64,000 nucleotides of DNA from Monosiga brevicollis MX1 (taxonomy: Eukaryota > Opisthokonta > Choanoflagellata > Craspedida > Salpingoecidae): the NCBI RefSeq assembly GCF_000002865.3, contig NW_001865039.1, forward strand, positions 657,488 through 721,487. Direction: 5' to 3'. A model generated the notes under the pieces. That model worked only from the letters and a program-made list of their open reading frames with translations, ran no database searches and was not told the DNA's origin. The translations under genes and the position numbers were made by a program. Numbering within the stretch: position 1 is the first letter of the stretch; every line of letters starts with the position of its first letter. Shown in pieces: positions 1 through 64,000 of the stretch.

Positions 1-843
1 GAACAGGGCTTCAGTGGTGGCAATGATCCTGCCAATCGCGAGGACCTCTGGCGCTCAGGCTATCAAACGTCAAACGCCATCTTCACGTTCGTGAATCGCG
101 CCTGCGGGGTGCCTGATGTATCCAAATGAAGCACAGCAGTGCACACACCATGCTGCGAGGCTATAAACTGAAATTTGCATGCGCACTCCTTTGCTGGGCT
201 CTCACGAGTCGGGTTGCCTGTGGTAGGCTGTTGACGGTGCTGACTACCTATCGAAACACCTTACCGGATAGCTTCTTTCAGGCCGAGCAGCTGGAGCGCT
301 ACGTGATGGATGATCTCTACGTCTTTGTGCGTGGTCAGGTATGTGGTCATGCAGAATAGAGTTGTCTGTTCTGCCTCAGCCAGCCACTTCTACTCTGGGG
401 CCAGAAGCGTAGCAGATTGAGCTTGCTTTTGTTCTTCGAGCCTAACGGGGCATCCATCGCTTTGCCTGTTGTACATGCTGTTCTGCTAGGTGATCGTGGC
501 CACCACAAACGGTGGAAATGGCCACAGCACTAGTGCATCAGTGCCTGATCTTCCCTTTGCCAATGGTACACGACTGATTGATATTGTGGCAGGCAAGGAT
601 GCTATCACGGTCAACAACGGCACCGCTGATATCGTCATTGATGACGGTGCGTGTGTCGAGTTGTGTCTTGCGCCCTCCCCTGTTCGTCCACGACCGTTGC
701 TTTGTTATGGCCCCTCGGTGTAGGTCACACCCGAGTCACTGACCCATTGTCATTGTGGCGTGGTACAATGTTCCCCAGGCCTGCCGCGTGTGTTTGTCCT
801 GGAGAATACTACTCTGGCACTGTGGCCGAGCAGCAACGCTTAG
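1..843 (+). CDS. Alpha-amylase (GH13), C-terminal exons, partial
   Basis: This is the 3' end of a gene that begins before the window. Exons are 1-108, 282-338, 490-646 and 779-843, and all phases close to a TAG stop at 841-843. The first exon encodes the conserved end of the GH13 catalytic barrel: the signature G-G-N-D-P-A-N-R-E followed by LW.SGY matches fungal- and animal-type alpha-amylases. The later exons form a short beta-rich C-terminal domain with several N-glycosylation-type sites (for example NGT, NNT), as expected of a secreted enzyme that cleaves alpha-1,4 glucan bonds. The catalytic Asp/Glu residues would lie upstream, outside the window, so activity cannot be judged. The family call is firm; the substrate is inferred. 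Confidence 0.85.
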
Positions 844-919
844 GCTCAAGCTCTTTGTTATCCTAGTGTAGCTCTGGTATCCGCAGCAAGGAGCCAAGAC
901 CTGCCAAATGCGTGCCTGC

Positions 920-3900
920 TCAAGACTTAAGGGCTCGCGTCAACTTCTCACCTTGCCGTGCCCCGACCTCCTTGGATTTATACTTTTGACATGTTGATGG
1001 CCGACGATGCAATTGACATCCTCTCAATTTATCGTCCTGGTATGCGAGTCGGCTCGGCCGGAGGCACCCGCACAACACCAATGCTCCTTCATTAGACAGG
1101 AGCAGCGCGACGGTTACGGAGGATGTCTCGCGCGACATCTATCGCTGAATCTCCAATTGGCCAGTCCGCCTGGCAAATGTATCCGCGTAGCTGGGCAGTC
1201 GAACTCTGCACCCCTTGCACCACAAACGATCGGGGGGCTTGCCGTTGACCCAGCCCACTCGAGGCGGGCAACAGTGCATCTCCCGATTTGAACCCCCGCG
1301 CTCGCTGTGCTGGATTGGTTCGTGTAGTGGGCCTGCTTGAACGCCCTTCGGTCTGTTTGGCTTCAGCCACAACGTCCGGGTCTTGGCTGGGCGCAGGCGC
1401 TCCTTCAGTCCGCACAGCAAAGGCCATAAGACACTCCCTGTACTGAATGGTCCGGCCAGTACCTCGAAAGGGCACATGACACTTGATCCTGCTTGGTGAT
1501 ACGGGCGGGCTATGTAGTCTCGATGCCTCGGTCGGCTGCACATCGGCCATATCCTGGCAGGCAGATTGGAAGCGCCGTAGTACCTATGTAGCCAGGCACC
1601 GTGTGAAGAAAGATTGAGCCTGTTGCGAAGCGTTTCCTTTTTTCTCCGGGCAAGGAGGTGTTTGGAGTGTGTGTGATCAGGACGTGTACCTCAAGCTGAA
1701 GCGGCGAACGGGCTGCGTGGAATTGTTGCGTCTCTGAAGTGACCAATAGGTCATGCTTCGTGTCATGTAGTGCGTAGTGCAAAAGCTTGGGCCCCTGTGC
1801 TGCGGCCAACACACCGGGCGCGTTCAATATCTACATCGCCATCAGATTGAAGGATCAGCGCTGGCAAATGATTCTGTTCAAGTCACGCGCCAGGAATGAG
1901 ACTCTTTTTTTTGACGAGCACGGAGGTTTACGTACATGGGTTTCAAGATGACGAGTGCTGCGCTTTACCAAGCGTTTGACCAGGCTTTTACGCTCGCGCT
2001 GCGAGGCATGCATGACCAAGCTCAATGTTAAAGGGCTGTGTGATACGTATGGCAGGGAAGAGATGCAACTTCGACTCACCTCGCCGACGGGCGTGGCAAA
2101 TGCACTTGTTGTGCGCGAAGAAAGCAATGAATCACCATCGGAAGGTGATAACACGGTCTGCGACGCAAGCCTGAACAGGCCTGCTGGCTCCGGTGAATTC
2201 AGCATCGTGCTTGAGTGGGTGGCTTCAGGGGCATTTGCATCAACAACGGCCTGTAGCTCGGGCTTTTTGGGCTTCATCAAGCGTAGGCGAATCAACACCC
2301 GCAGGGTAAGATGGGTCTTGGCCAAGATTGCTTCCAGCATGAGCCAGGCTGCACTTACTCGAAACAAGTGCTCGTCCACCGCTTCAAGAAATTTGCCGCG
2401 CTTCAGGTCATCCAAGGCCCTCTCCATTGCTGGCGCACGCGACAAATCTATCTCGTTCCCAACAAAGCGATAAGGCGGACAAGGGTGAGCCTGTCTTTGC
2501 AATTCAAGTGGACTCGAGCGCAGGCTCGCGTTAATCATGGCGAGGAGATGCATGCGTAAAAGGCAACCAACGCAAGACTACTCGAGCAACACATGGATCA
2601 AGACAACCACTCGGAAGCCCACCTAGTGCGGGCGAGTCGGCCAGTGTATGCTGCACCAGCACAATAGCAAAGGTACCGTCCAAGTGGACGAGCCAGGACT
2701 CCCCGGGTTGGAGACCCGGTAGCGCGATTGTCAGTCGTGGCAGGGCGAGGCGCGAGCGGGACGTGGTACTGAGAATATGCAGGTGGGCCAAGACCGTGCC
2801 AAGCCTTTGTTCACAGGTCCGGCTCAATGTGCTGCAAAGTCAAGTTCCACGTGTTTTCATGAGCACCTTGGTGCGGTCACCACAGCTCTCAACACATGGG
2901 GCTGGGCTGACCTCTGAAGCAGGAGAGAACGATGAATGCACGCGACCCCGGTGATGGATGACACAACGCCATCAAAGTTGTGATAGCACTGAGACAATGC
3001 TCGCGTAAGTTGTGCCTTCAGTGCTGAAGGCAAGCTTGCAGCTTGGCCCCAAGGCAAACTACTCACGGCCACGGGTAGGATTGAGTCAAGTTTTAGCATC
3101 GCATCAAACAATCCGAGCCAACACGGTTGTTTCTTACCGTGAGCATAGCATGCCATCGCCGCCGAACGTTTGGTGCCCAACAGTGTCTGGGTCTAATCGT
3201 GCCAACGCGTCATCGGCCAATTGTAGAAAGAGCAAGTAAAGGTGCTGTGTCAAAAGTGCTTGGCCTTGTTCATTCAAGAGCAAAGTCTAGGGGGTGATAG
3301 CACGTCGACAGACGCCCAGCGCCAGTTATCAGCAAAGCACTCTTCAAAATCAACACAAGCCTGCTGCTTCTGGCCAAGCTCAATCCGGGGCAGTTGAGCA
3401 TCGACTAGTGACATACCTCAATAGATCCATGCAGTTGGGCGATGACTGAGCAAAAGTCTCGCTGTCGCGCAACAAGGTGTGCCAGGCTGATGACGGACGC
3501 TTCGACGACGAACACAAGAAAATAATCCTTGCTTAGAGGCAGGAAGCTCGCGCGCAACAGTACCCCATCGATCTGAAGCTGAGTGCTGAGAACCTACATC
3601 AGAGTATCGTGCAGGTGAGGCGTTAGTGTTTTTGAGGCTCGAACCCTTTGCTCGATGAAAACGAAAGGGTCGTCGCAACAAACCTCATCATGCGTCACGC
3701 TTTTGCTCAAATGATCAATCAGAGTCGTAAAGAGACCTTGGAGTTGCTCGACCCGCTCAGTAATGCGCTGACTCCACGCGGGCTGTGGCTCCTATTACCA
3801 TTCGAGGGTGAGTGGCCTTGTGCTAGTGGACGCACTGAAATTGGCCTCGAAAGCTCGCGGCCAGTAATGAAAAAGAAAAAAAAAAAGTTGATGGAGATGC

Positions 3901-6711
3901 AAACTGCCCGTCTTGTGCAACTCACGCCGAGAGTGGGCTGGCTGTAATGAAAGGTCAGATCGACTTCATGCTTTCGGGCTTCCGAAGGCAGCCGCACTAA
4001 TAAAGCATCGTGAAAAAACTCTGGCAAAACCTCGGCAACGGGTGATTGTCCTAGACGCATGAGCTGCGCCAGTCGAAGGAGTGCCGAAGCTGAAACATGC
4101 AAAGGACAAAACAGCTCCAAGTCAGACAGTGGATAATTTGAATCATGCCGGCGAAGCATGGCGAGTTGCTTTGGAGGTATCCCACTGACCAGGCGGGCTC
4201 GTTGCTAGCACGGCGGAAACTAGTTCTTCCTCCTTAACTTGTGCCCTAGAAGGCGGATAAGTTCATGCCGTGGGTGAGCGACGTGGTCAAAGAGAGCTTG
4301 CAATCATAGGAACGCAGGTTCCGTTCCACCGCACTGTTGTTGCGTGCTTTGAGATCAAATTCATTACCGGTGTAGAAACGTATCGCCAGGTAGCACGTGG
4401 GGCGATGCAAGTTCTGCCGCCAGGTCTTCATCCACGAAAGAAAGACATTCAGGGGTGCTGCAAGGGTACCGTGCCAGCCGTGATCCGGGCTCGCACGGCT
4501 AAAGGAAAAAAAAAAAAAAAAATGAGCTCAATATTTTGAAGTGAGCCTTGCGCATTTGGAGCGCCCAGTCGCTCACCAAGTCAAGACGCCATGTGCAAAT
4601 GAGGGGGCGTGGTTGGGCATCAGCCAGAATAGTATTGTCCCCGCGCCAATGTGTCATGAACACGGCTGATGGAGACATTTTGGGATCAGTCGGTAGCATC
4701 GTGGTCGGCTGGGCAATCTGCGTGTCGCCATGCTGGCGTACGGCAGCTATGGCAGCAAAAAGCAGCTCATTTCCATCACGTCGATGCAGGTGTTTCCCAA
4801 GCTAAGTAGCACGGCACAGTGTGAGCTGTCAATGAAAGGCACAGACGGAGCTGAGATCTGGTCTCGGCCGAGTAGCAAGCGCTCACCTCGATGCTATGCC
4901 GCTGCTTGGAGTAGTCTTGAGAATCTGTTGAGCTTGGGTCCAGCGAGGTTGTGGGGCCATGGCGCAGCTCTGGCTCAATAATGGTGGGAAGGGGTGGAAT
5001 CTCGCTTGCCTTTGAAAAGGCTGGAGTACATAACACAAGGTGAGATGGCAGTCCGCTTCGATAAGTCAAAGAAGTCAACAATCGCTCAACAAAGCAAAGC
5101 CCAGGGTCAAGCCAAGAACATAGATCCTCAGGCCACGGGCCCGATGTCTCCTCCCGTGCGCAGCGTACCCGTTTGTAAAGGAGTTGCATCATCAAGCTCT
5201 ACGCTTGGCTCGGGTTCGGCGGATGCGACCTCGCCTGCAAAAGTTGGCACCTCCGTTGGGTCTGACTCGGCCGTGTTCTCCCCAAGAAGATCAAAGTCCT
5301 CCCACGCATCATCACTAAAGCTGACGGTGCGTGTGCGTGTCCGGTCGCCCCGATGTATCCCTGGTGCATCGTCTTGAGCTGTGTCGATCGAATCGGCCTG
5401 ATGCTGGCCGAGAGTATCAGAAGTCGGGGTAGCAGCTGAACCATGTTGCTCTGGCTCGGGTTGAGTAGGCGCGAGCGGCGGTCGTCCAAAATCCAGGACA
5501 GACTGCTTCGTTACTTGAGAAGATCTATCTTCTCCCTCGCGCACTTCACTGCCGGAAAAGACATCCAAGCTATCTGTTTCACCGCCTTCATCATCTGACA
5601 AATCAGCCAGGAGGGCAACCGCAGCAAGGAGGCCCTGACTGGACAGGGTCTTGCTGGTACTGGCAGCAGGCGAGAGGAGATCGGTTGATGCGGCGCGGCG
5701 CGGGTGGGTACGACTGCTGGCAGTGCCCGGCAGCGAGGAGGTAGAGTGGCGCTTGCGGGGGGCTTGATCGACGGTGCTGTCACTGGCTACGGATGGACTG
5801 CGCGCAGTGCCGTCATAGCTCCAATCTGATCCCAATGGGAGGCGCGGTCGAGCAGAAAAGATGTCACTGCCGCTGTCGCCACGACTCAAGGTTAGTGAGG
5901 CTCTAGCTGAGGACACGCGTGAGTTTGAGTGTGGTGACGTCGAGGTGACTGTTGATGCGCCATCGACGCCAAAGGTGGTGATGCGCTGCGCGTTTCGGCC
6001 GCGCGGCGAGTTGGAACGAGGGCTGAGGGGACGGATGTTCCCACTGGTGCGAAGAGACGGTCGACCAGGCGAGCGAGTTGAACGGGTTGAACGAGTCGGC
6101 GATGGAGTTGTAACTACACGGCAAAGCGTGTGAAAGAACCACGGGTTGAACATGAGTAGAGGCGACAAAGGAGGGGGTTGTGCACGTGAAGCGAGCAAGC
6201 GCGAGAGATACATACAAGTCAGCGAGCTAAGATTGCCCATGCTGTTGGATGCGCGTAGTTGTTCGCTTATGGGAGGACGGTGAAGCGAGCGGCCTCGCTC
6301 GAATTCTGGAGGTAGGTGGGCAACCATTGGGGGCATCTGATCAAAGAAGCTGGGCTGTCGCTCAACGGCTGGCGAGTCGTGGGCGAAGAGGTGCGTGGGC
6401 ATGGGCAACTTCTGCACCCCACTTGCGCGAGCCTGATTTGGGCTTGCCGTAGCAGAGCGCGTGCGGGTGAGCCCACCGATATCGGGGCCCATCATGTAGG
6501 AAGAGCGCTGGCTACTGACGCGGGGGCTGCCCGTCGGTTCGATCGCGATGTAGGAAGATCGTTGGCTGCTGCTACGCGGGCTAGGTGTGCTGCCCCCTGC
6601 CGTATTGGCACTCGCACCGATGCGTACGCCGCCACTGGAAGCATTCTTAAACGCAGCATCCGACTCGTGGACGAGGGCCTCCAAGGCCAGCATGTCCAGG
6701 CGACGCGACAT
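920..6711 (-). CDS. Large unrecognised gene with a serine-rich disordered N-terminal half
   Basis: The start is taken as the ATG at 6711, reading MSRRLDML. The first long exons cover 6711-6216 and 6113 to about 5169, joined in frame across a GT-AG intron at 6114-6215. They encode about 480 residues rich in Ser, Arg and Pro, with repeats such as SSQRSSY and RSTRSTRS, followed by acidic patches (LSDDEGGETD, DDAWEDFDLLGE). This looks disordered and heavily phosphorylated. Downstream on the same strand are further open stretches flanked by plausible splice sites near 4810-4580, 4470-4370, 4130-3950, 3180-2990, 2820-2660, 2480-1950, 1820-1700 and 1550-920. They encode helical, leucine-rich sequence. 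I do not recognise a family. Several exon phases between 5170 and 4600 could not be settled, so this could be two genes. The stop near 920 is tentative. Confidence 0.5.
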
Positions 6712-6873
6712 GATGCGCCGTTATTGTCACCACCACGAAAGCCACGGGCAAATTCCCCCCCAGGGACTGCGCACACGCGACTTGAGTCGGGTGCGCTGTC
6801 TGGGTGGGTTCTCAAGCCGGTTTACACGTGATCCTAGCTGGCACCGATTCCCACATCGCTAAAGTATCAGCTA

Positions 6874-7179
6874 TCATGAGCAGAGACCGAGGGGCAAGAG
6901 TAGGACGGGACTGGCCAGTCGCTCAGTTCTCAGCTGCGTTTCGATCAGATCGCCTGCCTTGAACAAGCCTCCTAGCTGCACCAGGAGGGGATGGCGGAGC
7001 CTGACGAGCCCGTGGACTTGACCATCCAGTAAAACTAAAGAGATCAGAGGAACAAACCCACCAGGAGCACCAGTTCCCCTTGACCCGCATTCACCACACG
7101 ATAGAGGCCAGCGGCGCGATACCTGATCTCCGAGACCACCGTCAATTGTCGCCACAAAACAAGGCAAAGTCAGCCACAA
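6874..7179 (-). CDS. Small hypothetical reading frame, uncertain
   Basis: This open frame of about 100 codons ends at 6874, between the serine-rich gene and the sulfotransferase. Its second half (LLDGQVHGLVRLRHPLL, then KAGDLIETQL) has an alternating hydrophobic pattern that resembles a small beta-barrel, but I cannot name a family. No ATG opens the frame, so an upstream exon or a short intron would be needed. A GTATCG donor-like site lies inside it. It may be a small gene read away from the sulfotransferase, or the first exon of the large minus-strand gene. Confidence 0.25.
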   Translation of the reverse strand: MWLTLPCFVATIDGGLGDQVSRRWPLSCGECGSRGTGAPGGFVPLISLVLLDGQVHGLVRLRHPLLVQLGGLFKAGDLIETQLRTERLASPVLLLPLGLCS

Positions 7180-7217
7180 CGACTACCAAGTGTAACATGG
7201 CGTTGCTTTTTATCTGA

Positions 7218-7220
<3 letters not shown>

Positions 7221-7256
<36 letters not shown>

Positions 7257-7263
7257 TGTGTTG
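7221..7263. repeat. (GT)n microsatellite
   Basis: A run of about 20 GT units, interrupted once or twice, ends some 25 bases before the ATG of the sulfotransferase at 7289. It would lie in the 5' leader or proximal promoter of that gene. Confidence 0.9.
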
Positions 7264-7288
7264 TGTTTCATTTCTGTCGGCTGCAAGG

Positions 7289-8521
7289 ATGGCAGCAGGG
7301 ATCCTCGCCGTGGTTTTCGCGCTGATTCTGGTCGCTGCACCGGCCCCTGAGCAGGCAGGCAAGGTGGACAGGTGTGATGATGAGGTCAAGGCTGCTCAAG
7401 TTGTGGTCACGCGCCGTCTAGATCAACTCAAGCGACATCGGTTAGTAGCGTCTCCTTCACTTGGCTCCACAGCGCTTGCTTGCATGTAAGCTTGCCAGGT
7501 CGAAACTCGCCTCTGCCTCAACATCCTTCTGCTCTGGTTATTCGCGCTCTTGACCCTGACAGGGTTGCAACACCTTCGCCCTCTGGAGCACTTTCGACTC
7601 TGTACTTCTTGCATGTCCCAAAAACCGCGGGCACATCCATGCTACATGCCTTCCTCGACGCGGTTGCCACAAGTCAGGACAATGCGGCCGACCGCTCCAT
7701 CTTGCGCTGCCATCGGCATTTGGATCTATCCAACTGCTTTATAGTCTACAATGCGACCTCAGCCACGCAGTGCACCGGTGGAAGGCCAGCGGCTTGCGGC
7801 TATGTGCTCACCCATGCTGGATTGGATGTCACCTTTGCCATGCGGCGAGATGTGCTAGCCGTGACCATTCTGCGAGATCCTGCCTCACGCCTGCTGTCCT
7901 ACTACAACTACCTCCGTCGACCAGCCAACCCGAGTGCTTTTGCACGCTGGTATAGGGCATCTCCACAGCGGGCGCTCGACAACATCATGACTGGCTACTT
8001 GGCTGGCGAGGCCATGGGTCCGGCGGGTGCACTTGTCGCGCCCGTCTGGCATCCCATTACAAACGCATCGCTCGGTTCTGCCAAACGCCACTTGATCTCG
8101 GCAATTGACCTCTGGGGGTTTCAAGAGGATTTGAATCCTTTTCTGCGCTGGCTCGCCTACCTGTGGCCACATCACAACGCCTCCAAGCACATTCATGCCA
8201 TGACAACGAGCAAGCGCTATCAGCCGCATGAGCACGGCACCCGTGGCATTGAGAGCTCAGCAATGCCAGCCCATTCTACTCCGACCAACCTGCAGATCAA
8301 GCACCTGGACGAGGTCCTTCTTTCAGAGGTCTGTGATCACATGCTTTTTGGGTTGATCGGTCAGGGTGGAGAGCAACCAGGCTGACACCGCATTTTCTCT
8401 TGGGGCCCAACCCTGCCGGTAGATTCGCCGCCGCAATGCTATCGATCACGAGTTGCTGACCTTTGCCCGTCGCGTGTATGAGGGCACACCTGCCATCAAA
8501 GACCCGACGCTGGATGTTTAA
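7289..8521 (+). CDS. Golgi-type carbohydrate sulfotransferase (heparan sulfate sulfotransferase family)
   Basis: There are three exons, 7289-7440, 7563-8328 and 8423-8521. Phases close exactly and give 338 residues. The N-terminus (MAAGILAVVFALILVAA) is a signal anchor, as expected for a type II Golgi membrane protein. The phosphate-binding loop for the sulfate donor PAPS is HVPKTAGTSM, and the second PAPS motif is VTILRDPASRLLSYYNY. Both are typical of the 2-O/6-O heparan sulfotransferase superfamily. The last exon (RRRNAIDHELLTFARRVYE) matches the usual C-terminal helix, which supports the second splice junction. The enzyme would transfer sulfate from PAPS to a sugar in the Golgi lumen. The acceptor sugar cannot be read from the sequence. 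An arylsulfatase and an exostosin fusion lie within 18 kb. Confidence 0.85.
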
Positions 8522-8822
8522 ATCGTTAAAACGCAACGTTCGTCCATCTTCTCCCTGAGATCTGCGGCAGCAGTGTACTGCATTAGCTTCAGGGTCCGCG
8601 CTTGGTGACGCACCCTTTGATTTACAGAAATGTTGCATTAGAACCCGCTGCGCGGGTAAGATAAATCCAATAATTAATTATTATGATGAATGATGATCAG
8701 TAATGATCAGGATGTTGTGAAACACAACGGCAATCTCTGGAAAGCCTCGACTTTGATCGTTTACAACCAATGCCTGTTTGTGGCATGACACCAGCTTGGT
8801 GTCCCTCCGCGTCATGTTCGCC

Positions 8823-11800
8823 TCAAAGCCGACTCTCGCTTTGATTCGTGTCCTCTAATGTCGGGCTTGGGCTCAATATTAAGCGTGGGGTTGCCTGAGA
8901 AGCCGGTAAAGCAGTGGGCGTGGCAGCCGCCTGCGACACGCCCACCGCAACCCACTTGTCCTGAAGTTGGGCAAAGGTGGGGCGATGCATTGGATTCAGG
9001 TCGATGCACCATCTCATCACGCTTGCCAATGCCGGGGGGCAGTGAGCGGGCGGTTCAAAGGCGGGAGCTCGAGCTTGCATTTCCACATGGTCACCGGAAG
9101 ATCCTAGGCTAGACCTTCTCTGACGAATCAACCCCGAACTTTTGCGGGAAAGCTCCACAAGTAGTCCCATAAAAGCTGCATCGTCAAGATGGGCTAGCGG
9201 CAAATCATCTTCAAAAAGTTCGTGCATCAAAACTCCATACGCATACACATCAGTAGCTTCGTTGGCCATCTTGTCCTTGAGCATTTCCGGCGCCAGCCAC
9301 CGCAAGGGCAAGGGCCGCGAAGTCTGAATGCCTATTTGAAGACCACGGGTCGTGAGTTGTAACTGCCGCAAGTCACCTCGGATGGTTTGTCGAGAACGCA
9401 CGGTAGTATTCGGAGGCCCCTTCATGAGATACAGCTGTGGCTCGGCTCAGGCCATAGTCTGACACCTGGATATCGACCCAAGAAAATGAGCATCGTGAGA
9501 TTGGAAAAAAAAAAAAAAAATTAATAAATAAGAACAAAAGCAATGCCGCCTTGTGCATTCAAACATTGCAATTTGTCGCGATCTGACCTTGACGGAGCTA
9601 AGGTCGCCTGAAACAAGCACTGCGTCGGAGACGAACGGCGAAACAATGACATTAGGTCATAGACAATGTGCACATGGGAACATCTTCCTTCTTCCCGCCA
9701 ACCACCTTTCCTTTTGTCAACCAACAAACAATGTGATGCACATACAAACCATTGCGAGCTGCAAGGTCACGATGCACCACGCCGCAGCGCACGAGCTCAG
9801 CCATGCCGTTTGCGATGGAATGGAGAACATGGATGGACAAGTCTGTGTCAAGCGGACGTGCATGGTGGTCGTCCAGCCAATCAGCGAGGGAGCCACCATC
9901 CAGATACTCTATCACCAGGCCGGGATGGGCGTCGTCATCCACCACGTGCAGCAATTGTACCAAATTGGCATGCTTTAATTTTCGCATCGTGGTCATTTCC
10001 TGCACAAACTCGTCCTTCACTTCGGAATCGAGCAAGCGCTTGACGGCCACCAGACGCTGCTTCCGTTGATCCTCGCTGCTGATACCCTCCAACTCCATTA
10101 ACATAACCTCGCCAAAGGCACCGGCTCCCAGATTGCGCACAAACTTCAGACGTGAATAATTGATGTAAAAATTGCGCTGTGGGTTGCAGAGCTCTTCCAC
10201 ATCGACGACCAGGCGGCGAAAATCGGCCACGAGCTGCTGCGACCCCATGACAACGTCGCAGCGACGTACCACGTCTTGGACCAAACGATCGCTGGCAAAG
10301 GCATGTCCAAAAGCTACGCCGGCCTCTCGGATCACGCCTTGCAATTGAGCCAGAGCTTCACGAAAAGCTTGTGCCAACTCCGGAACGTGCTTGATGTGCA
10401 TGCCTGAAACTTTGAGCAGTCCGGCACCAACCCGACAACAGCTGAGGCTCAGACCACTCACTGCTAGACCACGGTGTGCCATGTAATCGAGCCAGGAAAG
10501 GAGCTGGGCGCATAACCATTGCCGGAGTCGAAAAACAGCCGGCGTTGGGGCCAATTGTGTCAAGATAGGAAAGTCTTGCACAACCAAAGCTTCTTCCCAC
10601 CCCTCGTCCCCATAAAGGCGCGTGTGAGAGATGACAAACTGCTGGTGGGGATGTCGCAGCTGGTTGGCAAGACGACACGAATTTGTCCAAGTGGCCGAGT
10701 CCTGGTCACGTCGAACCAAGGCCACTAAAGAGGTGTGGCTCAGCTGCGCAGCATTTGTCACAACTTGCACGGCATCAAATCCACTCGCCAGCGCCCGTCG
10801 CCGTCGCACCTGAACGGGCAAATTGGGAAAGCTCAGCTTCTCCTCATGCTCGAATGCCCACTCACATTGCAAAAGTTGCTGGTAGATGCTACGAAATGCG
10901 GGGCGCTCTTTTGGATCTGCCGCGATGCATTCAGTATAGAGCGCGGTAGCAGCCGGCAAGTTGTGCGTTTGAGGCAAGGGTGGCAGCTGTGCTTGCCGTT
11001 GTCGCATGAGCACTTGCTGGCCATCCAATCCGGCAAAAATGGGGGTGCCATTGGCCATCACCTCGTACATCAAAGCCCCATAGCTAAAAACGTCGCCGGG
11101 GTTGGTGGGATGTGGGCACAACAGAAGCTCAGGGGCAAAGTACCGCGTACTGCCCCACGTCGCTGGGTCCCACACAGGTACGATTGTATGGCTTTCCGGC
11201 TTGATAGCTAGGTCCTCTTGATCTGGCACAGTGGGTGTTGCAAAGCCGAAGAGCTTGACCAGCGGGGCATTGTTCATCACGAGGACACTTTCGGTACAGA
11301 CACGACCATGAATCAGCTTCAAATCCTCCAGAAAAGACAACCCGGCCGCCAGCTATCGGCACGATAAGCAGAAATAATGTGAGAAAGCGATCGATGAGAT
11401 GTGAACTGGCTGAATGCCGAGTGTCATGGAAACCCTCACCGCGACCATGCCACACACACATACACATACGCGCGCGCACGCGTTCGCACCTGCAATAGAA
11501 TGCTCTGCTTTTGGGCAAGCGCCAGAGGAGCCACAGAGGCCAAGTGTGCTTGCAAAGTAACTGCTGTGGCCGACCCTTCGAAAAGCAGGAGCCCAGTCTG
11601 ATCGGTGTTGGTTGTAAAGGCCTGTAGCGATAAGATGTAGGAACTGCGCTGTGTCATAGCGTGAAGCGCGGCTTGAGCCCACGCACGCTGACGGGCAGCC
11701 GGGTGAAGGTCTCTGCTGCAACGCACACACAGCGCTGGTTGTCCGCGAAATTGGCAGTGCCGGAAGGCTGAGTTTTCGATGGCTGGGCCAATATGTGTGG

Positions 11801-13849
11801 GGCGTGCCCGCTGGTTCAACAGCTGAAGCCAAGCTCTGGGAAGATCTTCAAAGTTAGCTTGCGGATAGACCTGGCGGAGAAACCGGATGTTGGCTTGCAC
11901 AGACACCTTGACCTGGCTGGCCTCGGTTCGACGGTTGAACCAAAGGAAGCCGGCAGCACCTAGACTGAGAGAAACAAGGACAACAATAACAATGACAACC
12001 AAGAGGATGGTGGAAGCCCGCGATTGACTGCCAGTGGCTTGCGGTGCAACCGAGCTCAAAGATCCGAACGGCGTCGTCGACGAGGAAGTGGTGGGGTGAT
12101 AGATCAAGGCATCATAAGCGGCGGCAAATTCTTCTGGAGTCTGACGAGCTGGCAGCACATCCGAAGTTTGCGCAGGACTCCCGGCGATACCAAGCATGTT
12201 CCCCTCGACAACGCGATACGTGCCAGTAATGTTGGCATCGGTGTTGAGCTGTCGATGGTCACGGGCGGTGGCGCTGATGTAGACGTAGGGCGCAGACGCA
12301 TCTCGATTTAAAATCATGCTAGAGCAAGCGCATGGAAGTGTGAGAACACGGGCCGGCTTTACATTAAGCGGGGGAAATTTGCTTTTGAGTTATCAGCGCA
12401 TGCAACTGACCGGCTGGTGCTTATGCCGGCGTGAAGCTCCAGCGTGTGCCAGCTGCGCACGACGCCGTGCCATTCGTAACAGCTTTGGTTGAGTGCCAAT
12501 TGGGAGTCAGAACGGACAACGCCGCGCACTACAGACATGTTGGCGCCCTGCAAGCAAGCAAAGGTGGGCCATTCCGGGGTGATGGTCTGCGAGTCTATGA
12601 AAGCGATTCGAAAGCGGCATCCAGCTTCATCCTCCCCATCGGGACATTGGGCGGTGCCGTCACATATTTCCGTTGGATCGAGGTGAACGTTGGGCGCAGA
12701 CAAACAAGAAAGTCGTGGCATCACGGGGGGTGGACAGAAGGGAGCACCGGAATAGGGCGGGTCGTAACAGTTGCAGTGGAGAGCCAAAACCGCCGTGGGG
12801 TTGACCATACCGATACAGGTAAGATCTGATGAGGCGATGGTGATGGGATCCTCATCCGGTGGGGTCAGCAGCAGGTCCGTTATGTTGAGGATTCGCCACC
12901 AAGCATCATACGCCAAGGCCCGGACTTGAGTGTCAAATGAAGTGATGCCAATCAGCATGGTCCGAAGACTCCCGGCTTGAGGCAAGACGGTGTGATCGAT
13001 TTGGGCAGGGCCGGTAACGGCAGTGATTTGAAAGTACTCCAGATGAGGAAAGGAAAGGCTGAGCCCTCGCAGGGATGCCATGTCTTGAACCCAGAAGCTG
13101 TCGAGATAACGCATGTGAGGAAATACGGGTGGGACTTCTGCCCAAACCAAGTCGAATATCGTGTTGTCTGAATAGCGCAAGTATTCCAAAAGAGGGTATC
13201 TTGTGGCCAGGATTGTCAAATTCAGAGCCAGATTAGATTCCAGCCCACGTACAGACCAGCCTTTCAGCCTGGGAGCCACGGGATAGAGGGGTGCGGCGCG
13301 GACGCAATCGACGAGCTCGATAAAGCTGAGTGCCGGAAGCTCTGGCAGCTTTGAAGGGGAGACTTTGTCGGTCAATTCGAAAAGAGTGAGCACGGTGAGC
13401 TGCGTAAGATTGGCCAATCGATCCAGCCTGGGGCTCATCTCAGTTTCTGGCGGGAAAGAGACAGCGAAGGATGTGATATCCCAAGCAAGGCCTCGTGGTA
13501 TGGCCTGGGCATTGGAACAATACCAATCATACTCCCCACGAGGCAAGATCTGATGAGGACGGCAATTGCGCAGTGCGCTGGAGGGTAAACAGGACCCGGT
13601 CCAGGTGTCGCCTTGACATTGCAGACTCAGGGGCACGTCAGGAGAGCAGGTGACGTTGCACATTGCTAGGGTTTCAAGGCTCCCAGAACAGGTTTGTCCA
13701 TCAAAGCGCGGCGGTACAACGGGGCAAGTCGCCACGGCACCCGAGAAAAGACTGATGAGAAGAAGAAGAAGAAGAAGAAGAAGAAGAAGAAGAAGGGGAA
13801 GAGAACGCCGCCGGTCGAACAGCGGCGCTGGAGCAGCAGCACCAGCCAT
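8823..13849 (-). CDS. Receptor tyrosine kinase with LRR and LDLa ectodomain and tandem pseudokinase modules
   Basis: Six exons (12411-13849, 11490-12318, 9750-11352, 9588-9619, 9402-9465, 8823-9331) total 4476 bases, an exact 1492 codons. Order: poly-Leu signal peptide (about 18-40); Cys-rich sushi-like segment; leucine-rich-repeat-like region (about 145-330); LDL receptor class A module (about 382-411, CDGTAQCPDGEDEAGC); transmembrane helix (about 583-608); first kinase-like module with HGRV for HRD and KLFG for DFG near 771-792; second, weaker module with AVSGLS and VSGMH near 1053-1075; then an intact tyrosine kinase from about 1158. The last has LGAGAFGEV, Lys1194 in VAVK, HRDLAARN, SDYG in place of DFG, tyrosines in the activation loop (EYYR), and PLRWLAPE. 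It should sit in the plasma membrane and phosphorylate tyrosine. The family is sure; the ligand is unknown. Confidence 0.88.
13757..13795. repeat. (AAG)n trinucleotide repeat encoding the poly-leucine signal peptide
   Basis: About 13 AAG units on the plus strand read as CTT leucine codons on the minus strand, forming the hydrophobic core of the receptor kinase signal peptide. Slippage here would lengthen or shorten the signal peptide without shifting frame. Confidence 0.9.
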
Positions 13850-14391
13850 GTTGAAAAGGTCGGGTTAAAAAGAGGGACACCTAACCAACGTCCTCAGATA
13901 CCCCGGCACGAAGCGATGGAAGAGCCGAATGGAGCCGAATGGAGCCGAATGGTACGGTCCCAATCGACAAGAAGGGAAGAGGGCAAGAAGGTGGTCCTTG
14001 TGAACGGCATCAGAAAGCGCACCCGTCCATTATCGGTGATGGGTCACCGTGGTGTAGCATCAGGTGGTCGCCACCCGCCCTGCCAAAACCAAAAACCAAA
14101 AACCAAATGAAGAAGAACAACACACACACACAAGAACAAGAAGCAGATGGCCAGTTGTAATTTCATGGATGTGGGGTTGTCATGCTTTACGTGCGGATGG
14201 GACTTTGGTTGTGAGTGTGTGGATGTGGGGTGTTTCTTTTTCTTGGATCAACGACCAAGTGCACAGGATGGCCGGGACTCAACGACCAAGTACACAGGAT
14301 GGCCGGGAAAATATGAAAAGGATTTGGTAGGTTGTTAGGGTCAGGGTGGTTTAAATTGATGGGGGGCGAGGGTGGCGTGTCCCATGCTTGG
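13850..14391. other. Gene-poor stretch between the receptor kinase and XRCC3
   Basis: I see no gene here. The stretch holds a ten-base unit (GAGCCGAATG) in three tandem copies at about 13921-13950, and a 31-base unit repeated twice at about 14251-14311 around GGATGGCCGGG. It should contain the promoter and 5' leader of the receptor kinase and the 3' end of the XRCC3-like gene, both on the minus strand. Confidence 0.6.
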
Positions 14392-15438
14392 TCATGCTGA
14401 TGGGGTCGTGATGCCTGCGCTGGACACGACAAAAGGCGCCGTACTCGAGGGGTATGAAGGGGAAAAAACAAGTGTGATGGTGCGGCGCGCCAAACTGGTG
14501 CTTGCGCCACGCGGGGTGGTGCGCCGTACGAGAACCCGGTGATTAACGCAGTTGGACCAGGCAAGGCCGAGGGCAGGAACGACGGCGCGGGCGCCAGAAA
14601 ACGCGGCAAGGCCCGTCGCATCCACGTGATCGGACACCTGGTTCGTACAGACGACGGTCAAGTTGCGCTCAGCAGCCAATGCCTTGAGCTGACGTGCAAA
14701 GTCCAAGATGGTGTTGGCGCGATGGTGCATTTCAGACAGTTGAAAATCCCCCCGAAAGATCGCAGCCAGCGAATCGATAATAATCAGCCGCACGGCAGGA
14801 CGCGCAGCACACACGCGAGGTACCTCGACCTCTAAGAGCCGCTGCAGCGCTGTTGTATCTGCGGCGCTCATGAGAAGCACACGATCGGTTGAGACGTGAC
14901 CCCGCCATTCCGGATGCAGTTCCAGCTGCCCGGCCAAGATCTCGTGCAAACGATCTGACGGAAAGTTGGCTTCCGTGTTAATGTAAAGCACCTCGCGCGG
15001 CTTGGCCTGTGTTGAAGCCACGGCTTGAGGGCTCGGTTCTGTAGTAGGTTTGGGCTGAGCGGGTATTTGGGCAGCCAGTGCCAAATGCAGCATGAGCTGA
15101 GTCTTTCCTGAGGAGGACTCTCCACAAAACTCGGTCAAGCTGCCAGATGACAAAGCTTCCCCCAACACGGCATCCACCTCGTCCACGCCCAGGCAGATAC
15201 ACTGCTCGCGTTGAGACCATAATTGACTTGCCTGCTGCAGCGATGGGGCCACAACCGCCGCCGCCGCAGCCCGGAGCTCCTCGAGACCGCGGGCCGACAG
15301 CTTGGTAATTTGCCGAAGCTCGGCGTCTGAGTAATGCACTAGGTCTCCCGCCTGTTGCAAACCGGCAGCCTCAAGCCGAGCCAAGGCCTCTGGATTGGCT
15401 TCAATCTGGGCCAGCCCAGCCTCCATCTGAAACGACAT
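14392..15438 (-). CDS. XRCC3: RAD51 paralogue, XRCC3-like
   Basis: A single uninterrupted exon of 348 codons, close to the usual XRCC3 length (346 in humans). An N-terminal helix-hairpin-helix-like region (about 1-65) is followed by a RecA-type ATPase core. Walker A is GESSSGKTQ (about 105-113) and Walker B is RLIIIDSLAAIF. The C-terminal LGLAWSNCVNHR and FSPSYPSSTAPFVVSSAGI match the XRCC3 subgroup better than RAD51 or DMC1. In animals XRCC3 pairs with RAD51C to help RAD51 filaments in homologous recombination. No intron is visible although neighbours are intron-rich. Subgroup choice among RAD51 paralogues is the main uncertainty. Confidence 0.82.
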   Translation of the reverse strand: MSFQMEAGLAQIEANPEALARLEAAGLQQAGDLVHYSDAELRQITKLSARGLEELRAAAAAVVAPSLQQASQLWSQREQCICLGVDEVDAVLGEALSSGSLTEFCGESSSGKTQLMLHLALAAQIPAQPKPTTEPSPQAVASTQAKPREVLYINTEANFPSDRLHEILAGQLELHPEWRGHVSTDRVLLMSAADTTALQRLLEVEVPRVCAARPAVRLIIIDSLAAIFRGDFQLSEMHHRANTILDFARQLKALAAERNLTVVCTNQVSDHVDATGLAAFSGARAVVPALGLAWSNCVNHRVLVRRTTPRGASTSLARRTITLVFSPSYPSSTAPFVVSSAGITTPSA

Positions 15439-15608
15439 GGCTTGTTGTTCTTGCTCCGGGAGTGGGGAACGATCGTCCCACCGATCACCGGGGCCGGCCT
15501 CAGCTGGCCGCGACTCTTTTCCGGACCGCTCAGCTCACTCCCAAGTCTTTGCGTTGCCCCAGCATGATGCTTGCCCACTACCCTATTCTGAGGCCCACCA
15601 GTGCTCAC

Positions 15609-15610
<2 letters not shown>

Positions 15611-15661
<51 letters not shown>
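15611..15661. repeat. (CA)n microsatellite
   Basis: About 25 CA units lie in the 477-base region between the divergent XRCC3-like gene (start 15438, minus) and the sulfatase (start 15916, plus). Nothing else distinct is seen in that region, which must hold both promoters. Confidence 0.95.
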
Positions 15662-15666
<5 letters not shown>

Positions 15667-15915
15667 CCAAGGCGGGGAGGAGGATGAGGGCACGGAAAGC
15701 GGCTCTCCTCCTAGCTCAAGAACGACAGCCGACAAAAATGAGAGAGAGAGCCAGCCAAAGGAAACCGTTACACACTTCTTAGACTCGATTCTAAAATCAT
15801 ACCCGGTAAAATAAATTAGAACCGATTGTCAGACTTTTATTGTGTTTGGATTTGTTTGTGTTTTTCTTGACTCGGAACGAGCTGAACCGGCAACGGACCA
15901 GGGCTGCCATCATCA

Positions 15916-18900
15916 TGACACGGTCGCTGATGCTGGGGGTGGTGGGCAGCTTGCTGTGTATCCTGTCCAGAAGCGCTGCTGATGGGGTGCCGGGCAGCGA
16001 GGCGAAGCGACCCAATATCGTCTTCATTGTGGCTGATGATTGTTAGTGAGGCGTGCTTGCTCTCCGTCGGTCTGGTCGGCTTTTCACGATCAGCGGATCT
16101 TGCTCACTGATCAACTGGGTAGTGGGATGGAACGATGTTAGCCTGCATGGGTCACCACAGATTCCCACGCCCCACATCGACGCAATCGCCCACTCTGGCG
16201 TCCATTTGACAAATTACCACGTCCAGCCCGTCTGCACACCAAGTCAGTGCTGCTGCTGCTCCTGCCGCACACCCAAACCCCGCTCGCCTGGGGCTCACTC
16301 TGAATCCATTCATGCTGCGATGCGCCGATGCTTTCAGCCCGTTCCACCTTTCTATCCGGTCGCCACGTGATTCATACCGGCATCTATATGCCGTTTGCCC
16401 AAGGTGTGGGGGACACCAACATTCACTGTCTTGCTCGCAGGCGCACGCATCACACCCTGAATGCTTCCCCACCCCCCGGTGCAGGCACGGCCCTCCGACT
16501 CAATCTCAGCTACACGCTGCTCCCAGCCTATCTCAAGAAGCTTGGCTACCGGTACGCTAGCACGCTTTGATTTGCACCGCATATCCCACCCAACCCTTGC
16601 TGCTCGGAAGCGATGCTGACTCGCGCTCACATGTGGTTAGAACGGCGGCTGTTGGAAAATGGCACTTGTGCGTTTGCTGCTGCCTGACCTGAAGATAGCC
16701 GTGCCTTGTTTTTGCCTTCTTCAAAGCTCCTTTTGCCTGACGTCTTCCAGTATTTCCTGCGCTTGCCTGGACCTGCAGGGGACAAAACGTTGAGAAGGCT
16801 CTGCCCACGGGTCGTGGCTTTGATGAGTATCTTGGCTATTGGTACGTTTGCTCTTTGCTCGAGCATCCCTGTCTTCAACCCCCTCGCGATATCGCGCGGC
16901 GGCTGATTTTGTCCTTTGCACGAGCTTAGGAGTGGTGCAGAAGATTATTACACGCACGATACGCATGGCGGGTAGGTTGATCTGGCCGTTGTGTTGTGCT
17001 GGTAGTGCACCGATTTCGCCACGCATCGCCCGACTTCTCGAAACCAATCATTTTTTTCCTGCCGGCCCACCCTACCAGGTATGACTTCCAAGACGGGACA
17101 GAGTGCGCAATCAAATACAACAACACATACTCAACGTATATTTTTGCCGAGCGTGCAGTGAATGTAAGTCAAAAGCGGTACACGTTTATTGAAGCATGTT
17201 CGGCCCCGTCTGCTCGCGCCCACCCTGCTGACCGTGGCTGCTAGACTATACTTGAGGCTGACCCGGAGCAGCCACTTTTCCTGTACACAGCTTTCCAAAA
17301 CGGTGCGCTTGGCGCTCGGGTGGGCTTTGTCCTCACAGCTTATGTTCAATCACGAGCTTGTTGCCCGCCACCAGTTGATTCTGTTGCCGCCTTGCTTCTC
17401 CCAACTGGTCGTGCGTGCGGTGTGCATACTAGTGCACTGGCCTTTGGAAGCCCCAGCAGAATATGTGGCGCGTTTTTCGCACATCCCAAATTCCGAGCGC
17501 CAATATGTGGCCGCCATGACCAGCATCCTGGACGACGTACGCATGCATCGTTTGCAGCGGATTCTAGCTTGCTCCGCCCGCGGTGCCATGCCCATTTTTC
17601 ACACGGCGGGCGTTAGGCTGTTGGCAACATTACTGATGCCTTGAAAAGATCCCGCATTGCCGACAATACCATTTTGATTTTTACCTCTGGTTGGTGCACC
17701 TGCTGGACGAGACTCACTTGCTTCCTTTTTTTGCTGCCAGTGTGCATCCACGATGACGATTTCTGCACACCTGACCCTGCTGCGCTGTCAACACTATCGT
17801 GCGTGTGCAGACAATGGCGGTCCCGTACACGACGAAAACACGGAGAGCAACAATTATCCCCTTCGAGGTGCGTCGATGTTCACCGGCGCTGGGTTGAAGT
17901 CTCGAAATCGGCTGTTGTCGGTGGTGGAATCAGCTGCGCTCGCGTACAGTGATCAACCAAGACCCGCCTACGTTGTTGGCACGTGCATTTGTCAGGTGGT
18001 AAAAACACTTTGTGGAACGGTGGTACCCAAGTGGTCGGGATGATTGCTGGCAAGGGCATTGAGAACCCAGGCACGGACTGTCATGGCATGATGCATGCCA
18101 GTGACTGGCTGCCCTCCTTGGTATGAGTAGCCCGTTGCCATCTTGCGCACCGACGTTTCAAGGCACAGCGGCGCGTGATGAGAGGGGTTTTTTTCTGTGC
18201 GCTTCTCTGCTGATGCCGTTGCATTGGGTGACATTCGATAGCTGACGGCAGCGCTGAACGGCGGCGACTGGCACCAACTGATTGACGACCAAGAGCCCCC
18301 GTACATTCTTGGCGATGGCATGAACGTGTGGAACATGCTGAGCACCTGTATGTACCAATGCCTAAAGTTCACGAGATGGGCAGTTATTAGACGGGGCCAG
18401 TCGTAAAACGCTCGTTTGAAAGCAGGCTGTTGAGCTGATGATCCGAGTGCTACCCAGGCGCGCCGTCCCCGCGCGAATGGATCCTGCATGAAGCCCACCC
18501 AGCCGACGACAACAACACGATTCACGGCAATGCCATCACCAAGGGTGACATGAAGCTGGTGAATATTGGTCCCTTGGAACCCGAGCCCGGATGGTGCGTC
18601 ATGTGCCTGCTCCTTGCATCTCGTCCGTTGACAGTCTCCTCTTGCTTTTTCTCGAGCTGCTTTAACCATCACACTCCTCTCTGTTTACATCCTTTGAACA
18701 ATCCACATGGCCATTGCAGGTATCCACCAGCAGGTCAAAACGCCTCTGACACGCCCTACACCCTGCAGTGCGGCGCCCCTCCCCCGGTGCGCTCTTCTGG
18801 ACCCAAATCTGTGTGGGCACGCGATCCCGAGGGTAGCATTGCACTCATGAAGCTTATTGTCTCTGCGTTCCCGTTGGTGTAGCTCAACAAATCCGAGTGC

Positions 18901-19181
18901 ACGGGCGCAGACTGGTGCTTGTTCAACATGACCGCTGACCCTTGCGAGCACCACAATCTGGCCAATCACTTTCCAGATATGGTAAGTGCTGCCAGAAAAC
19001 GGCCCCCGTATCAAGATGTGCCGACCAACTAAATGGCTCTGCATTGCATCATCGTCAGGTTTCAGAGCTCAAAGCCCTTTTAGCTCAGTTTCAAGCAACA
19101 GCTGTGCCCGCCGTTGAGCCAGAAGGCTGCAATCCGGTGATCAACAACCAGGGTTGCTGGCGGCCCTGTGACTTGCCTTGA
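15916..19181 (+). CDS. Arylsulfatase B-type sulfatase, secreted or lysosomal
   Basis: An intron-rich gene. The first exons resolve as 15916-16041, 16123-16242, 16338-16403 and 16485-16551, with phases closing. A signal peptide ([17 protein letters not shown]) precedes [14 protein letters not shown], the metal-binding start of sulfatases. The formylglycine motif, assembled across an intron, is C-T-P-T-R followed by STFLSGR. Then come [47 protein letters not shown] and [10 protein letters not shown]. These follow the order seen in human ARSB/ARSI/ARSJ, which hydrolyse sulfate esters on N-acetylgalactosamine. The last exon ends in a Cys-containing tail ([15 protein letters not shown]) and stops at 19181. 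About a dozen introns are present; the middle boundaries are approximate. Substrate specificity is inferred. Confidence 0.85.
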
Positions 19182-19769
19182 AAGCTTGAACGCAGCCAAC
19201 GTATACTGTGAATAATGTGCTTTCCGCTTCCGTTTTCGGGTCGTTGATGTTCCAATGACCAGAGCAGCACCAAAGACAAACATCAAAAAAACAACAAGAT
19301 CATGACATGAGTTTCGAGACAAGGAGTGGTGGTGTGGGGGGGGGGGGGGGGGTGCCTCCGTCNNNNNNNNNNNNNNNNNNNNNNNNNNNNNNNNNNNNNN
19401 NNNNNNNNNNNNAAGAAATCGTCAAAACCCAAAATCGTGATTGCCCTCGAACGAGAGTCATGGTTATGCGAGGTAGTTGGCCAGCGGACATCGAGCTTTG
19501 CATGCATGCACAATGCCAGAATAGAGTGCAGGCTGGCAGTTGGCGACGATGCACGTCAGGGCGAGCGGCCATTCGTTTTCTTGCTGGAACTCACAGGGCG
19601 TACCGGCATTGCGGCAGCGCACAGCCATCGACCAAGGGTTTTGTGGCTGCACTGCCATTGGCTCGCCACGCTGCGCCAGGCTGTAGGCAAGACAAGCAAG
19701 GGGAAGTTTTTGAACTCTATCCAGCTGATGAGTCGTGGCAATCGATCAGCAGCAGGACCTGCCAAGACA
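19182..19769. other. Intergenic stretch with poly-G run and assembly gap
   Basis: This contains a 17-base G run at 19336-19352 and 50 undetermined bases at 19363-19412. Exactly 50 Ns after a homopolymer suggests a scaffold gap of unknown real size. No gene is supported. Any reading frame across the Ns is an artefact. The promoter of the glycosyltransferase fusion should lie in the right half. Confidence 0.85.
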
Positions 19770-22700
19770 ATGGCAAGCAAAGCGGCCCGTGGACAAGAGC
19801 CGCGGCTCGAATTCCAACTCCTGCGGCCGACCAGCCTGCTTCTTCTGACCTGCCTGTTGGTCTCAAGGGTGGCGCTGGGCCTTCCCGTGGATGGCAATAC
19901 TGACATTTGTACCGCAGCCGGCGCCGTCCCAAGCGGGGCCTCCCACTGCATGGTGTGTTTGCTCTGCCGGCCTTGCGCACTCGATGGCTATGTCTCTCTC
20001 CCCCTACTCGCCCTTCACCTCGCCAAACCTACGCTGTTCACTTGGGGTTGCGCGTGCATAGTGTCCCACGGCACGCCCCACCTGTACAGGCTCGCATTGT
20101 GCCCGCGGCGCCCACAAAAACCAACCAGGCGTTCTGGTCGAGGGCTTTCATGTCAGCTGTGAGGTAGGTACAATCCAATATTGCTTGGTTCTCTTTCAGA
20201 GGCACATACGTCGCGGCCAGCGCCCCTTGTAGCCCGTGTCTCCTGGTCACGCAAAGTCAGCCTACGGGCGCTGCGCTGCTTAAACTCCTCGCCCTGGTCA
20301 ATGCCACTCTCACATCTTGACCGAACGTCGACAACTTAGGCGTGCCAATGTATTGCTCGGCCAGGTACACAGCCCACTGCTCCACCGGAGCGTCCGATGA
20401 TTCCGACCAGAGGCAGCCGTGATGCTCGGCCTGCGCGGCTACCTGGTCAATTTCAGCCAGCCCATGGGCCGGGGTTTTCAGACACCAACTTTGGTCAAGG
20501 CTCAGCTGCTACCCAATCGTTCAAGAGCATCTACGACCCAATCGAGTATCGCCGCACCTGGCCCGGTACGCCAAATAAACCTCTGGCTGTGGGTGCCATC
20601 TACCTCTAGGATGGGCCTTTGCATAGCATTCCGTTTTTGCCTCTAATGCTTGCAAGGTGTAGGCGACCGCACTGATGGAGCGAGCAAGCAAAGCCCAGAC
20701 TATTGGGATGATGGACGGGCCAAGCCCCGTGTTCTGGTCATGACGGTAGGTTGCCGCATTGTATAGGAGGGCGACCTGACTTCTTGGCTGCGACTGCAGC
20801 AAGACGACATATGATTTGTTTTGACTCACCATCTACCTGTACGTGCCGCCATGAAATCAGGTGGCTACGCATCGAGAGCCTTTTATTGATCTCACCGAAA
20901 AGAGTGTCCGAGAGATTGGCTACGATCTCTACGTGGCCGGAGCTGGTGAATTTTTTCAGGGTGGGTGGCCGGTGCACACCTGGCGAGAATTTTGGGGAAA
21001 CATACGTGTATGCTCGGGCCCAAGGGAATTGGTGCGGTGTCTTCTGAGGGGCCACAACTCTTGCTGCTATCCGCCATCCTTCTGCAGGCTATGGCTGGAA
21101 GCTCAAGCGAATGCGTCAAACCTTACTCGAGAAGCAGGATGACTACGACATTGTCTTGTTCACGGACAGCTTCGATAGGTCAGGAGTGCGGACAGGCCCA
21201 CATCATCCAACTCTGATGTGGAGTCAATTTGCCCAAGCTTTTGCCCATCATTCCGCCGGCGCGAGCTTCTTCTTTTGTTTCATCATCTTGGCTTTGCATC
21301 TTCTTCTAGCTACATCTTTGCACAAATGGACGAGATTGTGACCAAGTTTCGCGAGTTTGGGCATCCCATGGTCGTGAGCGCCGAGGTACTCTTCTTTCTG
21401 CTCCTCCCCTTTGTAGGGGGGGCTTTGCCGAGATGCTCGTACTTAAGTGGAGCATGGATCTCACAACTCTGTTATCCAGGTCAATATTTGGCCATATCCG
21501 TACCTGGCCAAGGAGATGCCGTCCAGCAGCACCACTGGCCATTACCCATATCTCAATAGTGGCGGCTACATCGGTACGACCGGGCTATGAATGGTCACAA
21601 GTCGTGGGAGGTGCATCCCGCTGCGAGCTGAACATGACCGAATCATCTGATTTACGCGTCTGTCATGTGTGGTCCATGACTCTTCTCAGGCTACCTGGGG
21701 TACATCCTACACCTGTACAGTGAAGTTCTATCCATCCAGCACAAGTCCAACTGCTGTGATGATCAGGGCGAACTGATCAAGGTGAGATCAATATGCACGC
21801 TTGCTTGCCAAGCCCTTTCCACCTCACTCATGCAGCACATACCCCGCCCTCATCCATTTGCTTCGGACCACGCTCATTTCTGGACAGGCCGTGGCGCTGG
21901 ACAATAATGCGCTACGTATTGATCATCAAGCGGTCATCTTTCAGACCTTGTTTGGTCAGTCTTCTCGTCTGCTGGCGTGTTGTCGTTTGAGAAACGGGAA
22001 GCGGTCTTTGAGTGGGGAGCGGAATAGGAATGCGTAAGAAACGGCAACGCCGCCACACGCGCACGTTGATGCCGCCTCTGGTCCTGACTGCAAACCTCAG
22101 GCCGAGCCCGAGCCGAGGTGGTGGCTCAAGGTAATCGCATCTACAATTCGGCTACTCAAACGCAGCCGTGCATCATCCATGCCAACGGCTGGGATAAGAC
22201 ACCCCTGCTGGAGCTTCTGCAGCAAACGGGACATTTATCCGATGGCGAAAAGCAGGAGATGTTCGAAGCAAAAGCTGCCTTGGAAAAGCAGAAGGTTTGC
22301 CCTCTCTCCTGTGCAGATACCGGGACCAACACTTCTCACTCATCCACCTTCACTTGGCTTGCTGACACCAGAAACTCCAAGAACGAGAGAGCGCCGTTAA
22401 TGCACGTTGTGAGGACCACAACCCCAACCCCACAATGGACTCGGAGCGGTAGGGCGCCCTTGCTGGGCGCGTGTCTTTGTGTTGGCCAACGGTGATTGTC
22501 ACTCCGGTGCTTGTTAAAGGGCCGGGCAGCGTTCACTCACTTGTGGCTTCCATTCCGCTTCGCCAGAAACTTTATCAAGGAGTATGGTCTCATGCCCAAA
22601 CTGCACGTACGCTCAAATGCAAGATCACGGCGGGAGGGAAATCATCAGCAGAGGAGACAGGGCAACAGCAAGCCAAGTTATTCCTTTTCGCTTGCTCTCC

Positions 22701-25453
22701 GTTGTATAGCCTGCGTGTTTTCTCAGCGACCGAGTTGGACACTCAAACGCTTGATAGGTGCTCAAAGAACAGATTAAGAACCACCCCAACATGACATGGC
22801 ACCGCCTCGAGCAGCAAATCTACGAAGTTCAAGAATACCGGTGTGTCACGCCATACCATCATCCGATTCAAGCCAATAACCGTCTCCTGCCCTCGTAGTT
22901 TGGCTCCCGACTTTGGCATGATTCTTGGGTGTGCGCGCTTGTGTGTGTATGTGGCTTTTGCATGTATTAGCACGCACTGTCCAGCTCTGCCACTCCACTA
23001 CCGCGAGTCTGACGGCACGCCCAATCTTCGAACCGCCGCTGCCGCTTCCATCGATCCTAACCGCCGCTGCGAAGAATTTAAGGTGAGTGTAGGCATTTGC
23101 CTTTTCCATGTTTTTCGGTCTCTGTGGCTCTGCCCATTGCCGTTGACATGACCTTCCGACACCTAGGTGTACGTGTACCCAGCCAGTCAGGAGCAGCAAG
23201 AGCACATGTCCAATGTGTATGAGGCCGTACGGTAGGTCTGTGCGCGCGCAAAGCCGCCTCTCCTCCTGCGAGAGGCGGCTTCTGCTCTTGCTGGCCCTAA
23301 ATGTAAAAGCCCTCTGATGACCCACCACGCGTGCCTCGTGTACGTGATGATTGCCATGGATGGATTTCACTTTGACGGTGTGCAGCAAAGCTATCAAGGC
23401 GAGTCGCTATTATACCAGTAACCCAGATGAAGCGTGCCTTTTTGTACCGGCGGTAGATGTATCCTGCTGGTGTGAAAGTAAGTCTGTGCGCATCCTCTGG
23501 CCTGGCTTACCAATAGTCCAATGGCAGAAGTGCCACACACAACTAGACTCAACAGTGCCCAAGACACCTCCGTCATCGCCCTGACGCCCTGACTGTCCTC
23601 TGTCTTCAGGTTGCATGTATGCAGCCTACGAGAACAAGATTGAAGATAAACACCCCAATTCGCTTCGGATTGAACAAGCTCTTGAAGCGTATGCCCTGCT
23701 GTCTGTCCCAATCAAAAGACACTCTGAGTCTTTGACATTGCGCACTCATTGACGTGGGTGGGGGTGTCATGTCAGCTTGCCTTACTGGAATGGCGGTCGG
23801 AACCACGTTCTCTTCGAGTTTTCGGATGCCCCCTGCTTGCCCTGGTCCCCTGGACATGCGATCGTTGCCAAGGTTGGTGCATTTAACTTCCACACACTTG
23901 CATTGTGTTGTATGCCACACGACGCGCCTCTGCATTGCTAGAGCTCAAGAAGTGGACTGCAATCTCACATAGGCTGGTTTATCCGAGTTTCACTACCGAC
24001 CCGGCCTGGATGTCTCGATGCCCTTGTTTGGCATGGTGGACTTTACCGTTGAGCAACGGCGCGTCCCGGCTGCTCAGCGAAACTACCTTTTGACGTTTCG
24101 GTTCGTTTTGACAAGCCTGTGAACTGCAACGTCCAGAAAACCAGCTCATGTCCGTTATGACAACTCCTTTGTAGAGGCACCAAATCACCGCGATCCGATG
24201 CCATGCGTAACCACTTGCCCAAGATTCACAACGACCATGACGTGCTGGTCCCGTGCGCGTGTCGCTGGTTTGACGAGAACACGGTACGTCTGGGCTCGCA
24301 GCTTGGCACCGACACGGACAACCCTCATGCCAAACCCGGTGCCTCTGGAGCAGAAGGATGAACACTGCCGCCAAGCCGAAGCGGTGTTCAACAAGTATAC
24401 CTACACCGACCTCGCCCTAAACACCAAGTTTGGTCTGATTGTGGAGGGCTTTGGCTACCATAGCTTTCGATTGACAGAGGTAAGACACGCCAGGATGCGA
24501 CTCTCAATTGAAACTCACTGGTGTGCTTGACTCTACACTCTTGACAAGGAAGAGGCGGCGGTTGATTTTGACCATGCCCGTTGGTTCATGTGCGTCGCAG
24601 ATTATGGCGGCCGGCGCCATCCCCGTAATTGTGGTGGACCACTACGTGCTGGTTGGTTGATTGCTGGGTGGTGGGGAGCAACGCGTCGATGATAAGGGCA
24701 CTTCACTGCACCACTGCCAATATGACTGACATGACATGCTCTGGACCTGGCACAGCCATATGAGGATCTTCTTGACTGGAGTCAGTTTAGTGTGCGCGTG
24801 CCTGAACACCGTCTTTTGGAGGTACGCAAGAGCCCGTGCCATTGCACGCACGTCGCTCGCAGGTCAGCCGTCCGGGGGGCACGCATGTCCGTCCTCATGT
24901 CATATTTCACGAGTACATGCAGGTCCCCGATATCTTGCGGCGGTTGACCCCAGAACAAGTGGATGAAATGCAGCGCAACGTGGTTTTTGTTTACGAGCAG
25001 TTTTTCGCCTCGCTGTCCCACCAAGTGCACGCTACTCTCCTGAGCGCTTCGCTCAATCTGTTTGCGTCAGCCAGCGACCGCGAGTTCCTCAAGTCTGTCA
25101 TCCAACCCATCTCGCTTGAGAACGCTTGCTTGGCAGCAAGTGCTCATTTTGCTCCATAACTTGATCTACTGACAGGCAAAAATATCAGCTGGACGGCACA
25201 CCCTACCGGGTGACGCAAGAATGGTCCAAGGTATGTTTATTTCCATTTGGTCGATCCTGGCAGCTTTGGACAAGGAGCATCGAGACGTGCCACAATTCTT
25301 CTCGGATGCATGCCCACCTGCGACATCTAACTCCAAGATTGAACCGCCGCCATCACCTTCTCGCAGACTCCCCAACAGGTCTTGAGCGACTCGGTCAACT
25401 GCAATACGCCGCCGTTCCGCCGCAAGGCGGCCAAGGATAATGCACCCATGTAG
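19770..25453 (+). CDS. Fusion of a lysyl-hydroxylase-type glycosyltransferase domain and an exostosin (GT47) domain
   Basis: The first exon (19770-19952) encodes a signal anchor (LLRPTSLLLLTCLLVSRVALG). After a poorly resolved linker, exons from about 20660 to 22300 encode a domain like the N-terminal glycosyltransferase of PLOD/LH3: KPRVLVMTVATHREPF, GYDLYVAGAGEFFQ, then QDDYDIVLFTDSFDR with its acidic DxxD, NIWPYPYLAKEMP, YLNSGGYIG, and IFQTLF. A Cys-containing linker follows (about 22377-22850). Exons from about 22970 to 25453 encode an exostosin domain: CEEFKVYVYP, SRYYTSNPDEACLFVP, LPYWNGGRNHVLF, HYRPGLDVSMPLF, LNTKFGLIVEGFGYHSFR, IMAAGAIPVIVVDHYVLPYEDLLDWSQ. Exons run on one strand without an internal stop, promoter-sized gap or obvious new start. 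No GT64 domain follows. It probably acts in the Golgi or ER on glycoproteins or glycosaminoglycans; activity is inferred. Confidence 0.72.
23252..23280 (+). other. Strong stem-loop inside an intron
   Basis: AGCCGCCTCTC at 23252-23262 is perfectly complementary to GAGAGGCGGCT at 23270-23280, leaving a 7-base loop. It lies in the intron after the exon encoding VYEAVR of the exostosin domain. It could influence splicing or be fortuitous. Confidence 0.6.
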
Positions 25454-25738
25454 TCAACAGCGACTGCTTTTCGAAGCACGCGACCTCGACCCCCAAAAAA
25501 GCGACGTAAAGCCATGCGATTTCGAAACGCGTACACCACCCCGACTTAAGAAATGATAACACATCCGGATATAAAGTTGTACTTTCAGATTGCGAACAAA
25601 AGTGGGCGGTTCTTGGTGCGCCATTTATGGGGAGAAACCCCCTCAATCCGTAGGCTGACTGATGCAACAGCTCCATGGTGCAGCATCAATCAAACTGATA
25701 TTCAAACGACAAATGACAGCCCAAACGATCAAGCCGGT

Positions 25739-28700
25739 CTATGCATTAGGCTTGAGCTTACTCTCCAATTCACCCATGATGCGGAAGCAGAGTTCATCTT
25801 GAAAGCGTGGGGTGACAACCTGCACACCCACGGGACTCCCCTCGCTGTCGGCACACGAGTCCACAAGCTACATTTGGGAACAAGGAAAGCGCAGCATGCA
25901 GTGAAAGCTTGTAGACCACAGGGGTGCTGATGATATTCAAATCAAACGTACGATGCGATCAAATCGGTCAATGATATCGCGCTCACGAAGAGCGCGATCG
26001 TCTTCGGCCTAGGCCAGGAAGAGCGACAAAGGGAGTCCCAGGACACAACGCAGGTAGTGAGCGGTGGTCAGTTATGTCAGCGCCCCCAATTAAACATGGC
26101 AGACATGGCTGTGCCGCGTAACGATGGTGTGGTTGACTGGGCAGCGACGCACCGTCACACGCGTTGCCGGAATGATGCCGGCTGGCATGTCGAGCAGGTT
26201 GAAAATGAAGGTTGGCCAGCAGCCGGGAGTCAAGTCTGAGCAGGTTCCTATGGCCCAAATGCCCAGGGTGAGTCGGAAGTGAGCATAGGCCACACCGTGC
26301 ACGAATCTTTGCACAATGGCTGCGACGAACCTTGTTTCGGAGGGGGCATGACCGAGGCTGGGGTGATGAGACCATCGAGGTTAAGACTGTGCCACAACGC
26401 CATAAACTCGGCGTGAACTTCGTCTGCATCTGCCGCCAAATGCCACGCCTCTGATACCTGCCACAAGACGCGTGCCATGAGACACGCACACGCACACACA
26501 CACATGCTCGCGCGCGCGTGCAGGTGCTCAGGCACAAATTAAACTAGCTTGCCGACACCATACCGTCTTGTTTCCCGTCACCGCCATGATGGAAGTAACA
26601 CGTGAGGTGGGAAGCCACTTGGCCAATGAATGCAGCCATTGGGGTAAAGACACCAAGCGAACAATGGCTTGGATGCGCGAGTCCACATCCTGAACCGAAA
26701 ACGCGATTAGATTCTTCTCGGGAAGGAGCTCGAATGGATAGCAGCTGCTCCCAAGCCAGATGCACGCAGCAGACTGGGGACGAAAACAGCGCCTTCTTCC
26801 CCCCCCCACCCCCCCAAGCCTAGGCCAACCTGATGACGAAGCAACTCAAGAGTTTGATGGCCTCCATCTGCTGAGACGAGCGCGTAGAAAAGAATGGCAA
26901 TCTTGCTCACAAGGTGCCCGGGCATAGGCACGACCTCATGGCCTAGTATGTCAAGTTGTGCCGACCAGTTTGCGAGCGCACGAAGAAGCGACATGAGCAA
27001 AAGTAGACAACATGAGAACGCAAGAGCTGCAGTCAGGTGGATGCAGGTGTCAGTGGGATCTCATCGGCTGACCAAGCGCTTTAGCAGCTGCCACGGCCTC
27101 GTCAACAGCACGACGGCAGGCCGGGGTCACATCGAAAAAGTCGTTGTCTACCAAAACGCCGAGGCGCAGACGGTTGGTGCTAGTGTAGGCAGCCTGAAAA
27201 CGACGAGCATAGGAGGCAGTGGAAAAGAGTGGGGAGATGCCATGCCCACATGAGGCTCTGGCGGATCACTCTGGCGGATCACTCTGATGGCGTTGTTGAA
27301 TACGCGTCACACACCTCATCAAAGGACAGCGGCAGAAGGCTGGGATCTTCACGAATAGCCCAGGGCCAATCATTGACGACGGCGCGAAAGCAGGTGACAC
27401 AACCCTCGACAGTTGGAGCCATGGGGCCCGGCTACAGCAAAAAGGTTTGTCAACACAGCAAGCACGGGAGAGGCGCCTGTAGGGAGCTGAAAAGAAGCGC
27501 TGAGAGGGAGTCTTCGCACCGTGGACGTGATTGCCTTTTGACCACGGATGGCTGATGAGGCATGGTTGCCTGTGTATGATTCACTTGACGTGAGCATGCT
27601 GCATGCTGCTCAGGCTCTCTTGCCACAATCTGAGACGGGCTGACAGCTGACGCAGCTAAACTGTTGGCAGCGTTCAACGTACGAGAGAAACGGTAACGCG
27701 TAGGTTTGAAGCCAACCGTGCCACAGCAATGTGCAGGAATCCGCAGCGAGCCTGTCAGCCACGTGGACCCATAGTGGCGTTGGTGAGATGATCAAAGACA
27801 AAGTGATTGCCAGAAGGCTTTGGAGTTTGGGCTGTCAGATGGCAGCGACCGCGAGTGCAGAGATAACAAAACTGACCGCCAATGTCAGTACCAACACCAA
27901 AGGGGACGGCACCGACGGCATGCAAGACAGCCTCGCCGCCCGAAGAACCGCCACAGGTTCGGCCCGGGGCACGAGGATTGTTGCTTTCGCCTTTGGGGAC
28001 ACACGCAGGCACGTCGATGAGATATATTGCTGGGCGGCCCAAAGAAAACCCAATGGGTGGTACGAGCCGCCTAACCATAAATCGGGTTGCTGCACTCAAA
28101 CGTCATCATGGTTTGTGGCAAGTTGGTGGTCACGACTGGAATGGCGCCGGCGCGCATCAAGGACTATTTGAAAATCGTGTTTGATACGCAGCACCTTGAG
28201 CCAGCAGCCTCAAAACGATTCTACGAGGAACTCAGATCCAAAACCAAGCGCGTCCCAATAATGCCGAGGGTGGGATCCCAAACGCACCCGAACAACGAGC
28301 GAAGTGCCGGTCATGATGGACTCGGTACGCTTGGCATCGCCAAAGGTGCAGTGTAGGCCCTCGATGTGCAAACATTCCTTGACGGTAAAGGGCACGCCTG
28401 CCAGGTCACCCCGGCTGTCCTTGGCCTTGCCCTCGATGGATGGCACAATCTCACAGACTACGAAGCGACAGGGGGTGTCAGCCCTCACAATTATCAATAT
28501 GTTATCATAAATCGCCCCTGGGTCTGATTGAGGCTGCGCAAACGCCTCGCTCACCGGCATTGTGAGGGTCCCGCAGGCAATTGAGCAGCGCGCGGCGGCA
28601 CACCACCTCAGGCCCATACTTGCTAAGAGCTTCACGAGTGGCAGCGACAGTGCTCAAGTCGATCATGTTTTCCAGGCGCGCATCCAGTTCCAGCTCATCA

Positions 28701-29175
28701 AGTCGCTGCCAGCACCAAGACACCCGCACGCAAGAATGAAGCAGGGGGGGAGGATTGCGTGAGCACGTGCGAAACGCAAAAGATCAGCTGCGACAGGTTG
28801 GGCCCCGTGTCCCTGAGGGAGCTGTAATCAAAATCAAGCAGCCTTCAAAAGAAGTATGCTCTTCTTGTGGCATGCTTGGCTGATGATGATCCGGGAGAAA
28901 GCAAGCCCAAGGCGCCCAGTTGCAGCCGAAAAAGCAGGGGCGGTGTTGCCGGGGCGGTGTTGCAGTGTCGCGCAGACCTGTTCACGTAATGTTTTGGCAT
29001 GATGACCGAGCTTGGCAGCCGCATCACGATGCTGCGAGCGTTTGTACCAGTCAATCAAATACTTCAGCCCCACACAAGCCACAGCCGTGGAACCAAGGGC
29101 GTACACTCCCACGGGCTGGACCGTGATCGTCCAAGCGCTGCCATCACTCGGCAGCAGCAGGGCCAGCATCTCCAT
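25739..29175 (-). CDS. Fatty-acid-amide-hydrolase-like amidase
   Basis: The ATG at 29175 opens MEMLALLLPSDG, followed by one hydrophobic helix (about 18-38, VGVYALGSTAVACVGLKYL), as in membrane-anchored FAAH. The amidase-signature core follows: DLAGVPFTVKE with the catalytic Lys, RTCGGSSGGE with the cis-Ser, and TDIGGSLRIPAH with the nucleophilic Ser. The last is rebuilt across an intron whose acceptor lies near 27770. Later exons carry DLDGLITPASVMPPP-like sequence and FIFNLLDMPAGIIPATRVT. The final exon carries GSPVGVQVVTPRFQDELC and stops at 25739, matching the FAAH C-terminus. The full catalytic triad is present, so it should hydrolyse lipid or other amides at a membrane surface. Introns are numerous and some boundaries are approximate. 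Confidence 0.82.
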
Positions 29176-29790
29176 CTTTGGCGGTTGACCTCCAACAGCA
29201 AAAGGCAACACCTGCTTTTTACAATGTCACCCTTTCCACATAATTTTTGCTCATTTTTGATGACAAACACCCCAAACTTCTGTTGTGTCTGAAAGATGTG
29301 CTTGCTAGCACAAAATGTCGGTGATTTTCAGGTCGGACTGATCGATCAAATCCACAACAGCATGATTGATCGTGTTGCTTGTCTCAGTCCGCCATGGAGC
29401 AAGCTGTCGTCCCTCCGCCGCGACGGCATGCGCTCACCACCACCTCATAAGAAAGGAAGCAAGATGGTTTGCGAGAGGGATCAACTCTCGAAGCGCATTT
29501 TTCTTCCGGTGAAGCCCTTTCGTGTGCACCGCAAAACATGGTGCGTCGCAAGCTCGTATGGATGTGGCAAGTTCGCGCGCCATCGAGTCCTCTCATCAAA
29601 TCTCAATGCCTGTATCAACTAGGCTCAACATAACGATCAAAAATCTCTCCTGTCGAGCAGCGACAGCGCGATCGTCAGTACCCTCGTGCTTTTGATGCAT
29701 GCACAACGCTTGGTGGTGCGATCTGATCCCAGTCGCACCAAACTTGGCTGACACGAGAACGCTTGACCCATCCCCTAGAATTGTCAGCCC
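29176..29790. other. Divergent intergenic region
   Basis: This lies between the amidase (minus) and the 235-residue gene (plus). Short frames occur on both strands, but none has splice support or a recognisable domain. Presumably it holds two divergent promoters and leaders. I see nothing else in it. Confidence 0.5.
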
Positions 29791-31278
29791 ATGGCCGTCA
29801 CCTCCTCTCGCATGCCCTTCACAGGCAATGATTTCACCACCCTGGGTATGTTTTTGAGCGCCGATGCCCGCTGCCATTCCAACCCTACTGCCACAGCCCT
29901 AACCACATCATTTGCCTGCTCATTCGGTGCATAGAATCCCGCGAGACTTTTGATGCGCTCCCCCGCACCCACAAGAGCCACCGTGCCGCCAGTGCTGCGG
30001 TAAGGCATTTCGGCCCCAGCTCTTTGCATGTCGATTGAAAGGACGGGTGGTCTTTCATTGCCAACGTGTCAACAGTCTCTCACACCATGCATGGTCGTCT
30101 TTTTACCTAGATTCTGTCAGCCAGTGAAAGCGCTCGAGCCAGTGCCAAGAGCAGCCACCACACCTTGCTGCAACAAATCAACCACAATCAGTTCCTCGCC
30201 GGCCTATTTTACGAGGGGGAGAAACCCACCACGGAATACTTTCTCGATTATGAAGAAGTTCGCATTGTCAACCCAGAGCGCCCCGAGGAGCCAGCCCAAA
30301 GCCTGCCACCCGGAAAGGTGCTGCTGACCAACAAGCGTCTGCTGTTCCTCTCCTGCTCGCTCGTGGAGCAAAACACGTGAGTTCATCAAACCGGCCGGTC
30401 AGTGTTCCTACAGTGTCACTGGCATTGGTCACGCAACTCACCCTTGGCAATCGATCTTCGCAGGGTCATTGCCGTGGGTGAAGGCAAATCCCCACACTCC
30501 TATGCCATTCGTTCATCTGTTCAAGGTTGGTCACACTGGCGAGGCCACACAACCACCAGGCATCTTTTCCTGATTTCTGGACAGTAACAGTGCTCACACG
30601 GAACCTTGCCAACGTGCCTGATAGACGTGCGCCACTTTTGGCCTTTGGAACTGAAGGATGTCTACTTTTTGCGTCTGAACGTTGACGTGGGCACGTCGAC
30701 CGATCTGATCGTGCGCTCCTCGCCGCCGCCCTGCTTCGGCTGCCTGCCATGCTGCTGTCTCAAGGCATGGTCGCAAGACGGCCAACCCATCTCCAGCGCG
30801 CGCAACAGCCAGTTCATTGAGGTCCGTGTGACTGCTCTACCGCGCCGGCACGAGCTGACGTGTCTGCCCTTGATGCCCCGGAAGGCACTGGTGTGGGTGT
30901 ATGTGTGTGCGTGCGTGTATGTTATCTCATTTTGCTCCCTCGATGCATATCTCTGCTGTGCAGCTGGTTGCCACGAACTGGATCCTGGGTGGACGTCGCC
31001 GTCTGACCTTTGACTTTCATCAGCAGGTACGGCGGAGCCGTGTGAACCTGCCTGGCATTTTTTCAATGATTGTCACTGTCCTTCTGTTATCACGCTTTTT
31101 TACGATTGTCGCGTTTCTTATTCTTCCTGCCGTGTGGAAACGCTTGCACACCTCTCACCTTGGTGCCTGGATTTACCTGCACCTGTTGATCCCTTCAATG
31201 CAGACTCCCTTTCACCTGCTCCGCGACTTTACAGTCCAGCTCCAGGCTACGCTCCAGGAGTGCCGATCGGACAACTGA
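29791..31278 (+). CDS. Unrecognised 235-residue protein, possibly PH/GRAM-like
   Basis: Six exons (29791-29845, 30121-30376, 30464-30525, 30625-30821, 30964-31026, 31204-31278) sum to 708 bases, an exact 236 codons. This strongly supports the gene structure. After a polar N-terminus come FLAGLFYEGEKP and GKVLLTNKRLLFLSC. The latter resembles the opening strands of GRAM or PH-like domains, where a lipid-facing sheet carries the pattern LTNKRLLF. A Cys-rich loop, CFGCLPCCC, follows at about residues 153-161 and could be lipid-modified or bind metal. A later LVATNWILGGRRRLTFDF strand and a C-terminal amphipathic helix (FHLLRDFTVQLQ) complete it. No signal peptide or transmembrane helix is seen. 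Function is unknown; a membrane-associated cytosolic role is a guess. Confidence 0.7.
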
Positions 31279-31418
31279 GGCGCACCAATGGATGGATGCA
31301 TCCGAATATAAATTGGATGGCACAGGCGTTATAGGCCAAAAAAATCGTCGTTGGCAGATTCAAGCTAAAACCAAGCCCAACAGCCAAAATATTAGAAACC
31401 CTTTTCGTTTGCGTTTGT

Positions 31419-34370
31419 TTAATGTTGCAAATTCATGCTTGAAAAAACAGACGCCTCTTCAAAGTAGACAGACCAACAGACCTGAGCTTGGCGTGACGCA
31501 GAAGGTTGGGAAGCCGGCGTGTGTGTTGATCGAGCCGGCGAGCTGGCAGGCGCACCCTGAAATCGCAGGTCGTGTATGGCCGTGAGTACACAGACAAACG
31601 CGCAGGTGGCAGAGGCGTTTTCAGTTTTTGTTTTTGTTTTGTTTTCCGGACAAACCAAATCAATAAGAAGGTCTGTCTCCACGGGTGCAGCTGCCGATCC
31701 AGACGTGAACAAGCTGGAGGACTCTTCCATCTGTGCAGGCTCATCCATGTAGGACTGCCAACCATGACCAGAGATGAGAATGTTTTGAAAAAAGAGTCTG
31801 ATTCGATCCCTCGGACAATAGCCACATACCGACTCTGAAATACGATACGAATGCGCCACCACAGGAGGGGCCCTGGTGGGTGGCCCGGAGGCTGCAGTTG
31901 GCTGAGGCGGGGCTCGTGTGGGTGGGCCTGCACGCCCTCCGGACTCTGAGTTTGCTGCCATTCCCGCACCACCTGGTGAGGGGTCAAACGGATCATCCGC
32001 ATAATCAGTACTCGAATCGCCCACGGGTGCATCCATAAGGTTGAGCAACGGTGCCGCCCTAGGTTCGGCATCTACAAAAAAACAAAAGGACAAACATAGA
32101 CGCAAAATCAATAAACGCAATCAGAGTGGGTTTGGCCCTATACATAAAGACAGTTCACGCCAGAAGCAAGCTCTGCATCACACGCTCTAACCCCCCATAT
32201 CATATCCAGATGAAGAAAGGCCAGCGCCAGCTGATGAAGCTATGCGAAGGGGAAGCGCAGAAAAAAAAGGAGGGGGGGGGCACATGAGCAGGTGACTGCC
32301 TCAAGGATTGGCGACTGTTGTCTGATGGCTCTCAAATGCTGCAGCCATGCCCCACCTGCAGCGGGCTGCGCCTGAGCAGCAAGCCGAGCTTCACGCTGCA
32401 CGCATTCATCATAGAATGTGAGGGCGGTGCTGATCTTATCAGCTGCCGTCAAAACTTCACTATTCATATCCAAGTACAAGAGCATGGCCACAAGTGAATC
32501 TCAATCGGACGAAAAAAAACAGCATTTACCATCGTCTTGATAAAGATTTGAAAAATAAAGGTGGCCATCCTCGCTGCCCACCCAGTTTTACGCGTAACCA
32601 TAGGATAATTTCACCTGAGAAGATCTTCATTGCCGACTTGCTCAGTCAACAACATGAGGCGTTGTTGCATCTCTTTACACGCTTGGTGGAGGTCGGCAAT
32701 GACGTCCGAGCCAGCAACGCGGTCGTGCTCGCCCAGGGCTTGAAGCATCTCTGTTAACATCTCCGCGTTGTTGCCAACCACTTGAAGATCCTCTGAGCAA
32801 AAGGACAGAATGAACCAGCCGCCCGTGACACATGAGTTGAGGGGTTGGGAAAGAATGGAGTCCCAGCCAGATGAGTACAGATACCCAGCCAGATGAGTAC
32901 AGATACACCAACCGCGAAGTTTGCTTATTTGTTCTGGAGAAGCAAAGATGCGTTGCCCAGGGGTCACTTGGACGGGCTGCCGCTGCATCATGTACTCGGG
33001 ACCCGTGGGGGGACTAGATGTGCTCTGGCTCACACCGGCCTCGCGCTCAAACTGGGCCGCCTATAATTAAGAGATGAGGAAATGCGTGGCACAGCGGGCC
33101 AAGCAGTTGGGCATTTTGAGTGGATTGCGGTGATTCGCTCAAAATAAACGGGTGGAAACGAAACCCCTATGGAAAAAATGAGAATCCCGACCCAAGAACG
33201 CGCACAAAGCTGACAGCCTGCGAGTCAAAAGTTTTGACGGACCAATTGACGCGCCAACTCTTCGTCGCCCATGATGTCGTGATCTGAAGTTAAAGAGTTT
33301 GCTGTGCCCGGCAGGGAGGATGAATATTGCTGAGACTGGGCGTGAGAGTTGGACAATTCTGACGCAGCCACTGAGACACCAGGGGTGACAATCGGGGCCA
33401 TTTCGTCCGGGTTCTCTTCAGGAAACTCGACGCCTGGAAGCAAGAGTAGAATGTGTTAGGATTGTTATTGCAAAGCAAGGGCACCGCACGTCTGTGGCTC
33501 CGGCAGTCTGTACCCTTCTTACCTTGAATCAGCAGTTCTTGGTGGGTATTGACCACGGCAGACATCATGGGATCGCTGCGAAATGCCCGCGCCCAACTGG
33601 CAATCAACTCGAGAATCTTATCCTTGACCACGGTGGCTTGGCCCTAGATGCAAGGGTGCGCGTGTTGGAATGACATCAAATAGAGTCATTCAACTCACAG
33701 TCAAGTCATTCAACTCAAGTCAAGGCAGGTAGCAAACGACGGTCCTGTTTGGCAACTCAACTGACCCGAGCGTGGTAGGTTTTCATCAAAACATTGACAA
33801 AGTCCTTGCTGGTGACCTATCAGACACACGGCCAAGACGGTGGTGACCTGGCCCTTGGTGCATATGGTACGGCAATACGAGCGCACGGCAAAACGAGCAC
33901 ACACGGCAATTCGGACTTCAAGGCGGTAACATGTCAAGTGATGTTGGTCCGAACCTGAAGGTGGAATCGTTTGTGGCAATTCTTGACGGCTGTCTCAAGG
34001 ACAACAAGGGCTTTGAGAATTTGGGCCTGGCTAAGTTTACCCGATGCCAACTTCTTTCTGAGGGTCTTGGCAGCATCCTCGGCAGCCGCTGACGTTTCAT
34101 TGATCTGGTCACAAATCTCGAGGTGCAGGACCAGGTCATCAATTGAGCCCTGGTCTGACACCGCTCGCTCTACCGTAGTGTATCATTCGTAGTGTACATT
34201 GCCAACCGAATACAGGGTATGAGCATAGCGATATCCAGCAGACTTGCACTCTTTTGAGTCCCGCCCGCATGTCCCATGTTGTCAACGTCACTGGGTCAGT
34301 GGGACAAAACAAAGGTGGGGAACATACCGATGGCGGCAGCCACGGGTGAACCTGAAGCAGATGCAAACAT
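31419..34370 (-). CDS. TOM1: TOM1-type VHS/GAT endosomal adaptor
   Basis: The start is resolved as a 43-base exon 34328-34370 (MFASASGSPVAAAI) joined to 33955-34169. Together they give the N-terminus of a VHS domain with EICDQINET, LRKKL and LVVLETAVKNCHKRFH. The next exon (about 33640-33530) carries VVKDKILELIASWARAFRSDP, as in TOM1 and TOM1-like proteins. After EFPEENPDEMAP comes a linker, then a GAT domain (about 33000-32250: VVGNNAEMLTEML, ISTALTFYDECVQ). The tail holds a clathrin-box-like LLNLMD, DPFDPSP and DLLIDL, typical ligands of clathrin and AP-2. The stop is at 31419. It should bind ubiquitinated cargo at endosomes and recruit clathrin. A 22-base direct repeat lies in an intron near 32862-32906. 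Confidence 0.85.
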
Positions 34371-34898
34371 GTTCGTGGTCTTGAAGGCTGAAGTGTGCCG
34401 AAACGACACAACTTCACGAAGGAGCAGAAAGGAAGCAGAACCCGAGACGGAGACAAGTCCAGCTGTCGCACGGGCAGATCCACCCTGAGTTGGTCAGATG
34501 TCTGCATCCAACAAGCTGTACAGTGAGCCGAAACGCTGTGCCAGGTAAGGCAAACCAACCACCACCAACAAGCAAGGACCTTCACCACCCCATCCTGACT
34601 ACTCGGCCACTACAATGCCACGCCCAGTAGCGACCACTGCTTGCTGATGCCAAGACCCCGCAGACAGGCAGGCAGGCAGACTGGCAGGCAGACAGGCAGG
34701 CAGCATCCGACCGAACCTGACAACTGAGGTGACTCGTCAAAAAGCTCTCTCTCTCTCTCTCTCTCTCTCGCTCTCTCTCTCTCTTTCTCTTTCTCTTTCT
34801 CTTTCTCTTTCTCTCTTCACTCAACCAGTTACGTGTGTACGAACAAATTTCTTTTAGTAGCGTTGATATGCTGATAATTTCGCGATTCTTCTCTCGCG

Positions 34899-34938
<40 letters not shown>

Positions 34939-34984
34939 TTTTTTTTGGCGGAATTGATTTGGATCGGCCATCCAATTCGCCGCC
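34371..34984. repeat. Divergent intergenic region rich in CT microsatellites
   Basis: This lies between the TOM1-like gene (minus) and Misato (plus). CT/TCTTT tracts run at about 34745-34823 and 34900-34930, followed by a 16-base T run ending near 34946, about 40 bases before the Misato ATG. A pyrimidine-rich leader of this kind may be a promoter element of Misato. Short GGCAGGCA repeats occur at about 34664-34704. Confidence 0.8.
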
Positions 34985-37718
<2,734 letters not shown>

Positions 37719-37974
37719 TAAAGATGAGGCGTCATGCCAAATCTGCTGAGCAGCGGGTTTGACCTTGGTTGTCATTTGGTTTCTGCCCCTGGCTTGACCC
37801 TTGACCTGTCGGCTCAGATGAGGGCCCAGCGCGTCGGTCGTTGCCGCCGCCGCGCCCATCTTCCTTGGAGGAAATGCTTGCTTATGAGACATGTGTTGAA
37901 ATGAGACTGAATTGCACAGACCGTGAAAGACTAATCAACTTGAAGTAACAGCCGAGCCTACGAACCGTTCTTGC

Positions 37975-40900
37975 TTACGCCCCGGGATGGCCACCCGTGA
38001 AACGCATATTGTCAATCAGACGAACATTGCCTATCGTGCCCGCACACGATATGATAATGGGATCTGAGTACGCCACATTGGTGTCCAAAATGGCAGTCGG
38101 GGGAAATGGGCGTAGCCGTGCGTCGGTAACAGCCACGTAATGAACTGTTAAAGCTGGCTCGTGGGCCAAAGACTGCAAGATGGTAGCCTCAAGTTCAGCA
38201 ACGGTGATGGGAGGCAACTCTCCCCGATGCGCGGCTGTTAGACGGGTGAGCCCCGCCGTGAGCGCCTGAGGAATGACAACTGCTTGCTGCCGTGCCTTGG
38301 TGGTCAGATTGCGATTTCGGCTGCTCATGGCCAGCCCGTCGGCCTCGCGCCGAGTAGGGACGGTGCAAACCTCGAGGAATTGGCCGCGGTAACCAATGTC
38401 CAAATCCTCAACCATGCCCTGGATGGTGGCACATTGCTGGGCGTCTTTCTCCCCAAAGTATACGATTGTGGGCTGCACAATGTTGAAGAGCTTATTGCAC
38501 ACCAACGCTACACCGTCAAAAAAGTGAGGGCGCGAGGCTCCCTCGGGCTTGGTGGTGGCATCAGAAATGTGCAACTTGGTGTTGAGGGGTAAGCCGTGGG
38601 GATACATTTCCCGAGCTGACGGAGCAAATACAAAGTCGACACCCTCGGCGGCCAGCAACTCAACGTCCGCATCAAGGCTTTGTGGGTAGCGGTCCAAGTC
38701 TTCATTTGCCGCAAACTGGGCCGGGTTGACAAAAATCGACACGCCAATGGCATCGATGCGTCCTTGGTCTCGGTCGCGCCGTGCTGCCCGCACCAAGTCC
38801 AGGTGCCCCTCGTGCAGAGCACCCATGGTAGGGACAAATCCGACTCGGGCAGCGGCTGTGCGCGCATGGACCTCGGCCTTGGTTGTCAAGATGATGGGTC
38901 TACTGGAAGCATTTGCTGCTATATTCTTGTTGTTTGCGACGCATGGATGCAAGCCATGCACGCACGCTACGGCGGCCGCATTGGCTGGCGCTTCCATGCC
39001 CAGCAATTGAGCCTCGGCCACCAGAGCACCTAGTAGACGAGCCCTTGTGAGACTCCAATGGAAGAATGCAGGCGCACACCCTTGAATGCATGCTCTAGCA
39101 AGGGGGGGATGGCGCGAGGCATACGCTTACCATTGATAAAATCTACCTCAGTCTCCACGCCCCGCTGAACGTCGGCCAGCATGCTGGACACGTTGGGAGC
39201 AGTCCGCTGCAGAATTTCGCGCATTGTGGCTTGTGGATCATCCACGCTCAACAAGACTTGTTTGCGTTGGGCTATTTGCAGCCCTTCAGCTAAAAGCTCT
39301 AAATCGCATGGGACATGCATCTGGTTAGCACAACTTCTCTGATCCCATGCCAGATCGCACTGCGGATCATTCTGTAACCTTGCAGCAGCTCTAGCCAAGA
39401 AGGTACGAGGCGCCACGTACCGTCCATGGCCTTAAGGGCATCGGGTCGCGACAAAGCTTCCCCATTGCGTAGATTGAGCCAGGCCGTCACTGGGTTGATG
39501 GCCGCATTCATGAGAAGCTTGGTCCAAGTGACTGCCTCGATGGCGCGCTCGTCTCGCACGACTTCGACATTGAAACCGGCATCGGAGAGTAGGTGCTCCA
39601 GCAAGGCCAGATCCCGAGCCCGTGCGCTCATCTGTGGCGTTTCAGCTAGCAGGGTTGGCCCCATCCCAGTATGCACCACCGTTCCTGGCTCGGCTATCAT
39701 GGCCCCAGCCATGGTGATGCCAGCAACCACAGTCGCCATGGGCAGCCGGGCCTGTAGACGCTCCGCGTTGCCCAGCCCATTTTGCAAGGTCACGAGCAGA
39801 CTCGAGCCATCCTGGCGTAAGAGCTGATGGTTGACATTCCCAGGTCAGGCATATGACGGCACAAAGAGCATCAAATCACGCGGGCCGTACCTGACGCGCC
39901 ACTTGAGCAGCACCATCGGTTGAGTTGCTCTTTACCATCACAAAGACCAGATCACAATTGCCATGTGCCCGCACCCTTTGTCACCACCAATGACGGAGAA
40001 CCCTGATGAGGCCGTAGCAGACAACCCGCCAGCACGTGCGAGCAGCGCGTACGTTTGTTCATCCGCTCCAGGAATGACGCAAAAGGCGTGAGGGTCTAGC
40101 TGGACGTCCCGGCCCTAACAAAAATTGCAGATCGATACCGGGCCACATGAATGAGAGGGGTCTCTCAATGTGCTTTGCCTCTTCTGGAAAAGCGATACCA
40201 CAAGTGGTTGTCAGCTGCACACGCGCCGTGGCAGACCGAGCCAACATGCCCTTGCTCGCCCTCGACTGGCCTGCCGTGCCCTTGCTGCAAGCTCTAGACA
40301 AGTGCGGGTGCCGATTGAAAGAATCCCATGCTGCACACAAGAATCTGGTGGTCAATTTCCCCGCGCACTACGATTTGCTGCATTTGGAGCGTCTACCTGT
40401 CCGCTGTGGTCGATGAGGTTGAGCCCTCTGGAAGCCAGACAGTCACGGTGCTCTTGCCAGGAGGTGACCATGGTCAGGCGGAGGTTAGGCCTGGCGCTGC
40501 ATAGACGCGCAGCCAGTAAAGAGGCCATGGCACCACCCCCGATGATTCCAACGCTTGGTCCGCGCAAATGTGGGACCTGCGTGGCCATGCCACGACGTTG
40601 CTGCACCCCAACGGGACCATTCCGGGCGGTTCGGGCCGTGGCGAGCGCGGCAGCTTGTTGTGCAAAGGCCTCATGTTCATCTGCAGCCATGGTAAAGTCG
40701 TGCTGCCCACTCACGGGGAATTGGCCCGCACGAACTTCTGCAGCGTATGTCGTCATGGCATCCGCCATAGTTGGGCCAATGTGCGCGTACTGCTTGGTGA
40801 ACTTGGGCACAAATTTATCAAAGAGGCCAAGAAGGTCATGGAAGACGAGAACTTGACCCGAGGTATGGGCGCCAGCCCCAATGCCAATGGTGGGAATGGA

Positions 40901-41760
40901 GAGTTGCTCAGTGATGATGGCTGCGACCTCAGTCGGCATCATCTCCAGCACAACCATACTGCAGCCTGCCGCCTCCAGCGCCAGGGCTTCTTCAAGCAGA
41001 CGCAGAGCTCCACGAGAGGTTTTGCCTTGAACGGCATAGCCCCCAAGAGCAGCTACGGTTTGAGGCGTCAGCCCCAGGTGCCCCACTACGGAAATCCCGG
41101 CATCGTGAAGGGCCGTGACCTGAGCCACGACGTTGGGGGCGCGGGTGCCACCTTCCAGCTTCACAGCCTCGGCGCCGCCTTCCTTGAGCAGCCGGGTAGC
41201 GTTGGCCAGAGTGTCAGATACCGTCATGTAGCTACAGGGCATCAGGCAGCGGGGCCGTGAGCATGCTTGACGGCCACTCAGGATGGAGTTGAAATCCGGG
41301 CACGTGCAGAGTCAAGCACACCGGGGACACACCTGCCAAACGGGAGATCAGCAACAACAAGAGGCCGCGCCACGCCTGCATCGGCAGGCAAAGAGTGTAG
41401 GCTGTTAACCACGGCTTGGGTATGCAAGGTCATGTGCTCCATCGTGACAGGGACGGTTGAATCCATGCCGTAGATCACTTGGCCCAGCGAGTCACCGACA
41501 AGAATGCAATCAACGCTGCCCAGAGCGGCGATTCGAGCCGAGGTGTAATCGTAGGCCGTGACCATGACGATGGGCTCCCCCTGCCGGCGCTTGCGCTTGA
41601 GTTTATTCATGGTCACGGGGCGCGCTGGCCCCTGAACGCTCATGAGGCGATTTCCACTCCTGCACCCCATAGAAGATCGCGCCAGCGCACACGCGCGCAA
41701 TCCAGAGAGCCAGGGCCGCATGGCGGCTGTCGCTGCCGGAACCTCGACGTCGGACTGCAA
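37975..41760 (-). CDS. panB-panE-panC: Trifunctional pantothenate biosynthesis protein: PanB-PanE-PanC fusion
   Basis: Seven exons (41333-41760, 40397-41231, 40053-40114, 39891-39975, 39421-39823, 39131-39298, 37975-39029) total 3036 bases, exactly 1012 codons. Residues 1-50 look like a mitochondrial presequence. PanB (about 50-326) shows VTAYDYTSARIA, VGDSLGQVIYG, AVKLEGG and VVLEMMPTE; it adds a hydroxymethyl group to 2-oxoisovalerate. PanE (about 365-690) begins VGIIGGGAMASLLAARL (NADPH-binding) and continues VMVKSNS, TLQNGLGN, WTKLLMNAAINPVTAW and DFINGALVAEAQLLGM; it makes pantoate. PanC (about 703-1011) has FVPTMGALHEGHL, VSIFVNPAQF, FGEKDAQQC and GLAMSSRN; it joins pantoate to beta-alanine. 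Both domain junctions fall inside single exons (PanB-PanE in exon 2, PanE-PanC in exon 7), so the fusion does not depend on splice guesses. Introns argue against bacterial contamination. Confidence 0.92.
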
Positions 41761-42352
41761 TCACCCCTCAATGCCTGCTCCTTGCGGCAAAGAACTACGA
41801 CCGCTTGATCCGCAAAGAGCGACTGACGTCGCGACGCACGGGCACGAGCGAACTGCCACCGCCAGGAGCGCAGTGAGCATGCGCGGTAGTGAGATGACAT
41901 TGGGAACGTGCCAGCGGGAGCCCTCTTCTTCTCTCTCTCTCTCTCTCTCGCTCTCGCTCTTTTGCGCGCTTGCACAATACCTTACACAAGCAATCTGACA
42001 ATTAGGTTTGAAGTGTGTTTTTTGACAAACTTTGATGAGATGTTTTGCGCTAAAAGTAGACGATGATGGCTTTTAATGGTGCACAAGCACCTTTTCGATC
42101 TGTGTTCTCCAAAAAAAAAACACAGTGTGTGTGTGTGTGTGCAAAAGGCAATTGAGAAAAATGACGCTCGCTGCAACGTTCGGACAACACATCATTGTCA
42201 GAAAAACCAGTCAACGTGATCGCGAAAGCAGTGAGATTGAGCTTTTACCGTCAAACCTCCTCACTCCTGTCGTGGGCTCATGGAGCGTGTCCCTGACCCT
42301 TGCTGCTCTTTTTTTGTTCCTTTTTTCTTCTTCTTGTGACTCAGGGTGCAAG
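41761..42352. other. Divergent intergenic region between the pantothenate fusion and MRPL13
   Basis: No gene is seen. It holds a CT tract at about 41931-41960, a ten-base A run followed by a short GT run at about 42110-42141, and a T-rich stretch just before the MRPL13 start. Two divergent promoters must lie here. If the pantothenate gene begins at the second ATG (41721), its leader extends slightly further. Confidence 0.6.
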
Positions 42353-43450
42353 ATGGCATCGCAGTCGAGTCGGGTACGTGGTGCTGGCGGTGCAACTGCG
42401 GAGCAGCAACAGCGTGTCTGAAAGTGTCTGTAAACCTGTGTTCCATTGGGCCTTTCAAGCCCTGATTCACCCACACCTGCACGTCTCGCTCAACCCATTG
42501 CCACATGTCTTCACCCCTGACCTGTCTCTGCGCTCTACCAGGCTCTGTTGACGCACACCAAGCGATGGGTGTTGGTGGACGCAGCCCACCAGCCCGTTGG
42601 TCGGCTGGCCGCGCAGCTCTCCATGCAATTGCAGGGCAAGACCAAGCCCATTTACCATCCCACCACTACAATGGGGGACAACATTGTCGTCATTAACGCT
42701 GATGTACGTGGGATTCGTGGTGGTCTGGGGAGCTGCACCGCTCATCGAGCTTGAGACCAACGCGCAGACCACCCTTGTTGAAACTGCGCTTTAGCTGAAG
42801 CTCGCACCCTTCTGACTCGTGCTGTAATGGCTGTCGGCAAATTTCAAATAGAAGGTGCAGTTCTCCGGTAAGAAATGGGACGACAAGCTCTACAGGTGGC
42901 ACACAGGCTGGCCCGGAGGTTTCCGTGAGCGCACGGCCCGCGATATGCACGCCCGCAAACCAACTGAGGTGCTGCGCAAGGCCGTTAACGGCATGCTACC
43001 CAAGAACAAGCTCCGTCGCCGCATGATGGACCAGCTCTTCCTCATCGAGGGCGACGTACGTCCCTCTCCCATGACTGAGTGCGTTTGGCTGACCTGGTTG
43101 AAACTGATTGTCGCCACATCTTGCTTGTACCGCTGGATACCTGGCTGCTCCTCTTTTGTAGAAGCATCCTTACGGCATGAACGTGGATGAGGTGCTTCAA
43201 CCAGCACAGCTACCAGTGCCACCTCTGCCCCGACTCTTTGTCGAGCAGAACGTGGTCGGTGACGAACCTCCGCCGGATGGTTACGAGGTGCGTAGCCCTG
43301 CCATCCAGCGCATGCAGCCGTGTCTCGCCCATGCTCGCCCAAATACTTGCTCACCTGTTGTCATTTGCCTCGGCTGTGTAATCGATGAAACCCTAGTTGG
43401 GCGAGTCGGTGACGGTGCTGTCCGGTGAAATTAAGAAGATGGCCAACTAA
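42353..43450 (+). CDS. MRPL13: Mitochondrial ribosomal protein L13 (uL13m)
   Basis: Five exons (42353-42373, 42542-42703, 42852-43055, 43162-43287, 43397-43450), all of phase 0, give 188 residues. The core RWVLVDAAHQPVGRLAAQLS, KPIYHPTTTMGDNIVVINAD, KKWDDKLYRWHTGWPGGFRERTA, PTEVLRKAVNGMLPKNKLRRRMM and KHPYG are the standard uL13 signatures. Length and the H.G..G.F.ER block fit the mitochondrial large-subunit form rather than cytosolic L13a. It is a structural protein of the mitochondrial 50S-like subunit. No cleavable presequence is obvious, as often in this protein. The first exon codes for only seven residues. Confidence 0.93.
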
Positions 43451-44102
43451 GCCGACTGGGCAATTCCTCTTTTTTTGAAGCAGCCGTTTTGGGCCAAGGC
43501 CAACCCTGTTGACATCTTGGCTCTGACGCCAGCGACAGCGACGCTATATTCATCCTCTTAATGCGGCTGCTGCCGTATCGAACTTGCTTCCGTTTCCTCA
43601 TCCTCATCTTCTTCTTTTTTTTTTTTCTTTTTTTTTTCTTTCTCTCATTCGCCCCACTTTTGTACTCCCTTTGTCCATGTGTCTCTTTTTCCTCTTGCTT
43701 GTTTACTGACAGAATCTATCTCCGAGCCGAAGCCGTCTGTATTTGTGCCCAACATCAATGTTAAATGATGCTCGCCGAGGCATATAGGCCAAATATGGAA
43801 GGATTATGCTCCATGCATGCATTCCACGCATCAATGGAAAAACGAAACATGACCCCATTCACGCAAATCTCACAAAAAGTCCTGCGACCACAACTCCAAA
43901 CTCTGGCCACCTGGCACCCTCAAGAGACAACGCAGTGGGCATGGAAGCCCACAGATGAAGAAGCCCACACAACAACAAAGCAGCTGCACAAAGACAATAC
44001 AACGAAGAAACGAAAAGAAAAGTGCACTGATGACTGACAGCAGCAAATTCAGCTCCACTGGCGACACCCATGGTGGCTGGTGCCAAGTAGCTCAATGATA
44101 TC
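43451..44102. other. Convergent intergenic region
   Basis: This lies between the stops of MRPL13 (plus) and MTMR14 (minus). It holds a pyrimidine-rich tract at about 43605-43645 and short AC-rich frames without any domain. I see no gene; it should contain both 3' ends. Confidence 0.6.
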
Positions 44103-47100
44103 TCAAACACGCATCTGTGACCACCAACGACCCATCCATTCCATCCAGCCCTCTGAACCTGTGCGCGGCACAGCCGCACGATACAGGGGGATAAACTTGC
44201 TGCGCACCGCATGGAGACGGCGTTGGCGCTCCGTCATGACCTGGTGTTGCACGGCCCGACACGGTTCGCCAGTGGCGCTTGCACAAGAGCAGGCCGTTGG
44301 TGGTTCCTGATCGTCCGAGTCGGCGCCAGAAGGTGGAGTGGCGCTTAGGATCAGGGGCAAGGGTGGGCGTGGCGACCCCACCTCCAGGGAAGAAGGCTTG
44401 CTCGAGTCAAAGTCCAATGCTGCCGGATGTTCGCACACACTGCGAACAGAGGCATTGCGGCTGCCGAGCACGGTCCAGCTCCCGACAGACTCGTTAACAG
44501 AATTAAGAGAGGCGCTCTGGAGGGATAAAAGCATACAAGAAGAAGAAAAGAAAAAAAGCGCCAACTGCGATGAGAAACGAGCATGACTGCCTCATGTGCG
44601 CCTGGACAATGTGCGAGCTGTGAACATACCCTTCGGACGCCTGGCACTGCAATGGGTTGGGAAGGCTCGTGTTCTCCGGGATTGGCACTGTGACAACGTT
44701 CCCTGGCACCGTATGGAGCATGCCCGCAAAGGTTTAGAACAGATTAGATGACACACATCACAGCAGTCTAGGCAAACCCCCCAAGACACCAAGACAAAGA
44801 CGAGCTTACCGCTTGGTTTCCTCCAGCGGGTGTGCTGACTCAATGTCTGCATGAACACGCCAAAAAATAGGCGCTCAGTTGACAATCGCCCACAGTCACA
44901 GACTCTCCCAGGAGCTCTGAGAAGGCGATCGGTCGGGAAAGGCACTCAACTGCACACACCTTCGAGTTCGGAAAAGGGCGATGGCTCGCGCAACGTGGGC
45001 GTTTTGACAGGTTCGGCATCAGAACTAAAAGCGGGTGAGGCGGGCTCGGTCACCTCCTCGGGGCGCCCTGGGTTGAGCGAAAACTCATCGGAATCCAAGT
45101 ACTGGGGCCAATTCAAGGCACACCGTGTCAGCGTGAGTATAGGAGGCACACAGATGCTGAAGCAAAAGCCCAAAGGCACATGCGCACGCACGCACACCGC
45201 CACTCCACCCACACTGACACACTGACCTGCAGAACGTCAAAACAAAAAAGAAAAATCTCTTCCCCCTTATTCAAACGCGAAGGAAGCAGATGGCCAAAGA
45301 GCAGCCAGTCGTAGCCCACGGTTAGATATAGCATTTCTTCGGCAGAGAGCGACTGATGGATCAAGCCATCCTGAGCAACCCCGTGCACGCGTGTGAGACA
45401 CATGCAGGCTCTATGCAAACGAGCGGGCTGCCCGACGTGGCAATCGAGCGAACCGGGGAGGCACATACCGCCCAGAGTGAGAGTCGTAGCAAGGACGTGA
45501 ACAGGGGCGTACGGTCCCAGCCAGAGATGCAATGCACGAGAAGACCTTGATCCGCTGCCATAAGGGTCCGCCAGGAAAGAGGGGGGGGAAAGGGCAAGGG
45601 GAAGGAGTAAGAAAGAGCAATGACTTCAGGCCTTGTGGCGGTTGTTGCCAATTCGAGCAAAACCAACCATCCTCCTTGTTGGTGCGAATGTGGGCCAGCA
45701 TCAACTTGAGATAGTTTTTGGTTAGAGTCACCAAATCCCACTTTTTATAGTTGGACCAATCCGTGTCCACCAAGGCGCGTGCTTGCTTGGGGATGGTCAG
45801 ATCCACGGACACCTCGGGGTGAGACCAGTTGAAAAACTAAAAGCCCGTGACCGTATGTTGCCCCCAATGAGTTGAAGCATACAGTGCAAGCCATGCAAGG
45901 AATGGTAAGGAACGACACGGGCACGAGCACGGGCAGGCTGCGCACAATCTTAAAAGGGTTGTAGTGCTGCTCGCGCATGGAGTTGAACCACTCGACGCCC
46001 GGATACGGCAGAGCCACCAAGTCAAATGAATCGTACATGCCTGCCAGATCAAGGAAAGCGCACAGTTATTTCTATCACTGTGTCTCGATATTTAGCATGC
46101 TTGCCCAGAATAGTTTTGCATCGTGTGAGAAACTTACCGCTGGTGTCGGCCTTTTCCGACGAAGAAACGTGAAGGCCGTACTTGACCTTCTTCTTTTCAA
46201 TCATGAGATCCGCGATGAATTGCACGCCTATACAGGGTGCAATGCAGGCCGGGCGTGTTGTGTTGAGTCCATCGTGTGCCTGTATCAGGGTTTGCAGTGA
46301 GTCGTCATAACAAAAAATGAGCGACACCATGGACGCACGCAAGTGACGGAGGAGCTCAACATCAGCTCGGCGACAGCGTTCCAGCGCACTCATGCGCTCC
46401 TGCGCTGTTGCCATGTCGGTTGCCGTACTACAACAGGGCGCCCGATCCCGCAAACAGAGAGCGTGAGTGAATGCGGCTCAAGCGTCGTAAAATACTCCGC
46501 GTTCGCATGTGCAAGCACAAAACAAGTCCCTAGAACGGTTCATGGTACGGTTTGGGCGGGGGGTCTGCCCGAGGGAAACGAAAACATACGCTGCGGCCAT
46601 ATACACCGAGTCTGAAGTGGCGGGAATGAGCTCGTTGTTTTGACGAGCGTGTGCGGCTGCTTCAGTGGATGCGTCTTCCCAAAGCGCGCCTGCAACAGGC
46701 CAAGACAAGCCCCGAGATGCAAGGATGAGAATCAAGCCGAAAACGAAAACTAGTCTGTATTGAGCATATGACTGGGGCATCAAGGAGATCTAGGTGGTGC
46801 TGACACCAGTGCCACGCACCGTAGACCTTGGACACGGCCGTGCATGATTGGCGGTACACGATTTCGCCCGAACGCGAGAGCGTTGCACTCCGACAGATGT
46901 TCTACCCAATCACGGCGTTGTCAGTGAGGCCGCGAGCAGGACAGTGTGATGGCCATGCGAGCGCCGGTGGGACTAAGCGATACCTACCATCGAGTCAATC
47001 AGAATGACGGGCACAACAAAGCGGCGCCGACAACGAGCGTATTGGCTCTCGCCCGAGAAAACCATGTCCAGTTCGTCGGCGTTGTTAATCAACTCGCTGT

Positions 47101-47723
47101 CAGGAGCAAAGGTGGGCCGCAGGCAAATACATTAGCCGTGGATGCCAAGGCAAGAATCAAGAATGAGCGGCGCCACGAGCTAAGGCACGCACTCTGAGCC
47201 CTTGTGGCCCTCCAGAATGTATAGCTCGAAGGGATAGTGACTGCAAAGCCGGCCGTTGCGGTTGTCGATGGCCTAGCAGAAGGTCCCAAAAGAGAGAGAG
47301 GGGGGGGAGAACCGGCAATGAAGCTCTTCCCAAGAAAACACACTTTGCAAAGCAAAAAGTGGCGAGCCCCGGAAGCATCCGACACCAACGGCAGGGATGA
47401 CTTACGCGAACATGGTAATCCCGTTCCAACAAAGTACGGACCACGCGCGCCACCTTGGTTCGCTGTACGGGGACAGGAAATTATGAGGAACAAACCAAAG
47501 CACGCTGAGGAGAGCGGGAGACTCGGATGGACTGGACTGCTCGTGGTTCGGCAGCTCTAGGTGCGAAACCGTCGTGGCGCGGGGCATGCAAGCAGGTCCA
47601 GACCTCAGGTGTGGCCAAACTGAAGTCGGATTTGGTGGCAAAGTACTTGAGCGTCTCGCCCATTTCGGCCAAAGCCTCGGCGACCTCGTGCTCGGGATCT
47701 TCAACGGGATCCAGCACCTCCAT
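44103..47723 (-). CDS. MTMR14: Myotubularin-related phosphoinositide phosphatase MTMR14 (Jumpy type)
   Basis: The start at 47723 reads MEVLDPVEDPEHEVAEAL. Exons then give AIDNRNGRLCSHYPFELYIL, DSELINNADELD, RCRRRFVVPVILIDSM, VQFIADLMIEKKKVKYGLHVSSSEKAD, YDSFDLVALPYPGVEWF and DTDWSNYKKWDLVTLTKNYLKLML. The active-site loop is VHCISGWDRTPLF, the Cys-x5-Arg motif exactly as in Jumpy, followed by SLSAEEMLYLTVGYDWLLFGHLL and NKGEEIFLFCFDVL. The last exon is Ser/Pro-rich and ends with ERQRRLHAVRSKFIPLYRAAV, matching the family C-terminus. MTMR14 removes the 3-phosphate of PI3P and PI(3,5)P2 and restrains autophagy. Catalytic residues are intact. About twelve introns are present; not every boundary was fixed. 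Confidence 0.9.
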
Positions 47724-48232
47724 GTTGCTTGATGTTAAACCAACACGACAGATGCGGGGCTGGCGTGGACCCCCGCCGTCGGTGTCGGGCAAAGTCGGTC
47801 CGTCACCAAGCTGGTGTGGATGGTGAGCTCAAAGCCACCGAAAGAGGTGTTGCACAAATGTACAGACAGCAACACAAGCCACGCTGATGACGGAATGCTC
47901 TTCCGCCCCTTTCAGCGGCAGCCGGACACCGCGGTGAACGGAAGCACACTATGACTGCCACCCAACCCCTTTCCCTCAAACAGAAACAGACATGCACCCG
48001 AGCTGCGCCGTGAAAAGGAGCAGCGTGATGGGCGAGTTCCAAAGTGAAGACCAGTTGAACTTTGCGCAGCAACCTGAACCAACCCAGCAACGCAAGAGGG
48101 TACAAGCCACTCCTGTGTTACAGCCACGAGCGAGCCAGTCGCCGCTGCCGTTTGAAGCACGTCCGCAAAGCCAACAGCAGCAACAGTAGCAACAATAACA
48201 AACAACAACAACAACAAAAGCAAAAGCCAAAA

Positions 48233-48301
<69 letters not shown>

Positions 48302-49153
48302 TACAAAGACAAACAAGCAGAGAGAGAGAAAGAGAGACAGAGAGACAGAGGGACACACACATTAGAGGTTATTGTAGGTCTGGGTGCTGTTTGTGTAGAT
48401 GTAAAGGGCTTGCCTGAATGGGTTTTGACAGCGGGCGGTCTCGCTTATGGACGTGGTGACCTTGTAGCCGTGCAGTGTCGTAGAGGAGAAGAGAAAGGTG
48501 CCAACTGGCTTGAGCGCATACAAGCAGCAGCAGCAATCGTCATCAGGTTGTGCGTGTGTGTGGCCCGGAAACAAGCCACGCAACCACGACTGAAAACTGA
48601 AAGGAGAGGGCACAGGCGCAGGGCCGCACACGGTTCATCGATCAGAAGGGCAGCCGCTCCGTTTGCCGTTTGCCGCCCGCCGCCACCCCGCGATGCCACT
48701 TGACCGCCACTGACGTCCCGCTGCCATTCGATTCTTATGAACAAACAACAAAAGAAAGAAAGAAAGACCCAACGAGTGTCAGCACATGTAACGCTTGCCA
48801 AGAGACGAAAAGACTTGGAGACTCGGGTCGGATTGTTCGGAACGGGTGTTTCGAACCCTATCAACCGGCGGCGATTCATCTGAGCCATGAATTGTCAGCA
48901 TTGCAAGCCAATTTTGAATTTGCACGAGTTTTGAGTTTTGAGGAGGTGAGCGATGCCGCCCCCGCCTCCTTCTCCGCCTCCTTCGTCTCCGCCTCCTCCT
49001 CCTCTTGCTGCTGCTGATCATGGTGGCAGAGCACCATGCCTCAGGCATGGTGTTTCCATCGTCTCCTCGGACAAAGGCTCATCATGTCCTGAATGTCAGG
49101 TGTCATTGAGGCTCATAGATAGGACGCAGCCTATGCGAAACACGTGTGGCAGC
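47724..49153. repeat. Long gene-poor divergent region with GA and CAA/CAG repeats
   Basis: This 1.4-kb stretch separates the starts of MTMR14 (minus) and TBCC (plus). It holds a pure GA tract at about 48239-48296, further GA-rich sequence to about 48350, CAG/CAA repeats at about 48170-48222, and a CTC/CTG-rich tract at about 48955-49018. The long frames here are low-complexity (poly-Ser/Leu or poly-Arg/Glu) and unlikely to be coding. Promoters for both genes must lie here. Confidence 0.75.
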
Positions 49154-51265
49154 ATGGCTGACATGGAAGACGTGGAAGCGCGTCGGCTGGCCATGATGGC
49201 CAAGCTTGATGCACGCCACACAGCCCGCGCTGAGCAAATTCAAGCTGATAAGGAAGTACGTGCCTCAGCCTCGCCTGGTCCTTGAAGCAGTCCGAACTGC
49301 GCCGTGACGCTTGACTTGCCGTTTTCTTGCGCCAGTTTGCCGAACAGCAGGCCAATCCAGAGGAGAGCGTGACCGACTTTGAAAAGGATTTCCGCGCCCA
49401 ACTACAAGGTAACACTCGCACAAATACCAAACTTTGCGGTTTGCTCTTGGTTCAAGACTGTAGGAGGTCATTGGCTTGGACGAGGCAGCCCGACGTGTTC
49501 AATGTGCCTTTGCCGCAAGCCTCATCATGCGTGCGCCGCCCTGGTGCTACTCCAAAACAGGGCTTGCCGCGAGTCGAGATGCCCTGACGGCTGAGATGGG
49601 TAAATTGAAGCTGACAGCTCGCTTCGACGAATTGACGGTTCAGTTTGCTGCTTTGCGCAAGTCCCTCAACGATGCGGCCCACTTTCTGCCTGCTTATGAT
49701 CTCCGTCGCTGTCAACTGGTATGGTCCACTTGCAGCGCTAACTTTGTCTCGATCGTACGAACCACCAGCGCTTCTCTCGCTTCTTATACTTGCTGTCCAA
49801 CCCGAACCCCGGTCAATTGCTTTGCTCAGAGCATCAATGAGTTTGATGAGAGCCTACAGCAACGCCGAGCTGAACTCATCCCGAAAAAAAGATTTGCCTT
49901 CAAGGTTTGTTGCGAGTGTTTCATGGTGTCACAGTCTTCAAGTAGCGTCTGCTTTTCTTGTAACAAAACGAATGAATGAATGAATCAACCCCTAGGGCAA
50001 GAAGAGCCGCGCCGTCCCCTCCACTGAGGCAGATGTCTCATCATCTGCCTCGGCAGAGCCGCTGTCGTCTGCAAAGGCGGACGCTGCTGCACCCGTGGCT
50101 GCTTCGCCCAATAGCCGCATCTTTGCGGACCAGACAGACCAGACGATTGAACTCGGGGTGAGTGCCTAATGTGTAAAAAGGAATGCCTTTTTTGCGCTTG
50201 GTTTTTCATCTGCTCATTGCTAGGCGACAATGAGCTTGCTCGTAATATACCCCTCGCGGTCGGTACAACCACCAGCTCGGCTCATTTTATCGAACGTGTT
50301 TCGTGCACACTGACTTAGAGCGAGTTGAATGGCAAGGACGTGTCTTTACACAACCTTAAAAACTGCACCGGTGCGCATATGATGCTGTGCGGGACTTTGT
50401 TGTTGGCCTTTTCGTTTACCATTCTAACTTGCTATGCCCGTGGCCACCATGCCCATGCGCAGTCATTATTAAAGCCGCCTTGGGTAGTGGCCATGTGAGT
50501 CGGCTTGACAACTGCAAGATTCTCTCCGGGCCCGTCTCACGGTGAGGTGATGATCTATGATCCGAGCCATGTGTGCTCGCATTCAAAAACTGTCATGTGC
50601 CTTTGACCTGTTGTGCCATTCCTCCTTTTAGCTCCTGGTTAATCGATGGCTGCGTCAATACGACATTCGTTGCGGCTTGCCAACAGGCAAGACAACGAGC
50701 AGTGGCTCGCTCGCTCTCTCTCTCTGTGCGATGCAAACAAGCCACACTCCTCACTCCCCTGACTGTTTGCGCAGATGCGTATTCATAATGCGTATGATAC
50801 AGCCTTTTACATTCACGTATCGAGCCGGGCAATTATCGAGGATTGTGATCGTGTAGGTTCTTCTACTTGGGTCACTTCAGTCACTTCCTCAACGCTTTGC
50901 CTCCCTTGCCTGCCTGCGCCGCATGTTCGAGGTTTGCGTCCTGAATCTGAGTCTTTTCTGTTTCTCACGTGTGTTTCAGTTGGGCTTTGCTCCCTACAAC
51001 TGGACCTATGAGCGGCTGGACGAGGACTTTGAGGTGGGTCGATGATGACTGCAGCTGATTGGCTCGATTTCAAGTTGCGGTCGATCGATTCAGATGCACA
51101 AACCACTTTGGACAAGAAGCCGATAAAGCTCACGGTCGATTCATGTCACAGGCCTCGGGTCTGCCCCGAGACACAAATAATTGGGACAAGGTCAACGATT
51201 TCAAGTGGTTGGATGCCACCCAGCCTTCGCCCCATTGGCACTGCATCCCAACTGAAAACCGGTAG
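49154..51265 (+). CDS. TBCC: Tubulin-folding cofactor C
   Basis: Exon 1 (49154-49255) begins MADMEDVEARRLAMMAKLDAR. The N-terminal half is helical (FAEQQANPEESVTDFEKDF, FDELTVQFAALRKSLNDAAHFLPAYDL), as in the TBCC spectrin-like domain. The C-terminal half is a C-CAP/CARP beta-helix: SELNGKDVSLHNLKNCT, DNCKILSGPVS, WLIDGCVNTTFVAACQQ, MRIHNAYDTAFYIHVSSRAIIEDCDR, LGFAPYNWTYERLDEDFE, TNNWDKVNDFKWL, then stop at 51263-51265. The arginine in QQMRIH corresponds to the arginine finger by which TBCC stimulates GTP hydrolysis on beta-tubulin. It should work in the cytosol in alpha/beta-tubulin heterodimer assembly. The third exon junction was not fully resolved. Confidence 0.88.
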
Positions 51266-51525
51266 GCTGCGTGTGGGCCCGGGCTGCGTGTGGGCCCGGG
51301 CTACGTACCCGTGGGCGACCAGTTGAACGTGGCGGGTTTGAAGCAGCTCCTATTAAAAACCATGTTTGTCTTTTGTTTTGTTCACTTCTCTTTTGGTCCT
51401 TCATTGGGGTCACAACTGGCAGGCAAACTTTTTCGTGAGCGGCGAGTCGCGGCTCGCCGGGTAATGCTCTGCCGCGCCAGTGTCCCAGCAATACATGTCA
51501 GCAAGCAAACTTTGCCCGCGTTGCG

Positions 51526-53781
51526 ATGGACCACTCAGACAAGAGCTCGCGCCACGGCCAGGGCAGCCAAAACTATGGGTTGTCACAGGCGGCATCGAGC
51601 ATCAGCACGGTCCGGAACGCTGGACCCCCCAACTCCAATAACACCATTCGGGCAGAGCTCGCAAGCATGGTTGTGCAGTCACCCACCTGCGCCAAAACCG
51701 CGCATGATCAAGCGGTGGCTCGATGGATTGCGCTCAATCAGCCGCGCATGGTGCAACAAGTAGGCACCTATACCAGTCAAATCGATTATTGATGTCACAT
51801 TCCGCTCGAATGAGGCTGTCGCCAGAACCAGTTGCGAACCGCCACAAAGCCGCACCACCATCACACACACAACACAGAGCAGGCCACGCATCACGCACTG
51901 CTTGCAGCCAAGGACACAGTGCCAATGATGCGACACTCAAGGCAGTCCTTCGGGTCTTTTGAACCCGCGGCCGGCCTTGACTCGGCTGCCGCCATTGTGC
52001 CCGCCTCTTGCCCTGTCATTTCACCCATCAAATTCAAAAAAATTGGCCAATGGTGTCTTTCAATTATCATGTGCTCTCAATGAATTTTAGTTTGAAATTT
52101 TTATATTTTTCAATTTTTAACGTTAGACACGGGCAGTGTGGCGTCTGTGTGACGGTGGCAGTGGCGGCTGGAACCGTGGACCATTATGGTATGTGGATGC
52201 ACAGTCCTACACAAGAGGGTAGGAGGTGAAGGCTCGGTAAAAATTCTTGATTGTGGGCTGACTGCTGGCACTTGGGCCAGTCATCTGCTCACCTATCCAT
52301 CGTTTTGTGAGCGCAGGACACAAGCGCTGATGAGCTCGTGGAGGCGGTTCGTGCCGTCTCTAGCTTGCGCGATGCCCCTTCAAGCTCCGCCATTGAAGCA
52401 GCACCGACACCTTCCGCCCCCCACATACACAGCCACTTTCCCATCGCATCGATTGTCAGTCCCGCGCCCGAGCCATATCGTCTGCTCGCTTCGGCGCATC
52501 TCATTTCAGCTCATGAGGAGCCAACCTTGCACGCGCTACGGCTTCTACCGCACCAGGAACGGCCAGTAATTTTTATTGTAGTAGACACGAACGTATTTTT
52601 ATCCCGGCTAGCTCTCTTGCAAGGCATCTTGGCTACGGCAAACGTGGGTGTTTTCCAGGTTCGATAATGACGCTTACTTGGCTGTGTCGGCTTCAGACTG
52701 GGCATCAATTTCATCACGCATGTCTTTCCTGGGCCTGTGCTTGCAGGTTGTTTTGCTAGTGCCCTACGTTGTGCTCGATGAGCTCGATCGGCTCAAAGAG
52801 TCTCATTTGCAAAGTCATGACACTGGAAGCGCTTCTCGCGCCAGTGTGCTGGATATTTCCACTTCAGCACGAGCTGCCATGCGGTCCGTCGCTCTGACCG
52901 GCCTCGTGTGCCCCCTTTGATCCGACTCGCTGTATTAACCCTCCCTTGTCAACGACCGCCAATTGCAACAGATGGCTGCAATCTGAACTTGCACGTGGGA
53001 CCGGGCATATTATCGGTTTGTCCCCACCCAGTCCCTGTGCCTCTGTGCCTCGCCAGGGGTTATGCGTCTCGGCATCACTGTATGGCTATACCTGCACAGC
53101 CAGCTCGACCTGAGTTAAGCTGATGATGGCCAACCATTCTTGCCATTCTTGGCGACTCGCTACACACACATAGGACAATCACTTCAGCATGCGCGGTCCC
53201 GTCACCCGCTGTTGGACCCCCGCACCAATGACGAGCGCATCATGGTGGCTTGCTTGCAGCTTCATCATGGCCTTGTCACAGGTGACTTCATCCCTGTCAC
53301 TCAGACTTGGACTGACGATTGTGCTCTGCTATTTCGTGTAGCCCTGCTCTCAGCAGACCGAGCGTTATGCGTTAAGATGATGGCCAACGGTGTGGGTACC
53401 CTGGACCCGGGGACGATGCCAGCAACCTGCGATGCTTGCCACGCACTCTTTGCGGTGCTTCCACCCCCGCTGCAGCTTGCAACGTCATCGTCTACAGACA
53501 CACAAAAGCACCCCCTTCGTACCCCGACCACTGAACCTGCCTTTGAGGACCCAGAAGCCCGGCTCCTGCGAATGCAGGACCAGTCCAGCATGCATAGTTC
53601 CATGCGCGCGGCGCCAAGTGCAACGCCTGCTCGCCGAAAGTTGTGCTTGTGTTCCAAGCTTCCCGAGCTACACTATGAACATGGTGAGGACGAGGTGCCA
53701 GAGCCGGTTGGTCCTCCCTCAGACCCACATGACCACCATTCACACGATGGAATGGTTGTTGACCTCGACATTACTGAGTAG
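51526..53781 (+). CDS. SWT1: SWT1-type PIN-domain endoribonuclease
   Basis: The PIN-domain exons are resolved: 52317-52658, 52747-52883, 52972-53015 and 53174-53781, with phases closing. They encode IFIVVDTNVFLSRLALLQG (first catalytic Asp), VVLLVPYVVLDELDRLK (second acidic pair), RWLQSELARGTGHIIGQS, RTNDERIMVACLQLHHG and LLSADRALCVKM. This order matches the PIN domain of SWT1, a nuclear endonuclease that cuts aberrant mRNPs. The C-terminal tail is acidic and His-rich. The N-terminus is uncertain: a Ser-rich frame beginning at the ATG at 51526 could be exon 1, but its phase to the PIN exons was not closed. An AATAAA lies 90 bases after the stop. Confidence 0.75.
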
Positions 53782-54199
53782 TTGCTCGAGGCGCGATAGA
53801 TGATAGCCCTGCTGTACTGGCAACCAGCCACGCTATATTTCTGACTTGTGCTCAGCTGAGCTGGCACAAGCAATAAATGCCATGGCAAGCCCTCAGAAGG
53901 CAGTGATGGACCAACAAAACACAAATTCATCAACTCGTAGTTTAAAACATCAATAACGCATCCATGTCTTGAACCATCTTAAAGATGACGCGGCACGAAT
54001 GCTCATATACTTTGGCCCACATGCAGATATGGCGCCTTCATCGAGTGCAGAGGTTCATAGCGTCAATCTATCCTCCAAACTAGCAGTCTTCGACCGTCAA
54101 TTCAACGTCGGGCACAGGAGCAAACCAAAAAAAAAAAACCCCCCCTTCAGATCCGCCTTCAGATCCGCCATTACTGAGATGGGCGCTTCAAAAGGCGCC
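53782..54199. other. Convergent intergenic region
   Basis: This lies between the SWT1-like stop and the USP39 stop. It contains a polyadenylation hexamer for the plus strand, a 12-base A run followed by a C run at about 54127-54146, and a twice-repeated CCTTCAGATCCG. A perfect inverted repeat GGGCGC/GCGCCC spans 54181-54200 at the USP39 stop. No gene is seen. Confidence 0.6.
53872..53877 (+). terminator. Polyadenylation signal AATAAA
   Basis: A canonical hexamer 90 bases downstream of the SWT1-like stop codon at 53779-53781, in the right orientation. Confidence 0.6.
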
Positions 54200-57100
54200 C
54201 TAGGCATCTGCAGATGAATCCATGCTCTCCGATTTGGCCGGGGTTGTAGTTTGTCGCTCCCAGACCTGTTGAAGACAACGGTAGCGCAGACCAAGAACGG
54301 CCGGATGAGTGGCCGCGAGCACATGGCCCATCTGCCGGCTGTACGCTCTAGTTGAAGACACATACTTGAATGTACGACTCGGACAACGTGATCATTTCCG
54401 GCAACACATCGGCAACGTGCAAATCCTGCACCTCAAACCACTTCTTACAGCCCTGTAGACAAGATGCGACGCTAAGCACCAGGACAAAGTATCCGAGGAC
54501 GCCTCAACCCATGCAAGAATCGCAGTTCTATTCCATACCTTGTGATACAAATGTGCGCGATAGGTGCCCTTGCCAGCACCAGGCAACCCGTCATGGACAA
54601 TGTTGCACAGAAGATCATACTTGTAAGTCTTGGAGCTGTCCCGAAACTCCTCGGCAACCAGGCCAGCAAAATCAATGTCCCTGAAGAGCGTCACAGGACG
54701 GTCGCGATAAGCCCGCAATTGACACATTAAGTTGTCAGGCCGCATCGTTTTAGATAGACAACAGAGCCAACATGAGCAAAACGACTACGAACTTGACGGG
54801 AAAGTTGACGATGGTCGGATTCTTCTCCACAAAAAAGGCATTTTTCGTGAAGCGCTTGACGTGCAAAATCAGATACTGCGGCATATCAAGCAGGCGAAAG
54901 GACTTGACAATGGTATCTTTGTACGTCTTGTACTCGCTTGAAGTGGAACCATCAAACTTGGAGAGCAGCTCAAAGAGCGGCACCTAGGCCCGCAGCGAGC
55001 ATCAGCAGGATATGACCAAAGCGGTGCACGGATCGCGCGGTGGCCAAACCACACCACAGCCTGATTTTTGTGCTTGGCAGCGGACTGTGGTGTACCTTAC
55101 CTGAGGGATGATGTTCTGGCGCGTCTCGTCTTGGTACAGCGGTGGTGGCGGAAGGTCAAGACCCAAGAACAAGAATTTTTGCTCCGACACCTTGTCTGTC
55201 CACAAGGACGTGGGGCGGGTGAGAAGTAACGCCCGGGAATCAAGAGTTGTCAATGTGCCGACTTTGCATTCTTGCATCGCTTCCTGACATCTGGGTTCAA
55301 GCAAGAACTGCCAGCGGGCTGACCTTGATACTCTTCGCTGTTCGGATCGATGCGCAAGCCGCTCACTTCCTGGACATCAGGAGGAGGTGGCAGCTTCCGA
55401 GATGTAACCCGCATGCGCCCTTGAAACGTGTCGGCCACAATGTTGGACCCGCGCTTGCTCAGCTTGCGCTGCAAGGTGTTCAGCAACCATGACAGCAAGT
55501 CCACTGGATCGGCTTGCTCAGTCAGACGAAATTGACGCTTGGAACCATTGTTGACCGCCTGCAAGAACTCGTGTGGCGAGACGTGACTCTTAAAAGCACG
55601 GGGGTTGTTGATCTTGCGAATCAGCTCCGTCACTACCGCATGACAACAGCGTCGGCACAGTCGACGCATCATGATCAGCACTGAAGGAGACTTTGGCGAG
55701 AGCGAGAGCCAAAAGGAACCTACTTGAAACAATCAATGGATCAGTCATGCGACGCGTGGCCTCGGGGTCCAGGAAAAAGTTGCGCAGCGAAGGTACGCGG
55801 TTCAGCGTCTGCAAGGTGCCGTGCCATGCATTCAACCCAGCACGTAAGATCAAGCAGGTACAAAAGCAGAAGACCCTTGACAGTACCCACCTGCACAACG
55901 ACGTTGACGTAGTCATTGGCCTTGATGTTGTTCAAACCAACAATGCCTGCCATACGCGGGTGCCAATATGAGCGTTTAGACAGCTGCAGGGGTGGCATCG
56001 TTTCACCGTCGTTTCAAAAAAAAAAAAAAAAAAACATGAGGCCTTACCCGGCAGGTAGGTTGTGCCATCGAGAGCACGCGAGTATCGGCTGGAATGATCC
56101 AATGCGTGCATCATCGCTTTTGAGAAGGTTGGCTTGAGCACAAACTACCCCCACAACCCCAGGCACAGTCGAGCCGAATGCATGAGCACGCTTGGCCAAA
56201 ATATGGTAAATGGCCCGGAGGTAAGGTACAGGCTTCTTGGGCACGGTCAGGTGCAAAGGGCTGTGCTAACCTGAATGTCGGACAGCGAGTTGTCGATGAC
56301 TTCATAGTTGTCGGGTAAGCAGTAAAACTAACAAAAACAAAACGTTTCGTTCCAGAAGAGGTAAGTACACACACGCACACAGAGAGAGACTATGACGATG
56401 AAGAGTTTGCGCTTCACAAAACCCACGGCGGGCACCACAGCGATGAAACCTACGCGCAGGGTGTGAAGGTTCAAAAACACGTGGTGGCTAGCTTCGAGGC
56501 TGTGCATGTAGGCATTGGTCCCTTTGCCTCGGCCCTGATAGTACTTGCCGCAAACAAGGCAGGCATAAACGTTCTGGTTGCTCAAGTTGACGGAGCAGAG
56601 CTTTTCGAAATCAAAGTCCAAGCGCGCACTACTCGGACACAACCCATCACACACGCGCACGCAAGAACGCCGACGCCACATGATATTGACAAAGGCACCA
56701 TGGGTCCACATCGCAACGAAATGAGGTGAGCAAGCAAAGCCCGGGTCAGAGCGGGTCAGCGGCGACGACGGGGTGGAGATAGTGAGCTTAAAAAAACGAA
56801 AAAGAAAATAGGCTCGGCCTGCAGTGTTGACTGTGCTCACCGGCTGATGGTATCGAGGTAAGGACAGTTACGCGAGCGCTCAAGTTGAGCCTCACGCTCG
56901 TAGCGTCGGAAGGCCTCCTCTTCCTCATCCTCATCGTCAGCGCCGGTTGCCTGATGACCCTGCACAGAACCGTCCGTGGGCTCGGCCTTGGCCGTTTGCT
57001 TGGGAGCAATGCTGGCCTCCGTTGGCTCTTGCTTGACGGAAGTCTCATTCGGCTCCTGCTTGACCCGTTTGGTTGCAGGGCCAGCGGTCTCGGACTCTGC

Positions 57101-57367
57101 TGCAGTATCAGACTCCTGCGCCTCGCGTTTCGGCACCGCCTCCTCACTCGTTGTCGACGCAACGGGCTGATTCTCTTGAGCCTCCTCCTTTACGGTCGCA
57201 GTGGCCGCCGTGGTTGCCGCAACTGCCGCGGGAGGCGGGCTGGAGGCGGACTCTTGGAGCGCAGTTGACAAACGCTCTACCAGCTCTGCCTTGCGCCCGC
57301 TGGTAGGCAGGCCTCGCTCGGCGAGCTCCGCCTTGAGCTCGGTCACTTTCAGCGACGCGGGATCCAT
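54200..57367 (-). CDS. USP39: USP39/Sad1-type splicing factor with N-terminal SAP domain
   Basis: The ATG at 57367 opens a SAP domain (MDPASLKVTELKAELAERG, then GRKAELVERL; about 1-35), followed by a lysine/glutamate-rich linker. Then come NCPYLDTISR, a ubiquitin-protease zinc finger (CSVNLSNQNVYACLVCGKYYQGRGKGTNAYMHS) and a USP fold: YLPGIVGLNNIKANDYVNVVVQ, FLQAVNNGSKRQFRLTEQADPVDLLSWLLN, FLFLGLDLPPPPL, VPLFELLSKFDG, LILHVKRFTKN and YRAHLYHK. The last exon ends TLSESYIQVWER before the stop at 54200. As in human USP39 and yeast Sad1, the catalytic Cys of the USP motif is missing (GLNNIKANDY), so this is a tri-snRNP assembly factor, not a protease. The N-terminal SAP module is not present in the human protein. 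Confidence 0.9.
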
Positions 57368-57617
57368 GCTGATCCAAACCCGAAAGCCACAAATGCCACT
57401 GACATGTGTGTGAAACAACACTTTGATTTGAGTGTGTGTGAACAAAGAAAGATAAAAGAAAAACACCAAGAAGCATGCAACACTTGTAAACGTGCTTGAA
57501 CGATTTACAGTAGCATCTTGACTTGTGGATTTTTTTTTTTCCCCTTTTTTTCAATTGGCAGGCAAGGAATCGATGCAAGTCGTGCTCAGCAGAACGAGCC
57601 TCAAAGATGGGTTTGAG

Positions 57618-58492
57618 CTAACGTACGAGCTCTTGACGAAGCGCTTTGACTGCGGCAGGCAAGGAGATCGCATCAACCTCGCTCAGATCATCGATCAAGA
57701 ACTGCAAACGGCGAAGATATTGGGCGACAGCTGGAGTGCAGCCCTTCTTGGCAGCCCACGGCACAACTCGCTAAAATAAAGATGATGGGCTCAAGTAAGA
57801 TGCAAGGCAACTCGAGAGCAGTGATCAAGGACGCACAACTTACTTGGCCAACTTGTAATGTCAAGGGAACGATGCAACTCTTGCCGTCGCCTTGATCCAG
57901 CTCAACGATGCAGCTCACCGCTTCAATATCCTGCGAGAGCGCATCCCCGCGCCTATTCCACACATCGTCAAAAAACAAGCCATTGGATCTTGCGGCTGAC
58001 AATCTTAAGGCGTCACCTTCACTTGGCTTTGCAGTCATGAAGAGGCACTGTCGAATGAGAGGGGAATACGCACCCAACAATTCGGGCTGCTGGCCAGTCA
58101 GCCGAACGCTCAACCAGCTCATAACCCTCGGGCACGCTAAGCAACAAGCGACAGCCATCGCTAAGGAGGGCCAGACAAGCAGTTGGTGTCACATTAAGGC
58201 ACCAAGCCCAATGAGAGGATGAGGAAGGGAGAAGAACAGCAGCGCTTCAAACCACAAGGCGTTGCCTCTTCCATACATCAGATCGCTTGCTCTCTCAAAC
58301 AAGGTGAAACGTACATGCAGAGCAACTGAGCAAATTGAGACAAGAGCTCTGGCCGCAAATTCAAGAAATGCGCAAGCGCCGACGCCTCGGCCGAAGATAA
58401 ACGAAGATCGCACAGCTATTATGATGTAACACGGAACAGAGAAGAACGCCATCAGTGACAATTACAGCAAAAACGTCGTCAAATCCGTTCAT
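57618..58492 (-). CDS. Small unrecognised gene immediately downstream of MED14
   Basis: The ATG at 58492 opens MNGFDDVFA, followed by a short intron (GTAATT to ATAG). Next is a helical exon LCDLRLSSAEASALAHFL, then LRPELLSQFAQLLC. Further exons carry DGCRLLLSVPEGYELVER, SNGLFFDDVWNRRGDALSQD and IEAVSCIVELDQGDGKSCIVPLTLQ. The final exon carries RVVPWAAKKGCTPAVAQYLRR and IDDLSEVDAISL before the stop at 57618. The total would be about 200-220 residues, soluble and mixed alpha/beta. One central splice phase (near 58000-58050) was not resolved. I do not recognise the family. It starts only 38 bases after the MED14 stop on the same strand. Confidence 0.55.
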
Positions 58493-58516
58493 TGTTGTCT
58501 ATCAAAATATTGTAGG

Positions 58517-58522
58517 TTTATT
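58517..58522 (-). terminator. Polyadenylation signal AATAAA (minus strand) for MED14
   Basis: TTTATT on the plus strand reads AATAAA nine bases after the MED14 stop at 58531. Cleavage 15-25 bases further would fall at or inside the start of the next gene (ATG at 58492). Confidence 0.55.
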
Positions 58523-58530
58523 TCCACTCG

Positions 58531-61500
58531 CTACGCCAAACGATTGGCTGAGAAAAGCAGGCCAGGAAGCCTGATTCTGACCTTTTTCTGACAAAAAGCA
58601 ATAAAAGAAGCCTCGTCCGGACTCAAGCTCTTGATGGTGGCCGTGGCTGCACAAGAATCTTGTGAGTAGCTCCAATCCACCTCCCGACCCACCTCACGGC
58701 CGTGGGTGACCCGATATTTGACAGCTACAAGATTGTGATCAAAAAAAAAAAAAAAAAATTCGATAAGCGCGATGTCAACTTTTGGCAAGAGAATGGGGAC
58801 AGCCGAAAAGCTGCTTCCTTTCTTCTTCCTGTTTGTTTGACAAAGGTATGCAAAGCGAATACGAGTTTACCCATAGGCCCCCACGCACCGAAAGATCCCT
58901 CACGATGGGATTTGAGAACCTCGCAATCAACCTTGCGAAAGCTGGCAAACCGCTCTAGACCCTCAGCAATGCGACAGGCGCCAAAGTGGCAAGCCAGTGG
59001 TGAAACGGCATCCGGGGCCGCCAAAAGGCGCAAGAGCACGTCGGTGTTGACAAAGTACAAGGCCTCCTTGTTCTCATGGCAATCGAGCAGTTCATGAAGC
59101 CGGAGCAACTTGCGCTTAACGGTCTGCACCAAGTCCTCACGGCGCGGACTCTGAAAATGGGTCGGCGAACCAGAAACACTGATGCCCATGACCGGGGACA
59201 CACCCGTCAACTGCGAGTTCAGTTTGACGACTCCTGTCAAATCCCGAATCACGACCATGTTGTCACTTCGAACGGCAACTTCGATACCGTGACGCCCAAG
59301 AAGATTGTCATACAAGCAGAAGCGGGTCGGCGTGACCATGAGGACTTCAAGGCCCGCCTCGATTGTCTGTTGCACAGCAGTCATGACGTTGGCCGTGCGA
59401 TGCAACGCATACATGCACTTTCCGAAGCCACCCGACGTGTTGCAAAACTCCTCCAAGAGCGAAAGCGAGGGCAGTTGGCATGGTGTTTTGTCGGCAAAAC
59501 AAAGCTGTTGCAAGCCTAGAGCTTGCGTTTTTTGATCCAAGCCGAGCTCGCCAGTCAACCACGGCTGAGCACCAACCACTTGTCCATCCTCCAGGTCCAT
59601 GCGAAAGCGCAGCTTGGCCTGCGAGGGCACCATTTCCCCTGACAAAAATGGCAGTTGCTTTTTGGCCATTACCCTGTTGACCTCGGCCAGTAAGCTCAAC
59701 GCGCGCGCCGTCGGCTCGAGCTTGCTGACCACCCTGTGAGAGAGAGCATGGATTGACCACAAGCCGCACGACAGACAATCATGAGATGACTGCCCCGATC
59801 ATCGAGACGAGAACAAAGTTCGCTTGCGCTAATACAGCAGCTTCAAGGGCACTCTCGGCAGGAACATACGCGGCTGCGGGGATGGGAGGACTGCGATAGC
59901 TGTTGCCATTTGTGGCCAGAATTTCAAAGCAGCTGCAATTTAGAACCACAATCAAGAAAGTCAGAAGAGGCGGTGCTAAAGCAGCCATTTGGCAGAGACG
60001 GCGACAGGCCTGGCTGCAGCAATGTACACACCTGGAGCCATCTGCACCGAGTGCGATGGTGCAACATGTCGAGGCGAGGATGGGACCACTGGCAGCCTCA
60101 CGGGGCACATCCTTGATAACAATCACGAGATGACCCGATGGTAGGGTGTGCACCGCAAACTCAACGCTCAAAAGACTCAGCTAAAAACAAAATGGTACAA
60201 ACACGATATGAGGCGAGCAAACAGACGGGCAATGGTGGGCAAAGACTGCGGGGTGGTGGAGAAAGGCAAATCTCAACACCAGGTCCCACTTCAAAAGATG
60301 CACTGCGAACCTGGCGGCAGACAGCTGTCAGCCCAACCAGGGGCTCGAGCACAGCATCCAGTGCTCTCGCGTCGTCGGATAAAGAGCTGGATGGAATGGG
60401 CAAGGCTTCGAGCAAGCTCTGGACATGTGCGAAACCACTATTAAAGGGTTCTTTAGCGACGTGGCTGAAGTGTAAAGCAATGGAAAGGGGGTCGGTGAGA
60501 AGCCATTCTGCCGTAGAGGGTGGCAAAGCTGGAACACTGCCGTCTGCCTTGGTACCGCTGTCCATGTTAACAGACGCGCCAACGCTTGGCGTGGATGGCC
60601 CCATGCGTCGCCCGGCTAGCAACTCTCGTTCCGCCACAGGTTGAGCCAACAACAAATGGCAAGCAAGCTGCAGTGTCTCAAGGTCCAGGGTGGTGCCCAC
60701 GGCGACGTGGGCATGGAAAGGGGCCAGCAAAACTCCCACCACCTTGGCTTTGGCTGGAGGCCAGAATGCTGAGCTGGAGTACGGGGGCGTGGGATAAAAG
60801 TGAAAGCGGCTGTTGTCAGACAGCCGTTGTCGCTCGGCGGTGGCCAGCAGATCGGCATACAGCTCGTTCAGGATGGGCTGCAGGACGGTCTCTGTCTGAC
60901 GCGTGACGTCGTTGAGAGCGCGACGCAGCGGACCGATGTCGACATCGGTGGGCACATGACTCGACGCCCAGGACAATGTCATCGTGCCGTTCCCCAGTGG
61001 TCGGAGACGGATGACAAGGGTGGCCGATTGCGCGTCAGCAAAAGCCAACTCAAGCCAAGGCCCTTGCGCCACGTTGGGCTGAGGCGGCACATCTGAGCAG
61101 AGTGTCACCTTCAGAGGGCGGGCGAGGCGAGAAGCACAGGTCGAAAAGATGGCATTTAAGCGTGTTACTTTCATGCGCCACAATTGAGCCCAGATGGTGG
61201 TGACTAGTTCAAGCGGATCTAGTGAAGCCAACTGGCATGACGTCAAGAACCAGATACCCATGTGAGCGAGGCAGCTGGGGCAAAACAATTGCCACAACAA
61301 GATGACGTGAGGCAGGGGCAAGGCTCGAGCTTACATCGATGTGGGGCTTGATAAGCCGATCAGTTTCCACATCGCGCAAAGCAGGGTGCACTGTCACGGA
61401 GAGGTGTTGATCATCATCAAGCTCTGTGCCGCTAATGAGCACGGACACCTGCTGCTGGGGCTCGTCAAAGCCAGGCCAGAATTCCAGCTTTAAACGTTCG

Positions 61501-62895
61501 TTTTTATTCTCAGTCAGTCGAACGACGCCGGCCCACATGCCCTGCATCAGACGCTGGGCCTTGGCTGCCAGGACTTGTAGTTGAAGGCGAGCCGCCAGCT
61601 TGGCACACTGTAAGCACGCTTCGTGGAGAGGGCGAGGCGTCTCGGCATTGAGGATGCTTTGCAGAGCATGATGAAGCGTCATGATGTCAGCCAAGGTTAA
61701 TACCCGTGCATCCTTGTCCTCTGTGCGGCCCGGTGGACATGGAATGGAGGTGAGCAATCGATCAGACAAACTCTGGGCGCCTCGTAGAAAAGGGGGCACG
61801 GAGGACACTTGACGAACCGGCTTTTGTTGCAAACAGGGCCTGCTTGTCCTCAACCAAGATGTCCACTGAAAGCAAACGCCACACCATGCCAGGGCCACGC
61901 GGACTTGGTTGCAGGGTCAGAGACAGCCTGAAGCTGTGACGAGCCTCGAGCCACAAGCGACCGCCCTCGATGGCGGCATGGTCGATTCCTGCCGGTCGGC
62001 CGGCCGCCGAAAAGGAAGCGGCTACATGCTGATGAACCCAATGCAAGACATTGTCCAACTTTGGTTGTGCACCCAGCTTGATCAACGGCTTGTTCTGCCG
62101 AGCGTGCACACAAACCGCAAGGTCAAAGCTGAGATGCCCAAATGCTGGATATGTCGCTGACGGATTGGTCAGGAAGATGGGACCGAACGCACCTGCACAG
62201 CCAATGGTAGATGCGGGAAGCTTCCCGTGGCTAGCACCGTGGCTGCCTCAGGGACTGGATAAGCAGGAATGCTGTTTGGACCCAAGGTGATATCAAGTCG
62301 GGGCAGTCAAGTCAGACACATGTGACTTGGTATTGACCTGCGCGCGTTTTCGAGGCAAAAAAAAGAAAGGAAGGCTTGACTACGACTTACCCGACAGGCA
62401 GGAGCTCTTGGGCTTGCTGCACGAGAATATCGGCCGTTTCCACGACAAACTGGTGGGACCCTTGCGCGCGCGTGGTCATTTGCTGCAATTTGGGAAGAAA
62501 AAGATTGATGTCATCGCGGCGCAGCGAACCGATGTGTAAATTTTTTTTAAAAAAAAGGGCGGCGGGGGGGGGAAGGCAGCTATAGCGCTTGAGAATGACT
62601 CACGGTCAGGGCTTTTTGATAGCGAGTGCTCCAGCGAAGCAAAGACAGCAACCGCAGCAGGCGAGCTAGTGTATTGTGGGCATATTGTTGCAAGGCTTGT
62701 TTTCTGCAGCGAGTCGATCAAAAAGGTGTTGAGCAGTGACACTTGACCAGTCGGGGCTTTCAGACGTGGGGAAGCTTACCGCTCATATTGGCTTTGGCTC
62801 TCAGTCACAGCCAAAAGGCGGACGAGCTCTTGTTGACTCTTGCGAGCAGTCAGATCCACCAAGAACGAGATGGCAATCGGCGCACTGGACGCCAT
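58531..62895 (-). CDS. MED14: Mediator complex subunit 14
   Basis: Exon 1 (62780-62895) reads MASSAPIAISFLVDLTARK. Downstream exons show RLLRLLSLLRWS-type helices, then the MED14 hallmark VWRLLSVDILVEDKQAL (compare the PWRLLKLEILVEDK block of the animal protein). Then come HALQSILNAETPRPLHEACLQC, a long tandem region at 61320-60190 (VTLCSDVPPQ, TLVIRLRPLGNGTMTLSWAS, LLEALPIPSS), TPCQLPSLSLLEEFCN and the C-terminal block TRFCLYDNLLGRHGIEVAVRSDNMVVIRD. The last exon ends GLLFSANRLA before the stop at 58531. MED14 is the backbone linking head, middle and tail of Mediator in RNA polymerase II transcription. Sequence similarity is spread thin, as usual for this subunit, so the call rests on order and a few blocks. 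Confidence 0.8.
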
Positions 62896-63750
62896 GACGA
62901 GAGGTGTCGGGCGAGCGACGGCTCACCACACACGAATGTGGCTGGTCTTGCTTTCTTGCTCAGCTTCACTCGGGCAGCGTCACCAGCATGGCCCAACGTC
63001 ATCCGATTGACGATGTATCAGACTTCAAATCGTTGGTACTCCATGCGCTCCCACAGACACACACCCCACTGTTGGCGCTGGCCTGCAAGGCCGTTCGTCC
63101 GTCCGTCCGTTTCACCAAGAGAATTTTGAGTCACTGGGGAGGGGCGCCCTGAGGCAGTGTCGCCGATCTGTGCTCAACACCTGTTGCTGACAATGTCATC
63201 AATTGCTCAAAAATCCACGAATGTACCTTAATATGTTGTTCAGCGGGATAGTTCGGTCACCTCCTTGAAAGTAACATATGTATTCCCTTTTTGTAACAAC
63301 ATATTGCTCTTGGGATTGAGGCAGGTGCGATTAATTGGCAGTCAGTATTTCGGGTCGTGCTCGGCGATTCTGTCTGCTGTGCGTTTCAAATCAAGCACAG
63401 CAGAAGCGCTAAATTTTTGCGGATCAAACGAGGGTGCTCTTGTGTTCATACGCTTCCTGTGGATGCCATAGCAGCCCAAAGACCAGAAAATCATTTATTT
63501 TGAAATAAATCCCATTTCTTTTCCATACGAAACTTATTTGGCTTTGACTCTCTAGGGCTACATGGCTCTGATTGGTATGTCAAATGGCAGCGCCATAAGA
63601 CGAGTCAGCGAAGCAATGAGACAACTTGGTGGGTAGAAGCAGATGGACAAGACAAGTTCCGATTGATCAATGGTCATTCAAGGTTTATTTCGATTGACAA
63701 ACGCCCGGGACGATTTTTTTTTCTAAACACTTAGTAAGCAAGCTGTTTCC
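62896..63750. other. Region upstream of MED14, no supported gene
   Basis: A 54-codon frame on the plus strand from the ATG at 62990 (MAQRHPIDDVSDFKSLVLHAL) could be a small gene or a first exon, but I found no matching downstream exon. A short CGTC repeat lies at about 63093-63112. The remainder is A/T-richer than the genes and looks non-coding. Confidence 0.4.
63684..63689 (-). terminator. Possible polyadenylation signal AATAAA (minus strand)
   Basis: TTTATT on the plus strand reads AATAAA about 62 bases downstream of the proposed minus-strand stop at 63751. This supports a minus-strand gene ending there. Confidence 0.4.
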
Positions 63751-63969
63751 TCATTGGGTGGACTTAGACGATTTTCTCTTCTTGGGATGTGGTTGCCACT
63801 GCGCCACTCGTGCAAGGTGTGTTCGACGTGGAGACCGAGTTTGGACGATTGATGGGGAAGAGCTACGGTCCACAGCGGCGCTTGAGGCTTCTCGTGTTCG
63901 CGCCTCGGTACTTGCATGTGATGTCTCTGATGCCGCCGTAGACGGCGTGGTGCACGGTGGACTTGTCAC
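63751..63969 (-). CDS. Probable last exon of a minus-strand gene continuing past the window
   Basis: An acceptor-like TTGCATTCAG at 63970-63979 precedes 72 codons rich in Ser, Thr and Arg (SSPSIVQTRSPRRTHLARVAQ). They end in a basic tail, HPKKRKSSKS, that resembles a nuclear localisation signal. An AATAAA lies just beyond the stop. No domain is recognisable, and the rest of the gene would be outside the window. Confidence 0.35.
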   Translation of the reverse strand: MTSPPCTTPSTAASETSHASTEARTREASSAAVDRSSSPSIVQTRSPRRTHLARVAQWQPHPKKRKSSKSTQ

Positions 63970-64000
63970 CTGAATGCAATGATGAAGACGAGGAGTACAG

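What the first reader, a model, noticed from the sequence alone, without database searches (positions are those of the whole stretch)
37975..41760. Three-enzyme pantothenate pathway fused into one eukaryotic gene (PanB-PanE-PanC)
Seen: both domain junctions sit inside single exons, PanB to PanE in exon 2 (40397-41231) and PanE to PanC in exon 7 (37975-39029). All seven exons close in phase to exactly 1012 codons. Known: these enzymes catalyse consecutive steps from 2-oxoisovalerate to pantothenate; animals lack them; apicomplexans are known to fuse the first two. Inference: a single polypeptide carrying all three steps would channel intermediates, and a presequence-like N-terminus suggests it works in mitochondria, near the branched-chain keto acid supply. 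I am not aware of a described triple fusion, but could not search.
Basis: partly seen in the sequence, partly recalled or inferred. Interest (0 to 1): 0.92.

Follow-up and report, generated by a model that had tools for sequence, protein, structure and literature searches.

The report
Three-in-one vitamin B5 enzyme gene
A single-celled relative of animals, Monosiga brevicollis, appears to carry all three enzymes that make vitamin B5 in one gene; the fusion looks real, but a similar three-enzyme gene has already been reported from two algae related to malaria parasites.

Summary
The core observation holds. One minus-strand gene (41721-37975) encodes PanB, PanE/ApbA and PanC in pathway order, and both junctions lie inside uninterrupted exon frames. 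The genome is Monosiga brevicollis or very close: a PDZ piece elsewhere matches PDB mbDLG 68/68. Six-frame searches find PanB, the PanE C-terminal domain and PanC only here. Most near-invariant columns are kept: PanB 65/71, PanC 55/61.

Three claims need correcting. (1) "Exactly 1012 codons" carries no weight: 654 GT-AG models close the frame, 166 keep a key PanE motif, and 2 of these have 1012 codons. Exon 3 is unresolved; I prefer a 998-residue model. (2) The N-terminus is Arg-rich without Asp/Glu, but no more amphipathic than shuffled sequence. (3) The triple fusion is not unprecedented: PMC8717973 describes a trifunctional KPHMT-KPR-PBAL ORF in Chromera and Vitrella; whiteflies have fused panBC (PMC5157087).

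Nine literature searches, most with capped listings, showed no report in choanoflagellates. It is a new member of a known kind in a distant lineage. Whether the fusion is shared or convergent could not be tested.

The parts
41333..41721 (-). Exon 1: 35-residue N-terminal extension, then PanB N-terminal part (PF02548 positions 2-86)
40397..41231 (-). Exon 2: rest of PanB (PF02548 91-257), PanB-PanE linker of about 50 residues, start of PanE (GIIGGG motif; PF02558 1-48, 19.2 bits on its own, below cut-off). The 3' end may instead be 40372 or 40369
40053..40114 (-). Exon 3, preferred but unproven model (62 nt; T-rich acceptor, GTACGC donor; 998-residue protein). Alternatives include 40099-40053, 40065-40053 with exon 2 ending at 40369, and 40250-40147
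39891..39975 (-). Exon 4: PanE Rossmann region with CDLVFVMVKS
39421..39823 (-). Exon 5: end of the PanE N-terminal domain (LQNGLGN) and start of its C-terminal domain (WTKLLMNAAINP)
39131..39298 (-). Exon 6: PanE C-terminal domain (NVSSML, ETEVDFIN)
37975..39029 (-). Exon 7: end of PanE, linker, PanC (PF02569 8-267/268), stop codon

Best explanation
This is a nuclear gene of the choanoflagellate Monosiga brevicollis for a trifunctional pantothenate-synthesising protein of about 990-1010 residues. The PanB part transfers a hydroxymethyl group from methylene-tetrahydrofolate to 2-oxoisovalerate. The PanE part reduces ketopantoate to pantoate with NADPH. The PanC part joins pantoate to beta-alanine with ATP. 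Shown here: order, continuity of both junctions, conserved motifs, intron-containing eukaryotic context, and only one genomic place found for PF02548, PF08546 and PF02569. Inferred: that one mRNA and one polypeptide are made, that all three parts are active, and that fusion enforces equal amounts of the three activities. The chemistry is established knowledge of the families. Mitochondrial targeting and channelling are possible but have no good support here.
For: Pfam scores per exon. ApbA 90.1-100.8 bits in the nine of ten tested models that keep CDLVFVMVKS, 68.7 in the one that lacks it. Junctions in open exon frames. Single genomic place for each of three families (six-frame searches that ignore introns). 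65 of 71 PanB and 55 of 61 PanC columns that are at least 95% conserved in 80 and 62 prokaryotic sequences are kept (6 of 68 PanC loci dropped as short). PanE motifs of exons 5-7 align with solved ketopantoate reductases. Eukaryotic neighbours on a contig longer than 1.5 Mb. One Fumble-type pantothenate kinase match and one IlvD/Edd-family place that could feed 2-oxoisovalerate.
Against: No RNA or protein data. Exon 3 is unresolved. PanC differs at 6 of 61 near-invariant columns, including the His of the GHF motif, and PanB at 6 of 71. No PanD match in the genome, though a short intron-split gene could be missed, so beta-alanine must come from elsewhere; spermine oxidation is a possible source, since yeast uses it and choanoflagellates have spermine synthase homologues (PMC12803844, passages). 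The N-terminus is not more amphipathic than shuffled sequence.
Confidence: 0.88

Rival explanations
1. Three adjacent genes or alternative transcripts mis-read as one; the parts are made separately.
For: No transcript evidence was available; an ATG occurs in the PanB-PanE linker (RRGMATQVP); exon 3 is unresolved.
Against: Both junctions lie in uninterrupted exon frames; the start of PanE shares an exon with PanB and the end of PanE shares an exon with PanC.
Confidence: 0.06
2. Partly inactive fusion: the gene is kept for one or two activities only, for instance with PanC impaired.
For: Six near-invariant PanC residues changed, including the GHF His; long Monosiga branches in prokaryote-only PanB and PanC trees (0.98 and 1.53).
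Against: Exon frames open; PTMGALHEGH, FVNPAQF and FGEKDAQQ motifs kept; no other genomic place found.
Confidence: 0.08
3. Bacterial contamination or a recent bacterial operon transfer.
For: PanB is up to 56% identical to prokaryotic proteins in best segments and PanC up to about 44% in the 40 of 68 rows printed; panB and panC are often neighbours (68 of 80 loci hold a PanC match). In a prokaryote-only tree PanB pairs with Alicyclobacillus L034 (support 0.96) and PanC is sister to 13 acidobacterial sequences (0.85).
Against: Introns, a contig over 1.5 Mb and eukaryotic neighbours; long branches, and the two domains point to different groups; no fused PanB frame among 80 prokaryotic loci (longest stop-to-stop frame 410 aa, some cut by locus ends).
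Confidence: 0.03

Closest known systems
[quoted passage not shown] PMC8764084 Fig. 1 legend seen as a passage)
   Same: All three pantothenate-synthesis activities annotated in one ORF of a eukaryote.
   Different: [quoted passage not shown] here a choanoflagellate with no other copy found. The text seen does not give domain order, sequence or splice structure, so homology of the fusion is untested.
Bifunctional KPHMT-KPR of coccidians such as Toxoplasma gondii, and of Perkinsus marinus (PMC8717973)
   Same: PanB and PanE in one protein; the T. gondii protein is reported in the mitochondrion.
   Different: PanC (PBAL) is separate there; here it is fused on.
Fused panBC gene of the whitefly Bemisia tabaci (PMC5157087, abstract and passages)
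   Same: Pantothenate enzymes fused in one eukaryotic gene with introns.
   Different: Lacks PanE; allied with Pseudomonas; here PanE sits between PanB and PanC and no clear donor is seen.

Membership tests
PanB / ketopantoate hydroxymethyltransferase (PF02548) | Family profile match and conserved active-site residues | tested here: met
   94 and 229 bits in exons 1 and 2; 65 of 71 near-invariant columns kept, including D47, D95, K124, H151 and E196 in query numbering; which residues are catalytic is recalled
PanE / ketopantoate reductase (PF02558, PF08546) | Family profile match with GxGxxG-like, VxVK, NGxG, WxKLxxN and ExDxING motifs | tested here: met
   ApbA 68.7-100.8 bits by exon-3 model, cut-off 22.2; ApbA_C over cut-off in exons 5 and 6; motifs of exons 5-7 aligned to 5hws, 5ayv and 3hwr; GIIGGG and VMVKS read from the sequence; the motif list is recalled
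PanE / ketopantoate reductase | Complete N-terminal domain encoded by resolved exons | tested here: inconclusive
   Exon 3 ambiguous
PanC / pantoate-beta-alanine ligase (PF02569) | Full-length profile match and adenylation motifs | tested here: met
   282 bits over 8-267/268; PTMGALHEGH, FVNPAQF and FGEKDAQQ present; residues called essential for the Mycobacterium enzyme in the PMC5772511 abstract (search listing) were matched by eye only
PanC / pantoate-beta-alanine ligase (PF02569) | All near-invariant residues kept | tested here: not met
   55 of 61 kept; GHF His replaced by Phe in the alignment. This lowers confidence in activity, not family membership
Trifunctional KPHMT-KPR-PBAL fusion (chromerid type) | Three domains in one ORF | tested here: met
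   as spliced gene, exon 3 unresolved
Trifunctional KPHMT-KPR-PBAL fusion (chromerid type) | Common ancestry of the fusion | not testable with these tools
   No collection of eukaryotic genomes was on hand
Mitochondrial precursor | Arg-rich, acid-free, amphipathic N-terminus | tested here: inconclusive
   6 Arg, no Asp/Glu in 35 residues, but moment 0.34 against a mean of 0.40 in 2000 shuffles

The most novel reading that the evidence does not exclude
The whole vitamin B5 pathway is one old or transferred protist gene: choanoflagellates and chromerid algae share a PanB-PanE-PanC fusion by deep descent or protist-to-protist transfer, and animals lost the entire pathway at their origin by losing a single gene. 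PMC6792448 (section 20) lists Pantoate_ligase among domains lost at the animal stem; if the fusion was already in that ancestor, one loss would explain why animals need vitamin B5.
Probability: 0.2. Interest if true: 0.68.

Novelty: new member of a known kind. Interest (0 to 1): 0.42.

Why it matters
It puts a complete pantothenate-synthesis fusion in a sister lineage of animals, far from the alveolates where such a fusion was reported. It gives a concrete, testable picture of what animals may have lost when they became dependent on dietary vitamin B5, and a natural template for a one-gene pantothenate pathway.

Tried and rejected
Viral-contig scans for PanB exon 2 and for PanC gave 7 and 1 pattern matches, none of them relatives. 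An Rfam scan of 36001-43500 found nothing over threshold; the sigma-70/terminator scan does not apply to this organism. PDZ pieces L086 and L087 did not identify the organism; L094 did.

Donor search by tree, prokaryotes only: PanB pairs with Alicyclobacillus L034 (support 0.96) on a branch of 0.98, PanC is sister to 13 acidobacterial sequences (0.85) on a branch of 1.53. I do not take these as donors because no eukaryotes could be included. Suggestive only.

Considered and rejected: assembly artefact, contamination, separate genes. No structure prediction was run.

Papers: PMC8717973 section 5 part 1 of 2 and passages; PMC6792448 section 20 and passages; passages only of PMC8764084, PMC4501334, PMC12614181, PMC9418006, PMC4046809, PMC7738191, PMC5157087, PMC10530615, PMC8512817, PMC12803844 and PMC10481521; all others as search listings. 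That no choanoflagellate report was seen rests on nine searches: all 5 and all 8 papers listed; 20 of 27 listed; 20 of 84; 15 of 246; 40 of 354; 15 of 60; 12 of 183; 12 of 1,976. It covers open-licence PubMed Central only; supplements were not readable.

Full report
What is there. The minus strand between 41721 and 37975 carries a split gene. Pfam gives PanB in exon 1 (94 bits) and exon 2 (229 bits), the ApbA/PanE N-terminal domain from the end of exon 2 into exon 5, the PanE C-terminal domain in exons 5 and 6, and PanC in exon 7 (282 bits over nearly the whole profile). The PanE piece of exon 2 alone is below Pfam's cut-off (19.2 against 22.2 bits) and becomes convincing only when joined to the later exons. 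The PanB-PanE junction is inside exon 2, whose frame has 278 codons and no stop while the two other frames have 11 and 9; the PanE-PanC junction is inside exon 7, whose frame has only the terminal stop while the others have 10 and 11.

Gene model. Six exons have GT-AG borders that fit the domains. The stretch between exon 2 and exon 4 is not settled. Allowing introns of at least 30 nt, an exon 3 of at least 10 nt and exon 2 ending at or beyond 40441, 654 models (4 one-intron, 650 two-intron) keep the frame open. Of these, 166 keep the CDLVFVMVKS motif, with lengths of 967 to 1057 residues, and 2 of the 166 have 1012 residues. Closing in phase to 1012 codons therefore has no diagnostic value. 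Ten alternatives were scored against ApbA: nine that keep the motif give 90.1 to 100.8 bits, too narrow a range to choose; the one without it gives 68.7. I prefer exon 3 at 40114-40053 (93.1 bits): its acceptor follows a run of T, its donor GTACGC resembles two other donors of this gene, and the protein has 998 residues. The highest-scoring model (100.8 bits) needs a 13-nt microexon. This is a judgement, not a proof.

Organism. The assembly G000 has 39.47 Mb in 57 contigs. It gives 146 PDZ matches, a lower bound since 150 of 197 candidates were scored. One of them (L094) is identical over 68 of 68 residues to PDB 6x1p 'mbDLG'; PMC8512817 names mbDLG as a Monosiga brevicollis protein and lists 6X1P (passages). 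The neighbours are eukaryotic: ribosomal protein L13 in two frames on the opposite strand at 42521-43187 and a tubulin-domain frame at 35382-36074.

Is it the pathway? In six-frame searches of the whole genome PF02569 matches only exon 7, PF02548 only exons 1 and 2 and PF08546 only exons 5 and 6. PF02558 was not searched genome-wide. No PanD match was found; such searches can miss short or intron-split genes. One Fumble-type pantothenate kinase match and one IlvD/Edd-family place in 4 pieces, one of them with a TGA inside, are present. Of columns at least 95% conserved among prokaryotic sequences, the gene keeps 65 of 71 in PanB (80 sequences) and 55 of 61 in PanC (62 sequences; 6 of 68 dropped as short). 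The PanC changes include the His of the GHF motif, which counts against full confidence in activity. The PanE motifs of exons 5 to 7 align with solved ketopantoate reductases, best with 5hws and 5ayv.

How it most likely works. One polypeptide runs the three consecutive steps from 2-oxoisovalerate to pantothenate; the chemistry is established knowledge of the three families. Equal dosage of the activities follows if the polypeptide is made. Channelling is a hypothesis. Beta-alanine may come from spermine oxidation, as in yeast; choanoflagellates have spermine synthase homologues (PMC12803844, passages), but this was not tested in this genome. The first 35 residues contain 6 Arg and no Asp or Glu, but their hydrophobic moment (0.34) is below the mean of shuffled versions (0.40; 68% of 2000 shuffles are as high or higher), so import into mitochondria is only weakly suggested.

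Known relatives. [quoted passage not shown] a legend in PMC8764084 mentions one ORF spanning all 3 genes. PMC5157087 reports a fused panBC in whitefly. The kind is therefore known. Nine library searches (seven of them with capped listings) showed no account of the choanoflagellate gene. PMC6792448 lists Pantoate_ligase as a domain lost at the animal stem, and says that such losses may partly reflect transfer into the unicellular relatives; it does not mention this fusion in the section read.

Origin. Prokaryotic comparison gives no clear donor. PanB identities reach 56% in best segments (best 80 of 451 kept); PanC reaches about 44% in the 40 of 68 rows printed. None of 80 PanB loci has a fused frame (longest stop-to-stop frame 410 aa, some cut by locus ends), while 68 of 80 have a PanC match. 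In prokaryote-only FastTree trees the Monosiga branches are long; PanB pairs with Alicyclobacillus (0.96) and PanC is sister to acidobacteria (0.85). Of eight genomes searched for PanE, 4 matched, best in two Baldrarchaeota. Without eukaryotic sequences I cannot say whether the choanoflagellate and chromerid fusions are one event or two.

Verdict. The structural observation is right; the codon count and the novelty suggestion are not. This is a real member of a known kind, not seen described in the searches made, in a lineage where it bears on how animals came to need vitamin B5.

Noticed in passing
37111-37242: Long CA/GT dinucleotide repeat just downstream of the gene.
   Followed up: no
42521-43187, + strand: Ribosomal protein L13 in two frames (so presumably with an intron), divergent from the fusion gene; the two may share an upstream region.
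   Followed up: partly
9655-11352 and 14395-15534, - strand: A protein kinase of the tyrosine/serine-threonine type and a Rad51-like protein.
   Followed up: no
L007, PanE 3670-4287 (-) and PanB 4737-5528 (+): In a Baldrarchaeota archaeon panE and panB are divergent neighbours, and both are among the best prokaryotic matches seen for the Monosiga domains.
   Followed up: partly
L034 and L037: PanC lies in stop-to-stop frames of 586 and 590 aa in an Alicyclobacillus and a Tectomicrobia record, about twice the usual length; the extra part was not identified.
   Followed up: no
38518-38532, - strand: The PanC stretch usually reading RPGHF reads RPHFF here, so the near-invariant His is shifted or lost.
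   Followed up: partly
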